The translations under genes were made by a program, and so were the position numbers. A stretch of DNA of 64,000 nt from an uncultured Treponema sp. (GTDB taxonomy: Bacteria > Spirochaetota > Spirochaetia > Treponematales > Treponemataceae): NCBI GenBank assembly GCA_946615905.1, contig CAMOIE010000007.1:1-64000 (forward strand), given 5' to 3'. Positions 1 to 64,000 of this stretch are shown here, piece after piece; positions within the stretch are counted from its first letter, which is position 1, and each line of letters begins with the position of its first letter. The notes below the pieces were generated by a model, which saw only the letters and a program-made list of their open reading frames with translations, had not been told where the DNA came from and searched no databases.

Positions 1-679
1 TCTTCTCAAGGCGGTTCTGGTAAGCACCGAGGTCAGCGCGCTGCTTGTTAATCTTTTTGATAGCCTCGTCCAATGTTCCGATTGCGCGGTTTGCTGAATC
101 CGGTGTTTCGAGAGAAAGAATCTCTTCTGTTCCAACCTGGCGGATTCCGAGAGCAGCTGCTGTCATTGTTCCGATGTAAACCTGAGTTCTCTGATCCATA
201 TTTGCACCAATGTGGAACCACATTGAAGCTGTGACTGTGTTTTCGCCTGTAGCGCGGGCAAAGCGGCCAGTGAGCATGTTCATGCCGTTGAACTGAGCCT
301 GTGAAGCGATGCGGTCTACTTCAGCGATGAGTGAAGAAACTTCAACCTGAATCTGCATGCGGTCTTCGTCTGTGTAAATACCGTTAGATGACTGAACGGC
401 CAATTCGCGGATGCGCTGGATAACATCTTCTGTTTCCTGGAGGTAGCCTTCAGTTGTCTGGATGAATGAAATGCCGTTCTGTGCGTTTTCTGAAGCCTTG
501 TTCAAGCCGCGAATCTGTGAACGCATTTTTTCTGAAACAGCAAGTCCAGAAGCATCATCGCCTGCGCGGTTGATCTTCATGCCAGAAGAAAGTTTCTCCA
601 TGTTCTTCTGGTTGTTCACTTCTGTAAGACCTGTTGAACGCTGAGCGAACATTGCGCTCATGTTGTGATTGATAACCAT
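1..679 (-). CDS. flaB: Periplasmic flagellin core protein FlaB, C-terminus beyond window
   Basis: Encodes a core filament protein of the periplasmic flagella. The reverse-strand translation begins [14 protein letters not shown] and contains the spirochaete FlaB stretch [12 protein letters not shown] near residues 150-165. The N-terminal coiled-coil flagellin domain is complete, while the C-terminal domain (about 60 residues, judging from the usual length of about 286) lies beyond the window edge. The ATG at 679 is preceded by a good AAGGAG ribosome site. Spirochaetes carry several flaB paralogues, so which one this is cannot be told. An upstream sigma-28-like promoter and a structured leader suggest late-flagellar and post-transcriptional control. 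Confidence 0.95.
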
Positions 680-684
680 ACAAT

Positions 685-730
685 ATCTCCTTGTAAGATC
701 AGGTTCTTAACGACAGGCCTTAAAGAACCT
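685..730 (-). promoter_or_regulatory. Flagellin mRNA leader: stem-loop plus CsrA-like site over the ribosome site
   Basis: AGGTTCTT and AAGAACCT (701-708 and 723-730) form an inverted repeat in the leader. Just downstream in the mRNA, TTACAAGGAGAT (685-696) contains the CsrA core ACARGGA and overlaps the Shine-Dalgarno sequence. CsrA control of flagellin translation is known in other bacteria including Borrelia. Its operation here is inferred from sequence only. Confidence 0.4.
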
Positions 731-763
731 GTTGTTCTAGGGTTTACCGCCCTTACAATTAGA

Positions 764-789
764 TAATCGGAAACTGACAAAAAACCTTA
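764..789 (-). promoter_or_regulatory. Sigma-28 (FliA)-type promoter of the flagellin gene
   Basis: On the minus strand TAAGGTTT (782-789) and TCCGATTA (764-771) are separated by 10 bases. This is close to the flagellar sigma consensus TAAAGTTT-N11-GCCGATAA. It would give a leader of about 75 bases before the flagellin ATG. Confidence 0.65.
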
Positions 790-818
790 ACAAAAATTTT
801 AATTTTTTTTAAATTTTA

Positions 819-898
819 GGGCGGTTCCCGCCGTGCGGCGGGCCGGGCTTTGCGGGGTTCCGCTTTCGCTTCAATGCTTTGCATCGGCTCCGCCGCCC
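819..898. repeat. GC-rich intergenic element with nested inverted repeats
   Basis: An 80-base GC-rich block sits in an otherwise AT-rich gap. Its ends are GGGCGG (819-824) and CCGCCC (893-898), and it contains the perfect hairpin CCCGCCG / CGGCGGG (827-833 and 836-842). It ends just past the stop of the adjacent minus-strand gene. Similar GC-rich hairpin clusters occur near 51.5 kb and 61.45 kb. It could be a dispersed element or a 3'-end structure. Confidence 0.45.
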
Positions 899-907
899 CT
901 CCAATCC

Positions 908-1345
908 CTACCGCTTTTTAGGCCCGTAGCAAATCGTGCAACCCGTTATCATCACGTGCTTTTTTCCGGCAGTTTTATTGAAAAGTCGGGCAATCAGATA
1001 GCCGTCCATCGGGACGTGGGCCTTGCAAACTGGGCAAATTCTCTCGACATTAGGCTCGCATTTGGGGTAACAATGCGGGCAGCCCAAAACCGTCATTCTC
1101 TGGTCTGAGACATCCATCGGGCGAAAGACGCGAGAAACCATATTTTCATTTTTTGCAAGCGGCGTGTTGCAAAGTGGGCAGCGGATAAATTCGATTCCGC
1201 CGGACTCATTTTTTTGCGTGCGCAGCCCCTCCGCATTTCTTTTTCTGGCAGATCGATTACCCTGAAAGCGAATAAAGAAAAAAATTACCGAAAGAAGAAC
1301 GACGGCAAGAAAAACAAATCCAAAAAATACTAAATTTCCAAACAT
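908..1345 (-). CDS. Small membrane-anchored zinc-ribbon-like protein, function unknown
   Basis: The protein has 145 residues. Residues 3-27 form one hydrophobic membrane segment, followed by a basic stretch and a soluble part. That part holds three Cys-x2-Cys pairs (CPLC near 56, CPHC near 89, CPVC near 104) plus a final CTIC near 135, which suggests two zinc-ribbon folds. I do not recognise a named family. There is no Shine-Dalgarno sequence; TATCAT (1352-1357) ends six bases before the ATG, so the mRNA may be leaderless. The gene stands alone, divergent from the following cyclase. Confidence 0.6.
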   Translation of the reverse strand: MFGNLVFFGFVFLAVVLLSVIFFFIRFQGNRSARKRNAEGLRTQKNESGGIEFIRCPLCNTPLAKNENMVSRVFRPMDVSDQRMTVLGCPHCYPKCEPNVERICPVCKAHVPMDGYLIARLFNKTAGKKHVMITGCTICYGPKKR

Positions 1346-1351
1346 TTTTTT

Positions 1352-1380
1352 ATGATAACAAAATTTTGTGTTATAATAAA
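1352..1380 (-). promoter_or_regulatory. Candidate promoter of the zinc-ribbon gene (leaderless type)
   Basis: The -10-like TATCAT lies at 1352-1357, six bases before the start codon at 1345. The -35 region is weak (TTTATT, 1375-1380). Confidence 0.35.
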
Positions 1381-1422
1381 TGTGTATCTTTAAAAAAATT
1401 TATAAATCATTTTGAGGATTAA

Positions 1423-3147
1423 ATGAACAACAGAACAAGCCAAATGCGTGTTAGTGATGCGATTTTCACTATTGACGCACAGTTGAACGTTCTTAACGCA
1501 AACAGAAGCTTTCTGCTTTTTTTTCAACTTCCTGATTCTTTTTGCTCCCTAAGAGACTTTCTTGACCCTTCTGACGTAGAAAATCTCTCCCATTTTCTTG
1601 AAACTTTCGATAGAAAAAATAACAATTCAAATTTTCTGGCGAATTTAAAAATCGCAGGCCAGCAACTTCTCTGCATTCTTCATATAATAAAGGAAAAAGA
1701 AAATTTTAAAATCAATTTAACCGAATTTACTTACTATAAAGAACAGCTTTGCGAATCCGTCATAAAAAACGAAACCTTGCAAAAGGTCCTAACGCACTTT
1801 GACTCGTATTTTTTTACCTTTGACGGAAGCAAAGTTTCATTTTCAAATTCAAAAGATTTAATCCCAATTTTTGAAAACAGTCTGGGCGAATTCAAAGATT
1901 TTCTTCCTGAATTTTTTAAAATTGACCTTACAACGGCAAGTTCCGTAAAAATGTTTAACCGCCTCTTTACAAATCTTGAAAAGAAAAAAGGTGAACTTGA
2001 CTACAGAATTCTTCTTCAAGATTCAAAGCATATTTTTCTCAGCACAAATTTGGTCAAAACCTCATACGGAGATTTTATAGTCGGTGTAATCAATATGAAC
2101 GGGGTCAAACTTCCCCATGAAACCGGCTACTACCAAAAAGACGGACTAACGGATCTCTTCAACAAAAAGACCATCACAGAAATGGCCAGAAAGAAAATTT
2201 CCGAGGGAAAAACTGGTGGGGCACTTTTCATAGTCGACTTAGATAAATTCAAAGAATGTAACGACAATTTTGGTCACGCATTCGGTGACACGGTTCTTTT
2301 AACAACGGCAAAAGTTATAAAAGATGCTGCAAGGGGGCTAGGAATCGCAGGCAGAATTGGTGGCGATGAATTTTTAGTCCTTATCGACACCGATGATGAA
2401 GAAACCGTAAGAAATGTCGCCCGCAACATAAGGCTCGGAATTCAATGGGGAATTCCAGCCTTGAATCCGGAGTCTGTCGTAACTTGTTCAATAGGAATCG
2501 CAAGGTTCCCGCAAAACGGTAAAACCTACGATGATATTTTCAATGTGGCGGACCGGTGCCTCTACATTGCAAAAAGCAAGGGGCGCAACTGTTATATAAT
2601 CTACAAGCCGGAAGTTCACGACAAGATGATAATTCAAGCTGAAGAGTCTAGCCGCAACATCTCGTCCGGAAAATTCTACATGGACAACGTTGAAAGCCAG
2701 CAAAAAATTCTTTCGCTGATAAATAAAAACAATCCATTTCTTGTGAAAAACACACTTTTAGAACTGCAAAAATATCTTGGAGTCCACAAAGTCACGGTTT
2801 ACAACTATATTGAAAGTGAAAAATCCTTCATTCCAAAACTAATTTTGGGAATAGACCAGCGGGATTTCCGATCAGAAGCTTTAAAACGCAAAGATTATTT
2901 TTGTTACTACAACATTTACGATTATTTTTTCCTAGAAAACATCAATACCCTTCATTCTCTGGACACCGAACGCTTTCAATTTTACATGCAGAATAATATC
3001 GCCTCAACCCTGGAAGTTATATGCAAGCAGGGTGAAAAAATCAAAGCCCTAATTTGTTTTGATATTTACAAACCTACCCGTTCTTTCCCTCGTGAAAAAA
3101 TTGTCTTCAGTCTGCTTGTAACAAAACTAATTGCTCCTAATATTTAA
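1423..3147 (+). CDS. Diguanylate cyclase (GGDEF) with N-terminal PAS-like and C-terminal extra domain
   Basis: Makes the second messenger c-di-GMP. The first ~200 residues have a PAS-like composition and probably sense a signal. The GGDEF domain spans about 240-405, with the substrate motif DGLTDLFNK, metal-binding FIVDLDKFK and an intact GGDEF near residue 312. The usual inhibitory site RxxD upstream of GGDEF reads RGLG, so product inhibition may be lost. The last ~165 residues look like a GAF-type globular domain without an EAL motif. There is no membrane segment, so it should be cytoplasmic. TGAGGA precedes the ATG. purD follows after 18 bases but appears to have its own promoter. Confidence 0.85.
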   Translation: MNNRTSQMRVSDAIFTIDAQLNVLNANRSFLLFFQLPDSFCSLRDFLDPSDVENLSHFLETFDRKNNNSNFLANLKIAGQQLLCILHIIKEKENFKINLTEFTYYKEQLCESVIKNETLQKVLTHFDSYFFTFDGSKVSFSNSKDLIPIFENSLGEFKDFLPEFFKIDLTTASSVKMFNRLFTNLEKKKGELDYRILLQDSKHIFLSTNLVKTSYGDFIVGVINMNGVKLPHETGYYQKDGLTDLFNKKTITEMARKKISEGKTGGALFIVDLDKFKECNDNFGHAFGDTVLLTTAKVIKDAARGLGIAGRIGGDEFLVLIDTDDEETVRNVARNIRLGIQWGIPALNPESVVTCSIGIARFPQNGKTYDDIFNVADRCLYIAKSKGRNCYIIYKPEVHDKMIIQAEESSRNISSGKFYMDNVESQQKILSLINKNNPFLVKNTLLELQKYLGVHKVTVYNYIESEKSFIPKLILGIDQRDFRSEALKRKDYFCYYNIYDYFFLENINTLHSLDTERFQFYMQNNIASTLEVICKQGEKIKALICFDIYKPTRSFPREKIVFSLLVTKLIAPNI

Positions 3148-3159
3148 AATCGTTAAAAT
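3131..3159 (+). promoter_or_regulatory. purD promoter, leaderless arrangement
   Basis: TTGCTC (3131-3136), a 17-base spacer, then TAAAAT (3154-3159), six bases before the purD ATG at 3166. The -35 lies inside the end of the cyclase gene. No Shine-Dalgarno sequence is present. Confidence 0.5.
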
Positions 3160-3165
3160 TATGTT

Positions 3166-4521
3166 ATGAAAGTAATCGTTGCAGGTTCAGGCGGACGCGA
3201 GCACGCCATCGCATATAAGCTCGCTGAATCAAATCTCGTTGAAGAAGTAATCTGTGTTCCAGGAAACGGCGGAACTGCCCACGAAAAAGGCTGCCGTAAC
3301 ATCGACCCAAAATCCTATGTCGGAACTGAAAATCTTTCTTTTAACGAAGCCTTTGTAAAAATCGCCAAGGCTGAAAAAGCTGAATTTGCAGTAATCGGCC
3401 CGGAAAATCCCCTTGCCGAAGGAATCTCGGATTTGCTCTGGCAGGCTGGAATTCCAACTGTCGGTCCCAAATCACAGGGAGCCGCTCTTGAGGCTTCAAA
3501 AGATGTTGCAAAAAAATTCATGCACAAATATGGAGTCGCATGTGCCAAAGACGCGACTTTCACAGATGAAAAATCTGCGCTCGAATACATAGATAAAATG
3601 GGTGCGCCGATTGTCGTAAAGGCTGACGGACTTGCGGCTGGAAAAGGTGTTGTCGTTGCCCAGACTGTTGAAGAAGCAAAAGCTGCTGTAAAAGACATGA
3701 TGGCAGATGGCCGAGTCGGAGAAGCTGGAAAAAAACTCGTAATCGAAGAGTATTTGCGCGGAGTCGAGATTTCTGTCCTCGCGGCCGTGAGCGTGACTCC
3801 CGACAATCCAGAAAAAGCCTGCATAAAGGCATTTCTTCCTGCACGTGACCACAAACGCCTGCTTGATGGTGCAAAGGGTCCGAACACCGGCGGAATGGGT
3901 GCTGTCTGCCCACTTTCTGACGTTACTGCCGACACGATGATTCGCTTTGAAACTGACATTTTACAGCCAACACTCAAAGGTCTAATCGCAGAAAAAATGG
4001 ACTACCGGGGATTCATTTTCTTCGGTCTTATGATTACAAAAGACGGCCCCAAAGCCCTCGAATACAATGTCCGCCTCGGCGACCCTGAGACCCAGGCCGT
4101 TCTTCCGCTTATGGACTTTGACTTTGCCTCAATGTGCCGTGCAATTATCGATGGCACTCTAAAAGACTTTGACATGACCTGGAAAGACGGATTTCAAGTC
4201 GCTCCGGTCGCAGTCAGCGGTGGCTATCCTCTTGAGTACAAAAAGGGAATGCCGATCAAAATCACAAAGTCGGTAATCGATGAGACAGGCGCAAAAGTTT
4301 TCATTGCGGGAGCTGTTACAGACAGACGTTCTAGTGGAAACGAAGGTCCGGATTCAACAGGAATGATTACTTCCGGTGGCCGCGTCCTTGCCTGCTCATG
4401 CCACGGAAAAACTTTCGATGATGCATGGAAAAACGCATATACAGCAATGAGGGCAATCCGCTTTGACGGTATGCAGTACCGCAAAGACATCGGCCTTCCC
4501 GGTGCCGCAGAATCAAATTAA
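3166..4521 (+). CDS. purD: Phosphoribosylamine-glycine ligase
   Basis: Second step of de novo purine synthesis: joins glycine to 5-phosphoribosylamine using ATP. The N-terminal domain opens with the family motif GSGGREHA. An ATP-grasp region spans about 100-330 with VVKADGLAAGKGV and GPNTGGMG, followed by the metal-binding EYNVRLGDPETQ near 300. Its 451 residues are close to the normal 420-430. It is monofunctional and has no purine genes beside it here. It ends just before a strong hairpin shared with the convergent pyrI. Confidence 0.95.
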   Translation: MKVIVAGSGGREHAIAYKLAESNLVEEVICVPGNGGTAHEKGCRNIDPKSYVGTENLSFNEAFVKIAKAEKAEFAVIGPENPLAEGISDLLWQAGIPTVGPKSQGAALEASKDVAKKFMHKYGVACAKDATFTDEKSALEYIDKMGAPIVVKADGLAAGKGVVVAQTVEEAKAAVKDMMADGRVGEAGKKLVIEEYLRGVEISVLAAVSVTPDNPEKACIKAFLPARDHKRLLDGAKGPNTGGMGAVCPLSDVTADTMIRFETDILQPTLKGLIAEKMDYRGFIFFGLMITKDGPKALEYNVRLGDPETQAVLPLMDFDFASMCRAIIDGTLKDFDMTWKDGFQVAPVAVSGGYPLEYKKGMPIKITKSVIDETGAKVFIAGAVTDRRSSGNEGPDSTGMITSGGRVLACSCHGKTFDDAWKNAYTAMRAIRFDGMQYRKDIGLPGAAESN

Positions 4522-4529
4522 ATTCTAAA

Positions 4530-4568
4530 AGGGCTTTTCCATCAACATCAAGTTGGTAGAAAAGCCCT
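4530..4568. terminator. Bidirectional hairpin terminator between purD and pyrI
   Basis: AGGGCTTTTC (4530-4539) pairs with GAAAAGCCCT (4559-4568), and the inner arms CAAC/GTTG pair as well. The minus-strand exit is T-rich (TTTAGAATTT) and serves pyrI. The plus-strand exit lacks an immediate T-run. Confidence 0.65.
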
Positions 4569-4598
4569 ACTCAGCATAGTTGCTTTTTAGACAATTTT

Positions 4599-5033
4599 TC
4601 AGTCAATTGACCCAGCCGTATAAGCAGAATCACAATACTCACAACGATAAAGACCTTTAGATTTGTCTGTCAGGCGGAAAATCTGCGGGATATTTCTCTC
4701 GCTCGCGGTGATGCAGCGGGGGTTTTTGCAGTGAATCACGTTTTCCACGCGTTCGGGCAACTCCATCCTGATTTTGCGGACGATTTTCTCATCTTTTATA
4801 ATGTTCACGGAGATATTCGGGTCGATAAAACCGAGAACCGAGTAGTCAATGTTGATGATATTGTCAATTTTGATGATGTCCTTCCGCCCTGACTTTTTTG
4901 AGGCCACGTTCATAATCAGCGCGCAGCTGAATGAAGCCTTGTCCAAACCGAGCCAGTGAAAAATCTGCGGGCCGGAGCCTGCTTTTATGTGGTCAATCAC
5001 AAGACCGTTTTTAATTGTATCTACATTAAGCAT
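4599..5033 (-). CDS. pyrI: Aspartate carbamoyltransferase regulatory subunit
   Basis: The regulatory chain of ATCase binds nucleotide effectors and holds the catalytic trimers together. The 144 residues comprise an N-terminal allosteric domain (MLNVDTIKNGLVIDHI, 1-95) and a C-terminal zinc domain. The four cysteines of that domain are visible as CKNPRC (near 105) and CEYC (near 133). It follows pyrB by 12 bases and has its own ribosome site (GGAGAA), forming a pyrBI operon. This implies an E. coli-like class B ATCase. Confidence 0.93.
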   Translation of the reverse strand: MLNVDTIKNGLVIDHIKAGSGPQIFHWLGLDKASFSCALIMNVASKKSGRKDIIKIDNIINIDYSVLGFIDPNISVNIIKDEKIVRKIRMELPERVENVIHCKNPRCITASERNIPQIFRLTDKSKGLYRCEYCDSAYTAGSID

Positions 5034-5045
5034 AATTTTTCTCCA

Positions 5046-5966
5046 TTAAAGCGCGCCGACTAATTTGGCGATTAACGCCATTCGCACATACATTCCGTAT
5101 TTTACCTGCTTAAAGTAGGCGGCACGGGGGTCATCGTCAACTTCCGGCGCGATTTCGTTCACCCTCGGAAGCGGATGCAGGACAATCATGTTAGTCTTTG
5201 CGAGTTTCATTTTCGCGTTATCGAGAATGTATGAATCCTTGAGGCGGATATAGTCCTGTTCGTTGAAGAAACGCTCCTTTTGGACGCGGGTCATGTAAAG
5301 AATGTCAACGTCACCAATCGCATCCTCAAGACGCTCGACTTCCGTATATTCGATTCCGGCACTGTCCAGCATCTGCGTGATGTATTCTGGAACCCTCAGC
5401 TCGTTCGGACTGATAAAAATAAATTTGTTTCCCTTGTAGCGGCTCATCGCCTCAGAAAGAGAATGAACCGTGCGGCCGAATTTCAAGTCCCCGCAAAATC
5501 CGATTGTGTGGCCTTCAAAACCGCCCTGCAAGGCTCGGATTGTAAGCATGTCCGTCAGCGTTTGCGTTGGGTGAAAGTGTCCTCCGTCTCCGGCGTTGAT
5601 TACTGGGCAGGCTGAATAGCGGCTCGCCAAAAGCGCGGCGCCTTCCTTCGGATTTCTCATCGCGATTACATCAACATACGAAGAGACTGTGCGGATTGTG
5701 TCGGCAAGGGATTCGCCCTTTGTCGCCGACGAATTCGACGCATCCGAAAACCCCTCAACTGCTCCGCCCATGTGGAGCATGGCTGCCTCAAAAGAAAGCC
5801 TGGTTCTTGTGGAAGGCTCAAAAAAAAGTGTCGCAAGAATTTTCCCACGACACACATCTTGAAACGAAACTGGATCTACGATAATTTGCTCGGCTAAAGC
5901 GCAGATTTCATCGATTTCCGCGACAGTCAAATCACTTGGCTGAATTAAATGACGACCTTTTAACAT
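5046..5966 (-). CDS. pyrB: Aspartate carbamoyltransferase catalytic subunit
   Basis: Committed step of pyrimidine synthesis: carbamoyl phosphate plus aspartate gives carbamoyl aspartate. The carbamoyl-phosphate motif STRTRLSFE lies at about 53-61, and the aspartate-side motif HPLPR near 268. The length of 306 is normal. It is co-transcribed with pyrI. There is no Shine-Dalgarno sequence; TTGTAA-N17-TAAGAT ends six bases before the ATG, so it may be leaderless. I see no attenuator-like leader as in E. coli pyrBI. Confidence 0.96.
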
Positions 5967-5972
5967 GGCAAA

Positions 5973-6001
5973 ATCTTAGCACATTGAATTAATTATTACA
6001 A
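5973..6001 (-). promoter_or_regulatory. pyrBI promoter, leaderless arrangement
   Basis: Minus strand: TTGTAA (5996-6001), a 17-base spacer, TAAGAT (5973-5978), then six bases to the pyrB ATG. The -35 overlaps the stop codon of the upstream acyltransferase gene. Confidence 0.5.
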
Positions 6002-6850
6002 ATCAATTTCGATATTGTTAATGTTTGCCTCGTCCGCTAATGCTGATTTTACTTCCTTCATCAGTCGACGAGCGGCAATCGGTTCCGGCAAATCTTTGTA
6101 CGGTTCCGGAGAAATTTCCGCTTTTATGACAGGTTTATAACGATAAACAGCCCTCGTATTGTATTTAAAGAGACGGTCGTGCTTTCTAAAACCGCGTTTA
6201 TCGTTGCCGCCCATGTACACCGGAAGAATCTCGCAGCTAGCAGCCAGTGCAATTCTAGCCGCACCTTTTTTATATGGATTCTGACCACTCGGTAGGCTTC
6301 GGGTTCCTTCTGGAAAAATAATCAGGCAGGAGCCGGATTTTAAAGACTTCACACACTCAGAAACAAGTTCTTCATGTGAAAGTGAGGCCGGAATATAAAA
6401 ATTTCCAGCAATCCCGTGAAGAATATTAGCCCCCATCAAATAGGCATTGACAACGCAGTCAGCATCGGGAATCATCGAGACCAGCATCATGACATCCAAC
6501 AATGACGGATGATTTGCAACGATGATTTTTGATTTTAGCGAACGGAATTTTGCCCGGTCTTCTTTTGAGATTATCAAATTCGCCAAATTAAGGATTTTCA
6601 AAAATTTAATGAACCAGTACCAAATTACTGACACGAGTCTGTGTCCGGCCTTGCGCCTTTTTACTCTATCCCGATAAATCAAAATACAAAGCGGAACTCC
6701 CGTAACAGAAAGAATCAGAGAGCCTAATCCAAAAACAGCAAATGCAAAGATTTTTCCGATACAATGCGATATATAAAAGAGCCAATTTTTTACTGGCGGC
6801 GGATTTTCATAAGAATATTCACTTTCCCCAGGATGAATGACTTTTGTCAT
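5996..6850 (-). CDS. Lysophospholipid acyltransferase family protein (PlsC-like)
   Basis: The PlsC-type acyltransferase signature is intact: NHPSLLD (the HX4D catalytic motif, near residue 115) and FPEGTRS (near 180). Hydrophobic segments near residues 20-60 suggest inner-membrane association. I chose the ATG at 6850 because it overlaps the upstream stop as ATGA, implying translational coupling to the ketosynthase-like gene; an upstream ATG would overlap that gene by 52 bases. It could simply make phosphatidate. However, its neighbours (a ketosynthase-like chain-length-type protein and a methyltransferase) are the company kept by acyltransferases in aryl-polyene and flexirubin clusters. Confidence 0.85.
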   Translation of the reverse strand: MTKVIHPGESEYSYENPPPVKNWLFYISHCIGKIFAFAVFGLGSLILSVTGVPLCILIYRDRVKRRKAGHRLVSVIWYWFIKFLKILNLANLIISKEDRAKFRSLKSKIIVANHPSLLDVMMLVSMIPDADCVVNAYLMGANILHGIAGNFYIPASLSHEELVSECVKSLKSGSCLIIFPEGTRSLPSGQNPYKKGAARIALAASCEILPVYMGGNDKRGFRKHDRLFKYNTRAVYRYKPVIKAEISPEPYKDLPEPIAARRLMKEVKSALADEANINNIEIDL

Positions 6851-7533
6851 TTGTTTTCCGCCAAAATAAGTTTTTTCAAAAAAGCCTGTGGAGTCCATTC
6901 AGAGGCACATTCATCACTCAAGCAAATTCCTTCACCGTCTTTTTCAATCACGCAGGCAAAGGCAAGCGGAGGGGCTTTTTCAACGCCAAAAGAAACGTCT
7001 TTGTATTCCTCCGGAACTAGCTCGTCCGCATAGGCAAAAATTATAGATTTTTCACTTCCCGCAAGAACAGGAGCTGCGGCACACAAAAGAGCGTCCTTAA
7101 AATTAGAATTTCCAGGAAAAACAGCCGTGTAACCGGCCTTCATTTTTAGAACAATTGTCGTTGCGGCCGGGGCAGTGTTAAAGACTGAGATTGAAAATCC
7201 TGCGGGCAAAACCTCATTGTTCTCAATAAGATTCTGGTTGATTTTGAGCTGACGGGCGATTTCCCCGCGGAATGAAGCGAAAATCAATTTTGAATCAGGA
7301 GCGGCATCAAAAACCCCGTGAACGGCTTCTATCGTCATCCTGGTAATTTGACTCAGGCGACGTTTAAAAAGCGGGTCAGCATAAGGAAGTGACGGTTTGT
7401 CTCCAGTCAAAGGAATTTCGCGTTTTCCCTGCGCCCATTCCAGCCAAGCAGTGGGATTTTCCGCCAAGCCTTCAAGTTCCGGTGCCCAAGCTGAGATTTT
7501 TTTTACAGTCAGACTAGAAAAAATTCCTGCCAT
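6847..7533 (-). CDS. Beta-ketoacyl synthase-like (chain-length-factor type) N-terminal domain protein
   Basis: The 228-residue protein resembles the short ketosynthase-like family (Ketoacyl-synt_2) found in aryl-polyene clusters. It starts MAGIFSSLTVKKISAWAP and carries SQITRMTIEAVHGV, FASFRGEI and SVFNTAPAATTIV. That last segment stands where real ketosynthases have the active-site cysteine, which is missing here, so it is probably non-catalytic. AGGAAGG precedes the ATG. It lies 3 bases after the methyltransferase stop and overlaps the acyltransferase by 4, forming a tight three-gene unit. Confidence 0.72.
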   Translation of the reverse strand: MAGIFSSLTVKKISAWAPELEGLAENPTAWLEWAQGKREIPLTGDKPSLPYADPLFKRRLSQITRMTIEAVHGVFDAAPDSKLIFASFRGEIARQLKINQNLIENNEVLPAGFSISVFNTAPAATTIVLKMKAGYTAVFPGNSNFKDALLCAAAPVLAGSEKSIIFAYADELVPEEYKDVSFGVEKAPPLAFACVIEKDGEGICLSDECASEWTPQAFLKKLILAENK

Positions 7534-7536
7534 AAT

Positions 7537-8634
7537 TTACGCCTTCCTGAAATTCAAAAGTGAGTAGAAATTCGACCCCAAATTATGGTGTCCGGCCACA
7601 AGCTTAAACCCTGCCTGCTCAATAGCGTCTACAAGCTCCCCGTAGCGGTACATTTTGCTGTTGCCGTTCGCAATGCAAGTAAAATACAGGGATGTCGCCT
7701 GTAAAGCGTAAGATTCGCCCTCAAATTTCTGCATGTCCCAAAGAGGCTCCATAACCCAGATGTCGCAATTTTCATCAACTGAATTGTGGATTTTCGTCAG
7801 GATTTTAGTCACCTGGTGGAGGGAAAAGCAGTCCAAAAACTGACTCATCCAGACCGCATTTGCCCCAGAGGGAAGTTTTGTGTTCAAGTCCAGAATATTG
7901 CCGGAAACCGCGTCAATCCTGTCCTCAAATCCGGCTTTTTTTGCGTTTTCAATTGCGACCTGAGTCTGGCCGGGCAAATCAACAATCGTGACGTGGACAT
8001 CACTATCATACTTGCAGGATGTGATTGCCCATTTTGCAGTGTTTCCGCCTATGTCAAAAAGTTTTTTCGGCTTGTTTTTGTAGACAATCGGAAGGGCTTC
8101 CGGGAAAGCCACGTCAGAGTAAAAATGGTCAAAGGCGAACCAAGAATTTTTTGCCCGCTCCGGTAAAGTTGAAAGAGCCTCGTAAACTGTCGTCCATTTG
8201 TCGCCAAAAACCTTAAGACCTTCCGGCTTGCCGGACTTTACCGAGTCAATCAAATTGAAAGCACCCTTGTAGCAGATGTCGTTTGTGAATTGCAGGTTGA
8301 CCTTCGTCAAATCGTCCTCAAGAAGGAAAAATCCAATCTTACCTAACGTTAGTTTTTCTTCCTCTGAATCGGGATTGAGCTTTAAAACTCCCATCCCAAG
8401 CGCCATTTCTGTAAGAACTCCAACACCGTAAAGAGAAATCTTGGAGTCATCGGACAACTGCTTGACGGTAATTCCTTCATCCCCGGCTGCATTTATACGT
8501 TCCAAAAGACCGAGTTCGATTAAAGCTCTTATTGCCTGAAAAGTCAGTGGTGAAAAGGCGATTTTCTGAGCCTCAATTTTTGCGTCAATCGCACGGATTT
8601 TATCTGAATAATACGACTTATTTTCCATTTTCAT
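7537..8634 (-). CDS. Class I SAM-dependent methyltransferase (O-methyltransferase fold)
   Basis: The 365-residue protein has an N-terminal winged-helix dimerisation region (about 25-110: ALIELGLLERI, VKQLSDDS) and a C-terminal Rossmann domain. The SAM loop is FDIGGNTAKWA near 195, followed by VTIVDLPGQ. The layout is that of small-molecule O/C-methyltransferases rather than RNA enzymes. It is first in the three-gene unit. TATAAT at 8643-8648 ends 8 bases before the start and there is no Shine-Dalgarno sequence. The substrate is unknown; an aryl head-group methylation is the hypothesis suggested by context. Confidence 0.75.
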   Translation of the reverse strand: MKMENKSYYSDKIRAIDAKIEAQKIAFSPLTFQAIRALIELGLLERINAAGDEGITVKQLSDDSKISLYGVGVLTEMALGMGVLKLNPDSEEEKLTLGKIGFFLLEDDLTKVNLQFTNDICYKGAFNLIDSVKSGKPEGLKVFGDKWTTVYEALSTLPERAKNSWFAFDHFYSDVAFPEALPIVYKNKPKKLFDIGGNTAKWAITSCKYDSDVHVTIVDLPGQTQVAIENAKKAGFEDRIDAVSGNILDLNTKLPSGANAVWMSQFLDCFSLHQVTKILTKIHNSVDENCDIWVMEPLWDMQKFEGESYALQATSLYFTCIANGNSKMYRYGELVDAIEQAGFKLVAGHHNLGSNFYSLLNFRKA

Positions 8635-8689
8635 GATAGAAAATTATAACTTTTGCAGGGTGAAAAGTCCATTGAACGAAAAATCTAAA

Positions 8690-9496
8690 TCAGAATTTTT
8701 TGCAAAGTGAAATTCCAAGTGGCGTAAAAGAAATTTGCATGTCGTCAGTTGAAATTTTATGGCAAAAAGGAGCTAAAAATCCTGTCAGAATTCCAACTCC
8801 AGCTCCGGTAAGAACATCGGTCGCAAAATGATTGCCGCTCATAACCCGGAAAACTCCAGTCGCCGCCGCCAAAGAATAACTGCCGCCTAAAATGGCAAAT
8901 CGCCATGGGGACTCTGGATAATAAGACCAAAAGGTATACGTCGCAAAAGTGGCTGTAGCAAAAGCATAGGCAGAATGTGCGCTAAAAAATGAAAGCTCCG
9001 CATCCCCGCTCTTTAAATCTTTTGAAGGACCAGGCTTTTCATAATACAAAAAAGGTCTTTTGCGCTGAACTAAATTTTTTACCGCATGGGAAGAAGCCCT
9101 TACAACCAGCATAGTTTCTGCAAACATCACAGCATTTGTAAAAAGGCCTTCTTTTTCTTCGGAAAAATAAGCTGCACCAGCAGAAGCTAAAAATGGCAGA
9201 GCTACAGCACTAGCAACGCAAAGGTCGCCGGCAAAATCAAGCGATTTTCTATACTCATGCATAAAAAAACGGTCAAATGAATTTACATCCGACTTATCAT
9301 AAATTTTTCCAGTGTAATCTTCTTTGATTTTGTCATCAAAATAAAGAGAAATCCCCTCAACCGTTGCCGCCGGAACAAAAAAAGCAAGTTCCTTTAAAAG
9401 AGAAAGTTTAAAAACCTGACTTTTCGCAGGAAAAAGAAAAATCAACAAAAAACAAAAAGAGAATAATTTTGAAAAAAAATTAGATTTGAATCCCAA
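8690..9496 (-). CDS. PAP2-family membrane phosphatase
   Basis: Residues 1-28 are a signal or membrane segment. The three PAP2 motifs are present: K-x6-RP (KNLVQRKRP), a central SAHS in place of the usual SGH, and R-x5-H-x3-D (RVMSGNHFATD). Likely substrates are undecaprenyl pyrophosphate or lipid phosphates at the periplasmic face. The Gly to Ala change beside the catalytic His is unusual. The start is TTG, preceded by AAGGAAG, two bases after the stop of the small membrane gene. It is probably co-transcribed with lspA. Confidence 0.82.
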   Translation of the reverse strand: MGFKSNFFSKLFSFCFLLIFLFPAKSQVFKLSLLKELAFFVPAATVEGISLYFDDKIKEDYTGKIYDKSDVNSFDRFFMHEYRKSLDFAGDLCVASAVALPFLASAGAAYFSEEKEGLFTNAVMFAETMLVVRASSHAVKNLVQRKRPFLYYEKPGPSKDLKSGDAELSFFSAHSAYAFATATFATYTFWSYYPESPWRFAILGGSYSLAAATGVFRVMSGNHFATDVLTGAGVGILTGFLAPFCHKISTDDMQISFTPLGISLCKKF

Positions 9497-9498
9497 AA

Positions 9499-9795
9499 CT
9501 ACAAATCTTCCTTGATATAGCGTCTGACAACCTTTTCTTCAAGTTTATCTTCCAAATGAAAGGTTCTTATAATCCAAGCTGCAAAACGGACAAAAAGCAT
9601 CAAACTTACAACCAAACCTGCAAAAAGAATAAAAGGAAGAGCCACTTGTGTAGGAATCGCATTTGCAGCAGACGGAACAAATTTAAACAAAAGTCCCAAA
9701 CAGACAATTAAAAGCAATTCAATAATCAGAGTCAAAAAAATATTACAAACTGACGTGACAAGCGTAAAAACTATCGACCGTTCATGTTTAGTCAT
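9499..9795 (-). CDS. Small two-helix membrane protein, unknown function
   Basis: A 98-residue protein from the ATG at 9795 (MTKHERSIVF), which overlaps the lspA stop by 8 bases and implies coupled translation. Two hydrophobic segments (about 10-35 and 50-75) are followed by a charged tail rich in Glu, Lys and Arg. No family is recognised. Its tight placement between lspA and a PAP2 phosphatase suggests an envelope role. Confidence 0.65.
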   Translation of the reverse strand: MTKHERSIVFTLVTSVCNIFLTLIIELLLIVCLGLLFKFVPSAANAIPTQVALPFILFAGLVVSLMLFVRFAAWIIRTFHLEDKLEEKVVRRYIKEDL

Positions 9796-10375
9796 TTTTT
9801 GAATCCGACCCCTTTTTAGTATTTTTGACAGAAAAGGCAAATGAAATTATCAGCAAGATTCCGCATACAACAACAGCAGAATCAGCAATATTAAAGGTCG
9901 GCCACCGTTCAAATCCAAACAGACCGTAAAATTTTATATCGATAAAATCAACAACACCTTCTGCTCTGAAAAAGCGATCAATAAGATTACCAAAACCGCC
10001 ACCAACAATTCCCATTATTGACCATCGCTGAAGTCCAGTAAAATCTTTGTTTCGAAAATAGACTACTAAAACAATAATCAAAACGACAAGCGGAACCAAA
10101 CGGAACAAAAGTCCTCTGGCCATCAATGACCAACCTTCGCCGATTGAAAAAGCAATTCCGCCGTTTGAAACATGAATAATCCGCATGAAATCTTCAAAAA
10201 AGCCTTCAGCCGTACCAATGACGATACCAGCCGCGCCATAAGGAATATTATTAACAACAAGTTCCTTAGATACTTGATCCACAAGGACAACTAAAATCAT
10301 CAAGAGAAAAGGTAAAAAATTCTTAATTGAAGCTTTCTTCGGTTTAAATTCGACTGCAATAGGTTCTGTTGACAT
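9788..10375 (-). CDS. lspA: Lipoprotein signal peptidase (signal peptidase II)
   Basis: Inner-membrane aspartyl protease that removes the signal peptide from prolipoproteins. The family motifs are present: NGGIAFS, GNLIDRFF, VDFIDI and FNIADSAV with the two catalytic aspartates. There are four membrane helices. The protein is 195 residues with a short hydrophilic N-terminal extension. Several lipoproteins in this window are probable substrates. No Shine-Dalgarno sequence; a -10 hexamer lies 8 bases upstream. Confidence 0.94.
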   Translation of the reverse strand: MSTEPIAVEFKPKKASIKNFLPFLLMILVVLVDQVSKELVVNNIPYGAAGIVIGTAEGFFEDFMRIIHVSNGGIAFSIGEGWSLMARGLLFRLVPLVVLIIVLVVYFRNKDFTGLQRWSIMGIVGGGFGNLIDRFFRAEGVVDFIDIKFYGLFGFERWPTFNIADSAVVVCGILLIISFAFSVKNTKKGSDSKND

Positions 10376-10383
10376 AATAGACT

Positions 10384-10413
10384 ATTATATTAGAAATCGT
10401 ATTTTATAGTCTA
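10384..10413 (-). promoter_or_regulatory. lspA promoter, near-leaderless
   Basis: Minus strand TAGACT (10408-10413), 18 bases, TATAAT (10384-10389), then 8 bases to the ATG. The same TAGACT -35 recurs before argA and the outer-membrane gene at 11536. Confidence 0.5.
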
Positions 10414-11459
10414 GTAATAGCTTTTATCTCCGCTGCTGTTTTACCAGCCGCATATCGAGGAATAAACAAAGACGAATCCCTTTGGATTTTAAAATATTTG
10501 GCCAAAATTAAATCATTTTGTTCCACGAAACCAAAGCCAGAAGTTTTATATTCATCAATTCGGTTCAGAGAAAAAAATCCTTTTCCATTTTCTGAGAATT
10601 TATCCAAAACATTTAAAATTGAATCGTAATCAATTCCGTCCGTTACAAAAAAGATATTGCTTTCCTTTCCATATTTTTTTAACACAAAATCTGCCAAGGC
10701 GGAATATTCCCTAGGCAATAAATCCATCTGAATTTTTTCGTATTTTTCAAATTCTTTTGGTTCTAGGAACATATTACCCAAAGCAAAAATTCTCCGCATT
10801 GATGGCGAGTCTGCATAAGAATTAAAAATTCCTGCGTCTTTTGAATAAAAATCCGCCCCAACAACCCTGTAGCCCAACTTTGAAAGCAAAATAAGATACG
10901 GTTCATACATCAAAACCGGCGCTTTTGCCGTTCCTACAAAAAGAACGACCGTATTTTTATCCATTTTTGAATCTTCAAGCGGAGTGTATTCCCGCAAAAT
11001 TCCATCGAACTTTAATTTTTCTTCCACTAGGCTACTTTCTTGAAATCCTTTTGCCAAAGTCCCGGAAAGAAGAATTTTTTGACTTTTTACATTATTGTCT
11101 TTAAGTGAATAATTTACCGGCACAAAAATAAGCAAAGCAATCAGCAGCAAAACGGCAAAAACAAATTCTATGATTGTAAAAACAACAAAAGGCAGATTAT
11201 AGTGATCAACAAAAAGTCTATTTGACAAGCGAACCAATGAATGCCCATTCGTAATCAATATCAAACAAGAAAGAACAAAAATCAAACAAAGAATAGGAGT
11301 CAATTCCAAAACAAAAATTTCCAAAAGGGCAAGCAAAAAAATTAAAGGACTTAAAAAAGCTGCCGAATCAATTCTGATATCTTTTGTAAAAAAGACACGA
11401 CCAGTACAAATAATCGCCAAAATCAATATAAGCAGTTGGCCCAAAAACAAATTGAACAT
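10404..11459 (-). CDS. Membrane protein with C-terminal alpha/beta-like domain, unknown
   Basis: A protein of about 351 residues from the ATG at 11459. The N-terminal ~130 residues contain about four hydrophobic helices. After a linker, the remaining ~220 residues include VVLFVGTAKAPVLMYEPYL and YRVVGADFYSKDAG, which read like the first strands of an alpha/beta hydrolase fold but lack a clear GxSxG nucleophile elbow. I do not recognise the family. No Shine-Dalgarno sequence; TATATT (11466-11471) ends six bases before the ATG. Confidence 0.6.
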   Translation of the reverse strand: MFNLFLGQLLILILAIICTGRVFFTKDIRIDSAAFLSPLIFLLALLEIFVLELTPILCLIFVLSCLILITNGHSLVRLSNRLFVDHYNLPFVVFTIIEFVFAVLLLIALLIFVPVNYSLKDNNVKSQKILLSGTLAKGFQESSLVEEKLKFDGILREYTPLEDSKMDKNTVVLFVGTAKAPVLMYEPYLILLSKLGYRVVGADFYSKDAGIFNSYADSPSMRRIFALGNMFLEPKEFEKYEKIQMDLLPREYSALADFVLKKYGKESNIFFVTDGIDYDSILNVLDKFSENGKGFFSLNRIDEYKTSGFGFVEQNDLILAKYFKIQRDSSLFIPRYAAGKTAAEIKAITRL

Positions 11460-11465
11460 AAAAAA

Positions 11466-11471
11466 AATATA
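11466..11471 (-). promoter_or_regulatory. -10 element of the membrane-protein gene, leaderless arrangement
   Basis: TATATT on the minus strand, six bases before the ATG at 11459. Only a poor -35 (TTCCAA, 11489-11494) is visible. Confidence 0.35.
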
Positions 11472-11500
11472 ACGCAAAAAATTTCTAATTGGAATAAGAA

Positions 11501-11529
11501 TAGACTAAAATTTATTATTGAAATAGTAT
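11501..11529 (+). promoter_or_regulatory. Promoter of the 11536-13124 gene pair, leaderless arrangement
   Basis: TAGACT (11501-11506), 17 bases, TAGTAT (11524-11529), six bases, then ATG at 11536. No Shine-Dalgarno sequence. It is divergent from the preceding membrane-protein promoter. Confidence 0.45.
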
Positions 11530-11535
11530 ATCATC

Positions 11536-12276
11536 ATGCAAAAGAAAAAAAAGGTTTTGGCATTTTTGTTTATTTTTCTTTTATTTTTTGCCAAGACTTT
11601 CTCAATCGAATCTAAAAATTATTTTGAATATCCAGAGCCTCTTTTAGAAGCAAGTCTTTCCTATGGCTTCAATTCCCAAGAAGGTTTTGAAACTTATATT
11701 TCTTTTTTGCAGCCTTTTGTCTATGTAAACACAAGTCATTTTTCAGCTTTTACGGGAATGCAGATCAATAAAGGCTCTTTTGATTTTACCTCATCTGGAA
11801 TTTTTTGGCCTTTCCACACAGAACGCTTAAGAGTCGGCCTAGGGCTTGACTATCATTACAATTATTACGATGCAGTTAGCCGAACAAATGACTTTATCAT
11901 AAATACATACTTTCAAACCCGGCCTTTCCAAAAATTCGGCATTGATTTAAGTTTGGGCTACTTATTTAAAGCTAGAACAATCTTTGCAATTGAAGATTAT
12001 AAACCGATTTTATGGTCAAGATGTCCAGCTATTTCAATTAAAGCAAACTTCTATCCTGTTGATTCTGTAAATTTATTTTTTAAAGCTTCTTCTTATGAAG
12101 CCTTTAGATATTTTATTTTTCTAGCACCGTCTTTTACATTTGGAACAAAAGTTTGTCCTAAAGACTCTAAATTATTCATAGCTTATGACGTGACTTTCCG
12201 TTATGTTGACTTCTTTACACTCTCAACTTATTTTGACGGCAAAGAATATCGCCTTACGATTGGGTTAAAATTATGA
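11536..12276 (+). CDS. Predicted outer-membrane beta-barrel protein, unknown function
   Basis: The protein has 246 residues with a signal peptide at about 1-23 (KKKKVLAFLFIFLLFFAKTFS). The rest is made of alternating aromatic/hydrophobic strands, for example LLEASLSYGF, ERLRVGLGLDYHYNYY and FGIDLSLGYLF. It ends YRLTIGLKL, typical of a barrel's last strand. No named family is recognised. Its stop overlaps the start of the metallophosphoesterase gene (ATGA), so the two are coupled. Confidence 0.62.
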   Translation: MQKKKKVLAFLFIFLLFFAKTFSIESKNYFEYPEPLLEASLSYGFNSQEGFETYISFLQPFVYVNTSHFSAFTGMQINKGSFDFTSSGIFWPFHTERLRVGLGLDYHYNYYDAVSRTNDFIINTYFQTRPFQKFGIDLSLGYLFKARTIFAIEDYKPILWSRCPAISIKANFYPVDSVNLFFKASSYEAFRYFIFLAPSFTFGTKVCPKDSKLFIAYDVTFRYVDFFTLSTYFDGKEYRLTIGLKL

Positions 12277-13124
12277 AAAAACTAATTACATGCCTTCTAT
12301 TTTTTTCCTCCTTGACTCTTTTTTCTTGCAAATACAGTTGGTGGCAGGCTTTCAATCACGGAGATGACGTTGACGAAAGAATAAATTCAAGTTCTTCTTC
12401 AATAACAGAAATTGAAGCTCCGACAGTAAGCAATACTTCAAATTTTTCATTTATCGCCATCAGTGACGTTCATTTTGGCCGAGGAAATCAAGAAGTTGAA
12501 GATTTTATAAATGAAATAAAAAAGATTTCGCCGGCTCCAGATTTCTGTATCTGCCTTGGTGACATCGTTGAGCACGGAATAAAAAGCGAGTTTTCTGACT
12601 ATAATGATTTTGTAGAAAAAATAAAATCTGTCGTTACATCAGAAAAAGTTTATACAGTCATCGGTAATCATGATTTATTTAACGATGGTTGGGACTATTT
12701 TGAAAGAATGATTTATCCATATACTTCGCTATTCCACTTTACAATTGGAAATTACAGTTTCTATTTTACAGATTCGGCCAGTGGCTCTTTAGGTCCAAAA
12801 CAATTAAAAACCATCAAATCCGCCATGCGGGCAGACTCCACCAGAAACAAAATTTTTTGTACCCATTATCCAGTTTATGGAAGTGCCGATTCTTTCGACA
12901 GTTACTATTCACTCCAAAACCCTGAAGAAACAGCCCTATTATTGACTTTACTCGAAGACACAAATACAAGACTCTATTTGTCTGGACATATTCACAATTA
13001 CCACAAAAATAAACTCAGCCGAAACCTTACAGAATATGTTACGGACGGTTATTTAGATAAATACAAATTTCTTTTGGTAACTATAAATGGTGACGATAAT
13101 TCTGTCAAAAATATTTCTTTTTAA
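12273..13124 (+). CDS. Calcineurin-like metallophosphoesterase lipoprotein
   Basis: The signal peptide ends in a lipobox (LFSC, Cys about 19). The two-metal phosphoesterase motifs are complete: DVHFGRG (near 68), GDIVEHG (near 94), GNHDLF (near 131), a THYP histidine and GHIHNYH (near 240). It would hydrolyse phosphoesters at the cell surface or in the periplasm; the substrate is unknown. It is translationally coupled to the barrel protein and converges with the M30 protease gene, the stops overlapping by 4 bases. Confidence 0.83.
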   Translation: MKKLITCLLFFSSLTLFSCKYSWWQAFNHGDDVDERINSSSSSITEIEAPTVSNTSNFSFIAISDVHFGRGNQEVEDFINEIKKISPAPDFCICLGDIVEHGIKSEFSDYNDFVEKIKSVVTSEKVYTVIGNHDLFNDGWDYFERMIYPYTSLFHFTIGNYSFYFTDSASGSLGPKQLKTIKSAMRADSTRNKIFCTHYPVYGSADSFDSYYSLQNPEETALLLTLLEDTNTRLYLSGHIHNYHKNKLSRNLTEYVTDGYLDKYKFLLVTINGDDNSVKNISF

Positions 13125-14980
13125 TCATCTTTAATTACCAAAAAAAGCTTTTGCGTGCTAAGTCCAGAGTCATTCAAATTTACATCGATTTTAGTTGTCC
13201 CTTCTTTAATTGACCCGACTTTCGTTAAAACAATTCCGTAAGGTCTTAAATCACAGTTGTAATCATATTGGAAAATCTTAGGCCCATCATATTTATAATA
13301 AATAGGATAATTGGGCATTCCGATCGTAGACAAATTCCATAAATTAATCGGTGTAAACGGATAGTCATATTCAACATAAGAACCAGATTCCGTAGTAAAT
13401 GATTTTGAAGAATAAGTTGCGGGAACTTTTGCAAACGAAGACAAATTCATATTTCCCGCTCTTTGTTCCGCATCAGTACACAAACAAGCCTGTATATACA
13501 ATTCCATTAAATCATTAATTGTATACGCAGCATTGGTTTTATGATTTTTTCCATTTACATGATTTACAGCATCAATTACAGCACTGACATCAATATAAGG
13601 ACTTTTTGAAAGCCTTTTTATCAGTTTTGTTCCTCCGAAATTTCTAACAAGCCAAGCTCCAAAAGCGTAAGTGTCCGCATAAGACTGTAAAACCAATTTT
13701 GATGAAGATTGCAAATATTCCAAACCGACCGTATCGTAACCTCTCTCAAACATTGGCAAACGACCTTTCGGGCTATCCTTATCATCTATATCAAGGAATT
13801 CCTGCATCATGTCTTCACAAATCATCGACATCATCTCATTAAACCATGTCGAAGGATAGACACTGTAATTCATATACTTATTTCCGTAAAGAATCATGTG
13901 CTGAAATTCGTGAGCAAGAGTTGAGAAAACCATATTTAGGTAATAGACCGCATAATATGAATCTATATAAAAATATTTTCCTTCATTTGAATAATTATAA
14001 ACATTCCAACTATAAGGATATGAATACCCAAGACGTGATATATCAGCCTCATTTGGGAAAAAATCCTTAGCAAAAAAATATCCTACGATTCCGCTTGGAG
14101 AATTTGTTCCATAATCCTTTGCAACATCATAAACGACAATATTAACTTTTGTTCCTGTATCGCTTAAATACTTCATCGGATATTTTTGGAACGAATTAGT
14201 GTAATACCAAATTTCATCGGATTCCTCTCCATAAACCTCCCGAACCAATTCATAAATTGCGTCAAATTTATCTGCAATCATATCAGCAATAGAACTATTG
14301 ATTTGCTTAAAGCAAGACTGTGCCGTTGTATAGCAACCTTCGGCAACCCAAACATTGCAATGCTTGCCCTTTGCCCTCAAATATGTTTTAGACTTTTCAA
14401 ATCTACTCAACGATGAATTTACATCCAAATACAATGACTTTGAATCACCAACTTTATAATCAACTTGTTCAACTGGAGAAAACTTTTGAGTCACAACCCT
14501 GCTACCAGGATTTTCCACTAAAGAAAAATTGCTTTTACAATCTATCCATGAAACAGAAAATGAGGCACTTTTACCATGTACAACATCAATCGCCAGAGAA
14601 GCATTAACATTTCCCTGATAGGAATATTCAGGAGAAGCCTTATTCAACGAAATTCCAGGACTTGTCGAATTTATATATCTTGTATTATCGCTTGAAATTG
14701 CATAAGAAGACGGATTTGCCTTTACCAAATAAACACTTTTACCGCCGATATCCCCATTTATAGATACAGACAAAGTTTGAGAAGTTAATTGCTTAATCGG
14801 TGATGATAAAGAATATGTCCAAGAATCATTTTCAGTTGCTGTTATAATGCTTCCCCTGTCTTCAGAATTATATGAAGATCCAGAAGAATCTGAAGAATCG
14901 CCGCCAGAAGAATCAATTGTCGCACAACCAAACAAAACTAAACTTGCAAGAAAAATTGCTATTAAAAAACATCTTTTCAT
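13121..14980 (-). CDS. M30 (hyicolysin-like) zinc metallopeptidase lipoprotein
   Basis: The lipobox LFGC puts the lipidated cysteine near residue 19, followed by a Ser/Asp/Gly-rich linker. The zinc motif HEFQH (near 355) with downstream WFNEMMSMICED matches the M30 family arrangement. About 200 residues before it form a beta-rich N-terminal domain, and a further ~100 at the C-terminus are probably beta-sandwich. The protein would be a surface or periplasmic protease. The ATG is preceded by AAGGA. Confidence 0.78.
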   Translation of the reverse strand: MKRCFLIAIFLASLVLFGCATIDSSGGDSSDSSGSSYNSEDRGSIITATENDSWTYSLSSPIKQLTSQTLSVSINGDIGGKSVYLVKANPSSYAISSDNTRYINSTSPGISLNKASPEYSYQGNVNASLAIDVVHGKSASFSVSWIDCKSNFSLVENPGSRVVTQKFSPVEQVDYKVGDSKSLYLDVNSSLSRFEKSKTYLRAKGKHCNVWVAEGCYTTAQSCFKQINSSIADMIADKFDAIYELVREVYGEESDEIWYYTNSFQKYPMKYLSDTGTKVNIVVYDVAKDYGTNSPSGIVGYFFAKDFFPNEADISRLGYSYPYSWNVYNYSNEGKYFYIDSYYAVYYLNMVFSTLAHEFQHMILYGNKYMNYSVYPSTWFNEMMSMICEDMMQEFLDIDDKDSPKGRLPMFERGYDTVGLEYLQSSSKLVLQSYADTYAFGAWLVRNFGGTKLIKRLSKSPYIDVSAVIDAVNHVNGKNHKTNAAYTINDLMELYIQACLCTDAEQRAGNMNLSSFAKVPATYSSKSFTTESGSYVEYDYPFTPINLWNLSTIGMPNYPIYYKYDGPKIFQYDYNCDLRPYGIVLTKVGSIKEGTTKIDVNLNDSGLSTQKLFLVIKDD

Positions 14981-15076
14981 GGCACATTCCTTTGAATTTT
15001 TTGACTTTAAAGCTCCAATTAATTCTAAGGCAGATGATTTCAGATATCTAGCAACGATTTTTCAATTAACACATTT

Positions 15077-16819
15077 TTATCGCGTCAACTTTCGGTAGAC
15101 AGTCTTGTGGGGTCTATCGGCTTCCTCTCCAAACTGCTTGCGTCTCCACTCCTGATAGTCAGACCAGTTGCCTTCAAACCAAAAGACCTGGCTGTTGTTC
15201 TCAAATGCAAGAATATGTGTGCAGATTCTGTCCAAGAACCAGCGGTCGTGGCTTACGATTAACGCGCAGCCCGCAAAGTCTTCCAAGGCCTCTTCAAGCG
15301 CGCGGATTGTCTGAACATCGAGGTCGTTTGTAGGCTCGTCGAGCATGAGGACGTTTCCCGCCTCCTTGAGCATCATTCCAAGGTTCAGGCGGTTCTTCTC
15401 TCCACCGGAAAGAACCCCGACTTTTTTGCTCTGCTCAGCTCCGTTAAAATTGAACCAAGAGCAGTAGGCACGTGAGTTGATTTCACGGACGGCACCGTTC
15501 ACAGGTCTTCCCTTTTCATCAACCGCGCCGAGCTTTATCAAATCCTGACCGCCAGAAAGCTGCTCCCAGACAGTCTTGTTGTCGTCAAGTTTTGAGCGCA
15601 GCTGGTCAACATAGACAAGCTTCACGGTCTCGCCGATTTTTATGGAGCCTGAGTCAGGCTTTTCGTTTGTGGCACCCGGTGTCGCGGCCTCTGCGATTAA
15701 TTTGAAGAGGGTCGTCTTTCCCGCGCCGTTGGGGCCGACAATTCCAACGACCGCACCTGCCGGAACCTGAAAATTCAAATTCTCAAAAAGGAGTTTGTCT
15801 CCAAAGGCCTTGGTCAAATCATGCGCCTCGATTACGAGACTTCCAAGGCGGGGACCTGCCGGAATTGAAATCTGGGTCTCACGGAGTTTTGTCCTCTTTG
15901 ACTCCTCGGCAAGCAGTTCCTCATAGCGGGTGATATGCTCCTTGTGCTTTGCCTGACGTCCTTTCGCAGAAGTGTGAATCCATTCCAACTCACGCTGGAT
16001 TTCCTTCTGGCGGGCAGAGTCGGCCTTACCTTCCATCTCAAGACGCTTGTTCTTCTGCTCAAGCCAAGAAGAATAGTTGCCTTTAAACGGATAGCCTTCA
16101 CCACGGTCAAGCTCCAAAATCCATCCGGCCACATCGTCCAAAAAGTAGCGGTCGTGTGTGATTGCGATTACAGTTCCAGGGTATTCGTTAAGATGACGCT
16201 CAAGCCATGCAACTGACTCTGCGTCAAGATGGTTCGTAGGCTCGTCCAAAAGAAGAATATCAGGTTTTTGCAAAAGCAAGCGGCAGAGAGCCACACGGCG
16301 GCGTTCACCTCCGGAAAGATGGTCAACAATCTGGTCTTCCGGCGGACAGCGGAGGGCATCCATCGCAAGCTCCAGGTTCGTGTCCAAATTCCATGCATCG
16401 CAGGCATCGAGTTTGTCCTGAAGTTCAGCCTGCCTTGCCCCCAATTTATCGTAGTCAGCATCCGGGTCGCCGAAAGCCTCGTTCACCTTGTCGAATTCTG
16501 CGAGCAAATCTGTGATGGGCTTTACACCCTCCATGACGATTTCTTTGACAGTTTTCCCCGCCTCAAGCTGCGGCTCCTGCTCCAAATAACCGAGAGTATA
16601 TCCTTTTTCAAGGTGGGTCTCACCGGTGAATTCAGTATCGACTCCGGCAAGAATCTTAAAGAGTGATGATTTACCGGCACCGTTCTGACCGATTACGCCG
16701 ATTTTAGCTCCATAATAGTATGAAATTGAAATGTCTTTTAAAACAACTTTTGTTCCATAAGCGCGAGAAACGCTGTCCATCGTGTAAATAATGTGTTTGT
16801 TGTCGAAAGTTTTAGCCAT
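15077..16819 (-). CDS. ettA: Energy-dependent translational throttle protein EttA (ABC-F ATPase)
   Basis: Ribosome-associated ABC-F protein that gates the first elongation step according to ATP/ADP ratio. It has two ABC domains: Walker A GQNGAGKSS, signature LSGGERRR and Walker B LLLDEPTNHLD in the first; GPNGAGKTT, LSGGEKNR and MLDEPTNDLD in the second. A charged linker and arm lie between them. The length of 580 is slightly above the usual 555. There is no Shine-Dalgarno sequence and the promoter is six bases from the ATG. Confidence 0.93.
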   Translation of the reverse strand: MAKTFDNKHIIYTMDSVSRAYGTKVVLKDISISYYYGAKIGVIGQNGAGKSSLFKILAGVDTEFTGETHLEKGYTLGYLEQEPQLEAGKTVKEIVMEGVKPITDLLAEFDKVNEAFGDPDADYDKLGARQAELQDKLDACDAWNLDTNLELAMDALRCPPEDQIVDHLSGGERRRVALCRLLLQKPDILLLDEPTNHLDAESVAWLERHLNEYPGTVIAITHDRYFLDDVAGWILELDRGEGYPFKGNYSSWLEQKNKRLEMEGKADSARQKEIQRELEWIHTSAKGRQAKHKEHITRYEELLAEESKRTKLRETQISIPAGPRLGSLVIEAHDLTKAFGDKLLFENLNFQVPAGAVVGIVGPNGAGKTTLFKLIAEAATPGATNEKPDSGSIKIGETVKLVYVDQLRSKLDDNKTVWEQLSGGQDLIKLGAVDEKGRPVNGAVREINSRAYCSWFNFNGAEQSKKVGVLSGGEKNRLNLGMMLKEAGNVLMLDEPTNDLDVQTIRALEEALEDFAGCALIVSHDRWFLDRICTHILAFENNSQVFWFEGNWSDYQEWRRKQFGEEADRPHKTVYRKLTR

Positions 16820-16825
16820 AAAATC

Positions 16826-16854
16826 AGTATACGGTAAAAAAACTATTCTGTCAG
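16826..16854 (-). promoter_or_regulatory. ettA promoter, leaderless arrangement
   Basis: Minus strand CTGACA (16849-16854), 17 bases, TATACT (16826-16831), six bases to the ATG. This is one of the best promoter matches in the window, giving a predicted transcript start at or within a base of the start codon. Confidence 0.6.
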
Positions 16855-16869
16855 CAAGAAAGGACTGCC

Positions 16870-16875
16870 GATAAT
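16870..16875 (+). promoter_or_regulatory. -10 element of the OmpA-family gene
   Basis: GATAAT ends six bases before the ATG at 16882. No Shine-Dalgarno sequence and no convincing -35. Confidence 0.3.
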
Positions 16876-16881
16876 CCTATT

Positions 16882-18414
16882 ATGAAACGATTTCTTCAAT
16901 TAATTTTAATATTTTTCTCGCTCACCAATCTCTTTGCCCAGACTCAGCCAGTCACTTTAAAATATTCAGGAAAACGCAGTTACTCTTTGGTTGAACGCAC
17001 GAATCTTCGCCGCTACGTAAATGGAAAATACATCGGTCTGACAAGTCGGGAAGTCCGCTCATTTATCAGTCCGGCTGACTCAGCTAAAGCAGGAATGCCA
17101 GGCGAAACTTTTTTTGACGGAAACTTTTACGTGATGGAAGAAACGCTGCGCAATTCACATTCAAGCGCCCAGGGAATTCATGAGGCGATTCCATCAACTT
17201 TTAAAATTTCACCGGAAGGCAAAGTCACTATGCTGACCGACAATGGCTACCCTTCGTTCAGAAGTTTTCCCGCATACATAAATCAAAAAGTTTCAGTCGG
17301 CGACCAGTGGAAGTCCGATGGGGAAAGAGCCGTGGACCCGCTGAACAAAGGAATCGTGACACGAATGCCGATGATTGTCCGTTACACATTCTCAGGCGAG
17401 GAAGAATACAATGGTCAGCCTGTTTACAGAATAAAGGCAATCTGGCAGACCTACTACGATTTGACAAACAAAGATCCGCGAGGAGATTCTTCTCTTGAAA
17501 AAGCACGTGGCGGACACAAGGCTGACATAATCGTCTTGCAGTCAAACGGCAGCCCTATTTTGGTAATCGATAATGTTGACGAGACATTTTTCTACAATGA
17601 CGGCTCAGCAGTGAATTTCAAAGGCTCTATCACACTCTTCACCGAATTTCCGCCCGCAGTCGAGCATGATAAGCTCCTTCCAGCCTTGCAGAGAATCGCC
17701 AGAATCGATCCGAGTCTCACGGGAAAAAGCGGGAACCGTGAAACTGCTGGCTCAGTATTTTCCGGTGGAACACAGACAGAGAATAGCGTGGCAAAAGCTG
17801 ATAAAATTCCAAGCGTCAATAAAAATCAGGACTTCACGCAGACGTACAAGACAGACCAAGCTGAAAAAATCTCTGGAGAACTCGACCTGCCAAAAAGTGA
17901 AAAAATCGCCCGGCTTGACACCCCTAAGGCTCCTGAATCTCTTGCCAGCACGAAAGTCACCCCCAGTGACGGCGGCAGTAACCAGGCATCAAAGAAAGAA
18001 AAAGCCCCGCAGGATTTTGACCTTCCCGCTGATAAAAATGACACGAACATTGTCGCAGAAAAAACAAACGCAGGACTACGCCTCAGTGTGAGAGACATAA
18101 AATTCCTCCCGGATTCAAGCGAAGTCGCAGCGGGAGAATCAGCCCGTCTAGATGAGATTGCAAAAATTCTGAAACTTGCCCCAGACTCCCAGTTTTTGGT
18201 GGAAGGACACACAGCCGCAGTTGGAAAGGCAGCTGGTGAGCAAAAACTTTCAGAAGAACGCGCAAAAAAAATCGCTCAAGAACTCTCAAAACGCGGAATC
18301 GCCGCAGGAAAATTCATCTGCCGCGGGCATGGAGGCACAAGACCTGTGGCCGACAACAAAAGCGAGTCAGGCCGCACCCAAAACCGCCGCGTAGAAATCA
18401 CAATTTTGGAATAA
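16882..18414 (+). CDS. OmpA-family peptidoglycan-binding envelope protein
   Basis: The protein has 510 residues with a signal peptide at about 1-20 (ending LFAQ). The ~270-residue N-terminal domain is probably beta-rich. A low-complexity, Lys/Pro/Ser-rich linker covers about 275-390. The C-terminal OmpA domain (about 395-510) has FLPDSSEV, VEGHTAAVG, LSEERAKKI and the terminal NRRVEI motif for diaminopimelate-type peptidoglycan. It is similar in plan to the OmpA-domain protein of T. pallidum. It likely ties the outer envelope to peptidoglycan. Confidence 0.8.
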   Translation: MKRFLQLILIFFSLTNLFAQTQPVTLKYSGKRSYSLVERTNLRRYVNGKYIGLTSREVRSFISPADSAKAGMPGETFFDGNFYVMEETLRNSHSSAQGIHEAIPSTFKISPEGKVTMLTDNGYPSFRSFPAYINQKVSVGDQWKSDGERAVDPLNKGIVTRMPMIVRYTFSGEEEYNGQPVYRIKAIWQTYYDLTNKDPRGDSSLEKARGGHKADIIVLQSNGSPILVIDNVDETFFYNDGSAVNFKGSITLFTEFPPAVEHDKLLPALQRIARIDPSLTGKSGNRETAGSVFSGGTQTENSVAKADKIPSVNKNQDFTQTYKTDQAEKISGELDLPKSEKIARLDTPKAPESLASTKVTPSDGGSNQASKKEKAPQDFDLPADKNDTNIVAEKTNAGLRLSVRDIKFLPDSSEVAAGESARLDEIAKILKLAPDSQFLVEGHTAAVGKAAGEQKLSEERAKKIAQELSKRGIAAGKFICRGHGGTRPVADNKSESGRTQNRRVEITILE

Positions 18415-18433
18415 CTTATGAAATTTTTTTACT

Positions 18434-19198
18434 TTAACCAAAAATCTCTTTTTTATGAATCTTTCCCAAATGAATCAGAGAATCTTTTAAAGATTCTTGG
18501 GCACTTTCATTATAAGATTTTAAATCAATCGAAAATCTGTTCATCGAAAAATGCTGATAGACAAAAACTTTCTCCCAAGCTGGCTCCGAACCATAAGTCA
18601 TTTTTAATGTATCCCGGTACAAGCCGAAAATTCCTTTTTTCTTAAGCTCCGCATATCCGACAAGCCAAAGTTCTGGGGCAGGATTTTTTTCATCAGCAAG
18701 GACACAAAGAGACTTATGAAGGTCAGCCGTTTTTTCGGCCATGTACAGTTGACTATCGTTAATTAGTTTAGCAATTCCATCTCCGCCATTTTTCATTAAG
18801 AATTTCAAGTGATTTGTCTTGGCAGTATGAACCGGGGTCTTGTTCAGAATAATCACGTTCTTTCTAAAATCACATTCAAATTCAGGATGCTTTTTAAAAA
18901 ATCCGGCTGCGATTTTTCCACTCTGTCCAACTAAATAACGATTGTTAGTTTTTAACTGCTCATCTTTTCCAGGATTATCCCCAATCACAAAATATCGAAT
19001 CACAGAATCTTCAGTCACTTCGTCCAATGCCTTATTATAGACAACTGACGTCTCAAGCGGATATTCTGGAGTGTCTTTTTTTGAGGCCTCTTTTTGCAAA
19101 GTCCTAAGTTCACAAGCAAAGACAGAATCCCATTCCTGGCATTTATTTTTAAAATCATTTCTAAAAGAGTCAAAAGCTTCAAACTGTTCTTTATTCAT
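18434..19198 (-). CDS. Uracil-DNA glycosylase-superfamily-like protein
   Basis: The 254-residue protein has the UDG-fold landmarks FVIGDNPGKDEQ (near 87, in the place of the family 4/5 GxxPGxxE motif), YLVGQSGKI, and VIILNKTPVHT (near 127). The C-terminal WLVGYAELKK resembles the late His/Asn strand, but the classical catalytic signature is not clear. It may be a DNA-repair glycosylase or a catalytically divergent relative. Single gene, no Shine-Dalgarno sequence; TAAAAT lies six bases before the ATG. Confidence 0.6.
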   Translation of the reverse strand: MNKEQFEAFDSFRNDFKNKCQEWDSVFACELRTLQKEASKKDTPEYPLETSVVYNKALDEVTEDSVIRYFVIGDNPGKDEQLKTNNRYLVGQSGKIAAGFFKKHPEFECDFRKNVIILNKTPVHTAKTNHLKFLMKNGGDGIAKLINDSQLYMAEKTADLHKSLCVLADEKNPAPELWLVGYAELKKKGIFGLYRDTLKMTYGSEPAWEKVFVYQHFSMNRFSIDLKSYNESAQESLKDSLIHLGKIHKKEIFG

Positions 19199-19204
19199 AT
19201 TTTG

Positions 19205-19210
19205 ATTTTA
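19205..19210 (-). promoter_or_regulatory. -10 element of the UDG-like gene, leaderless arrangement
   Basis: TAAAAT on the minus strand, six bases from the ATG at 19198. It shares a 74-base divergent gap with the queH -10 element at 19261. Confidence 0.4.
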
Positions 19211-19260
19211 TCGCATAATCCGGCTGACTGTCTTGTAGATTTTTACTCTTAGCGGTATTT

Positions 19261-19266
19261 TAAAAT
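19261..19266 (+). promoter_or_regulatory. -10 element of queH, leaderless arrangement
   Basis: TAAAAT ends six bases before the ATG at 19273; no Shine-Dalgarno sequence. Confidence 0.4.
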
Positions 19267-19272
19267 TAAGTC

Positions 19273-19971
19273 ATGAGTCAGCAAGTTCAAAAAATAAACT
19301 ACCAAAAAGAACTGGAAAAAATCCTCAAAGAAATAGAAAGGCAAAATCTTCAGGCAAAGCCGACTTTACTTTTACACGCCTGCTGCGGACCTTGCTCGTC
19401 TTATGTCATCGAATATCTTTCCTCAATTTTTGACATTACAATCTACTATTATAATCCCAACATTCATCCACAAAATGAATATGAACGCCGCCTGCATGAA
19501 CTTGAAAAATTTCTGACAGAATTTCCGGATGCAACAAAAAACAAAGTCAAGCTTGTCGTTGCGGACTACAATCCAGAAGACTTTTTTTCTGCCACAAAAG
19601 TCAGGGAAGAAATTGATTTGCAGACAGAACCTGAACGCGGTGAACGTTGCAGAAGATGTTACACGCTTCGCATGAAAAAAGCATTTGATTACGCATGCCA
19701 AAATAATTTCGACTGGTTCACAACAACTTTGAGTATCAGCCCATATAAAGACTCAAAGATGATTAATGAAATCGGAAAAAGTCTCGAAGAATCTGAACTG
19801 GGTAATACTATAAATAATCTTAAATCTATTACAAAATTCCTCACATCTGATTTTAAAAAGAAAAATGGATTTTTGAGATCAACCCAATTGAGCCAGGAAT
19901 ACGGACTTTGGAGGCAGGACTATTGTGGCTGCATTTTTTCAAAACAAAATTTAAATCTCAATAAAGAATAG
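19273..19971 (+). CDS. queH: Epoxyqueuosine reductase QueH
   Basis: Last step of queuosine tRNA modification, the non-cobalamin (DUF208) type. LLLHACCGPCSSY lies at about 35-47. ERCRRCYTLRM near 120 and the C-terminal DYCGCIFSK supply the further cysteines that carry the iron-sulfur cluster and redox pair in this family. The length of 232 is normal. It is followed closely by argA, which has its own promoter. Confidence 0.92.
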   Translation: MSQQVQKINYQKELEKILKEIERQNLQAKPTLLLHACCGPCSSYVIEYLSSIFDITIYYYNPNIHPQNEYERRLHELEKFLTEFPDATKNKVKLVVADYNPEDFFSATKVREEIDLQTEPERGERCRRCYTLRMKKAFDYACQNNFDWFTTTLSISPYKDSKMINEIGKSLEESELGNTINNLKSITKFLTSDFKKKNGFLRSTQLSQEYGLWRQDYCGCIFSKQNLNLNKE

Positions 19972-19998
19972 ACTTTTTTATACTTTCATCGATATACT
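19969..19998 (+). promoter_or_regulatory. argA promoter, leaderless arrangement
   Basis: TAGACT (19969-19974), 18 bases, TATACT (19993-19998), six bases, ATG at 20005. No Shine-Dalgarno sequence. Confidence 0.5.
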
Positions 19999-20004
19999 TT
20001 TTCT

Positions 20005-21375
20005 ATGGAAAAAACAGAAGAAGTATCTATTCAGACAAAAGCCGAAAGAATCCGCGATGTAATCCGCTACATAAAAAAATTCAAAAATGCGGCCATCGTA
20101 ATTTATCTTGATGACAGAATCATCGATTCTCCCTTATTCACAAGTCACATTCATGACATCTCGCTTTTACATGATGCAGGACTGAAAGTCTCTATTGTTC
20201 CTGGAGCACACAGAAGAATTGATAAAATCCTAAACGAAAACAATATTGACTGGACTATCCGTAATGGTTGCCGAATTACAAATCCAGAAGCCATCCCGCT
20301 TATAAAAACAGCAGCTTTCGATGTTTCAAACACAATAATGACAAGCCTTGCCGGCGAACATCTCACAGCTGTAATTGGAAACTGGGTCAGGGCACGCGGA
20401 AAAGGTGTCCTCGATGGAATAGATTACGGAACTTCTGGGGAAATTGACAAGCTTGAAGACTCCGCTATCGAACAGGTTTTGGAAAATGGATTCATTCCGA
20501 TTTTTCCATGCATCGGCTGGAGCCTTTCAGGAAAGCCCTACAATATTTCTTCTATTCAGTTGGCGACACAAATCGCAATCCACATGCAGGCAGACAAACT
20601 TTTCTTTTTGGTACCAGAAGTAGAAATTTCAAAAAAATACTTCTCTATCCCGGAAGAAATAGGCCTTTCCCCAGAAGGGAATATTCCTGCCATGAATATC
20701 GAAGAAGTTGATTCCCTGCTAAAAGCAAATAAAACTAACGATAGGCATTTAAATGATACTGATGAATTAACATCTGAAAATATAATCTCAATGCTAGAGC
20801 TTGCAAGAATGGCTTGTACCCAAGGTGTTACCCGAGTCCATCTTTTGAATTCATCCTTTGAAGGAACTTTGCCATGCGAGATTTTCAGCGATTTAGGTTC
20901 TGGAACAATGGTTTATTCTTCCAACTATGGAAAATTCCGCGCCATGCGGAGAGAAGATATTTCTGGAGTTCTTTCTGTCATACGCCCGTTCGTTAATAAA
21001 AAGATTCTTCTGCCAAGAACAGAAAAACAACTGTTAGGTAGCTACAATGATTATATAGTCTATGAACTTGACGGTGCTATAAGAGCTTGCGCTGCCTTAC
21101 ATATTTACGACCGTAAGCAAGCTGAAATCGCAGCTGTTGCCGTTGATGAATCTTGTTCTCATATTGGAATAGGTCCTAAAATGATTTCCTATCTGATTGA
21201 TAAGGCTAAGACTATTTCTCTTGAAAGCATTTTCATTTTGACCACACAAACGGCCGATTGGTTTGAGACGCTAGGTTTTCACCCGGACTCAATTGATTCT
21301 ATTCCCCAAAAGCGAAAAGAATCATGGTCTCCAGAAAGGGGATCAAAAGTATTCAGACTACAAATTAAAAAATAA
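20005..21375 (+). CDS. argA: N-acetylglutamate synthase (amino-acid kinase plus GNAT domains)
   Basis: First step of arginine synthesis: acetylates glutamate with acetyl-CoA. The N-terminal amino-acid-kinase-like domain (about 15-300: VSIVPGAHRRID, SLAGEHLTAV) would bind glutamate or arginine. The C-terminal GNAT domain (about 310-456) has the acetyl-CoA loop CSHIGIGPKMI and the terminal TADWFETLGF. At 456 residues it matches E. coli-type ArgA, not the ArgJ route. It ends at a classic terminator and is the last gene before the origin gap. Confidence 0.9.
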   Translation: MEKTEEVSIQTKAERIRDVIRYIKKFKNAAIVIYLDDRIIDSPLFTSHIHDISLLHDAGLKVSIVPGAHRRIDKILNENNIDWTIRNGCRITNPEAIPLIKTAAFDVSNTIMTSLAGEHLTAVIGNWVRARGKGVLDGIDYGTSGEIDKLEDSAIEQVLENGFIPIFPCIGWSLSGKPYNISSIQLATQIAIHMQADKLFFLVPEVEISKKYFSIPEEIGLSPEGNIPAMNIEEVDSLLKANKTNDRHLNDTDELTSENIISMLELARMACTQGVTRVHLLNSSFEGTLPCEIFSDLGSGTMVYSSNYGKFRAMRREDISGVLSVIRPFVNKKILLPRTEKQLLGSYNDYIVYELDGAIRACAALHIYDRKQAEIAAVAVDESCSHIGIGPKMISYLIDKAKTISLESIFILTTQTADWFETLGFHPDSIDSIPQKRKESWSPERGSKVFRLQIKK

Positions 21376-21381
21376 CTTACG

Positions 21382-21415
21382 AATAACCGTTAGTATTCCT
21401 AACGGTTATTTTTTT
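21382..21415 (+). terminator. Intrinsic terminator of argA
   Basis: A perfect 12-bp stem, AATAACCGTTAG / CTAACGGTTATT (21382-21393 and 21399-21410), with a 5-base loop followed by a T-run to 21415. Confidence 0.92.
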
Positions 21416-21616
21416 GCATAAAAGCTAAAAACAGTGGTAAGCCCCCGGAATATGTCGATTCATAATAGGAGTATTAAAGCCTCCACACGGATAAGCCTAT
21501 CGTTCGTTTTTTACTGATAAGAGAGCTTTTCAATACCAATTTACGTTCGGAAGTAAGATAAACATATATATAAAGCACAGATATTCCCGCCAAGTAGAAA
21601 AACTACGGATAAAGAA

Positions 21617-21632
21617 AGTTTCACGTGAAACA
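21617..21632. other. parS site 1
   Basis: AGTTTCACGTGAAACA, one mismatch from the 16-bp palindromic ParB-binding consensus TGTTTCACGTGAAACA. Confidence 0.9.
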
Positions 21633-21786
21633 TTAAAAACTAATTGACAAATAAATACTTGGGATTAGACGAAAAAACAGTCTGAGTATATCTGAAAGCT
21701 ATCAACACATTTCCATACAGCTACTTGGATAAATGATTGTAACATTCATGAACCGTAAGAATTATTGACCAGTAAAAAACTCACAC

Positions 21787-21802
21787 TGTTTCACGTGAAA
21801 CA
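21787..21802. other. parS site 2
   Basis: TGTTTCACGTGAAACA, a perfect palindromic match to the chromosomal parS consensus. Confidence 0.95.
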
Positions 21803-21922
21803 GAAGAAGCATTTATCCATATAAGAAAGTCTCTCAATTTTTTAGTTCGTAATTGAAATCGCAGTCAGGTTCAATACTCTTTTTATACCAAATGGCGGAG
21901 TATTTTCCTCCTGTAGGAATAA

Positions 21923-21938
21923 AGTTTCACGTGAAACA
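21923..21938. other. parS site 3
   Basis: AGTTTCACGTGAAACA, one mismatch from the consensus, identical to site 1. Confidence 0.9.
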
Positions 21939-22143
21939 TATAATGAGAGTCCTTTGTATATTTATCAGCTTTATCATCAATATATTCTTGCAAAATTGAT
22001 TAAAGATACATTTTGCAAAAATTGAATATAAGGACTTTCTTTTGAGCTAAAAAGGCAGGAATAATTCTTTTGTTTGAGAGAAGGATTTAACCCCTCGAAG
22101 ACTTGTCCAGTGTCTGCTAACCCGTAAAAAAGTCTAAAAGTTA

Positions 22144-22159
22144 TGTTTCACGTGAAACA
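22144..22159. other. parS site 4
   Basis: TGTTTCACGTGAAACA, a perfect consensus site, 8 bases from the first DnaA box of the adjacent cluster. Confidence 0.95.
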
Positions 22160-22166
22160 TAAAAAG

Positions 22167-22301
22167 TTTTCCACAAGTTATTCACGCTGTGGAAAAACCA
22201 AAATTCTATGAGTCAAAATTTATTTTCTTAGTTTATAAAGAATTAAAATTCAACTTTTTGGTTTAATCAATTTTTATAAAGATATCCGCAAGTTATCCAC
22301 A
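22167..22301. other. DnaA-box cluster
   Basis: One perfect TTATCCACA (22293-22301). Three sites have one mismatch: TTTTCCACA (22167-22175), TTATTCACG (22178-22186) and, on the opposite strand, TTTTCCACA (22188-22196). A further near-match, TTATCCATA, lies at 21813-21821. This is probably a DnaA-binding part of the origin or a regulatory reservoir. Confidence 0.75.
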
Positions 22302-22306
22302 GGCAC

Positions 22307-22340
22307 AAAAAAAAGCCGGAAGAAAATTAATTCTTCCGGC
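22307..22340 (-). terminator. Intrinsic terminator of the gyrBA operon
   Basis: On the minus strand GCCGGAAGAA and its complement (22315-22324 and 22331-22340) form a 10-bp stem followed by an eight-base T-run (22307-22314). It lies 175 bases beyond the gyrA stop. Confidence 0.88.
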
Positions 22341-22356
22341 CGCCTGATGGTTAGCT

Positions 22357-22427
22357 TTTGAATAAACCCACTTTATTCAAATAGTATTTTTAATCCCCAA
22401 TACAAAGTATTATAAACACTTTGTATT
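22357..22427. repeat. Two further hairpins in the gyrA 3' region
   Basis: TTTGAATAAA/TTTATTCAAA (22357-22366 and 22372-22381, 10-bp stem, 5-base loop) and AATACAAAGT/ACTTTGTATT (22399-22408 and 22418-22427). With the terminator beyond them, they make a three-hairpin 3' untranslated region of about 170 bases. Confidence 0.6.
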
Positions 22428-22514
22428 CTTTTGTCACCCAAAAAAGCTCAATTTATTAAAATTATTTTTATAATCAAAATAACTACGTTAATTCCTTATA
22501 TTATAAAGAATTAA

Positions 22515-25004
22515 CTATTCTTCTTTTTCCTCGTCCTCTTGAGCTACACGGTCAAATCCGACTACGTAATCAGGAGAATCAATATTGATTACCCTTGTAC
22601 CGGAAGACCCCCTGCCCTGCTTTGAAATATCGCTGGCTTTTACACGGAGGGTCTTTCCCTGTCCGCTCATACAGACAACTTCATCAGTCTCAGCTACTGC
22701 TATCGCCCCGATGATTTCGCCTTTGCCGTCAGTGTTGCCAAAAATTCTCTGTCCGCCAGTTCCACGTCCGTGGGCAGAGAACTCGTTAAAGTCAACTCTC
22801 TTACCGACTCCGCGCTCTGTAATTACAAGGGCATCAGTACCTTCTTCAACACGGATTGCAGAAGCAAGCTCGTCACCCTCAGAAAGACGAATTCCAGTCA
22901 CACCAGAAGAAGCTCTTCCCATCGGCCGGACATCATCCTCATTCATGCGGAGAGCCTGACCTCTGCGTGTAACCAGCATAATCTCATCTTTTCCACTTGT
23001 AAGAATTGAAGAAACAAGCTTGTCGCCATCCTTAAGCTTAATCGCGATTATTCCACGAGTCTTTGCGTTTGCAAATTCTGTAGTCACACACTTTTTGACA
23101 ACACCGTTCTGGGTTGCCATAAAGATGAACTGATGCTCTGAATATTCTTTCATCGTCACGATAGAAGTTATTTCCTCGTTCGCAGAAACCATCAGCAAAG
23201 ACTTGATATGAGAGCCACGGCTTGATCTTGAAGCCTCTGGAATCTCATGAACTTTAATCCAGTAAGCTTTGCCTTCATTCGTAAGGAAGGTGATATAAGC
23301 ATGAGTTGTAGCGATGAAAATCTGATTGATATAGTCGTCCTCAATCAAGCTGGCAGAAAGGCTTCCTTTGCCTCCCCTGCCCTGCTGCTTGTACTGGGTC
23401 AAAGGAACTCTCTTTATGTAGCCGAGTTTTGAAATCATCACGACGACTTCTTCTTCTTTAATCATGTCCTCGACATTGATTTCTTCGACTTCATCGTGAA
23501 TAATATTCGTGCGGCGGTCGTCCCCGTATTTGTCAGCAAGAGCCTGTGTCTCATCCTTGATGATTCCAAGGATTTTCTCATGATGGGCAAGAAGGTCTTC
23601 CAAATAGGCAATCAAAGCCTGAAGCTCTTTCATCTCTTTGAGAAGGTCTTCTACAAGCAAGTGAGTCAGGCGTTTGAGCTGCATGTCAACGATTGCCTGT
23701 GCCTGCTCGTCATCAAAATCAAAACGTTTTTCAAGCTGGAGCTTGGCGTCTTCTGTATCACGCGCACCACGGATAATCTTGATTACTTCATCGATATTAT
23801 TGATTGCAGTAATCAGGGCTTCCAAAATATGGGCGCGGTGTTTTGCAATCTTCAAATCGTATTCTGTGCGGCGTGTAATAACTTCGTCACGGTGGCCGAC
23901 AAAATACTGAATCAACTGCTTTAAAGTAAGAACCTGCGGACGAAGATAACGGCTGCCGTCTTCACGCTTGACAGGAACCAGAGCCAAATTGATTACGCCG
24001 AAATTTGACTGCAAATCTGTTTTGGCAAAAAGCTGGTTCAAAACAAGTTTTGTAATCGCACCTTTTTTGAGGTCAACAACGAGCCTCATTCCAGACCGGT
24101 CAGAGGACTCATCGTTTGCATTTGAAACACCTTCAATCTGCTTGTCACGGACAAGTTCCTTGATTCTGCGGATTATGTTCGTCGTGTTGACTCCGTAAGG
24201 AACTTCCGTAAATACGATTGACTCTCGGCCGTGCTTGTCAGTCTCGATTGTGAACTTTGAGCGGATTACAATTTTTCCGCGGCCAGTGTTGTAGGCTTTT
24301 TTTATTCCGTCTGTTCCGTAGATAATTCCACCTGTTGGAAAGTCAGGACCTTTGATGTGCCTCATCAATTCATCAATGCTTATGTCATTGTTGTCAATGT
24401 ATGCACAGATTGCAGAGGCTACTTCACGGAGGTTATGGGTCGGCATATTCGTAGCCATACCGACGGCAATACCTGTGGTTCCGTTACAAAGAAGGAATGG
24501 AAATTTTGCAGGAAGGACAGAAGGCTCTTTTGTCGTCTCATCGAAGTTAGCCATCATATCGACGGTTTCTTTGTTGATGTCAGCAACCATCTCCTCGGTG
24601 ATTTTTGACATTTTGGCTTCGGTGTAACGGTAGGCAGCGGCTGGGTCGCCGGCGATTGTACCGAAGTTTCCCTGTGGAGTTACGGTCGTGTAACGCTGGG
24701 CAAAATCCTGACCAAGGCGGACAAGAGCATCATAAACAGAAGCGTCTCCGTGCGGGTGATAATGACCCAAAACTTCACCAACGATTGTGGCGCATTTTTT
24801 TGTCTTTCCACCGCTCGCAAGATGAAGGGTGTCCATCGCGTACATAATTCTGCGGTGAACGGGCTTTAATCCGTCCCGGACATCAGGCAAAGCACGCTGA
24901 ACAATAACGGACATTGAATAGTCAATGTAGGCCTGCTTGACTTCATCCTCAATCGGGATTTTTATAACTGAACCGCCTTCCGGCGTTTTAATTTCGTTTA
25001 ACAT
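22515..25004 (-). CDS. gyrA: DNA gyrase subunit A
   Basis: Breakage-reunion subunit that introduces negative supercoils. The catalytic tyrosine is in AAYRYTEAKM (near 125), and the GyrA-box variant QGRGGKG (near 565) precedes the six-bladed C-terminal DNA-wrapping domain. The quinolone region reads GHYHPHGDASVYD, so the position equivalent to E. coli Ser83 is Ala, while Asp87 is kept. The length is 829. It follows gyrB by 19 bases with an AGGA ribosome site. Three hairpins follow it, the last an intrinsic terminator. Confidence 0.97.
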   Translation of the reverse strand: MLNEIKTPEGGSVIKIPIEDEVKQAYIDYSMSVIVQRALPDVRDGLKPVHRRIMYAMDTLHLASGGKTKKCATIVGEVLGHYHPHGDASVYDALVRLGQDFAQRYTTVTPQGNFGTIAGDPAAAYRYTEAKMSKITEEMVADINKETVDMMANFDETTKEPSVLPAKFPFLLCNGTTGIAVGMATNMPTHNLREVASAICAYIDNNDISIDELMRHIKGPDFPTGGIIYGTDGIKKAYNTGRGKIVIRSKFTIETDKHGRESIVFTEVPYGVNTTNIIRRIKELVRDKQIEGVSNANDESSDRSGMRLVVDLKKGAITKLVLNQLFAKTDLQSNFGVINLALVPVKREDGSRYLRPQVLTLKQLIQYFVGHRDEVITRRTEYDLKIAKHRAHILEALITAINNIDEVIKIIRGARDTEDAKLQLEKRFDFDDEQAQAIVDMQLKRLTHLLVEDLLKEMKELQALIAYLEDLLAHHEKILGIIKDETQALADKYGDDRRTNIIHDEVEEINVEDMIKEEEVVVMISKLGYIKRVPLTQYKQQGRGGKGSLSASLIEDDYINQIFIATTHAYITFLTNEGKAYWIKVHEIPEASRSSRGSHIKSLLMVSANEEITSIVTMKEYSEHQFIFMATQNGVVKKCVTTEFANAKTRGIIAIKLKDGDKLVSSILTSGKDEIMLVTRRGQALRMNEDDVRPMGRASSGVTGIRLSEGDELASAIRVEEGTDALVITERGVGKRVDFNEFSAHGRGTGGQRIFGNTDGKGEIIGAIAVAETDEVVCMSGQGKTLRVKASDISKQGRGSSGTRVINIDSPDYVVGFDRVAQEDEEKEE

Positions 25005-25023
25005 TCTTTATTCCTAAAAATTA

Positions 25024-26952
25024 TTACAAATCCAAATTTGCGTAGCTGGAATTTTCTTCAATAAAGCGGCGGCGTGGCTCTACTTCCTCACCCATGCAGA
25101 CTGAGAAAATCTTGTCAGCAGCAATCGCATCGGGAACTGTAACTACGCGCATCTTACGGCGGGCAGGATCCATTGTCGTTTCCCAAAGCTGGTCTCCGTC
25201 CATTTCACCCAATCCCTTGTAACGCTGGACATCAGCTTTTTCACGCTGGTCTCCCAAAGCCTGTAAAGCCTGCTCGCGTTCTTCTTCCGTGTAAACGTAA
25301 GTTACTTTCGCGTTTTTACCGTTTCCGAGCTGAACTTTGAAAAGCGGAGGCATAGCAAGATATACATATCCTTTTTCAATGAGCTGCGGCATGTAGCGGA
25401 AGAAGAAAGTCAGCAAAAGAGTGCGGATGTGAGAACCGTCAACATCAGCATCAGCCATAATTATGATTTTATGATAACGAAGCTTGTCGATATTGAAGTC
25501 CTTTCCAAATCCTGCTCCGAGAGAAGCAATGACAGGCTCCAATTTGTCGTTGTTCATGACCTTTTCAGGACGGACTTTCTCAACGTTGAGCATTTTTCCC
25601 CAAAGAGGAAGAATTGCCTGAGTCTTCGGGTCTCGGCCTTTTTTAGCAGAACCACCAGCAGAGTCTCCCTCGACAATGTAGACCTCACACTGTTCAGGGT
25701 CTTTAAGAGAGCAGTCTGACAATTTTTCAGGCATTCCAAAACCGTCAGACATAGTTTTTTTGCGGGCATTGTCCTTTGCCTTGCGGGCAGCGATTCTGGC
25801 CTTAGCCTCGTCAATTGACTTTTTGAGAATTGACTCAAGAACAGCGGGATTCTGTTCAAAATAAATTGTCAGCTTTTCTTTTACAACTTGGTCGACAATT
25901 GTGCGGACTTCCGTATTACCGAGTTTTTCTTTTGTCTGACCCTCAAATTCAGGCTCCGGGACTTTCATTGAGATTACGGCAGTCAAACCGGAAGAAAGGT
26001 CTTCATAAGTCAGCTTTTCGTCTTTGTCGATTAACTTTTTGAGTTTTTCATTGGCATCAAAGAATTTGTTAAGAACGAAACGGATTGCGTTTTTAAATCC
26101 TTCGAGATGAGTTCCACCGTCACGAGTATTGATGTCGTTTACAAAAGTATGAATATTCTCTGAATATGAAGAATTGTAGTGCATTGAGATTTCTGTCACT
26201 ACATCGTTTCGCTCTTCTTTGATGTAAATCGGCTCGGCAGGAATTACAGATTTTCCTTCGTCAATTTCTTTTACGAACTCATTGATTCCGCCCTCAAATT
26301 TCAAAATCTCTTCTTTTGGCTTTTCAAGGCGCTCATCGCGGAAAGTAATCACTATTCCCGAATTCAAAAAAGCAAGTTCCCGCAAGCGGTCTTTCAAGAC
26401 ATCGTAATCATAAGTTGTTGTCTCAGTAAAAATTGTCTTGTCGGCCTTCCAGCGGATTGTTGTTCCGTGTTTGTCAGAGTCACCGATTATCTCAACTTTT
26501 GTCTTGGGAATTCCTTTTTCATATTTTTGACGGTAAATGTGGCCGTCACGGGTGACTGTAGCTTCCATCCAGTCTGAAAGGGCGTTTACACAGGAAACAC
26601 CTACTCCGTGCAAACCTCCAGAAACTTTGTAAGAGCCTTTATCAAATTTTCCTCCGGCATGAAGGCGGGTCAAAACAAGTTCCAAAGCGGAAATATGCTC
26701 GGTCGGATGAATGTCAACAGGAATTCCACGGCCGTTGTCCTCAACACGGACAACATCGTCTTTTTCAAGGGCAACTACGATTGTATCGCAAAAACCGGCC
26801 ATCGCCTCATCGATTGAGTTGTCAACAGTTTCATAAACAAGATGATGGAGACCTCTCGGACCTGTGGAACCGATATACATACCGGGACGTTTGCGGACAG
26901 CTTCCAAGCCTTTCAAGACCTGAATATTACCCGCTGAATAAGAAGCAGACAT
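25024..26952 (-). CDS. gyrB: DNA gyrase subunit B
   Basis: ATPase subunit of gyrase. It contains the GHKL ATPase motifs (DNSIDEAMAG, VEDNGRGIP, GLHGVGVSCVNALS), the transducer domain, and TOPRIM with EGDSAGGSAKKGRD (near 425) and DADVDGSHIRTLL. The length of 642 is the short form without the enterobacterial insert. The ribosome site is TAAGGA. It is divergent from dnaA with interleaved promoters and is transcribed away from the origin with gyrA. Confidence 0.97.
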   Translation of the reverse strand: MSASYSAGNIQVLKGLEAVRKRPGMYIGSTGPRGLHHLVYETVDNSIDEAMAGFCDTIVVALEKDDVVRVEDNGRGIPVDIHPTEHISALELVLTRLHAGGKFDKGSYKVSGGLHGVGVSCVNALSDWMEATVTRDGHIYRQKYEKGIPKTKVEIIGDSDKHGTTIRWKADKTIFTETTTYDYDVLKDRLRELAFLNSGIVITFRDERLEKPKEEILKFEGGINEFVKEIDEGKSVIPAEPIYIKEERNDVVTEISMHYNSSYSENIHTFVNDINTRDGGTHLEGFKNAIRFVLNKFFDANEKLKKLIDKDEKLTYEDLSSGLTAVISMKVPEPEFEGQTKEKLGNTEVRTIVDQVVKEKLTIYFEQNPAVLESILKKSIDEAKARIAARKAKDNARKKTMSDGFGMPEKLSDCSLKDPEQCEVYIVEGDSAGGSAKKGRDPKTQAILPLWGKMLNVEKVRPEKVMNNDKLEPVIASLGAGFGKDFNIDKLRYHKIIIMADADVDGSHIRTLLLTFFFRYMPQLIEKGYVYLAMPPLFKVQLGNGKNAKVTYVYTEEEREQALQALGDQREKADVQRYKGLGEMDGDQLWETTMDPARRKMRVVTVPDAIAADKIFSVCMGEEVEPRRRFIEENSSYANLDL

Positions 26953-27020
26953 TTTTTTTCCTTATTTTTTCCGTCGATTTAATGACGTATTTTATATGAA
27001 AAGATTTAAAGAGCGTTAAA

Positions 27021-27049
27021 ATTATATTTGCATTGCCAAAAAAAGTAAA
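27021..27049 (-). promoter_or_regulatory. Candidate gyrBA promoter
   Basis: Minus strand TTTACT (27044-27049), 17 bases, TATAAT (27021-27026), giving a ~62-base leader. It interleaves with the divergent dnaA promoter, so the two polymerases could not bind at once. Confidence 0.4.
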
Positions 27050-27062
27050 GGCGGTTTATAAT
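27033..27062 (+). promoter_or_regulatory. dnaA promoter, leaderless arrangement
   Basis: TTGCCA (27033-27038), 18 bases, TATAAT (27057-27062), then six bases to ATG at 27069. The predicted transcript starts at the start codon itself. Confidence 0.6.
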
Positions 27063-27068
27063 GACGCC

Positions 27069-28502
27069 ATGTCTGAGCAAAATTACCGGGAATTTTTTGA
27101 AGAAGCCCTTTCCCAAATCCACGAAGAATACAAAAACAACAATCAGGAAGATGATTTTAAACTTTGGTTTAGAATGAGCTACGTTGAGGACACTATTTCT
27201 CAAATCACAGTGTCCGTAGCCTCTGAATTCATGTGGAAACAGATGAATTCCCGTGGAAGTGTCGAAAAAATTCAGAAAAAAATCACGGAATTGACAGGAC
27301 TTGAAATTCAACTGAATCATATAGTCCAAAACAAGCCTGCAGAAAGTGAGCAAAAAACAGAGATTCCTCAAACTCCACAAAAAAAAGAAGAATCTCCAGA
27401 AGAAAAAATAGAAATTTCAAATGATTCTGAGATAAAACCCTCAAAAGCTTTTAAAAAGCATCCACAGCTTCGCGATGATTATACTTTTGAGAATTTCGTC
27501 ACCGGAGAAAATTCTGAATACGCCTATCAGGTTTGTATGGCAGCCGCGCGGGATCCAGGAGATAAATATAATCCTATTTTGATTTACGGAGGAGTCGGTC
27601 TTGGAAAAACCCACCTGATGGAATCTATCGGAAACTATCTTTATGCCCAAAAAGGTGATGATATAAAAATCTGCTACATCAGTGCGGAAACATTTACAAA
27701 CGAATTTGTCGCCTCTATCCGCGAGAAGTCTACCGAAAAGTTCAAGAAAAAATACCGCAACCTCGATGTACTTCTTTTGGACGATGTTCACTTTCTCGAT
27801 GAAAACAAAGACGCAGTTCAAGAAGAGCTTTTTTACACTTTCAACAGTCTTTATGACAGAAAGTGCCAGATGGTGTTCACATGTGACCGCCCGATTAATG
27901 AAGTCAAAGGACTTGAAGAAAGACTTCGCACCCGTTTCTCCAGAGGACTAAAACTTAACCTCTCAATGCCAAGCTACGAGACCCGCCGGGCAATTCTTGA
28001 AAAAAAACTCGCCTCTCAGGAAAAACCCGTTGATATTCCTGCTGACGTAATCGACTACATCGCAAAAAATGTCAAAACAAACATCCGTGACTTGGAATCT
28101 TGTCTCACACAGATGATTGCCTTCTCTGATTTGGTCGGAAAGCCAATTACAATTCAAGTTGCACAAGACCAGCTCAGGGACTCTCTTTCATCTTCTGTCT
28201 CAGGTTCTATAAGCATGGACACGATTCAAAAGGTCGTTGCAAATCACTACGGAATTTCAATCTCTGACATAAAGTCCAAGCACCGGCAGAAAAAATTGGT
28301 ATTTCCACGCCAGATTGCAATTTATATTTCCCGCGAAATCACTGAGTATTCATTCCCGGATATTGCTCAGGAATTCGGCGGAAAAGACCACACGACAATC
28401 ATGCACTCGTACCAGAAAATTCAGGACCAAATGAAAACTGACTCTTCTCTGGCATCCACAATTGACCTTTTAATCAGGGAGATAAAAGACTATAAGAATT
28501 AA
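27069..28502 (+). CDS. dnaA: Chromosomal replication initiator DnaA
   Basis: AAA+ initiator that binds DnaA boxes and melts the origin. Domain I covers about 1-80 and a Glu/Lys-rich linker 80-125. The ATPase core has GGVGLGKTHL (Walker A) and LLLDDVHFL (Walker B). C-terminal domain IV carries the DNA-binding signature GGKDHTTIMHSY (near 445). I use the ATG at 27069 (MSEQNYREF), not the in-frame TTG at 27033, because that TTG lies in the promoter -35. This gives 477 residues. No Shine-Dalgarno sequence. Confidence 0.96.
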   Translation: MSEQNYREFFEEALSQIHEEYKNNNQEDDFKLWFRMSYVEDTISQITVSVASEFMWKQMNSRGSVEKIQKKITELTGLEIQLNHIVQNKPAESEQKTEIPQTPQKKEESPEEKIEISNDSEIKPSKAFKKHPQLRDDYTFENFVTGENSEYAYQVCMAAARDPGDKYNPILIYGGVGLGKTHLMESIGNYLYAQKGDDIKICYISAETFTNEFVASIREKSTEKFKKKYRNLDVLLLDDVHFLDENKDAVQEELFYTFNSLYDRKCQMVFTCDRPINEVKGLEERLRTRFSRGLKLNLSMPSYETRRAILEKKLASQEKPVDIPADVIDYIAKNVKTNIRDLESCLTQMIAFSDLVGKPITIQVAQDQLRDSLSSSVSGSISMDTIQKVVANHYGISISDIKSKHRQKKLVFPRQIAIYISREITEYSFPDIAQEFGGKDHTTIMHSYQKIQDQMKTDSSLASTIDLLIREIKDYKN

Positions 28503-28746
28503 AATAAAGCTGTTAAAAAACTGACAGATTCCTGTGAACAAATTGTTGAAAAATAAAAAATCTGTGTAAAAGTGGAAAACTTGTGATTTCAAAATGGCAA
28601 GTTATACACTTTTCAAAACTTTACAAAATAAAGAATTAGATTCATTTTCAACAAATTCACAGCCCTTATTATTACTATTACTAAATTTTAAAATTTTATA
28701 TAATATATAAGCAAGTGGAAAAACACTTGTAAAAAAGGAGAACTAT
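28503..28746. other. oriC: Probable oriC unwinding region (DnaA boxes, DnaA-trio, AT-rich DUE)
   Basis: The 244-base dnaA-dnaN gap holds near-consensus boxes: TGTGAACAA (28533-28541, reverse), TGTGTAAAA (28563-28571, reverse) and TTATACACT (28602-28610). Then come a weaker AAATTCACA (28653-28661), a short GC-rich GCCC, and six triplets TTA/CTA (28666-28683) whose complement matches the DnaA-trio pattern. The very AT-rich stretch 28681-28710 follows. The order box, GC patch, trio, AT-rich matches the basal unwinding system defined in Bacillus. Confidence 0.75.
28699..28731 (+). promoter_or_regulatory. Candidate dnaN -10 element and leader hairpin
   Basis: TATAAT lies at 28699-28704, followed by the inverted repeat CAAGTG-N6-CACTTG just before the ribosome site AAGGAG. 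The -35 is not clear. Confidence 0.35.
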
Positions 28747-29862
28747 ATGACGTTCACGTTCGACCGAAACGCAATGATAAGTGAAATTGCAATTGCTCAG
28801 GAAGTCATTTCTACAAAAAGCGCACTTTCAATTCTTTCAAACATCCTTTTCATTGCTCAAAACAATACGTTGACTGTAAAAGCGACTGACATCAAAGTAA
28901 ATTTTGAGACAAAGATTCCTGTTGATATCCAAGAGGAAGGGTCAACTACGATTTTCTGTGATAAATTTATTGGAATCCTTTCTTCAATGCCGGAAGGCGA
29001 AGTTGAATTCAAACTTGACCAGAAAGATAATCAGACAATCGCTGTGATTCGTCATACGACAAAAAAAATCAAATTCCAGCTTAAATGCATGTCTCAGGAC
29101 AAATTCCCTGAGTTCCCCGAAGCTGAGAAAGTTCCATTCTTTGAGGTTCCTTCAAAAGAACTCAAATCTATGATTGCACAGACTTCTTTCGCTGTTTCTG
29201 AAGATGAGACCCGCTACTTTATGAACGGTGTTTTCTTTGAAAAGAAAGATGACAATCTCAACTTGGTCGCTACTGACGGACGTCGCCTTGCATTCGCATC
29301 AAAAGCTGTTCTTGGCGGGGTTCAGGACTTTCCGGCAGCAATCGTTCATCCGAAAGTTTTGAATGTTGTTGCAAAACACGCTTCTGATGAGGGAAATATC
29401 TCAGTCGCAATCGTTGACAAAATGATTTTCTTCAAGTTCTCTAACTATGAGCTTTCTTCAACTTTGATTGACGGACAGTTCCCGAACTATTCTCGCGTAA
29501 TCCCGGAAAAACAACTTTATTCTTTCCAGGTTCAGAAATCAGAATTGGTCGATGCCCTCAAGCGCACTTCTCTCATGGTTGACAAAAAGGCCGGACGTAT
29601 TTATATGAAAGTCACTCCAGGAGTTTTGACGGTTACTTCTCAGGAATCAGACTTGGGAGACGCAAACGAGGAAATGCCCTGCGAATATGCTGGAGAAGAG
29701 ACTACGATTGCGATGAATTATCTTTACATCGAGGAGCCTCTGAAAGAAATCAAGAGCGAGAGAATCACTTTTGAATTCTCAGAGGCAATGCGCGCTGTGA
29801 CAATCCGTCCGGAGCCTGCAGAAGATTATTTCCACATCGTAATGCCGATGCAGATGGCGTAA
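28747..29862 (+). CDS. dnaN: DNA polymerase III beta subunit (sliding clamp)
   Basis: Ring-shaped processivity clamp. The 371 residues fit the three repeated clamp domains, with conserved ATDGRRLAFA (near 175) and the usual C-terminal VMPMQMA. A strong AAGGAG site precedes the ATG. Its stop overlaps the recF start by one base (TAATG). Confidence 0.97.
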   Translation: MTFTFDRNAMISEIAIAQEVISTKSALSILSNILFIAQNNTLTVKATDIKVNFETKIPVDIQEEGSTTIFCDKFIGILSSMPEGEVEFKLDQKDNQTIAVIRHTTKKIKFQLKCMSQDKFPEFPEAEKVPFFEVPSKELKSMIAQTSFAVSEDETRYFMNGVFFEKKDDNLNLVATDGRRLAFASKAVLGGVQDFPAAIVHPKVLNVVAKHASDEGNISVAIVDKMIFFKFSNYELSSTLIDGQFPNYSRVIPEKQLYSFQVQKSELVDALKRTSLMVDKKAGRIYMKVTPGVLTVTSQESDLGDANEEMPCEYAGEETTIAMNYLYIEEPLKEIKSERITFEFSEAMRAVTIRPEPAEDYFHIVMPMQMA

Positions 29863-30956
29863 TGCCTGTACTTTCCGCTTCATTCGTAAATTACAGAAAT
29901 CTCGAAAACAAGACGATAGACCTTCTTTCAAAGGAGGTCTATTTTGTCGGTGAAAACGGTCAGGGAAAGTCTAATCTTCTTGAGTCTATTTATTATTCGG
30001 CATACGGAAATTCATTCAGAACACGCGCTGACGCAGAAATAGTCCGTGAAGGCGAGAAGTCTTTCAGCTTGAAAACCCTTTACCGGGAAGATTCTGGGGT
30101 GACAGACTCGATTTTTGTCGCCTTTGAGAACGGCAAAAAAAGAATCGAAAAAAATTCAAAAAAAATCACCGATAGAAAAGAGCTTATCAACACGATGCCC
30201 TGCGTTCTTTTTAGTCACGATGACTTGGAATTCGCCGTCGGGGAGCCGGAGAAAAAACGTTTTTTCATTGACCAGTGTCTTTCGATGTATGACGTTCTTT
30301 ACATCGACACAATTAGAAAATACAAGCGGATTTTAAAAAGCCGCAATCAGACTTTGAAGGAATTCAAATATGACATGCTTGATGTCTATGATTTGCAGCT
30401 TGCTCAGGAAGGAGCTGAAATAGAGCGCAAAAGACGGGACGCGATTTTTCAGTTCAACCAGATTTTCGGAAAACTTTATGAGCAAATCACGGGAATAGAC
30501 GGACTTTCGATAAAATATGAGCCTTCCTGGAAAATGAATGAAAATCAAATTCCTACGCAAGATGAGATTTTAAAGATTTTGCAGTCAACAAGGGAAATGG
30601 ACCGCGTTATCCAAACTACGATGAGCGGACCCCACCGGGATAAAATTCGTTTTGTAAGAAACGGTGAGAATTTCATCCCGACAGCATCGACAGGACAGCG
30701 GAGATTGACAGCGATTTTGCTTAGAATCGGTCAGGCGATTTTTTACAGCCAAATTTCGCAGAAAAAACCTCTTTTGCTGATGGACGATGTTCTTTTGGAA
30801 CTTGACCCTGACAAAAGACAGAGCGTTACTGCGAATCTTCCTGAATACGACCAGCTTTTTTGTACTTTTTTGCCGGGAGAACCTTACGAGCGTTACAAGC
30901 ATTCGACAACTAGAATTTATAAAATTGAAAAAGGGAGCTGGAAAGAAGAATTATGA
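29862..30956 (+). CDS. recF: DNA replication/repair protein RecF
   Basis: SMC-like ATPase that loads RecA at gaps and helps restart forks. Walker A is GENGQGKSNLLESI (near 31), the signature-like region STGQRRLTA (near 273), and Walker B LLMDDVLLELD (near 305). The length of 364 is normal. Start and stop overlap dnaN and the next gene, indicating one coupled operon. Confidence 0.95.
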   Translation: MPVLSASFVNYRNLENKTIDLLSKEVYFVGENGQGKSNLLESIYYSAYGNSFRTRADAEIVREGEKSFSLKTLYREDSGVTDSIFVAFENGKKRIEKNSKKITDRKELINTMPCVLFSHDDLEFAVGEPEKKRFFIDQCLSMYDVLYIDTIRKYKRILKSRNQTLKEFKYDMLDVYDLQLAQEGAEIERKRRDAIFQFNQIFGKLYEQITGIDGLSIKYEPSWKMNENQIPTQDEILKILQSTREMDRVIQTTMSGPHRDKIRFVRNGENFIPTASTGQRRLTAILLRIGQAIFYSQISQKKPLLLMDDVLLELDPDKRQSVTANLPEYDQLFCTFLPGEPYERYKHSTTRIYKIEKGSWKEEL

Positions 30957-31504
30957 GTTTTAATGATGAAAAAGTAATTTCCGCTTCCGAGATGATTACA
31001 AAAGTTTTCTCGAACATTGATGCGACACAAATTCAAAACGGAAACAAGGTGATTTCAGCCTGGCAGAGGACTGTCGCATCGATAAAAAGCAGAAGTGACC
31101 CCAATATCGGGCAAAAACTTGCAGGTCATTCTAAAGTAGTCGATTTGAAGAACGGAATTCTTATGATTGAGACTGACCATTCCGGTTGGATTCAAATGCT
31201 GCAGCTTTATCAAAATTATATTTTGAACGGACTTCACAGGCTCGTTCCGGCTGCGAAAATTTCAACATTGACATTCAAACTTGAAGGAACTTCCGCCCGC
31301 CTTGCTGCTGAACAAAATGAAGAGGCGAAAGCTGAAAATCGTGAAAAAATGATTCAAAAACTTGATGAGGAAGAGAAAATTCTTGAAAAAAGTGGATATT
31401 CCGGAAAAAATCAGCAGGAAAATTCAAAAAACAAAGAATTACCGGAAAATTTAAAGAATATTTTTGACAGATTTAAAAATGAGATGTTGACCAATTCAAA
31501 ATAA
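30953..31504 (+). CDS. dciA: DciA-family (DUF721) replicative helicase recruiter
   Basis: The N-terminal ~110 residues carry the DUF721 pattern: WQRTVASIKSRSDPNIGQKLAGHSKVV positions, then LKNGILMIETDHSGWIQMLQL and a KH-like end. The C-terminal ~70 residues are charged and probably disordered. DciA loads DnaB in bacteria lacking DnaC/DnaI. It overlaps recF by 4 bases (ATGA). Its place next to the origin fits the role, as in T. pallidum where a DUF721 gene follows recF. Confidence 0.8.
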   Translation: MSFNDEKVISASEMITKVFSNIDATQIQNGNKVISAWQRTVASIKSRSDPNIGQKLAGHSKVVDLKNGILMIETDHSGWIQMLQLYQNYILNGLHRLVPAAKISTLTFKLEGTSARLAAEQNEEAKAENREKMIQKLDEEEKILEKSGYSGKNQQENSKNKELPENLKNIFDRFKNEMLTNSK

Positions 31505-31583
31505 ATTTGTTATAGTCTCATACTATCTGCTCAAAAATTTTGGGTCTCATTGTGTAGACTCGTATAAATAAGGAGATGTTCCT

Positions 31584-31739
31584 ATGTTACGGACATATCA
31601 GCCCAGCAAAGTTAAGAGAAATAGAAAATTCGGATTCCGCGCTCGCATGGCTACTCGCGGTGGACGTGCAGTTCTTGCCCGCAGAAGAGCAAAGGGACGC
31701 GCAAAACTTACAGTTTCTGACGAAAAGAAACCTTACTGA
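31584..31739 (+). CDS. rpmH: Ribosomal protein L34
   Basis: 51 residues beginning [22 protein letters not shown], the L34 pattern, with the basic continuation [17 protein letters not shown]. The ribosome site AAGGAG lies eight bases upstream. The gene is 16 bases before rnpA, the near-universal rpmH-rnpA pair. The C-terminal extension [11 protein letters not shown] is slightly longer than the E. coli form. Confidence 0.97.
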
Positions 31740-31755
31740 GTTTTAGCTGATTAAA

Positions 31756-32139
31756 ATGAAAACAGATTTAACTAATTCCTCCTGTTTTACGATGGATGAA
31801 CATGTAAAACGGAGTGTTGAGATCAAGAATCTGTTTAAAAACGGGAAAAGGGTCAGCGTTGCCGGGGCAAAATTGTTTTTTTTGCCTAACAACCTTTCTT
31901 TTAACAGAATAGGTTTTCCCCTTTCCCGAAATTTTGGCAATGCCGTCCAAAGAAACCGCGCAAAACGGTTCAGCCGGGAAACCTACCGGAATTTCAAAAG
32001 GCACCTGAACACCGGATACGATATGCTTTTCTTAGTATATCCTCCTTCCGAAAACGACTCGTTCAGCACGCGGTGTCTTCAATTTCGAACTTTATGTGAA
32101 AAAGCTGGTCTCATCAAAGATGAAAAAGTTTCTGACTAA
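31756..32139 (+). CDS. rnpA: Ribonuclease P protein component
   Basis: Protein subunit of RNase P, which matures tRNA 5' ends. The RNR signature [14 protein letters not shown] (near 62) is clear, as is the start-region pattern [11 protein letters not shown]. It has 127 residues. No Shine-Dalgarno sequence is visible, so it probably depends on coupling to rpmH. Its 3' end overlaps yidD by 20 bases. Confidence 0.93.
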
Positions 32140-32341
32140 GATTCTTTGTCTTGTGATACGCTTTTATCAAAAATGTATTTCTCCACTGTTTCCGCCTTGT
32201 TGCAGATTCTATCCTACTTGCTCGAATTATGCCCTTGAGGCTTTGCAAAGATACGGGCCGGTAAAAGGCGGATGGCTTTCAATCAAAAGAATTTTACGGT
32301 GCAATCCTTATAACAAGGGCGGGTATGACCCGGTTCCGTAA
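32120..32341 (+). CDS. yidD: Membrane protein insertion efficiency factor YidD
   Basis: A 73-residue protein with the family pattern [40 protein letters not shown] and GGYDPVP. An amphipathic N-terminal helix associates with the membrane near YidC. I prefer the ATG at 32120 (MKKFLTKIL) over the in-frame GTG at 32096; either overlaps rnpA. Confidence 0.93.
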
Positions 32342-32353
32342 TTTGGAGAAAAC

Positions 32354-34153
32354 ATGGAAAAGAATACCGCATGGGCAATAGGCCTTTCAACGGTGGTTTT
32401 GGTTGCGTTTTTCGCTTTTCAGACTTATTTTATGCCGAAAAATACAGCACAGAATCAGCAGCCTGCGCAAGAGAATGAAGCTGTAAAAACCGCTGAAAAC
32501 CCGACAAATGAAATTTCAACAGTCTCGACGGAATCAAGTCTTTCTGTTGCGAGTGAAAATTCAACAGAAGTTGAGACTCTTACAGAAGAAACTTTTACAC
32601 TTGAAACGAACAAGGCTAAAATCACATTTACAAATCGTGGTGGCGACATCATCAGTTATGAGCTGAAAGACCACAAAGACGGCGATACTGGTAAAGGTGT
32701 TGAAATGGCAGACAACATTTCCGAGCAGAACCGGGCATTTTCAATCGCTTTCGGTGGTTCGGACAAATCTGCGATTGACGGAATTTTCACTGCTAAAAAA
32801 ATCGATGACAAGACAATCGGATTCTACAAAAGATTCAATCAGAAAAACTCTGATGGAAGCGAGTCTTCATTTACTTTGGTAAAAACTTATTACTTTAATC
32901 CAGATGACTATGCTTTTAAGCTCGATGTCACGATTGAGGGCGGAGAAGGATTTACTGGACTTGATTTCAACGGTGCTTCTTACACAATCCGCACGGCTCC
33001 TCAGATTGGACCTTATTTCAATCCCAAGGCTGACCGCTATGAAAACCGCTCTTTGATTGCATTCAACGGCGAAAAGAAAAAGGAAATAGTTTTTAGCGCA
33101 AACCAGACAAAATCCTATGACAAAAACTGGCTTTGGGCTGCCGTTACAGGAAAGTATTTTGAAATTCTTGTTTATCCGCAGACTGCCGGAAATATGACTG
33201 ATTCTATCACATATACGACTGTAAAAAATTCTGTCGCAAAGTCTGAAAGAGAAACAGCAACTAACGCTCAGTTGTATTTGAGCCGCAAAGCGATTTCTTC
33301 TGGAAAAACCACGGATTCCTACATAATTTATGTCGGTCCCCGCGATGAGAAATCCTTGAATTCTTATAATCTGGCTGAAAATAACGCTTGGAAGTTACAG
33401 GGAGTTCATTTTAACGAAAGCCTTAAGACTTCTGGATTCTTGAGTCCATTGGAGACACTTTTGAAAATCTGTCTTGAATGGATTAACAAGCTTGTCCACA
33501 ACTGGGGAATTTCAATCATCATTTTGACTGCGATTTTGAAATTCGCAATGTTCCCGCTGACAAAGAAGACTGCTATGGGAACTGTAAAAATGCAGCAGAT
33601 GCAGCCGAAAATGCAGGCTATTCAGGCTAAATATAAGGACAATCCTCAGAAGATGCAAGCAGAGACAGCCAAACTTTACAAGGAAATCGGATATAACCCG
33701 ATGGCCGGATGTCTGCCTATGCTCTTTACATTCATCATTTTGTGGGCGATGTTCAACTTGTTCAACAATTACTTTGAATTCCGCGGAGCCTCATTTATTC
33801 CTGGATGGATTGACGACCTTTCAACGGGTGACAGTGTTTATTCTTTTAAGAATTCTCTTCCTTTCTTGGGATGGAATCAGGTTAGAATTCTTCCGGTAAT
33901 TTACGTAATTTCCCAGCTTTTTTTTGGAAAATTCACGCAGAACGGCGGAACAAGCGCAGGTCCGAACGCAACACAGATGAAAGTCATGATGTACGGAATG
34001 CCGCTTTTCTTCTTCTTCATTTTCTACAACGCTCCGGCAGGATTGCTTTTGTACTGGACTGTCAGCAACGTCATTCAGCTTGGCCAGCAGTTGGTAATCA
34101 ATCATTTACAGAAAAATGCACGCGCAGAATCTGGAAATGCGCGCAGACGATAG
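32354..34153 (+). CDS. yidC: Membrane protein insertase YidC
   Basis: Inserts membrane proteins alone or with Sec. The N-terminal signal-anchor helix covers about 7-27. A Thr/Glu/Ser-rich linker precedes the large periplasmic beta-sandwich domain (about 75-350). The conserved insertase core with five membrane segments follows (about 365-590; MKFAMFPLTKKT, YKDNPQKMQAE, GCLPML, NAPAGLLLYW). The length of 599 is typical of the Gram-negative form. The ribosome site is TTGGAGAA. Confidence 0.96.
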   Translation: MEKNTAWAIGLSTVVLVAFFAFQTYFMPKNTAQNQQPAQENEAVKTAENPTNEISTVSTESSLSVASENSTEVETLTEETFTLETNKAKITFTNRGGDIISYELKDHKDGDTGKGVEMADNISEQNRAFSIAFGGSDKSAIDGIFTAKKIDDKTIGFYKRFNQKNSDGSESSFTLVKTYYFNPDDYAFKLDVTIEGGEGFTGLDFNGASYTIRTAPQIGPYFNPKADRYENRSLIAFNGEKKKEIVFSANQTKSYDKNWLWAAVTGKYFEILVYPQTAGNMTDSITYTTVKNSVAKSERETATNAQLYLSRKAISSGKTTDSYIIYVGPRDEKSLNSYNLAENNAWKLQGVHFNESLKTSGFLSPLETLLKICLEWINKLVHNWGISIIILTAILKFAMFPLTKKTAMGTVKMQQMQPKMQAIQAKYKDNPQKMQAETAKLYKEIGYNPMAGCLPMLFTFIILWAMFNLFNNYFEFRGASFIPGWIDDLSTGDSVYSFKNSLPFLGWNQVRILPVIYVISQLFFGKFTQNGGTSAGPNATQMKVMMYGMPLFFFFIFYNAPAGLLLYWTVSNVIQLGQQLVINHLQKNARAESGNARRR

Positions 34154-34165
34154 AGAGGTAAAACA

Positions 34166-34870
34166 ATGGTTTACGAATACGAAGGAAAAAATGAAAAGGA
34201 AGCCATCGAAAAGGCTGCCGCAGAACTCGGACTTGAGCGTGATCAGTTTGATGTTGAAATCATCGAGTCTCAGAAAAATACACTTTTCAAAAAAGGATAT
34301 GTGAAAATCCGTGTTCAGCCGGTCGGTGTCGCAGAGCATACAAACGCTGAGTTTGAGGGAAAAGTCCCGGCTCAGAACACAGTTCATAACGTGATTACAA
34401 ATCCCCTTCCTCAGGATGAATTCGAGCAGAAACTTACAGAATTCGTTCAGGAAATGGTGACAAAGATGGGTTATGAGGTCGCTGTTGAAGTCATGTTCCG
34501 CGAAGACAAAAAAATCGGAATTAAGCTCACTTCATCTGCCTCATCAATTTTGATTGGCCGCAAGGGAAAGAACCTTGATGCCATGCAGCTTTTGGCAAAT
34601 GTTTATGCCGGCCGCCTTGGTCATGAAGATGTCCGCGTAATTCTTGATACTGAGAACTACCGCATCCGCCACGAGGAAAGTCTTGTTCACCTTGCTTACA
34701 CGACTGCTGACAAAGTTCGCTCAAGCCGCTCTTCAATCCTTTTGGAGCCGATGAATCCGTTTGAGCGCCGTCTGATTCACACAACTTTAAATGACATCCC
34801 GGATGTTGAGACAAAATCAGAGGGTGAAGGCCTTTATAAACAGGTAAGGGTTATTTACAAGGGAATATAA
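34166..34870 (+). CDS. jag: Jag/KhpB RNA-binding protein
   Basis: The N-terminal Jag domain (1-50, YEGKNEKEAIEKAAAELG) is followed by a short linker, a KH domain (about 92-165, with GRKGKNLDAMQLL) and a C-terminal R3H domain (about 168-234, NPFERRLIHTTL). In Firmicutes this protein pairs with KhpA to regulate cell envelope growth. It lies next to yidC as usual. The ribosome site is AGAGAGG. The intrinsic terminator that follows closes the origin block. Confidence 0.92.
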   Translation: MVYEYEGKNEKEAIEKAAAELGLERDQFDVEIIESQKNTLFKKGYVKIRVQPVGVAEHTNAEFEGKVPAQNTVHNVITNPLPQDEFEQKLTEFVQEMVTKMGYEVAVEVMFREDKKIGIKLTSSASSILIGRKGKNLDAMQLLANVYAGRLGHEDVRVILDTENYRIRHEESLVHLAYTTADKVRSSRSSILLEPMNPFERRLIHTTLNDIPDVETKSEGEGLYKQVRVIYKGI

Positions 34871-34879
34871 ATTATAAAA

Positions 34880-34908
34880 AAGGCTGTCTTTTAAGATGGC
34901 CTTTTTTT
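34880..34908 (+). terminator. Intrinsic terminator after jag
   Basis: AAGGCTGTCTT (34880-34890) pairs with AAGATGGCCTT (34893-34903), including wobble pairs, and is followed by a T-run. Confidence 0.88.
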
Positions 34909-34919
34909 AATTGATTTTT

Positions 34920-36281
34920 ATGACTGTCCTGATTTTTTCTGGAAACGCGTCAGTTTTTTCGCCAGGAACTTTTGAATTTTCACGGATTCAATCTTTTTAT
35001 TCTGACTGGGAAAAAGCCGCTGCCGCACGTCCAGACGATAAATTTATAATCGCGACTCAGCTGCCAGGAAGATTTTTGCTGGACATCGATTCAGAGGGAA
35101 AAATAACTCAAAAGGCTGGGAACATCGAATATTTTGTAAGCTCCTCAAAAAAAGCCGAGGATTTTGCCCATGAGCTTTTGAAATTCAAGGCGGATTTGGC
35201 GATAGCCGCTTCTTTTTGGGTGACTCCTTATGACTGGCTCAGTCTGCATGACTCCATTACCGCTGAAATTTTACGCTCAATCGGGATAAAAACTGTCTGT
35301 CATCCGGCGGATTCCGCATTAATCTGCTTTGACAAAAAAAACACTGCGGAATTCCTGAAAAAAACCGGGAGCAATAGACCAGAATCAGTTTACGTTCACC
35401 ACGAACTTTTTTGGGCTGAACGAGGTCGGCGGGAAATAGAGTCGAACGTCTACAAGGAATACGTTTTGAGCCGGGTAAAAGCCATGAAATTCCCGGTGAT
35501 TATAAAGGACACAGTAGGCTTAAGTTCATATTCAATGGAAGTCGCGGTCTCTTACAAGCAGGCGGCAGCGTACTTGAATTCAGGGCGGACTTCATCAGAC
35601 AGAATTGTTGAGGAATATATTCAGGGCGAACATTTTGGTGCGGAAATTTACGGTCCGGACTTAGAAGGAAATTATTTTGTCAGCCCGCCATTTATTTTTT
35701 CGCTCAATAAATACGGAATCACAAGCCCCAAGCAGTCGGTAAAAATAGGCCCGATAAATCCGATGAAATGTGAGAAATTCAAAATTCAGCAGATGAAAGC
35801 AGAAGTCGAAAATCTTGCGCGGGAACTCAAACTTGAGGGAATCGCTCAGGCGGACTTGATTTTTGACGGTGAAAAATGGTTCGTCGTTGAAATCAACACA
35901 AGACTTTCTGGCATGAGCGAAAGTTATGCGGCATCTTTGGGAATTTCCCTGCCAGAATTGATTCTGCGGGTCTGCAAAGAAAAAAATCTCCCGAAGGATT
36001 CTGATTTCAAAGCAATCTGCAACATGAAAATGCCTCTGCTTGAAAAAAGCCGACTTGAGGAGATAGCAGGACTTGATTTTGTGAAAATCGTTAATCAGAC
36101 AAAAAATCTTGTGGCCAAGCAGGAGCGGGAAAAAGGCTACGCTGAAGTTATTTTCGGCGGTTCTTCGGATTTCAAGGGACTTTTACCCCAAATCGAGGAA
36201 ATGCAAAAAAAATTCCCGGACTGTCTGGAATCTGCCTTTGTCCAAAAAGCCCGGGAAATAATTTCCTCACTTGAAAACTAA
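34920..36281 (+). CDS. ATP-grasp domain protein, substrate unknown
   Basis: About 453 residues from the ATG at 34920. An N-terminal pre-ATP-grasp domain (1-120) precedes an ATP-grasp core with PVIIKDTVGLSSYS (near 195), VEEYIQGEHFGAEIY (near 240) and the metal/ATP motif EGIAQADLIFD...FVVEINTRLSGMSE (near 340). The last ~90 residues vary. The fold makes carboxylate-amine or -thiol bonds via acyl phosphates; the closest plan is PurK/CarB/PylC-like, but the substrate cannot be told. The start lies just after the jag terminator and has no Shine-Dalgarno sequence. Confidence 0.7.
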   Translation: MTVLIFSGNASVFSPGTFEFSRIQSFYSDWEKAAAARPDDKFIIATQLPGRFLLDIDSEGKITQKAGNIEYFVSSSKKAEDFAHELLKFKADLAIAASFWVTPYDWLSLHDSITAEILRSIGIKTVCHPADSALICFDKKNTAEFLKKTGSNRPESVYVHHELFWAERGRREIESNVYKEYVLSRVKAMKFPVIIKDTVGLSSYSMEVAVSYKQAAAYLNSGRTSSDRIVEEYIQGEHFGAEIYGPDLEGNYFVSPPFIFSLNKYGITSPKQSVKIGPINPMKCEKFKIQQMKAEVENLARELKLEGIAQADLIFDGEKWFVVEINTRLSGMSESYAASLGISLPELILRVCKEKNLPKDSDFKAICNMKMPLLEKSRLEEIAGLDFVKIVNQTKNLVAKQEREKGYAEVIFGGSSDFKGLLPQIEEMQKKFPDCLESAFVQKAREIISSLEN

Positions 36282-37282
36282 TGACGCTTTCCCTGCTCGA
36301 TAAAGTTCATGTGGGCGCGGTCTTTAGCAGAAAGCCTTTTGGAGCCAAGAGAAAAATTTTCCTCTTTCTTTGGACGAGAGTATTTTCCCCCAGATTTTCC
36401 AGCCGACTTTCCAGATTGGGCATTCGCCCAAAGCGGTTTTTGAGGATGAGGGTCGCCTTTTTTTGCGTATTCCAACCATTCGGAAGGTTCTGGAACTTGA
36501 AAGCTCATTTTCTTCCCCGTAAATGGGTGTACGAATTCCAAAGTTCTTGCGTGCAGACAAAGGCGGTGAAATGGGTCTGTATGGGCGCGGTAATTTTCGT
36601 CCCCGGCCAAAGGATAACCTTTTGAAGCCAAGTGAGCGCGGATTTGATTCTTTTTTCCAGTGTCCAGAGAAAGCTCAAAAAGCGTGTGCGTTTCTCCCCG
36701 GAAGACAACCCTGTAATTCGTGCGGGCGGGAACGGTTTTGAAAGTCAGCTTGCCGCCAATGTTCTCAACGCTGCGCTCGTAAATCGATTTTTCCTCATCA
36801 TCAAAATGAGGCTTTACAGCTTTTGAAGGCCTGTCACCTTCTTTTGGAACAAAGCCTATGTTGTGGGAATTGTAGGCCAGCGGGTCGTCAATCAGTCCAG
36901 AGTTCGGGAGAAAGTTCCGTTCGTCACGGGGATTTTCCGCAAGCGCATGATAAAGCCTCTCCGTGACCATCGTATGCCAGCTGTCCATGATTTTTTTCTG
37001 GGCGGCTTCGGTCAGAGCGAACATCATTACGCCGGAAGTGTCTCGGTCAAGCCGGTGAACAGTAAAAGGCTTGTGCTTTGCAGAATAAGTTCCGTTTTTA
37101 CGCATGATTTCCTCAAGAATTCCGAGGGCGGTTTTTGCCCTGCTCCCTGGATAAGGAACAGAAAGAAGTCCTGTCGGCTTGTTGATGACTACCAAGTGTT
37201 CGTCTTCATAGAGAATCTCAATTTTTTCATGGCCGTAGTCAGCCTTGTGCTCGCGTTTGTATTGTGTGCTTGCTTTAATCAT
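36278..37282 (-). CDS. RluA-family RNA pseudouridine synthase
   Basis: The catalytic motif HRLDRDTSGVMMFA lies near residue 77, with the Asp nucleophile. The family's LLSVPYPGSR and LDTGKKNQIRAHLASKGYPLAGDENY are also present. There is no N-terminal S4 domain. A Lys/Gly/Ser-rich tail (about 280-334) is not typical. Which rRNA or tRNA uridine it modifies cannot be assigned. Its stop overlaps the convergent ATP-grasp stop by 4 bases. It is probably co-transcribed after slyX. Confidence 0.88.
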   Translation of the reverse strand: MIKASTQYKREHKADYGHEKIEILYEDEHLVVINKPTGLLSVPYPGSRAKTALGILEEIMRKNGTYSAKHKPFTVHRLDRDTSGVMMFALTEAAQKKIMDSWHTMVTERLYHALAENPRDERNFLPNSGLIDDPLAYNSHNIGFVPKEGDRPSKAVKPHFDDEEKSIYERSVENIGGKLTFKTVPARTNYRVVFRGETHTLFELSLDTGKKNQIRAHLASKGYPLAGDENYRAHTDPFHRLCLHARTLEFVHPFTGKKMSFQVPEPSEWLEYAKKGDPHPQKPLWANAQSGKSAGKSGGKYSRPKKEENFSLGSKRLSAKDRAHMNFIEQGKRH

Positions 37283-37301
37283 TTTTACAACCTATCGTTA
37301 G

Positions 37302-37508
37302 TTAGTAGTGTGGCGGTTTTCTATTCGGAATGTCGATGTTTTCAGCCAATTCCTGATAGCGGGAGCCTAGAATCCTGTTTTCCTCTCTCAAGATTTCAAT
37401 TTCCTTCGACTGCTTTACAGATTCTTCTTGCAGTTTCTGAACAAAATCCTCAAGATATGCAAATTTCATTTCCAGTGCTGTGAATCTTTCTTCACTTTCT
37501 TTGTCCAT
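37302..37508 (-). CDS. slyX: SlyX family protein
   Basis: A 68-residue, almost entirely coiled-coil protein ending in the SlyX hallmark PPHY. The cellular role is unknown even in E. coli. There is no Shine-Dalgarno sequence; a well-spaced promoter lies six bases upstream of the ATG. It heads a two-gene unit with the pseudouridine synthase. Confidence 0.82.
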   Translation of the reverse strand: MDKESEERFTALEMKFAYLEDFVQKLQEESVKQSKEIEILREENRILGSRYQELAENIDIPNRKPPHY

Positions 37509-37514
37509 GTGGAT

Positions 37515-37543
37515 AGTATAATTTTTTTGTAAATTGAGGTAAA
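37515..37543 (-). promoter_or_regulatory. slyX promoter, leaderless arrangement
   Basis: Minus strand TTTACC (37538-37543), 17 bases, TATACT (37515-37520), six bases to ATG at 37508. The start codon falls where the transcript should begin. Confidence 0.55.
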
Positions 37544-37549
37544 GTCAGA

Positions 37550-38302
37550 ATGATGGAAAAGGAAATACGAGAAAAACTCATATATTTGGCTGATAAATAT
37601 GAAAATCCTAAGTTTTCAAATGGTGATCCCAGTTTTATTCTAAATGAATATCAAAATATTGGAGATTTGGAATCTGCCTCTTTTATTACCGCAATGCTAT
37701 CTTTCGGTCAGCGTGAGCAATTTTTAAAAAAGGTTCATTACATTTTCGATTTGACGGAAAATTCTCCGTCACAATGGCTTAAGCAGGGAAAATGGAAGGA
37801 TGATTTTCCACAGGGAGAAAGAAAATTTTATAGGTTTTATTCTTTTGATGATTTGAGAGATTTGTTTCAGGTAATTCAATGTATTTTGGAAAAAAATTCT
37901 ACATTGGGAGAATTCTTTGAAAGAAAATATCTTGATGAAAAGGAAAGTGTATCGAATCCAAGACTTGATATGATTATTGCCAGGGAGTTTGAATCCTGTT
38001 CGATTGTTCCACATGGAAAAAATTCAGCAAACAAGCGAATTCACATGTTTTTGCGTTGGATGGTTAGAAATAATTCTCCTGTTGATAAGGGGATTTGGCA
38101 GTGGTTTGATAAAAAGAATTTGATAATTCCATTGGACACACACGTTCTTCAGGAAGCGGAAAAATTGAATTTGATTGCAGCAAATTCTTCAGCATCGTAT
38201 AAAACTGCCTGTAAAATTACAGAGTGTCTAAAAGAAATTTGGCCGGATGATCCTGTTCGTGGGGATTTTGCCTTATTTGGGCTTGGCGTAGATAAGGTGT
38301 AG
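37550..38302 (+). CDS. TIGR02757 (DUF2400) family protein
   Basis: The 250-residue protein has the family's conserved features: FITAMLSFGQREQFLKK near 45, KRIHMFLRWMVR near 160, LDTHVLQEAEKL near 195 and the C-terminal GDFALFGLGV. The helical layout recalls helix-hairpin-helix DNA glycosylases, but no catalytic Lys/Asp is certain. Function unknown. The ribosome site is TTGAGG. Confidence 0.78.
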   Translation: MMEKEIREKLIYLADKYENPKFSNGDPSFILNEYQNIGDLESASFITAMLSFGQREQFLKKVHYIFDLTENSPSQWLKQGKWKDDFPQGERKFYRFYSFDDLRDLFQVIQCILEKNSTLGEFFERKYLDEKESVSNPRLDMIIAREFESCSIVPHGKNSANKRIHMFLRWMVRNNSPVDKGIWQWFDKKNLIIPLDTHVLQEAEKLNLIAANSSASYKTACKITECLKEIWPDDPVRGDFALFGLGVDKV

Positions 38303-38313
38303 AGGTTTAAGTC

Positions 38314-38342
38314 TTTATTTCTTCAAAGCAAGTTGGTAAAAT
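38314..38342 (+). promoter_or_regulatory. pyrF promoter, leaderless arrangement
   Basis: TTTATT (38314-38319, weak), 17 bases, TAAAAT (38337-38342), seven bases to the ATG at 38350. No Shine-Dalgarno sequence. Confidence 0.4.
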
Positions 38343-38349
38343 CATCGGC

Positions 38350-39285
38350 ATGAAACATTCAATGGAACTTTTGCAGGACCTAGCCAAAAAAAACGGTCCT
38401 TTGTGTGTCGGACTGGACACTGACCCGTCATATTTGCCCGCCTCAGTTTTAAAAGTTTTCGGCTCTCCGTCAGAAGCAGTCCTCGCCTATAACCGTGAGA
38501 TTATCAAGCGTGTCGCCGCTGACAAATCCGCCTGCTGCTGCAAGATTCAAATCGCCTACTATGAAGCGATGGGAATCGAAGGAATGAAAGCCTACGCCCA
38601 GACAATTCAGGCTGTAAAAGAGGCCGGACTAATCGCGATTTCTGACATCAAGCGCGGAGACATTGCGAACACGGCAAGCGCATACGCAAAAGCACATTTT
38701 TCCGGTGATTTTGAGACCGACATCATCACAGTGAACCCTTACATGGGATTCGACACACTCGTTCCTTTCACTGAATACTGCAAGCCTTCGGAAGAAAAAG
38801 GCGGAAAGGGAATTTTCGTTCTCCTCAGAACTTCAAACCCCGGCATGGTCGACATTGAGCAGCAGGAATTAAAGTCTGGCGGCAGGGTTTTGGACAAAAC
38901 AGGCTCGGAACTAGAGCGCATTTCCGCTGAATTTAAAGGCCTTTACCCAGAGCAGAATTGTTCTCCGGTCGGAGCTGTGGTCGGCTGTACAGAAGAATCC
39001 GATGCCCGTGCCCTTCGCGATGCCTACAAAGATATTTTCTTTTTGATTCCTGGTTACGGCGCCCAAGGTGGAGCTGCAAGAATCGCCGCGACTTTGCTCG
39101 ACAAAGCTGGCGGAACGGTGAATTCTTCACGCGGAATTTTGTGCGCATGGAAAAAAGACGCGGATTTGGCCGCAAAAATAGAGGAAGGTTCCCTCTGCCT
39201 GCGGGAAATCGCTGACTCAGCGGCAAAAGCTTCACTCGCAGCAAAAAAAGATTTGCTCGGCGCAAAAAAATCGCTCGGAATATAA
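38350..39285 (+). CDS. pyrF: Orotidine 5'-phosphate decarboxylase (type 2)
   Basis: Last step of UMP synthesis. LCVGLDTDPSYLP is near the start, and the catalytic Lys-Asp network is in SDIKRGDIANTA (near 98). VNPYMG and the phosphate-binding IPGYGAQGG (near 235) follow. At 311 residues it is the longer type-2 form, not the ~230-residue enterobacterial type. It lies 16 bases before the SulP transporter gene, probably transcribed together. Confidence 0.94.
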   Translation: MKHSMELLQDLAKKNGPLCVGLDTDPSYLPASVLKVFGSPSEAVLAYNREIIKRVAADKSACCCKIQIAYYEAMGIEGMKAYAQTIQAVKEAGLIAISDIKRGDIANTASAYAKAHFSGDFETDIITVNPYMGFDTLVPFTEYCKPSEEKGGKGIFVLLRTSNPGMVDIEQQELKSGGRVLDKTGSELERISAEFKGLYPEQNCSPVGAVVGCTEESDARALRDAYKDIFFLIPGYGAQGGAARIAATLLDKAGGTVNSSRGILCAWKKDADLAAKIEEGSLCLREIADSAAKASLAAKKDLLGAKKSLGI

Positions 39286-39301
39286 AAAGCGGAATAAAAA
39301 A

Positions 39302-40984
39302 ATGTTCAAACCAGAATTAATCAACTCATTAAAAAATTATTCAGCTAAAACTTTCTCTTCAGACCTTTTGTCTGGAATCATCGTAGGTCTTGTCGCCCTC
39401 CCGATGGCAATCGCTTTTGCAATCGCATCTGGAGTTGGTCCGGAAGCTGGACTTTTCACAGCAATAGTCGCAGGCTTTTGCATTTCAGCTTTCGGCGGCT
39501 CCAAAGTCCAGATTGGCGGTCCCACGGGAGCTTTTGCAGTCATCGTCTACGGGGTTGTAGCCCAGTTCGGACTTTCAGGTCTCGCCACGGCAACATTGAT
39601 GGCCGGAATTCTTTTGATTTTACTCGGCGCATTCAAGATGGGCGGACTTGTAAAATTCATTCCATATACAATTATCACTGGTTTTACGGCAGGAATCGCA
39701 GTCACAATTTTTACAGGACAGATTGGCGATTTTTTCGGAATGACTATCACGAATTTCCCGGAAGGCTTTGACAAAATGCCCGGCGATTTTGTGGGTAAAA
39801 TCGAAACTTATGCGATGAACATCGGCCACATTCACCTCTATTCATTTTTGATGGCGGCAATTTCGCTCGCTTTGATTTTCATCTGGCCGCATTTTAACAA
39901 AAAAATTCCGGGTTCTCTTGTTGTAATCGTCCTCGCGACAGTTGTTTCAGTCATCTTGAAGAGCAAATTTGGCCTTGAGACTGATACAATCGGCTCCCGC
40001 TACGGAGAAATCCCGTCATCACTGCCCGCACCAAAGCTCCCAGACTTGAGGCTTTCCACAATCAGAACGCTTTTCCCGACAGCGGTTTCAATCGCGGTTT
40101 TGGCGGCAATTGAGTCACTTCTTTCCGCAGTCGTTGCCGATGGTATGATTGGCGCAAAACATGACTCAAACACGGAGCTTATCGGTCAGGGAATCGCAAA
40201 TATCGCAAGTCCGCTTTTCGGAGGAATTCCTGCGACAGGTGCAATCGCACGAACAGCAACAAACATTAAAAACGGGGCAAAATCTCCTGTGTCAGGAATG
40301 ATTCACGCGCTCACCCTTCTTTTGATTTTGCTTTTCCTCGGAAAATACGCAGTCTACATTCCGATGGCAGCCCTTGCCGCAGTCTTGATTAACGTCGCCT
40401 GGAACATGGCGGGCATTCCTGCAATCCGCGCGCTGGCGAAAGGTCAAAAGTCTGACATCTGCGTTCTTACAGTGACATTCTTAATTACAGTCTTCATTGA
40501 TTTGACAGTGGCGATTGAGGTCGGCCTAGGATTTGCGGCCTTCTTCTTTATCAAAAAGATGTGCGACCTGTCTGATGTTCAAGAAAAACACAAGAATCTT
40601 ACCGAAGGAATCGGCGGAACTCACGAAAACGAAGAGACCCTCGACATTCCAGAAGGTGCGATGGTCTACGAAATTGACGGTCCTCTCTTTTTTGGAACTG
40701 TCCGAAAATTTGAAGTCGCAGTTGAGCAGGCAGAAATCCGCTACAAGGTTTTGATTTTGCGGATGAGAAACACGATTTACATCGATGCCGGCGGAATCCG
40801 TGCGCTTGAGCAGGCAAAAGCCGCCTGTGACAGACTTAAAATCACAATTGTCATCTCAGGAATTCACACGCAGCCCTACGATTTGCTCGAAAAAACTGGA
40901 ATGGCAGACAAGCTCGGCCGCGAGAATATTTTTGACAACATCAATTCCGCGCTCGAACGGGCAAGAAATATTCTTAAAAAGTAA
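39302..40984 (+). CDS. SulP-family anion transporter with STAS domain
   Basis: The N-terminal ~420 residues hold 10-14 membrane helices, with the SulP signatures VGLVALPMAIAFAIASGVGPEAGL (positions 29-52) and QGIANIASPLFGGIPATGAIARTATN (positions 297-322). A C-terminal cytoplasmic STAS domain spans about 445-560. Members carry sulfate, bicarbonate or dicarboxylates; no cysteine/sulfate or carbonic-anhydrase neighbour settles the substrate. Confidence 0.9.
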   Translation: MFKPELINSLKNYSAKTFSSDLLSGIIVGLVALPMAIAFAIASGVGPEAGLFTAIVAGFCISAFGGSKVQIGGPTGAFAVIVYGVVAQFGLSGLATATLMAGILLILLGAFKMGGLVKFIPYTIITGFTAGIAVTIFTGQIGDFFGMTITNFPEGFDKMPGDFVGKIETYAMNIGHIHLYSFLMAAISLALIFIWPHFNKKIPGSLVVIVLATVVSVILKSKFGLETDTIGSRYGEIPSSLPAPKLPDLRLSTIRTLFPTAVSIAVLAAIESLLSAVVADGMIGAKHDSNTELIGQGIANIASPLFGGIPATGAIARTATNIKNGAKSPVSGMIHALTLLLILLFLGKYAVYIPMAALAAVLINVAWNMAGIPAIRALAKGQKSDICVLTVTFLITVFIDLTVAIEVGLGFAAFFFIKKMCDLSDVQEKHKNLTEGIGGTHENEETLDIPEGAMVYEIDGPLFFGTVRKFEVAVEQAEIRYKVLILRMRNTIYIDAGGIRALEQAKAACDRLKITIVISGIHTQPYDLLEKTGMADKLGRENIFDNINSALERARNILKK

Positions 40985-41072
40985 AATGAGTGGAAGATTT
41001 ATGCTATAGAAAAATCCATTCGCTTATGTTACTATTCGTTAGTTTATTTTAATCCTTTTTTGGAGAAACTTT

Positions 41073-42644
41073 ATGGAAAAAATCGCAATCAGGATACATC
41101 CCGCAGACTCAGTTGCAGTCGCTTTGCAGCCTCTCTCAAAGGGAACAGAAGTGACTCTCGAAGCCTCAGGAAACGCTCCCGAAGTCACTGTAAAACTTGA
41201 GGAAGACATCACCGCTGGACACAAATTCGCCCTCAAGGACATCGCGGCGGAAGAACCTGTAATTAAATACGGCTACCCGATTGGCGCAGCAAAAGAAAAA
41301 ATCGCAAAAGGCCACTGGGTTCACACCCACAACATCCACACTTTGCTCGAAGGTCAGCTTGAATACTCTTATGACGAAAAGGCAGCAAAAGCCGCTTGGG
41401 AAAACTGGAAAAAAGAGACAGAAAGCCTGACAAAAAATATCCCGACAATAAACGTCTACAAACGTGCTGACGGAAAAGTCGGAATTCGCAATGAGATTTG
41501 GATTGTCCCGACAGTCGGCTGCGTAAACAAACTTTCGGAAGTCTTGGCAAATTGGGGAAACAATGAATTCTGCGGCGGAAAGCCCGGTCCCCGTGAAGAA
41601 GGCGGAGTTGAAGGAGTTTTCACTTGGACCCACCCCTACGGATGCTCACAGATGGGTGGAGACAAGGAACAGACTGCTAAAATCCTCGCCGACTTGGTTC
41701 ACCAGCCAAATGCGGGAGGAATTCTCGTCCTTTCACTCGGCTGCGAAGAAAACAACATTCCTTATTTTGAGAAATTCATCAAAGAACGCGGCGACATTGA
41801 CCCAAAACGCGTAAAGTTCATGGTCAGCCAGGAACATGCGGACGAAATCGAAGAAGGTAAAAAGCTCCTCAAGGAACTTGCTGAATATGTCGGTCAGTTC
41901 AAGCGCGAAGAAGCTCCGATTTCAGAGCTGACTCTTGGAATGAAATGCGGCGGTTCTGACGGAATGAGCGGAATCACTGCGAACGCCCTTGTCGGACGTG
42001 TTTGTGACGCTTTGACTGCTATGGGCGGAACGGTAATGCTCACGGAAGTTCCTGAAATGTTTGGTGCCGAACAGATGCTGATGAACCGCTGTATCAATAA
42101 GGAAATTTTCGACAAGACAGTAAATCTTATCAACGGATTCAAAGACTACTACGCACGCCACAATCAGGTTTGCTACGAAAACCCATCACCGGGAAACAAG
42201 GCCGGAGGAATCACGACTTTGGAAGACAAGTCTCTCGGTTGCGTACAGAAAGGCGGTCGTGCCCCGGTTTGCGATGTTCTCAAGTACGGAGAGAGAGTCC
42301 ATACAAAGGGTCTGAACCTCCTGGAAGGACCTGGCAACGACATCGTTTCTACAACTGACTTGACCGGAGCCGGAGCAAACATGATTTTGTTCACAACCGG
42401 ACGCGGAAACCCCATGGGCGCACCAGTTCCGACTGTAAAAGTCGCTACGAACCATCCGTTGGCAACAAAAAAAGCCAACTGGATTGATGTTGATGCAGCC
42501 GAAGTCCTTGAGAATGGTTTTGACGCAACCCGCGACAAGTTCATCAAGCTGATTTGTGACATCGCAAGTGGCCGCAAGATGACAAAGAACGAAATCAACG
42601 GCTACCGCGAAATCGCAATCTTCAAGGACGGAGTTACACTGTAA
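41073..42644 (+). CDS. uxaA: Altronate dehydratase (UxaA family)
   Basis: Dehydrates D-altronate to 2-keto-3-deoxygluconate in galacturonate catabolism. An N-terminal SAF domain (1-95, IRIHPADSVAVALQPL) is followed by the GD_AH catalytic domain with RNEIWIVPTVGCVNKL, THPYGCSQMGGD, LGMKCGGSDGMSGITAN and TTGRGNPMGAP. The length of 523 fits the full fused enzyme. It sits alone with its own ribosome site (TTTGGAGAA), about 1 kb from kduI. The mannonate-like sister enzymes for galactarate have similar motifs, so the exact sugar acid is less sure. Confidence 0.88.
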   Translation: MEKIAIRIHPADSVAVALQPLSKGTEVTLEASGNAPEVTVKLEEDITAGHKFALKDIAAEEPVIKYGYPIGAAKEKIAKGHWVHTHNIHTLLEGQLEYSYDEKAAKAAWENWKKETESLTKNIPTINVYKRADGKVGIRNEIWIVPTVGCVNKLSEVLANWGNNEFCGGKPGPREEGGVEGVFTWTHPYGCSQMGGDKEQTAKILADLVHQPNAGGILVLSLGCEENNIPYFEKFIKERGDIDPKRVKFMVSQEHADEIEEGKKLLKELAEYVGQFKREEAPISELTLGMKCGGSDGMSGITANALVGRVCDALTAMGGTVMLTEVPEMFGAEQMLMNRCINKEIFDKTVNLINGFKDYYARHNQVCYENPSPGNKAGGITTLEDKSLGCVQKGGRAPVCDVLKYGERVHTKGLNLLEGPGNDIVSTTDLTGAGANMILFTTGRGNPMGAPVPTVKVATNHPLATKKANWIDVDAAEVLENGFDATRDKFIKLICDIASGRKMTKNEINGYREIAIFKDGVTL

Positions 42645-42675
42645 GTTCGTCTAAAGATTTTTTTAGATTTTGGAA

Positions 42676-42724
42676 GAAAAAAGAAGGGGCTGTCCAATAA
42701 GTTCGGTTAGCCCCGGCTTTTTTC
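42676..42724. terminator. Bidirectional terminator between uxaA and the lipid kinase gene
   Basis: GAAAAAAG (42676-42683) and GGGGCT (42686-42691) pair with AGCCCC (42709-42714) and CTTTTTTC (42717-42724). The T-rich arms on both strands allow termination of both convergent genes. Confidence 0.85.
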
Positions 42725-42748
42725 TTTGGATGACGAAAGATTTTACAT

Positions 42749-43687
42749 TCAACTTAAAACCGTCAGAATCTTAGGCAGAATTTCAATTTTTGCTGATTTT
42801 ATCCCTGTAAAGGATTCCCCGTCTGTGTGAAGTGTTTGAGGACTTGCAAATTCAATTTCCATTGAGCGACAGTCAATTTGTGTAATGTGCTTGTCAGAAT
42901 TCTGCTTGCCCGCAAGAATTTTTGGGAAAAGTCCGAAAGCCTGAAAAGTCGTTACTTCGCTCGCTATTCCGACAGTCAAAAGACCATCATCATTTTTTGC
43001 GCCAGGAGCCATTTGAATTCCGCCACCTTCTGTGTGACAATTCATAAAGGCTAAATAAAAAACGTCTTTCATGAATCTTTTTTCATTTCCGTCAACTAAC
43101 AAACTAACGTTAGTTTTTTCAAGACTAAGCAAAGTTGAGACTGATGCCGTAAAATAAATGAATTTTCCCAAGCCGAGCTTATTCATCAATTTTTTGCTTT
43201 TTGAAAGGTCTGCTTTGCGGCCGATAATCGCATCCATTCCGATTCCGCAGGAAATTCCAAAAATTTTTGTCTGTTCTTTTATACCATGTTCGCCTGATTT
43301 AAAAGTTACACGACCTAAATCGATTGAGTGCCCTGAACCACAGGATAAGATTCTTTCAAGAGCTTTTCTATAGTTTTTCGGACTTCCGATACCGCGTGCA
43401 AAATCATTTCCGCTACCGGTCGGTAGTACGCCGAATTTTAATTTTGAGAAGTCAGGAATTCCGTTCAAGACTGCATTTATTGTACCGTCACCGCCCAAAA
43501 CAACCAGTCTTGCATCTTTGTCGCCAGAAGCACAAAGAGATTGACAAATCGAAGCTGCTTGGGCATTTGTAGAGGATTTCCAATAATTGTACGAAATGCC
43601 ACGGTCTTGGAGAATCTTTTCGATTTTCGGCCAAAGCTTTACAGCCCGGCCTCCGCCACCGTGGTCTGAAATTAAAAAGTAATACAA
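42749..43687 (-). CDS. Diacylglycerol/lipid kinase family protein
   Basis: The catalytic domain of the DAGK family is intact: VVLGGDGTINAVLNG (near 62) and GVLPTGSGNDFARG (near 88), with the C-terminal DGLLTV region. It phosphorylates a lipid alcohol such as diacylglycerol; YegS-like by length (312). The start appears to be TTG (first residues YYFLISDHGGGG), because the N-terminal strand is conserved and no ATG fits. It follows kduI by 23 bases and may be read with it. Confidence 0.87.
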   Translation of the reverse strand: MYYFLISDHGGGGRAVKLWPKIEKILQDRGISYNYWKSSTNAQAASICQSLCASGDKDARLVVLGGDGTINAVLNGIPDFSKLKFGVLPTGSGNDFARGIGSPKNYRKALERILSCGSGHSIDLGRVTFKSGEHGIKEQTKIFGISCGIGMDAIIGRKADLSKSKKLMNKLGLGKFIYFTASVSTLLSLEKTNVSLLVDGNEKRFMKDVFYLAFMNCHTEGGGIQMAPGAKNDDGLLTVGIASEVTTFQAFGLFPKILAGKQNSDKHITQIDCRSMEIEFASPQTLHTDGESFTGIKSAKIEILPKILTVLS

Positions 43688-43710
43688 ACTATCGTAAGTT
43701 AGTTAATAGC

Positions 43711-44553
43711 TTATCTTAAGTCCGGAGTCTTGATCCAGTCCTGGTCGGTGTATGTGCGGTTTTCGCCGCCCATTGACCAAATGAAGGTGTAGTTGCTTGT
43801 TCCGCAACCTGAGTGGATTGACCATGACGGATTGATTACAGCCTCATCGTTGTGCATTACGATGTGGCGGGTCTCCTGCGGCTCTCCCATGATGTGGAAA
43901 ACAACCTGGTCTTCCGGGAAGTCAAAATAGAAGTAGACTTCCATGCGGCGCTCGTGTGTGTGGGCCGGCATTGTGTTCCATACTGAACCTGTCTCCAAGT
44001 GGGTCATTCCCATTGAAAGCTGGCAAGTCTCAAGGACATCTGGGTGGATGTACTGGTTGATTGTGCGGTCATTTGACTCTGCCGCTGACCCCATGTGGAT
44101 ATGGTTGGCCTGCTCGTAGGTAATCACGCGGCTAGGATATGAGCAGTGGGCTGGAGTTGAGTTCATATAGAATTTAGCCGGATTTTTCTTGTCCTTGCTT
44201 TCGAGGGTAACGTCTTTTGTACCTGCGCCGAGGTAAAGGGCATCATAATGCTTTACTTCGTAAGTTTTTCCGTCAGCGACAACTACGCCGTCTCCACCGA
44301 TGTTAATCATTCCAAGCTCGCGTCTCTGGAGGAAGAAGTCAACGCCGAAGTCCTTCATTGCATCGATGTTTTTGTCGAGCTTTATTTTTTTGCTGACCGG
44401 CATTGCTCCCATTGTAACGATGCGGTCGATGTGGCTGTAAACGGCAGAAACATCGTCAGCTTTGAAAATATTCTGAACGAGAAATTCCTTGCGAACTTCT
44501 TCTGTAGTCATTCTTTTGAACGGCTCTTTTCCTGTTGAATAGCGGATATCCAT
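43711..44553 (-). CDS. kduI: 5-keto-4-deoxyuronate isomerase
   Basis: Isomerises 4-deoxy-L-threo-5-hexosulose uronate, the product of pectate-lyase digestion, to 3-deoxy-D-glycero-2,5-hexodiulosonate. It has the cupin metal site in PAHTHERRMEVYFYF (near 195) and a later conserved His in HIVMHNDEAVINPSWSIHSG. The ATG at 44553 gives MDIRYSTG, 280 residues, with GAGGAG seven bases upstream; an earlier ATG lies before the ribosome site. No kduD is adjacent. Confidence 0.95.
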   Translation of the reverse strand: MDIRYSTGKEPFKRMTTEEVRKEFLVQNIFKADDVSAVYSHIDRIVTMGAMPVSKKIKLDKNIDAMKDFGVDFFLQRRELGMINIGGDGVVVADGKTYEVKHYDALYLGAGTKDVTLESKDKKNPAKFYMNSTPAHCSYPSRVITYEQANHIHMGSAAESNDRTINQYIHPDVLETCQLSMGMTHLETGSVWNTMPAHTHERRMEVYFYFDFPEDQVVFHIMGEPQETRHIVMHNDEAVINPSWSIHSGCGTSNYTFIWSMGGENRTYTDQDWIKTPDLR

Positions 44554-44658
44554 TATCAAGCTCCTCATAAAAAATAATTTAATTATTATAAACTATTGGA
44601 AGGATTTTTTCCACACTCTTAAAATTTTTGATATAAAACGCTACATTTTCTGTCATTG

Positions 44659-44687
44659 TTGGTTTAATTTTTTGATTCCACTATAAT
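44659..44687 (+). promoter_or_regulatory. Promoter of the ketosynthase gene
   Basis: TTGGTT (44659-44664), 17 bases, TATAAT (44682-44687). Unlike the leaderless genes, it leaves a short leader with the ACGGAG ribosome site before ATG at 44710. Confidence 0.5.
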
Positions 44688-44709
44688 GCAATCAATTTAC
44701 GGAGAATTT

Positions 44710-45960
44710 ATGGATTTCAATAGAAAAAACGGACGGAGAGTTGTTGTCACCGGTGGCGGAATCGTAAGTGCGCTTGGAAACGACTGGCCGACCGCTTTAA
44801 AAAGCCTCAAAGCCTGCAAGAATTTTGTAAGATATATGTCGGACTGGGACAAGGATTTTCCCCTTCTGAATACCCGCCTTGCCTGCCCTGTTGATTTTAC
44901 CCTTGATGAGAAAAAGTATCCCCGCAAAAAAATCCGTGGAATGGGGCGCATCTCCGAGATGTCACTTGTAGCGACAGATAAGGCTCTGGAAATTGCAGGT
45001 CTTGCTGACAGCCCGGAGCTTTCTGCCGGACGCACAGGAATCGCATACGGTTCTTCCGTTGGAAGCGTTGACCCTCTTATGGATATGTACGCCATGCTTG
45101 TCGAGCACGATGTCTCAAAAATGGGGTCAACGACTTACATCAAGGCAATGCCCCAGACCTGCGCCTGTAATCTTGAAGTCTACTACCATTTGACAGGCCG
45201 CCTGATTCCCTCAAATACGGCATGTACATCAGGCTCTCTTTCAATCGGCTACGCTTACGAGACTATCCGCTCAGGAATTCAAGACATAATGATTGCCGGA
45301 GGTGCCGAAGAATTCAGCCCGATGGAGACAGCGATTTTTGACACGCTTTTTTCAACTACGACAAAAAACGACACACCTCTTTTGACTCCTGCCGCCTACG
45401 ACAAAAACCGGGACGGTCTTGTAATCGGCGAGGGTGCCGGAACTTTGATTCTTGAGGATTACGAACATGCGGTAAAACGCGGCGCGCACATTTACGCGGA
45501 AATCGCAGGCTTCGGGACAAACACAGACGGAACTCACATAACTTCGCCCAACCGTGCGACTGTCTCAAAGTGCATTCAGCTTGCCCTTGACGATGCGGGA
45601 ATCAGTCCGGACGAAATCGGCTATGTGAACACCCACGGAACGGGAACTTCAACCGGTGATGTCTGTGAGAGCAACGCGACTTATGATGTTTTCAAACGCC
45701 CGGTTCCTGCCAGCACTGTGAAAAATTACATCGGTCATACGCTTGGAGCTTGCGGCGCGATTGAGGCTTATTTGACAATCGGCATGATGAACGAAGGCTG
45801 GTTCCTCCCGAATCTGAACCTCAAAGATCTTGACCCCGACTGCGGCAAACTTGACTACATCACAGGCTCTGGACGGGAAATCAACGCCGAATACGTGATG
45901 TCAAACAATTTTGCTTTCGGTGGAATCAACACATCGCTGATTTTCAAAAAAGTTAATTGA
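44710..45960 (+). CDS. Beta-ketoacyl-ACP synthase (FabF-like), possibly aryl-polyene type
   Basis: Condensing enzyme with complete catalytic triad: Cys in NTACTSGSLS (near 172), His in NTHGTGTSTGD (near 308) and His in NYIGHTLGACGAIE (near 342). It starts RRVVVTGGGIVSALG and ends NNFAFGGINTSLIF. The ATG at 44710 has ACGGAG upstream; an earlier in-frame ATG would precede the ribosome site. It is not in a fatty-acid operon (no acpP, fabD or fabG beside it). It may serve the specialised pathway suggested by the trio at 6-8.6 kb, or be a second FabF. Confidence 0.85.
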   Translation: MDFNRKNGRRVVVTGGGIVSALGNDWPTALKSLKACKNFVRYMSDWDKDFPLLNTRLACPVDFTLDEKKYPRKKIRGMGRISEMSLVATDKALEIAGLADSPELSAGRTGIAYGSSVGSVDPLMDMYAMLVEHDVSKMGSTTYIKAMPQTCACNLEVYYHLTGRLIPSNTACTSGSLSIGYAYETIRSGIQDIMIAGGAEEFSPMETAIFDTLFSTTTKNDTPLLTPAAYDKNRDGLVIGEGAGTLILEDYEHAVKRGAHIYAEIAGFGTNTDGTHITSPNRATVSKCIQLALDDAGISPDEIGYVNTHGTGTSTGDVCESNATYDVFKRPVPASTVKNYIGHTLGACGAIEAYLTIGMMNEGWFLPNLNLKDLDPDCGKLDYITGSGREINAEYVMSNNFAFGGINTSLIFKKVN

Positions 45961-46864
45961 CGATTCCGATTTCCTGAAGCCAAGGCAAAAGGTCTTTGTC
46001 GTTCCAGTGGCTTTCCTGCATGATTTTGGAATTTTCCTTCATGCCGAAACCGTGACCTCCGCGCGGATAAGTCACAAAAACGTGCGGGATGCCTTTTGCG
46101 CTCAGGGCGGAGTCAAGGCGGACTGAATTCTCGTAAATTACAACCGGGTCATCAATACAGGCAAGTATGAATGTCGGCGGCATGTCGTCTGGAATCTGCA
46201 ATTCCATGCTGAATTCGTCTTTTAATTCCTGGCTTGGTTTTCTGCCGATCAGACTTTTCCGCGACCACTTGTGGCCTATGTCGTCCTGCATTGAGACGAC
46301 CGGATAAATTGGCATACAGAAATTCGCCCGCAGACTTTCCTTTGTATGAATCCCGATTGGCTCCAGCTCGTTTACAGTCCTTGCCCCAGCCATTGTGACT
46401 AAATGGCCTCCGGCGGAAAATCCGATTGCCCCGATTTTTTCCTTTTCGATATTGTATTCTTCCGCGTGTTCCCGTATGTGGGCGATTGCCATCTGAAAAT
46501 CCTGAAATTGTGCCGGGTAATGGTGGTCATTATAGGCGACCCTGTAGCGGAGGACAAAGGCTGTGATTCCGAGCGAATTGAACCAGCGGGCCGTTGCAAA
46601 ACCCTCGTGGGGCATTCCGAGATGGTGGTAGCTTCCTCCGGGGCAGATTATCACGGCCGGAGTCTTTTTGTTTGCCGATTTTGCGGAATTTGATTTTTCA
46701 GAATTCGCCGGGCAGACGTATAAAATCGTGTCGCGGACTTGGGTTTCCATTCCGGGAACACCCCGCCAAAGGTAGATTTTTTTGCTGTATTTAGAAGAAG
46801 CTTTTGCGTTGAAGGCGGATAAAATGACTAAAATTGAAAGAAAAATCCTGCGGAATTTGACCAT
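45953..46864 (-). CDS. Secreted alpha/beta hydrolase, acetyl-esterase-like
   Basis: The signal peptide covers about 1-23 (ending AKA), so it is periplasmic or exported. The esterase features are the oxyanion segment VIICPGGSYHHLG (near 73), the nucleophile elbow GFSAGGH (near 150), an Asp in CIDDPVV (near 243) and the catalytic His in GGHGFGM (near 275). It is similar in layout to polysaccharide acetylesterases; next to pectin genes it could deacetylate pectin or xylan oligomers. Its stop overlaps the convergent ketosynthase gene by 8 bases. Confidence 0.78.
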   Translation of the reverse strand: MVKFRRIFLSILVILSAFNAKASSKYSKKIYLWRGVPGMETQVRDTILYVCPANSEKSNSAKSANKKTPAVIICPGGSYHHLGMPHEGFATARWFNSLGITAFVLRYRVAYNDHHYPAQFQDFQMAIAHIREHAEEYNIEKEKIGAIGFSAGGHLVTMAGARTVNELEPIGIHTKESLRANFCMPIYPVVSMQDDIGHKWSRKSLIGRKPSQELKDEFSMELQIPDDMPPTFILACIDDPVVIYENSVRLDSALSAKGIPHVFVTYPRGGHGFGMKENSKIMQESHWNDKDLLPWLQEIGIVN

Positions 46865-47097
46865 AAAAAAATGATAGAAAAAAGTCGGATTTAGGTCAAT
46901 TCAGAAAAAAAGAGCATATTTTATATAAAAATCAACTGAAAAGTTACAAAATCTCGGCATTGTCAAAATACAGTTCTGTATTTTTTCATCTACAACGCAT
47001 AAACTGTACAAGTCCAAAAAATCAATCCAAAGATTTTTTGTATCGATTCTATTACCAAAATGTTTTAAGGGTGAACGATTTTTAGGAGGTTTCACTT
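46865..47097 (+). promoter_or_regulatory. Long upstream region with two terminator-like hairpins
   Basis: AAAATACA/TGTATTTT (46965-46972 and 46977-46984) has a T-run after it. CAAAAAATC/GATTTTTTG (47015-47023 and 47032-47040) forms a second hairpin. Both precede the strong TAGGAGG ribosome site of the small secreted protein gene. They could attenuate its transcription or be operators. I see no known riboswitch. Confidence 0.45.
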
Positions 47098-47592
47098 ATG
47101 AAAAAAATTTTTGCTGCTTTCACTGCAATTCTTATGATGGGAGCCGCTGCATTTGCAGAAGGCTATATCAATGCCGCTGACCTTGACAAAGGTTCTTTCA
47201 CAGCAGACATCAAATGCGAAGACGGATTCGTAATTCATGCGAATTCAGAAAAGAATGTTGAGATTAAATCAGCTGATGCACGCACAGTTGGTGAGGATAC
47301 TTTTACACAGTGCATTAAACTCGGTGGAGCAGGAAAACTTGACTACCGCTCAATTTCTTTCCCTGCAAAAGCTGGCGAAACAGTGACTGTTCAGGGGGTT
47401 TCTTCATCAAAGACAGAAGCTCGTGCAGCTTTGGTTGTAAATGAAGCCGGAGAGACAGTTGCAGAGTTGCCGCTCAAAGCTGACGGAGCTGACGTTTCAA
47501 CAGAGACTTTCAAAGCTCCTGCTGACGGAACATATTATGTATGGTCTAAGAAGTCTGGAATTTACATCTTCCAGATTAAAGTTGGAAAGTAA
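47098..47592 (+). CDS. Small secreted beta-sandwich protein, carbohydrate-binding-like
   Basis: The protein has 164 residues with a signal peptide at about 1-20 (ending AFA). The mature part reads like the beta-sandwich module often attached to pectate lyases of gut bacteria: FTQCIKLGGAGKLDYRSISFP, a TVTVQGVSSS strand, RAALVVNEAGETVAEL, and the ending YYVWSKKSGIYIFQIKVG. Here it stands alone with no catalytic domain. The near-consensus AGGAGG site suggests strong expression. It probably binds pectin or another polysaccharide; that is inference from resemblance and from the PL9 gene directly downstream. Confidence 0.6.
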   Translation: MKKIFAAFTAILMMGAAAFAEGYINAADLDKGSFTADIKCEDGFVIHANSEKNVEIKSADARTVGEDTFTQCIKLGGAGKLDYRSISFPAKAGETVTVQGVSSSKTEARAALVVNEAGETVAELPLKADGADVSTETFKAPADGTYYVWSKKSGIYIFQIKVGK

Positions 47593-47637
47593 GACTAACT
47601 TGAATTTGGATATTATGAAAAATATTTAAATCTCAGC

Positions 47638-47673
47638 AAAACGCAGCCCCCATTTTTTGGAGTCTGCGTTTTT
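47638..47673 (+). terminator. Intrinsic terminator after the small secreted protein gene
   Basis: AAAACGCAG (47638-47646) pairs with CTGCGTTTT (47664-47672), with T's at the end. It separates the two secreted-protein genes. Confidence 0.75.
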
Positions 47674-47706
47674 GTCGTTATATGCAAAAATTACTTTTAA
47701 GGAGAA

Positions 47707-50700
47707 ATGATGAAAAAGTCATTTTTAAGATTCGGACTTTGCGCTGCCCTAGCTCTTTTTTCTTCCGCAGCCCTTTCTGCCCAGTCAGCTTGGGGAGACG
47801 TAAAGCCTGAAATCACAAAAGTTGAGGAAACTGCAAACGCGAATGAAGTTTCTGTTTTGTACAATTTGAAGACGAGCCGTGGCGACAAGGTTACGGTTAA
47901 GATGGATGGAAAGGCTTCATCTTCCAACGTTGCTGGACACACCCGCAAAGATGAAAAACATTCAGAATTCATCCTTACATCTTCTGGAACTTATACTTTC
48001 ACAGTTATTGCCGACCGCAAAGGCGCAATGGTTGAGTCAGCTCCATATAAATTTGTTTATTCTTTGCCGTTGGTAAAGACAAATGTTTCTGCCCTCAACA
48101 AGGGAAATGGAACTGTGGAGGTCAAATGGACTTCTGTTCCTGAGGCCGAGGGCTACGTTCTTTCTTACACAAAAGACGGAAAGACTGAGAAAATGGCGCA
48201 GACAAGTGCTTTGAACGCTGTCCTTACAGGTTTGAAAGCCGGAAGCTATTCAGACATCACCGTTACTGCAGTCCGTGGAAAAGACTCAAAGGCATCCGAC
48301 ACGATGCACAAGCTGATTCGTGATGATGCGGAACGCGAATGGTTCTTTACGGAATATGGTGCTTCTACAGGCCCTGACCGCAACAACTACAAGCTGCTCG
48401 ATTCAAACAACCTCAAAGTCCAGTTGAATTCCTGCATTTATGATTCAAAGACAGGAAATATCGTCACAAAGGGCGGAAAATTCATGGCCTACTTTGACGG
48501 AATTTCTTATTACTACACTGTAATCGATGCGGCAAAAGAAAACTTCACTTTGACGGCTACAGTTCATGTTGACTATCATAACCCGATGGCTGACGGTCAG
48601 GAAGGATTTGGAATTCTCGCTCTTGACGCTTTGGGTGACTCTGGAATTACTGACGTTGTTCATTATACAAACTCAGCCGGAATTATTTCTTGGAAGTACA
48701 CGACTCATGATGCGGCCGGAAATAAAAAGGAAATCAAGGACGGTCTTGGCGCTCGCTTTGTGACAGGAATCACACCGGAAGTTCTTGCCAAGGGTGATAC
48801 TGGAGTTACTACAAATGCAAACTGCGAGGCAAATGCATTCAGCTACGACCAGTCTTCTGATTCAATCAAAACAGGCGACACATTCAGAATTACTCTTAAA
48901 AAGGACAACACTGGCTACCATGCGATTTACAAGCGCGCAATTCCCAGCGAAGATTCCATAGAAGAATACATTCTTTATGACAACAAAAATGAGGAACTTC
49001 GCCAGCAGGACAAGGACCACATTTATTTGGGATTTGTCGTTGCCCGTGGTTGCAATGCCACATTCAGCGATGTTGACCTTAAAATCACTGATCCGAAAAC
49101 AGACCCGAAAGCTATTCCTGAGCCGCCGGTTCTTGTCGCTTTGAATACAGTAATTGACAGTCCGACGACTTGGACAAACAACAAGTACCCGTTTGTATTC
49201 AATGCAAACTCAAATGGAACAATCCATATTGAGACGGCAGATGGAAAAGTTCTTGTAAAAGCTGACAAAGTTTTGGCTTCTACAAAATTCAAGACAAACG
49301 ACTATAAAAAAACTCTCAAAGTCGCTAAAAAAGGCATTACAGACCTTCTTGTGACCTTTACTCCTGAACAGGGATTCAATCCTAATCCGACTGCAAAACG
49401 CAGACATGCGATTGCCCAGTGGAACAAGGAAGGAAATGTTTCCTTCTTGGAAGAAAGCTATAAGCCTGTAACTTTGCAGCAGACTGTAATCGTAAATACT
49501 TATCCTGGAAAAGAAATTTGGGCCGATCCTAATGGAACAGCATTGGGAAAAGGTACAAAAGAAAGTCCTTTGGATATTCAGTCTGCAATTAACTATTGTA
49601 TGCCTGGACAGACTGTTATTCTTAAAGGCGGAACTTACAGACCTAAGCGCAACCTGATATTTGAACGCGGAAACGATGGTACTGCGAAAAAACGCAAGAC
49701 TATTATTGCTGAACCCGGAACTCGCGCAATCATTGATTTGAGAGACTTTACTTCTACAAGAGCTGGTGTTGAACTCTACGGAAATTACTGGACTGTCAAG
49801 AATATTGACATCACCAAGGCCGTAGAAAACGAAAAGGGTATGCAGATTTACGGAAGCTACAATATTCTTGAATCTGTAGACGCTTACTTGAATGGTGATA
49901 CAGGTATTCAAATTGCCGGACGTGCTTCTGAACCTTTTGACAAATGGCCGAGCCACAACTTGATTTATGCCTGTGAGTCATTCGGAAATGCTGACCCTGC
50001 TGACAACAATGCTGACGGTTTTGCCGCAAAACTCACTTGTGGTGAAGGAAATATATTCCGTAACTGTGTTGCCCACCACAACGTTGATGATGGATGGGAC
50101 TTGTACGCAAAGACAGAAACAGGCCCGATTGGTGTTGTTCTTGTTGAAAACTGTATCGCTTACGGAAACGGAAAACGCCTTGACGGCAGTGGAAAAGGCG
50201 ACGGAAACGGATTCAAACTCGGTGGAGAAGGAATTGCTGTTCCTCACAAAATCGTAAATTCTATTTCATTTGGAAATACTTTGAACGGAATCACAACAAA
50301 CTCTAACCCTGCTTTGATTGTTGAGAAATGTACTGTTTACGGAAACGCTTCTTACAACATTACATTGTACGGAAAGGGCAAACTTACAGCCCAATTCCCG
50401 CGCACATTCAAGGCAAGTGGAGTTCTCTCATTGAATGGCGGTTCAGCTGACACTGTTGACGAGCGTTTGAAGAATTCAATCGATGCTGGAGTCTCTTATC
50501 CTGAAATTGTTTCTGATGACAACTACTTGTGGAATGGGGCCCAGTCAGTTAACAAAGCTGGCACAATCGTCAAAGATGATGTATTTGTAAGCGTTGATTA
50601 CAAGGACTGGTTAAGTGGTTATAAGGCTGACGGAAAGTCTTTCAACCGTTTGCCCCGCGAAAACGGAAAATTCAATCTTGGCGATTTGTTCAAGAGAACT

Positions 50701-50754
50701 GCAAAAACTCCTGCAAATGCTGGTGCTGATTACAACAACATCAATGCAAAGTAA
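47707..50754 (+). CDS. Secreted multidomain pectate lyase, polysaccharide lyase family 9
   Basis: The 1015-residue protein has a signal peptide at about 1-24. Two Ig/fibronectin-III-like modules cover about 25-205, and a lectin-like beta-sandwich about 210-470. The right-handed beta-helix catalytic domain runs from about 595 to 1000. Family 9 landmarks are NADGFAAKL (near 768), AHHNVDDGWDLYAK (near 788, calcium-binding aspartates) and GDGNGFKLGG (near 832) with the probable catalytic lysine. It cleaves polygalacturonate by beta-elimination, feeding KduI. The ribosome site is AAGGAG. Confidence 0.9.
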   Translation: MMKKSFLRFGLCAALALFSSAALSAQSAWGDVKPEITKVEETANANEVSVLYNLKTSRGDKVTVKMDGKASSSNVAGHTRKDEKHSEFILTSSGTYTFTVIADRKGAMVESAPYKFVYSLPLVKTNVSALNKGNGTVEVKWTSVPEAEGYVLSYTKDGKTEKMAQTSALNAVLTGLKAGSYSDITVTAVRGKDSKASDTMHKLIRDDAEREWFFTEYGASTGPDRNNYKLLDSNNLKVQLNSCIYDSKTGNIVTKGGKFMAYFDGISYYYTVIDAAKENFTLTATVHVDYHNPMADGQEGFGILALDALGDSGITDVVHYTNSAGIISWKYTTHDAAGNKKEIKDGLGARFVTGITPEVLAKGDTGVTTNANCEANAFSYDQSSDSIKTGDTFRITLKKDNTGYHAIYKRAIPSEDSIEEYILYDNKNEELRQQDKDHIYLGFVVARGCNATFSDVDLKITDPKTDPKAIPEPPVLVALNTVIDSPTTWTNNKYPFVFNANSNGTIHIETADGKVLVKADKVLASTKFKTNDYKKTLKVAKKGITDLLVTFTPEQGFNPNPTAKRRHAIAQWNKEGNVSFLEESYKPVTLQQTVIVNTYPGKEIWADPNGTALGKGTKESPLDIQSAINYCMPGQTVILKGGTYRPKRNLIFERGNDGTAKKRKTIIAEPGTRAIIDLRDFTSTRAGVELYGNYWTVKNIDITKAVENEKGMQIYGSYNILESVDAYLNGDTGIQIAGRASEPFDKWPSHNLIYACESFGNADPADNNADGFAAKLTCGEGNIFRNCVAHHNVDDGWDLYAKTETGPIGVVLVENCIAYGNGKRLDGSGKGDGNGFKLGGEGIAVPHKIVNSISFGNTLNGITTNSNPALIVEKCTVYGNASYNITLYGKGKLTAQFPRTFKASGVLSLNGGSADTVDERLKNSIDAGVSYPEIVSDDNYLWNGAQSVNKAGTIVKDDVFVSVDYKDWLSGYKADGKSFNRLPRENGKFNLGDLFKRTAKTPANAGADYNNINAK

Positions 50755-50772
50755 TTTTGCATAAATAACTTT

Positions 50773-50804
50773 GGCTGCCCGTGATGACGGGCGGCCTTTT
50801 TTTT
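50773..50804 (+). terminator. Intrinsic terminator of the pectate lyase gene
   Basis: GGCTGCCCG (50773-50781) pairs with CGGGCGGCC (50788-50796), with one T-G wobble, followed by an eight-base T-run. Confidence 0.92.
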
Positions 50805-50818
50805 GATATTCTCTTTTC

Positions 50819-51505
50819 ATGCGAAAAATCTGCTATAAATGCTTCCGCCCGGAAGAATCCTGTGTTTGTAAATATTTAAAGCCATTTGATCCCGGAGTTA
50901 AATTCCTTTTTTTAATGCATCCTAAAGAAGCCAAAAGGCAGAGGACTGGAACAGGAAGAATCGCCCATGCAGGTCTGTTTGACTCAGAGATTCTCGTAGG
51001 CGTTGACTTTACTAAAAATGAAAGGCTCTGCGAGCTTTTGGCAGATGAGCAGTATTATCCGGTACTTTTGTATCCGGGTGAGGACGCATGGACTGCCAAA
51101 AAAGAAGGCTTTGCCGCAGAAATCGGAAAGCGCAGACTTTTGGTAATCGTCATTGACTCTACATGGTTCTGCTCAAAAAAAATGATTCGCTTTAGCACGA
51201 ACATTATGAGCCTGCCGAAACTTTCTTTCAGCGGGGACTACCGTTCGGTTTTTACATTCAAAAAAGAGCCTAGCCCGGAATGTGTCTCAACGATCGAGTC
51301 CTGCTATTATCTGTTGGGCGAGCTTGAGGGAGCGGGCATTATTAAAAAGGCCGATGAAAGGGAAAGCCTTATGACGGCCTTCCGCGAAATGGTGAAATTC
51401 CAGCTTAAAAAGGAAAACGACCGTATTGAAGGACGGCTGCCGAATTCCCATGCCTGCGACTGGAAATACTCAAAAAAGAAGGAAATCCCGGACTATTTGG
51501 GTTGA
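50819..51505 (+). CDS. DTW-domain protein (tRNA aminocarboxypropyltransferase-like)
   Basis: The N-terminal zinc-type cysteines are in CYKCFRPEESCVCKY (positions 4-18). The central HPKEAKRQRTGTGR segment and the DTW motif variant IDSTWFCSKKM (near 118) follow. Family members TapT/TuaA add the acp group to tRNA uridine using SAM. The length of 228 is normal. It starts right after the lyase terminator with no Shine-Dalgarno sequence. Confidence 0.83.
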   Translation: MRKICYKCFRPEESCVCKYLKPFDPGVKFLFLMHPKEAKRQRTGTGRIAHAGLFDSEILVGVDFTKNERLCELLADEQYYPVLLYPGEDAWTAKKEGFAAEIGKRRLLVIVIDSTWFCSKKMIRFSTNIMSLPKLSFSGDYRSVFTFKKEPSPECVSTIESCYYLLGELEGAGIIKKADERESLMTAFREMVKFQLKKENDRIEGRLPNSHACDWKYSKKKEIPDYLG

Positions 51506-51513
51506 TGTTTGCT

Positions 51514-51636
51514 GGGGTTTCGACAAGCTCAACCCCCGCGTCTCTATGCGCAAGGGATAGTAGCACCTTTAGTACCCGCAAAGCGGGTATGAGCCGCGCA
51601 AGACGTGCGGATAGCCCGGTGCCGCCGTAAGGCGGT
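51514..51636. repeat. GC-rich cluster of short inverted repeats
   Basis: It contains GGGGTT-N11-AACCCC (51514-51519/51531-51536), TACCCGC-AAA-GCGGGTA (51573-51589), CCGC...GCGG (51594-51610) and CCGCC-GTAA-GGCGG (51622-51635). It lies between the ends of two convergent genes and looks modular, like the elements at 819-898 and 61443-61546. No ORF lies within. Confidence 0.5.
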
Positions 51637-51643
51637 ATGCGCT

Positions 51644-53362
51644 CTATTTTAAAGGAAGCTCTCCTTTGGGGACAAATTCTCCGTTAAGGGCGGCGAACAG
51701 GGCTTCAAAAGAATACGGCGAATAGGAATAACCGAAAAGAACCACATTTGCCCAAGTGAAATTCAGGACAGGAACCGGCGTTAAAATCGAGAGGATGATA
51801 ACCCTTTTGCCAGAGCGTTTGAGACGGTCTGCTATTAATGCCGAACGTTCGTTAGCCACGCAGATTATAATCGTGTCGTAAGAGCGGGCCATAATTTCGA
51901 TATTGTTTGACATCCAGTCGGCTTGAATGGGGCCTAGCTCGTAGTCGTACTTGAATTTCGCGCATTCTCCGTAGCGTTTTTCTGCGGCTGCGAAGAATTC
52001 GGGAAAGTCATTTTGTCCGGCCAAAAGAATTTTTTCATTGGGGGCGGGTTTATATGGAAGTCCGTCTTTTTTGTAGGCCGTGATTGACCGGCAGGCCTGA
52101 CTCAAAAAAAATTTCTGACCTTCGCGGTCTGGAACAAGCTCGTGGACTTTTTCCGCGTCCGGGTAAAGGGGGGCGGTGTTTTCTGACCGGAAATAATTCA
52201 GTTTCGCGAGGATGACCCGACGGGCTGACTCGTAGACTTTCGCCTTAAAAGCCGGATTTGACTGCATGAGGTTTAAGTTCGTTGTCCAAAGATTTTCGTT
52301 CAAGTGGGCGGTTGTTGAGGACAAAATAATGTCGTTCCCGGCCTCAATCGCCATTGTGAAGGCACGGGAAAGGGAGCCTGCGTACATAGTGGCTCCGTTC
52401 ATCATCATGTCATCGGTGATAATCAGGCCCTTGTATTTTAATTCGCCTCGGAGGATGTCGGTTAAAAATACTTTTGAGAGGGAGACTGGCTCTCCGTTTG
52501 AGACAATCCGGGGAAAGCTCAAGTGACCTGACATAATCGCGGGGACGTTCATTGAAATCAAGTATTTAAATGGAACGAGTTCGCGGGAATCCAAAGTCTT
52601 GTAGTCGATGTTGATTGATGGCAGATTTCCGTGGGAGTCGAGGCTTGTGTCGCCGTGGCCTGGAAAGTGTTTTGCTGTCGGGATTACGCCTGCGGCCAAA
52701 GATCCTGCTACAAAGGCGGCTCCAAGTTCACCTGTAAAATTTGCGTCCTGGCTGAAAGAGCGGGAGCCGATTACAGAAGAATTGCGGTTTGTGTAGAGGT
52801 CGACCGTGGGGGCGAAATTCATGTTGATTCCGAGGGCACAGATTTCCCGGTTGATGTAATAGGAAGAATAATAAGCGTCCTGAGGGTAGCCGGAAGCTCC
52901 GATTGCCATGTTGCCCGGAGTGATTGAAGTCGCTCCCTTTACGTGCCGGATGTTTCCGCCTTCCTGGTCGGTCGCGATAAAGAGGGGGATTTTGTACCTG
53001 CGGCTGTTTGCCCGTTTTTGCATGGCGGAAACGACTCTGGCGACCTGCTCGATGTTGTCGGTTTTCCAGCCGAAAATTTTTACGGAACCCAAGCCCCGGT
53101 CAGTAATCCATGAATTGAGCAAATTCATTTTGTCCTGGTCGTCCTGACCTGCCCATGAAAACATAAAAATCTGACTGAGTAGTTCTTCATCAGTCAGTTT
53201 TGAGGTTAGAAAATCTGCAAGTTTCTCAGCCGGGTAATCTGACCAAAAGTCAGCGGTTTCTGGAATTGAGTCTTGTGCGTGAATTTTATTTGGAAGGTAA
53301 AATTCGGTGGAAAAAATCAGGGCGGTTAATGCGATAAAAATCTTAAGGTTAAATTTTTTCAT
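51644..53362 (-). CDS. Glycoside hydrolase family 3 (NagZ-like) exported enzyme
   Basis: About 572 residues from the ATG at 53362, with a signal peptide at about 1-28. The GH3 beta-N-acetylhexosaminidase motif KHFPGHGDTSLDSHGNLP is near 228. ITDDMMMNGAT near 317 supplies the nucleophile Asp. NMNFAPTVDLYTN is also present. The N-terminal barrel is followed by a C-terminal alpha/beta domain absent from the short cytoplasmic NagZ. Likely substrate: N-acetylglucosamine-containing peptidoglycan or chitin fragments. Confidence 0.85.
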   Translation of the reverse strand: MKKFNLKIFIALTALIFSTEFYLPNKIHAQDSIPETADFWSDYPAEKLADFLTSKLTDEELLSQIFMFSWAGQDDQDKMNLLNSWITDRGLGSVKIFGWKTDNIEQVARVVSAMQKRANSRRYKIPLFIATDQEGGNIRHVKGATSITPGNMAIGASGYPQDAYYSSYYINREICALGINMNFAPTVDLYTNRNSSVIGSRSFSQDANFTGELGAAFVAGSLAAGVIPTAKHFPGHGDTSLDSHGNLPSINIDYKTLDSRELVPFKYLISMNVPAIMSGHLSFPRIVSNGEPVSLSKVFLTDILRGELKYKGLIITDDMMMNGATMYAGSLSRAFTMAIEAGNDIILSSTTAHLNENLWTTNLNLMQSNPAFKAKVYESARRVILAKLNYFRSENTAPLYPDAEKVHELVPDREGQKFFLSQACRSITAYKKDGLPYKPAPNEKILLAGQNDFPEFFAAAEKRYGECAKFKYDYELGPIQADWMSNNIEIMARSYDTIIICVANERSALIADRLKRSGKRVIILSILTPVPVLNFTWANVVLFGYSYSPYSFEALFAALNGEFVPKGELPLK

Positions 53363-53443
53363 AATCAAAATGCCAATTGGAATGTTTTGGAATTATAACA
53401 GATATGGACAGTTTATTAAATAATAAATAATATTGGTCTTATT

Positions 53444-54469
53444 ATGAAAAATACATTGATTTTAATTTTGTCAATTTTCTTGCTTGCTGGGATTTTTACC
53501 GCTTGCTCAAAAACGGGGGTCTCTAAATCAAATGAGGTCGTTGTTTACACTTATGATTCATTTTCTGGGGAATGGGGAGCCGGCCCTGGAATTGCAGAGT
53601 CCTTTGAAAAGGCGAGCGGAATCAAAGTGACTTATGTTGACTGTGGTGACGGCATTGAGATTCTTTCTCGTGCGATTCGTGAAAAAGACCAACCGCTTGC
53701 AGATGTTTTGCTTGGTTTGGACAACAACATTGCGAAAAAAGCCGCTGACTCAGGAGTCCTTGCTGACTACAAGGCTAAAAATCTTGCGGAAACCCTTGAT
53801 TCAGATTTGATTACGGGTTTGAATCCTGACGGAAAGAACTTTTTGACACCATACGACTACAGCCATTTTGCAATTAATTTTGACACAGAGTCCGGGCTTG
53901 AGGCTCCAAAATCACTTGAAGATTTGTGCAAAAGCGAATACAGCAAAAAAATCATCCTTCTTGACCCAAGGACTTCAACTCCGGGTCTGGGCTTTGCCGC
54001 CTGGACAGTCGCTGTCTTTGGCGATGACTATGAAAATTACTGGAAGGATTTAAAAGATTCGATTTTGACTTTGAGTCCTTCTTGGTCTTCCGGTTACGGT
54101 CTGTACACAAAGGGTGAGGCTCCGCTCGTAATCAGCTACACGACAAGTCCCGCCTACCACGTTGAATACGACAAGACTGACCGCTACAAGGCTTTGATTT
54201 TTGAGCAGGGGCATGTCCGCCAGATAGAGGGCGCTGGTCTTGTAAAAGGCTGCAAAAATGAGGAGAATGCAAAGCTCTTCCTCGATTATCTGATTTCAGA
54301 GGAAGCTCAGAATAATATTCCGCTGACCCAGTGGATGTTCCCGGTGAATAAAAATGTCCAGTTGCCGGAAAGCTATTCTGCCGCTCCTGTCGCTGGAAAA
54401 ACTCTCGACTATGACGCGGAAAAGGTTCAGGACGCTGTTGAGAAAATAATTAAAGTCATCAACGAGTAA
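53444..54469 (+). CDS. thiB: Thiamine ABC transporter substrate-binding lipoprotein
   Basis: The lipobox FTAC puts the lipidated Cys near residue 21. The mature part has the ThiB pattern: VVVYTYDSFSGEWGAGPGI, DVLLGLDNN, TPYDYSHFAINFD, LLDPRTSTPGLGF and LSPSWSSGYGLYTKGEAPLVISYTTSP positions. It delivers thiamine to ThiP. The length is 341. The 75-base upstream gap is too short for, and shows no trace of, a TPP riboswitch. Confidence 0.88.
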   Translation: MKNTLILILSIFLLAGIFTACSKTGVSKSNEVVVYTYDSFSGEWGAGPGIAESFEKASGIKVTYVDCGDGIEILSRAIREKDQPLADVLLGLDNNIAKKAADSGVLADYKAKNLAETLDSDLITGLNPDGKNFLTPYDYSHFAINFDTESGLEAPKSLEDLCKSEYSKKIILLDPRTSTPGLGFAAWTVAVFGDDYENYWKDLKDSILTLSPSWSSGYGLYTKGEAPLVISYTTSPAYHVEYDKTDRYKALIFEQGHVRQIEGAGLVKGCKNEENAKLFLDYLISEEAQNNIPLTQWMFPVNKNVQLPESYSAAPVAGKTLDYDAEKVQDAVEKIIKVINE

Positions 54470-54489
54470 TTGACTTTGGAAAACTACCG

Positions 54490-55980
54490 ATGATTCGGAT
54501 TGCCCTTTTTACCTTGTGGATTGCCTTTGCTTCTACGGCCGTCGCATTTTTAGTCGGCTTGGGGGCGGCGTTTTTCACGGCGAAAAGGGCTTTCTTTTTT
54601 AAAAAAATTCTTCTTTCATTTTCTGCGATTCCCCTGTGTATTCCGCCGCTGATTACGGCTTTGGGCTATGTCAGTTTTTTCGGCTTGAACGGCAGCGTGA
54701 ACAATCTTTTAAAATCGATTTTTGACTTGCAGGAGCCGCCTGTAAAATTCTTGTATTCATCGGTCGGAATTATTTTGGCGCAAGGTTTTTACAATTTTCC
54801 GCTGATTATGTCGATTATTTCCCGCGCATGGGAAAATCTTGACCCGGTTTATGAAAATCAGGCGCGTATTCTTGGGACTGACGAAGTGAAAATATTTTTT
54901 ACAATCACCTTGCCCCGCCTGAAATCGACGATTTTTTCCGCCTGTGTTTCAGTTTTTTTGTTCTGCTATTTTTCATTTATGATTGTCCTGCTTTTTTCAG
55001 CTCCTGGAACGTCCACGCTGGAAGTCGAGATTTACCGGGCGGTCAGAAATACCCTTGACGTAAAAAGTGCGGCTTTGCTTTCTCTGATTGAAACAGGAAC
55101 AGCAATGCTGATTGTTTTTTTCTTTGCAAAAAAGTCAAAGAAAGAAGTCAAATCGTCCGGTGAGGCGACTTTATTTTTGCAGGAAAAGGCTAAGATTGCC
55201 CGCGTAAAATCGAACAGCCGGACTGTGAATGTTCTTGAAGGAATTTTTGCCCTTGTGATTTTTTCCTTGGCTGCGATTTTTTTCCTCCTGCCATTTTTGG
55301 AAATTCTCCGGTCAGCCTTTTCTGAAATTCATGGAAAGAGGATTTTATTTTCTCTCGTCCAGTTCAAAAAAATTTTCACTTCCACCGGATTTTGGAAGGC
55401 GACTTTTAATTCATTTTGTGTCGCATTTTTTATGGCGGCTTTCTGCTGTGTAATCGGATTTGCCTATTCTGCATTTGTTAAAATCAATAAGTTGAGCAAA
55501 AAATCACTCGTCCAAGCCCTGCCGATGATGCCGCTGGCTATTTCTTCCGTGGTTTTGGGCTGGCTTTTCACGATGATTTTTCCCCGTGGAAATCAGGCGA
55601 TTTTGATTTTTGCGGAAGTTTTTATTTACTGGCCTTTTGCCTACCGGGTGATTGATTCTGGAATCGAGAAAATTTCTTTGGCGCAAGAAGAGGCGGCTAT
55701 GCTTTTTTGTCCGGGCGGAAAAGTCGACGTTGTTTTGAAGATTTATCTGCCGTCCGTGAAAAAATCGATTTACGGGGCTTTTTGCTATGCCTTTGCGATT
55801 TCCTGCGGGGACACGACTTTGCCCCTTCTTTTGGCGATTCCAAATTTTGACACGCTGGCCTTGTATACCTACCGACTGGCAGGTTCTTACAGGTATTTGC
55901 AGGCTTCGGCCTGCGCGGTGATTTTAGCCTTTATCTGCCTTTCCCTCTTTTTTGTAAGTCAAAGGCGGGATGAAAAGTAA
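54490..55980 (+). CDS. thiP: Thiamine ABC transporter permease (fused two-module type)
   Basis: The 496-residue protein has about 12 membrane helices. Two ABC-permease coupling loops are recognisable: YENQARILGTDEVKIFF (positions 119-135) and AQEEAAMLFCPGGKVD (near 398), so it is the tandem-fused ThiP type. It follows thiB by 20 bases. The expected ATPase gene thiQ is not downstream; the stop lies one base from the convergent trxB stop. Confidence 0.87.
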   Translation: MIRIALFTLWIAFASTAVAFLVGLGAAFFTAKRAFFFKKILLSFSAIPLCIPPLITALGYVSFFGLNGSVNNLLKSIFDLQEPPVKFLYSSVGIILAQGFYNFPLIMSIISRAWENLDPVYENQARILGTDEVKIFFTITLPRLKSTIFSACVSVFLFCYFSFMIVLLFSAPGTSTLEVEIYRAVRNTLDVKSAALLSLIETGTAMLIVFFFAKKSKKEVKSSGEATLFLQEKAKIARVKSNSRTVNVLEGIFALVIFSLAAIFFLLPFLEILRSAFSEIHGKRILFSLVQFKKIFTSTGFWKATFNSFCVAFFMAAFCCVIGFAYSAFVKINKLSKKSLVQALPMMPLAISSVVLGWLFTMIFPRGNQAILIFAEVFIYWPFAYRVIDSGIEKISLAQEEAAMLFCPGGKVDVVLKIYLPSVKKSIYGAFCYAFAISCGDTTLPLLLAIPNFDTLALYTYRLAGSYRYLQASACAVILAFICLSLFFVSQRRDEK

Positions 55981-55981
55981 A

Positions 55982-56926
55982 TCATTTTTTTTCAGCCGAT
56001 TTTGACTTGATGTTATGGACGTATTCGTGCATTTGGTGGGCGGCAATTGCTCCGTCGCTGGCTGCCGTGATAATCTGGCGGAAGGGTTTTGCCCGGACAT
56101 CGCCAGCAGCATACATTCCGGGAACCAGGGTTTCCATTTTGTAATTTGTGATTATGTAGCCGCCCTCGTCTTTTGGCAGCATGTCGACCAAATCGGTGCG
56201 GGGTTCCATTCCTGCGAAAATGAACACTGCGTCCATCGGAATTTCTCGGTTTTCCCCGGAGTCAAGATTTTCAAGGACTACGGAAGTCACCCGGTCACTG
56301 CCCTTGATTTCTTTCAGAACCGTTGAAAATTCTGTTTTAATCGTGGCGTGCTTTAAGATTTTTTGTGCCACTGCCTTTTGGGCGCGAAGACTTTTTTTTC
56401 TGTGAATCAGGGTCACGTGGTCGGAAAGGGTCGCAAGGTAAAAGGCTTCCTCACAGGCAGAATCCCCACCGCCAACGACTAAAATATTTTTTCCCTTGAA
56501 GAAAGGGCCGTCACAAGTTGCACAGTAAGAGACTCCCCTGCCGGAAAAGGCTTTTTCTCCGGGGATTCCGAGGTTTTTGTGGGCGGCTCCTGTCGCGATT
56601 AAAACCGCATAAGAGGCGATTTTGCCTTCGCCTGTTGTCACAAGGAATTTTTCGCCTATTTTGTCGATGGCCTTTACCTGCTGCTGGACGATTTCCGCTC
56701 CAAAAGATTCGGTCTGCCGGGTCATGTTCGCAATGAACTGCTGGCCGGAAATAGAAGGATAAATTCCGGGGTAATTTTCCAAAGTGAAAATATTTAAAAC
56801 CTGTCCTCCGGTTGAGGAAATGTCTATTAGTAAAGTTGAAAGTCCTGAGCGGGCGGCGTACTGGGCGGCTGTAAGTCCTGCGGCTCCAGCTCCGATAATT
56901 ATGCAGTCATATTCGTTTTTTAACAT
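55982..56926 (-). CDS. trxB: Thioredoxin reductase
   Basis: FAD/NADPH flavoenzyme that reduces thioredoxin. FAD-binding GAGAAGLTAAQYAAR is at about 11-25, the redox motif CATC near 135, the NADPH loop GGGDSACEEA near 155 and the second FAD motif YAAGDVR near 278. The length of 314 is standard. No Shine-Dalgarno sequence; TATAAT is six bases from the ATG. Confidence 0.95.
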   Translation of the reverse strand: MLKNEYDCIIIGAGAAGLTAAQYAARSGLSTLLIDISSTGGQVLNIFTLENYPGIYPSISGQQFIANMTRQTESFGAEIVQQQVKAIDKIGEKFLVTTGEGKIASYAVLIATGAAHKNLGIPGEKAFSGRGVSYCATCDGPFFKGKNILVVGGGDSACEEAFYLATLSDHVTLIHRKKSLRAQKAVAQKILKHATIKTEFSTVLKEIKGSDRVTSVVLENLDSGENREIPMDAVFIFAGMEPRTDLVDMLPKDEGGYIITNYKMETLVPGMYAAGDVRAKPFRQIITAASDGAIAAHQMHEYVHNIKSKSAEKK

Positions 56927-56932
56927 AAAATT

Positions 56933-56938
56933 ATTATA
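56933..56938 (-). promoter_or_regulatory. -10 element of trxB, leaderless arrangement
   Basis: A consensus TATAAT on the minus strand ends six bases before the ATG at 56926. The -35 is unclear. Confidence 0.45.
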
Positions 56939-57043
56939 GCAGAAAAAGGAAGTATATGCATAAAAAGAATTTGCTGAAATTTTTTATACTGACATTTTTG
57001 ACAGTTGACAGCAAAAGAATTTTTTTGTATATTCTAAAAACAC

Positions 57044-57115
57044 GGCGTCTTACCCAAGCGGTAAGGGAGAGGTCTGCAAAACCTTTATGCAGCGGTTCGA
57101 TTCCGCTAGACGCCT
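57044..57115 (+). tRNA. tRNA-Cys (anticodon GCA)
   Basis: The acceptor stem GGCGTCT/AGACGCC (57044-57050 and 57108-57114) pairs perfectly. The anticodon loop is CTGCAAA with anticodon GCA, and the T arm is GCGG-TTCGATT-CCGC. The discriminator is U (57115), the cysteine identity base. CCA is not encoded. A terminator hairpin follows directly. Confidence 0.95.
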
Positions 57116-57121
57116 TTCAAG

Positions 57122-57147
57122 AGGATGCTTTCGGGCATCCTTTTTTT
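57122..57147 (+). terminator. Terminator of tRNA-Cys
   Basis: AGGATGC/GCATCCT stem (57122-57128 and 57135-57141) with a seven-base T-run. Confidence 0.9.
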
Positions 57148-57191
57148 ATCAGACCTGTCTTGGCAAAGCCGGGGTCTGTTTATATAGATAT

Positions 57192-57219
57192 GGCGTTTCT
57201 CTTTTGGGAAACGCCTTTT
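57192..57219 (+). terminator. Second hairpin terminator before the ECF gene end
   Basis: GGCGTTTC/GAAACGCC (57192-57199 and 57208-57215) followed by TTTT on the plus strand. It may also end the convergent ECF gene from the other side, although that exit is not T-rich. Confidence 0.6.
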
Positions 57220-57223
57220 GCTT

Positions 57224-59335
57224 TTAAAAATATCTTGCCGTAAGGGCATCTGCCAAAGCTTCCGAGCGTTTGATTGTTTGAATTATCAGCGGGACAAAAA
57301 GCGGCAGAATGATTTTTAATTTTGCGATCGGGCCTTTTGTTTTTTTAAGTCCCCCGCGGACAAGCTGTGTTTTTACGATTGACTCGGCTTCTTCTATTAA
57401 AAGGGGAATAAAGCGGAAGATAATCTCAAAAATCACGACGAGCGGCCGGTAAGGAACGTGGAGTTTTTTGAGCGGACTTAAAACTGCGGCAACTCCATCG
57501 AGCATTTCTTTTTCTGATGTCGTATAGACAAAAACTCTGATTGCGGCAAGGGCAGCAAAGGTGCGGATAAACATTCTGACGCAGACCATGGCCTTAAAAT
57601 CCGAGACAATCATCCAGGAATTCTGCCAGAGGATTTTTTCACCTTCACCGACCGGAAAGAAAATCAACTCAAGAATCGCAAAAAAGAGCAGCCAAGGAAT
57701 GAGGGGCATAAAAGTCGTAAAAAGTCTTTTGACTGAATATTTGCCCAAAAGCGCATACAAAATCGTGGCGAAAGCCAGTGCGGCCGTAAAATAAATGTTG
57801 GGCAGACAAAGAGAAAGTCCGAAAAGGGCGAAGAAAATCAAGTATTTTCCCCAGGACGGAATTTTTGAAAGTATGCTGTCTTTTTTGCTTCCATCGCCCG
57901 AAAAATCAGCGGTCTTTTTGATTGACTGCAAGAATTTCGCCCCTTCTAGCGGATGAATTTGCGGCAATTCTGATTCTGAGGAGTTTTTATCGCGACTAAC
58001 GAACGGTCGTGTGTCTTCAGTGATAATCCCATGCCTCAGCGTCAGATGCCGGTCAGCTGATTTTGCTTCTTCCATTCGGTGGGTTGAGAATAAAATTGTT
58101 TTTCCCTGGGCGGCGAGTTTTCTCAATGTCGCAAAAAAAGCCTGTCTGCTTGGAAAATCAAGTCCGGCCGTAGGCTCATCGAATAAAATCACAGGAGAAT
58201 CCATGGCTATTATTCCTGCAATCGAAAGCTTACGTTTTTCTCCGCCAGAAAGCAAAAATGTCTGCCGGTCAGCGAATTTGTCAAAAGGAAGATTCACAAG
58301 ATTCATGCAGTCAACGACACGTGCTTTTAGTTCTTTTCCGTGAACTCCGAGATTTGAAGGGCCGAAGGCAACGTCATCAGCGGCGTATTTCTCGTAAATT
58401 GCGGCCTCTGCGTCTTGCAGGGCTAAAACCGGTCTCGTTTTTGAATAGATCTTTCCTGCCTGCGGAATTTGGAGTCCTGCAAGAATTTCAAGCAAGGTTG
58501 ACTTTCCAGCTCCGCTCTCTCCTGTGATGGCGTTTATCGTGCCTTCCTCAAGCTCGAAATTTATTCCACGCAGTACGTTCCTCTCTTCATAGGAAAAATG
58601 GATGTCGCTGACTTTTAACGCGGATTTTCCAGTTCCGGCGGGGAGTGCTACGTTCAAAGGAGAGCCGAAAAGTGAATGAAGAATTTCCGATGCGCGGAAA
58701 GCTGTTGCCGAGCCGTCGAAAGTCTTTTTTCCGTCTTTCATCATGATTACGTGGTCGGCTTTAAGGGCTTCGTCCAAATCGTGCGTGATATGGAGAATAG
58801 TCTGTCCGTGCTTGTGGCTGTAGTCCAGATACTCAAGGATTTCCTTTCGGCTGGCAGGATCAAGCATACTTGTCGCTTCATCGAGGACAAGCAAATCCGG
58901 GCGGAGGGCTAAAATTCCGCTCAGGGCGAGTTTTTGAGTCTGTCCGAGGGAAAGGGCGTTTGTTTTTGACTCAGCGCGGTCAAGAAGACCTGTTACGGCA
59001 AGGGATTCAATCACCCGCTGCTCGATTTCACTTTTTGAAAGTCCAAGATTTTCCGGCCCGAATTCAGTGTCGCGGGCAACGATTCCAGAGACAATCTGGT
59101 CTTTTGGATACTGAAAAACAATTCCTGTGCGGCAGCCTTCCTCAATCGTGACTTTTCCGCTTGTCGCCTGCAAAAATCCGCAGATTATTTTTGATAAAGT
59201 TGACTTTCCAGACCCGTTCGTTCCCAAAATGACAGCGTATTGACCTTTTTCAATTGAAAATGAGATGTCTTCAACCGCTTTTTTTGACTCAGGGGAATAA
59301 GAAAATGAAAGATTTTCAACTTTAACGAGGCTCAT
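57224..59335 (-). CDS. ECF-transporter energy module: two ATPases fused to the T component
   Basis: The 703-residue single chain carries the whole energy-coupling module. First ATPase (about 1-235): Walker A GTNGSGKST, signature LSLGQTQK, Walker B LLVLDEATSMLD. Second ATPase (about 240-445): GESGAGKST, LSGGEKRK, ILFDEPTAGLD. A ~50-residue linker leads to an EcfT-like membrane domain (about 495-703) with its two Arg motifs (QLVRGGL, ALTARYF). Usually A, A' and T are separate genes. No S (substrate) component is nearby, so the vitamin or metal carried is unknown. Confidence 0.88.
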   Translation of the reverse strand: MSLVKVENLSFSYSPESKKAVEDISFSIEKGQYAVILGTNGSGKSTLSKIICGFLQATSGKVTIEEGCRTGIVFQYPKDQIVSGIVARDTEFGPENLGLSKSEIEQRVIESLAVTGLLDRAESKTNALSLGQTQKLALSGILALRPDLLVLDEATSMLDPASRKEILEYLDYSHKHGQTILHITHDLDEALKADHVIMMKDGKKTFDGSATAFRASEILHSLFGSPLNVALPAGTGKSALKVSDIHFSYEERNVLRGINFELEEGTINAITGESGAGKSTLLEILAGLQIPQAGKIYSKTRPVLALQDAEAAIYEKYAADDVAFGPSNLGVHGKELKARVVDCMNLVNLPFDKFADRQTFLLSGGEKRKLSIAGIIAMDSPVILFDEPTAGLDFPSRQAFFATLRKLAAQGKTILFSTHRMEEAKSADRHLTLRHGIITEDTRPFVSRDKNSSESELPQIHPLEGAKFLQSIKKTADFSGDGSKKDSILSKIPSWGKYLIFFALFGLSLCLPNIYFTAALAFATILYALLGKYSVKRLFTTFMPLIPWLLFFAILELIFFPVGEGEKILWQNSWMIVSDFKAMVCVRMFIRTFAALAAIRVFVYTTSEKEMLDGVAAVLSPLKKLHVPYRPLVVIFEIIFRFIPLLIEEAESIVKTQLVRGGLKKTKGPIAKLKIILPLFVPLIIQTIKRSEALADALTARYF

Positions 59336-59532
59336 TTTAAGTCATCTTAGCGAAATTTGTTGGCATTGTCACGGCATTTATGCAGTCTCTGCTTTGGAGA
59401 AAAGCTTTTGTAGAACTGTCCGTAAACGCAATCTTATAGACAAAAAAACTTAAAATCAGGAAAATAAATGCAACCACCTTGCTTAGAAAGGGTTTTAAAA
59501 ACGGATGTCGAGTAAAGTCCAAGGGGATTGAT

Positions 59533-60309
59533 TTGAAGAAATTTTTACTTGCTATTTTATCTTTTTTCATTTTTGCGTCTTTAGTGTCGGCTGAAGGAAT
59601 TTTATCTGACGAGCTTTTGGAAAAGATCAAACCAAACGGAGCTATGCGTCATGTTGTGCAAGGGAAAAGCGAGTTTAAATTCGAGCTTGTTCCCGCAACA
59701 GAACTTGCCATTGCGACTACAAAATCATGGGAAAGTGACGCTGCCCCGGTTTTTCATGAAGAATGCCTTTTTTACATTACGAAAGCTGATTTGGCAAAGG
59801 CTTCTGGAAATTCTGATGCAGACACATCGATTGCAAAAGTTTCCCAGATAATCAGGTCTGTTTCAAAAATGAAGGGAATGGAATATTATTCTAACGGTGA
59901 CAAAAGATGGGAAACTCTTTATCACGAGGCTTATTTGATTGATTCGCCAAATTCAAGGAACAGGATTGATGATAAAATTGACGAGGTTTACGACAGGCAG
60001 ACTCTTTATTGTATTCTTGATGACAATTCATTCGGTTCGTGTGTTTACAGACTTGACTACAGACAGCAGGATGATGAAGTTTCGATACTTTTTACGAATG
60101 CAGAGAAATGTAAATTCGGGCCGATGACGGCTGTAAAGGAAAATGAATTGAAAATCAGCCTTGATATTATAAGTCAGGGTGACTCATATTTGATTTACAT
60201 GACACTTAGGGCAAGATATCCGCAGATTCCTCTTTTTAAGGAGCGGTTGAGCAAGTCTTTCAATGCTAGAATTGACGCCATTTTTAAGTGGTTTACAATG
60301 CAATTTTAA
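59533..60309 (+). CDS. Exported protein of unknown function
   Basis: About 258 residues from a TTG start at 59533 that follows AAGGGG by six bases. This puts a clean signal peptide (KKFLLAILSFFIFASLVSA) at the N-terminus; an earlier TTG at 59479 would add a charged extension ahead of it. The mature protein is mixed alpha/beta with no motif I recognise (segments MRHVVQGKSEFKFELVPATE, MKGMEYYSNGDKRWETLYHEAY). It is read in the same direction as, and 18 bases before, the dual immunophilin, so it may be a periplasmic partner of it. Confidence 0.65.
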   Translation: MKKFLLAILSFFIFASLVSAEGILSDELLEKIKPNGAMRHVVQGKSEFKFELVPATELAIATTKSWESDAAPVFHEECLFYITKADLAKASGNSDADTSIAKVSQIIRSVSKMKGMEYYSNGDKRWETLYHEAYLIDSPNSRNRIDDKIDEVYDRQTLYCILDDNSFGSCVYRLDYRQQDDEVSILFTNAEKCKFGPMTAVKENELKISLDIISQGDSYLIYMTLRARYPQIPLFKERLSKSFNARIDAIFKWFTMQF

Positions 60310-60327
60310 TTCACTAGGAGTGAATAT

Positions 60328-61377
60328 ATGAAAAAGAATATGCTTGCAGCATTGATGTGCTGTTTTGCAATTTCATTTGGAGGTTGTGACTCTATGGATA
60401 AAGAGTTGAACGTAATCAAAGGTAAAGACGGACTTTTTGCTGCGATGGAAACTTCACGCGGTACAATTGTTTTGGAACTTTTCTATAAGAAGACACCGAT
60501 GACTGTCTCAAATTTCGTCGGACTTGCAGAAGGAACTCTCGATGCTGCAAACGGAAAGCCTTTTTATGATGGACTTAAATTTCACCGCGTAATCAGCAAG
60601 GCAAACGGTGACGGTCAGGACTTTATGATTCAGGGTGGCGACCCTCAGGGCAATGGAACTGGCGGTCCCGGCTACAAATTTGCCGATGAATTTGTCGATG
60701 ATTTGAATTTTACAAAACCCGGACTTTTGGCGATGGCTAATGCAGGACCCGGAACTAACGGTAGTCAGTTTTTTATCACACAGGTTCCTACCGACTGGTT
60801 GAATCAGAAGCACACGATTTTCGGTCAGGTTGTCGGCGAGGCATCAATGGATGTTGTTGAGCATACATTGCAGGGCGACACAATCAAAAAGGTGACGATT
60901 ATCCGCCAGGGAAAAGACGCGGAAGCTTTTAAAGTCAGTCAGAAGTCATTTGACGACTTGCAGGCCGAGGTGAAAAAGGCAAACGCTGAAAAGAAAGAGA
61001 AGGAACTCGCTTCTTTTGTTGAAGGTTGCCAGAAAGATTCCAACGGAATTTATTACAAAATTCTCAAGGAAGGTAACGGAGCAAAGATTGGCAAAGGCAA
61101 AACTGTTACAGTTGAATACAAGGGGTATTTTGCTGACGGTTCTGTTTTTGACGGTTCTGCAAAAATGATTAAAGGCGGACACGAACCGCTTGACTTTGTT
61201 ACGGGCGCAGGTCAGATGATTCAAGGATTTGACATCATGGTTCAGGACATGAAATTGAACGAAACCCGCAAAATGGTTCTTCCGCCAGAATTCGCCTACG
61301 GTTCCCGTGGAATTCCAGGTGTGATTCCAGGCGGCGCATACCTTGCCTTTGATGTCATGGTTGTAAAGGCAAAATAA
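60328..61377 (+). CDS. Dual-family immunophilin: cyclophilin-FKBP fusion lipoprotein
   Basis: Peptidyl-prolyl isomerase with both families in one chain. The lipobox FGGC gives a lipidated Cys near 20. The cyclophilin domain (about 38-195) has [18 protein letters not shown] and [11 protein letters not shown] Lys/Glu-rich helical linker (about 205-240) precedes the FKBP domain (about 245-349) with [16 protein letters not shown] and [24 protein letters not shown]. Cyclophilin-then-FKBP fusions are known from Treponema denticola. Likely a periplasmic folding factor. Confidence 0.93.
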
Positions 61378-61399
61378 AAAGATAATCAAAAGCTTTTAA

Positions 61400-61431
61400 A
61401 ACGCCATCTTGGAGAAATTCGAGATGGCGTT
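61400..61431 (+). terminator. Hairpin after the immunophilin gene
   Basis: AACGCCATCT/AGATGGCGTT (61400-61409 and 61422-61431), a 10-bp perfect stem. The T-run is short, so termination may need the next element. Confidence 0.55.
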
Positions 61432-61442
61432 ATTCGTGCGGA

Positions 61443-61488
61443 GGGTTTAATACCTCGCCCCTTGGGGCGTAAAAAGGGTATTGAACCC
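61443..61488. repeat. Double-stem inverted repeat
   Basis: The outer arms GGGTTTAATACC (61443-61454) and GGTATTGAACCC (61477-61488) pair with one T-G wobble, and enclose CGCCCC-TT-GGGGCG (61456-61469). The nested shape resembles a dispersed intergenic element. Confidence 0.55.
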
Positions 61489-61510
61489 GACTGCGATACC
61501 TTATGAGAAC

Positions 61511-61554
61511 GAACGATACCCCTGGGCTTGCCCTGGGGTATCGTTCATTTTTTT
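61511..61554 (+). terminator. Long hairpin with T-run overlapping the trkA stop
   Basis: GAACGATACCCC/GGGGTATCGTTC (61511-61522 and 61535-61546) has an inner GGGC/GCCC stem, then a seven-T run on the plus strand that lies inside the trkA coding end. It acts on plus-strand transcripts. On the minus strand it covers the trkA stop codon. Confidence 0.75.
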
Positions 61555-62981
61555 CCACCGAATTTGTCTAGTACGTGCTGATTATCGATTGACGTTGTGA
61601 TGATTACGATTTTGTCGCCAGTTTCGATTGTCGTGTTTCCTGTTGGAATAACGTACTGGCTTGTGCCGGACTTTTGAACCACGAGGATAAGGAATTTTCC
61701 GTTTTCAGCGATTTCTTTCAGGGGCTTTCCGACAACTGAAGAATTTTTGGGAATCACGATTTCTACGATTTCAAGTGCACCGTCGTTTACAGTGTGGATT
61801 CCTGTTACGCTTTGGCCGCGCAAGTGACTCATAATGGAGTCGACAACCGCGTCACGGATTGGAACCGCGACTTCCACGCCGATTTTTCGGGCAATATCAG
61901 CAAAGGCCGAGGTTGAGACAAGGCAGATTGAATTCTTTATTCCGAGGGATTCCATGTAGGCGGCCAAAACCATGTTCAGCTCGTAGTTCTGGGTAGCGCA
62001 GATAATCAAGTCGTAGTTTTGAAGTCCCTCTTCCTTAACGAAAGCCTCGTCCGAGATGTCCGCGCGGAAAACTTTTGCCCCTTTAAATTGTTCGGCGGCC
62101 GCCTTTGTCAGGGCTTCGTCAGAGTCAATTATGGCAAATTCGTTTGTCAGTTTTGACTGCCAGCCGAATACTTTTGAAAAAAATGATTTTTTCCGGTGGA
62201 TAAGTTTTTCCGCGATGATTGTTCCGATTCTCCCGGCTCCGAGCAGGGCAATTTTTTTCATCTCGTGCATTTTGGAGCCGCAAAGTTTTAAAAATTCCTG
62301 CAAGTCGGACTTTTTCATCAAAAGTCCAAGGGAATCTTCTGCTTTAAGGATTGTTCCGCCGGAAGGAAGCGATGTTATACCGCCGGACTCTACATAAGCA
62401 ATCAAAAGTGGTTTGTCGATTAATTTTCGGACGTTTTGAAGCATCTGCCCCTCAAGGGCGGAGCCTTTTTCGATTGTGACGCGGGTAAGCTCAAATCCTG
62501 ACTCACCGAAAGGAACTGCGTCTGTAATCGCTCCATGTTCAACGGCGTTTACGATTGCCTGAGCCGCCTCAACGTCCGGGTGAATCATAAAATCTATGCC
62601 GTAAAGGGGTCTGTGGTTTGAAGAAAAAGTTTCTGAATGTTTTTGCTCCGCGTCGGCAGTGTTCACATAGTAAGCATAATTTCGGACGCGGGCAATTTTC
62701 AGGAGATTTGGGTAGACGGCATCGACAAGGGAGCAGGTTATCATGTTGACTTCATCGGAAGAAGTCACACAAACCAAAGCGTCAGCCTTGTCGATTCCAA
62801 CAGATTCAAGGGTGGCAAGATTGTTTCCGTCGGCATGAAGCACGGTGCAGTCAAGCCGGTTGGAAGCGTGACGGATTGTCTCTTCATCGTTGTCGATTAG
62901 AACCACGTCATTTTTGCCGTTAATCAGCCTTTTTGCCAGCTGTGTTCCGGTAAATCCTGCGCCGATGATTACTATTTTCAC
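61545..62981 (-). CDS. trkA: Trk potassium uptake regulatory protein TrkA
   Basis: Peripheral NAD-binding subunit of the Trk K+ channel complex. It has duplicated RCK halves: the first Rossmann motif IIGAGFTGTQLAKRL (at 4), the second LLGAGRIGTIIAEKL (near 240), and a RCK-C domain after each. The length is 478. The start is GTG with AGGAGTAAAG upstream. No trkH/trkG gene is in the window. It follows the nucleotidase gene by 26 bases. Confidence 0.92.
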   Translation of the reverse strand: MKIVIIGAGFTGTQLAKRLINGKNDVVLIDNDEETIRHASNRLDCTVLHADGNNLATLESVGIDKADALVCVTSSDEVNMITCSLVDAVYPNLLKIARVRNYAYYVNTADAEQKHSETFSSNHRPLYGIDFMIHPDVEAAQAIVNAVEHGAITDAVPFGESGFELTRVTIEKGSALEGQMLQNVRKLIDKPLLIAYVESGGITSLPSGGTILKAEDSLGLLMKKSDLQEFLKLCGSKMHEMKKIALLGAGRIGTIIAEKLIHRKKSFFSKVFGWQSKLTNEFAIIDSDEALTKAAAEQFKGAKVFRADISDEAFVKEEGLQNYDLIICATQNYELNMVLAAYMESLGIKNSICLVSTSAFADIARKIGVEVAVPIRDAVVDSIMSHLRGQSVTGIHTVNDGALEIVEIVIPKNSSVVGKPLKEIAENGKFLILVVQKSGTSQYVIPTGNTTIETGDKIVIITTSIDNQHVLDKFGGKK

Positions 62982-63007
62982 CCTTTACTCCTGTTTGAGC
63001 AGTTTGT

Positions 63008-64000
63008 TTACTGTGGCAACTTTCCGCCGACAACTTTGATGCGGTTGTCAACTTTCGGTGTCACTACAGTTCCAAGGCTTGTAACGTAGTCAATGAAGAC
63101 ATCGCTCAAAATCATTGAAGTGTTGAATGTGTCAACTGACTTTGTGAGAGCGACATAACCGTCACCGCCCTTTGCATTGTAGTCATTTACGGCGATTTTG
63201 TAAGTCGCGGCCGGGTCGATTGCCTTTCCGTTGACCAAAACGTCTGCAATAGTACCGTTTCCGTTTGCGTCATAATTGATTGTATAGCTTACGCCTTTTG
63301 AGACCTGTGCGAATGCACCGGCACCCTGTTTAATCTGGCCGATAAAGTTGAAAAGCTCCACGACATCGCTGCCTTTCAAAGTGACGACGTAAACATAGTT
63401 CTCAAACGGAAGCATAGTCATAATCTGCTCGCGTGTGACATCACCGGCAGGAAGGTCTGCACGGATTCCACCGCCGTTTGTAACAGCGAAGTCAACGTTT
63501 ACGCCGATTTTTTTGCAGTATGCGACCATAGCGTCTGTAAGGTAGTCACCGGAAGCCATTTCCTGATAGCGGGTAAGTTTTTTGCCGAATTCAAAGGGAG
63601 CTGTTGTCTTGAGAACGACTTCTTTGAGTGAGGCATTAGCCTTGTCAACGTAGGGCTTGAGAAGAGTCTCAACCGCCGGATCGGGAGCAAAAGCTGTTGT
63701 CGTAATTTCAACCGGCTTCCACTGGAATTTCTGGATTTTTCCGTCAACGATTGTGAAGTCAGCCTCTCCGACGTATTTACCCTTTTCATTGGCAGATACA
63801 ATCGGAGTTCCGTTAACAACATTCGGCTCTGCAAAGTATGAGTGCGCGTGTCCGTCAACAATCAAATCGATTCCAGAAACCTGCTCTGCGAGTTTGATTG
63901 AAGTGTTCTGGTCATTTGTCTCAAGGATGTCTCCGAGGTGTCCGACGACAACAACGAGGTCAGCCATTTCTTTTTCGCGGCAGATTTTCACATTTTCTTT
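63008..64000 (-). CDS. 5'-nucleotidase/UshA-family protein, N-terminus beyond window
   Basis: The reading frame stays open to the last base, so the protein starts outside the window. The visible part has the end of the metallophosphatase domain (VVVVGHLGD, IDLIVDGHAH with the metal-binding His residues). The C-terminal substrate-binding domain follows (TDAMVAYCKKIG, VTNGGGIRADLPAGD, YKIAVNDYNAKGGDGYVAL). It would be exported and hydrolyse nucleotides or related phosphoesters. Exact substrate unknown. Confidence 0.9.
   Translation of the reverse strand, partial: KENVKICREKEMADLVVVVGHLGDILETNDQNTSIKLAEQVSGIDLIVDGHAHSYFAEPNVVNGTPIVSANEKGKYVGEADFTIVDGKIQKFQWKPVEITTTAFAPDPAVETLLKPYVDKANASLKEVVLKTTAPFEFGKKLTRYQEMASGDYLTDAMVAYCKKIGVNVDFAVTNGGGIRADLPAGDVTREQIMTMLPFENYVYVVTLKGSDVVELFNFIGQIKQGAGAFAQVSKGVSYTINYDANGNGTIADVLVNGKAIDPAATYKIAVNDYNAKGGDGYVALTKSVDTFNTSMILSDVFIDYVTSLGTVVTPKVDNRIKVVGGKLPQ

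Follow-up and report, generated by a model that had tools for sequence, protein, structure and literature searches.

Does the dnaA-dnaN gap of this uncultured treponeme hold the origin of its chromosome, and if so, is the duplex opened there in the manner known from Bacillus? The window analyzed here is a single stretch of 64,000 nucleotides that contains both genes. We put the probability at about 90% that the gap is the chromosome's oriC and contains a basal unwinding system (BUS), which DnaA opens by way of its boxes and six DnaA-trios. This reading is favored because the triplet register is largely kept in 97 gaps of the genus, a profile of the module outscores shuffled sequences, the duplex is the weakest in the window and DnaA retains most of the relevant residues. 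It is further favored because one clade with inverted modules keeps their internal order, the module stays with dnaA in a genome where dnaN lies elsewhere, and the minimum of the GC walk fits. The result would give treponemes a precise origin.

By analogy with B. subtilis, we infer that DnaA would do the melting in the following order. It would first bind the double-stranded boxes, of which boxes A and B could serve as a platform. A DnaA filament would then grow from box B across the GC-rich spacer onto the bottom strand, where each step may capture one of the six 3'-RAT-5' trios. This capture is expected to pull the strands apart into the adjoining AT-rich zone, where the helicase would be loaded. 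The initial annotation had proposed that a Bacillus-type mechanism melts the origin here, and as sequence evidence that proposal is well supported, with opening by DnaA itself remaining a prediction.

A unique module on the weakest duplex of the window

Features of the dnaA-dnaN region and of the site downstream of gyrA (window coordinates)
Feature	Position	Strand	Basis
dnaA, initiator	27069..28502	+	Pfam Bac_DnaA and Bac_DnaA_C; alignment to 8btg
Distal array of weak, reverse-oriented DnaA boxes (28533, 28544, 28563 TTTTACACA, 28571)	28533..28579	-	box scan
Box C, TTATACACT	28602..28610	+	nearly fixed position, 64 bases upstream of trio 1
AT-rich linker from box C to box A, near-constant length	28612..28638	+	genus column conservation
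Box A, TTTTCAACA, first of tandem pair	28645..28653	+	box scan, genus conservation
Box B, AAATTCACA, second of tandem pair	28653..28661	+	sequence; conserved at -13..-5
GC-rich spacer GCCC, 4 bp	28662..28665	+	sequence; genus columns
Six DnaA-trios, bottom strand 3'-AAT AAT AAT GAT AAT GAT-5'	28666..28683	-	sequence, uniqueness, register test
AT-rich unwinding zone (genus: AAWTTT-rich)	28684..28714	+	duplex stability
dnaN, sliding clamp	28747..29862	+	Pfam DNA_pol3_beta
Candidate alternative start with four exact parS (21618, 21788, 21924, 22145) and DnaA boxes (22167, 22178, 22188, 22293)	21618..22301		parS search, box scan, profile

A BUS is recognized by a DnaA box no more than 16 bp away from the trios, an unbroken run of three or more 3'-NAN-5' trios on the correct strand, a short GC-rich spacer, an AT-rich melting zone and a register that is kept in relatives, and each of these is found at this locus. 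Boxes B and A, which overlap by one base (28653), end 4 bp and 12 bp ahead of trio 1, and both are weak. The six trios are consecutive, lie on the correct strand and are all 3'-RAT-5'; the top strand reads TTA TTA TTA CTA TTA CTA and continues with AATTTTAAAATTTTATATAATATATAA. The last box, the 4-base GC patch, the six triplets and the AT stretch of the initial annotation match the sequence base for base, and box A was absent from that description. The DnaA boxes that it called near-consensus do exist, but the term overstates them: no 9-mer in the gap comes within one mismatch of TTATCCACA, and the box scan gives one box only that matches TTWTNCACA exactly. The upstream gene could also begin earlier, since a longer dnaA frame is possible from a TTG at 27033.

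The (YTA)x6 run occurs once in the 2.96-Mb genome, and a genome-wide search with the backwards version of the same pattern as a control gave zero matches. Shuffling the gap produced a run of six on either strand in 5 of 100,000 trials. A profile of the boxes, spacer, trios and AT tract scores 67.4 bits at the gap, against -14.5 for the next best place in the window. Nearest-neighbor energies put the weakest 50-bp duplex of the window at 28665-28714 and the weakest 30-bp duplex at 28681-28710.

The B. subtilis incC BUS (DnaA-boxes 6/7) has the same tandem boxes, GC-rich spacer of about 4 bp, trio strand and polarity, and AT-rich zone beyond the trios, with six trios seen in its structure (PMC8287927, PMC10721633). 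In the treponeme, however, the boxes are weaker, the box-proximal trios are mostly AAT instead of GAT, and DciA is encoded beside recF, where a DciA-like gene follows. According to a published survey, BUS modules are predicted in 85% of 2070 origins, and GAT is the commonest trio, above all beside the box (PMC8287927). The treponeme module is a new example of a known system, and the conserved inversion found in its relatives is the most novel part.

Order, spacing, register and number are conserved

The dnaA-dnaN gaps of relatives were sampled from the genus Treponema and from other spirochaete families. The boxes, 4-bp spacer, six YTA triplets and AT tract are present in nearly all of them and stay recognizable outside the genus. 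A 55-column profile of these parts was trained on 47 forward loci and compared with 6040 dinucleotide shuffles. The real sequence outscores all of the shuffles at 111 of the 120 loci from the genus, and at 132 of 151 when every locus is counted. Newly added loci, which played no part in the training, behave in the same way, and the exceptions within the genus are mostly loci for which dnaA was not found beside dnaN.

The initial annotation held that its reading would fall if relatives did not conserve the triplet register. This was examined in 97 genus gaps, which were aligned on 22 box and spacer columns only so that the result would not be circular. The register is kept: YTA occupies triplets 1 to 6 in 94, 94, 88, 81, 90 and 91% of the gaps and triplet 7 in 0%, and shifted frames give YTA at triplets 1 to 6 in at most 5%. 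The array is consequently six long with a sharp end, and AAT or AAA directly follows the sixth trio. All six trios are intact in 66 of the 97 gaps and five in another 23, with degenerate trios in some genomes. This fixed count agrees with the B. subtilis structure, in which seven DnaA protomers are seen with six trios (PMC10721633). The run could also be viewed as a TTA/CTA microsatellite made by chance or slippage, as its simple triplet sequence and AT-rich surroundings might invite, but that origin is so improbable as to be nearly negligible. The number is fixed at six, the units are mixed, the end is sharp, the treponeme genome has one copy, the distance to the boxes is constant throughout the genus and in other families, and the register test contradicts it.

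The initial annotation had cited 3'-GAT/AAT repeats as the trios of the Bacillus oriC. In Treponema the box-proximal members need a correction: the first three trios are mostly 3'-AAT-5' (top-strand T in 82-89%) and not GAT. Upstream of the trios, the spacer carries C at -1 in 85% of genus loci and at -2 in 64%. Counted from trio 1, box B begins at -13, box A at -21 (shifted upstream by one base in one lineage), the linker spans -54 to -28, and box C, in forward orientation, lies near -64. Distal boxes mostly oppose the module (379 reverse and 72 forward in 102 forward genomes).

Within the linker, 96% of 111 genus loci have A at -51 and 93% have A at -36, in the genus pattern TAATTTCTTTA-n5-TAAAGAATTAA; other spirochaetes have weaker traces. 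Box C and the linker may assist opening by bending or looping the DNA, and the linker is a candidate site for a DNA-bending protein. A strict inverted repeat was considered and rejected for the linker; its arms match in some genomes only, and for this reason no binding protein is named. The HU-like protein Hbb of Borrelia may bind near oriC, and a literature search for such binding returned one paper, which was unrelated.

The oriC of Borrelia burgdorferi is the same dnaA-dnaN gap and is bound by DnaA in gel-shift experiments (PMC9879097). Its boxes are strongly unlike TTATCCACA, and Borrelia-like loci carry a trio array, with six pyrimidine-T-A triplets in one of them. Among the papers searched, none offered a trio analysis of this origin, and those that use the term DnaA-trio made no mention of Borrelia or other spirochaetes. 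In a genome from the same family as the treponeme that resembles T. pallidum in size (1.1 Mb), only three clean trios follow the boxes and the rest are degenerate, which counts against the oriC reading.

Aligned to B. subtilis DnaA (8btg), the DnaA of this treponeme keeps the equivalents of E183, N187, I193, K222, E228 and R264 and has Val for I190, Lys for N196 and Lys for R202. Of 111 DnaAs from the genus, 84 have Thr at position 190 and 92 have Lys at position 202. Most such residues touch the captured bases or hold them apart in B. subtilis, where R202 makes a guanine contact, and none of the trio-pocket residues is universal (PMC10721633). Since most are kept and the 190 and 202 places differ, the trio-binding chemistry is predicted to be close to that of B. 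subtilis but not identical. The changes at 190 (Val or Thr) and 202 (Lys) count against the oriC reading. Only two Arg genomes were scored, too few to tie the residue at position 202 to G or A in the trios.

Inverted modules in one clade

A plus-strand scan had left several genomes of the genus apparently without trios, a result that was discarded when the opposite strand showed an inverted module. In eight genomes (L078, L080, L082, L083, L084, L141, L142 and L143) the profile reaches 26-54 bits when the reverse strand is read and stays below -23 when the forward strand is read. The dnaN tree groups the eight in a single clade (support 99, one change), and its sister is a pair of forward genomes (L077 and L146). 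When the inverted gaps are reverse-complemented, they align to the sister gap with 67-77% identity over about 165-245 bp, mostly about 190 bp, and with alignment scores of 70-100 compared with 24-39 on the same strand. The mutual orientation of dnaA and dnaN is unchanged. The internal arrangement, from the box array through boxes and trios to the AT zone, is also kept, and the module as a whole is directed toward dnaA and not toward dnaN. The single change in one clade, the reverse-complement alignment to the sisters and the retained gene orientation indicate that the origin module was turned once, as a unit, in place between the two genes.

Conservation in eight genomes suggests that the inverted origins still work. 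If they do, then the trios would be free to change polarity, and the strand that is the first to be occupied by DnaA, and perhaps by the first helicase, would change with them. Taken as a whole, it is quite probable that a complete oriC module of about 190 bp has turned around between the two genes in this clade and still functions, that trio polarity may flip relative to genes and forks, and that the genus otherwise holds to a fixed layout of six trios, a near-constant linker to a third box and possibly a site for a bending protein. The origin region of B. subtilis loses its activity when only boxes 6/7 are reversed (PMC6669920), whereas the Treponema clade has the whole module reversed. The inversion makes it testable whether origin polarity is important.

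These genomes also bear on whether the conserved block could be a promoter or leader of dnaN and not an origin element. Most genomes have the block some 50-150 bp ahead of dnaN, with an AT stretch that looks like a -10 region. In the eight inverted genomes, however, it is inverted and lies beside dnaA, and a TATAAT-like box of its own (GCGCTATAATAG) adjoins dnaN in most of the gaps. In one further genome (G060), the block stays with dnaA, 43 kb from dnaN. A promoter or leader function is thus very improbable, and an unwinding module remains the preferred reading of the block. The G060 arrangement is found on contig 2 (L203, L021), where gyrA, gyrB, dnaA and the origin module lie at 61-67 kb and dnaN-recF at 24 kb; either dnaN has been split from oriC by 43 kb, or the contig is misassembled.

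GC skew and the region downstream of gyrA

The minimum of the GC walk in the window is a plateau at 28467-30239, in agreement with dnaA-dnaN. In relatives the GC-skew switch can be placed only to within about 7 kb, with minima up to 6.7 kb to the left and one genome (G087) uninformative. Third-position GC skew is negative on the coding strand of each of gyrA, gyrB and dnaA (22515-28502), which does not fit a simple leading-strand expectation. GC skew was accordingly set aside as a fine locator of the origin, since the gyrA and gyrB third-position skews contradict expectation and the minima wander in relatives; both observations count against the oriC reading.

The initial annotation had named 21.4-22.5 kb as another place where replication could start, in which case the dnaA-dnaN gap would be an auxiliary DnaA site. 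The region has perfect DnaA boxes, TTTTCCACA and TTATCCACA (22293 and 22167), and their contrast with the weak boxes of the gap counts against the oriC reading. It has AT-rich stretches and weak duplex at 22454 and 22201, and in two of the inverted genomes the skew reaches its minimum 4.4-6.7 kb to the left of dnaN. Relatives have DnaA boxes in the corresponding region at 0.70 per kb, often 20-23 bp apart, compared with 0.04 per kb in the flanking genes. However, neither 21.4-22.5 kb in the window nor its counterpart in 51 relatives has a trio array (best profile score -7), and the GC walk drops by a further 166 (z about -3) between 21.9 and 28.6 kb. Four exact copies of parS, GTTTCACGTGAAAC, also lie within 540 bp downstream of gyrA, and the genome has no others even if one mismatch is allowed. 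A replication start at this site is therefore improbable, and we retain the gap as oriC.

Because all four parS copies of the genome sit at 21.4-22.5 kb, the best reading of this region is a chromosomal centromere that also carries a cluster of DnaA boxes, and not an unwinding site. ParB-type proteins are encoded elsewhere in the genome, and about half of the relatives have an exact parS in the equivalent stretch. With parS sites lying beside strong DnaA boxes, segregation and the control of DnaA may be linked.
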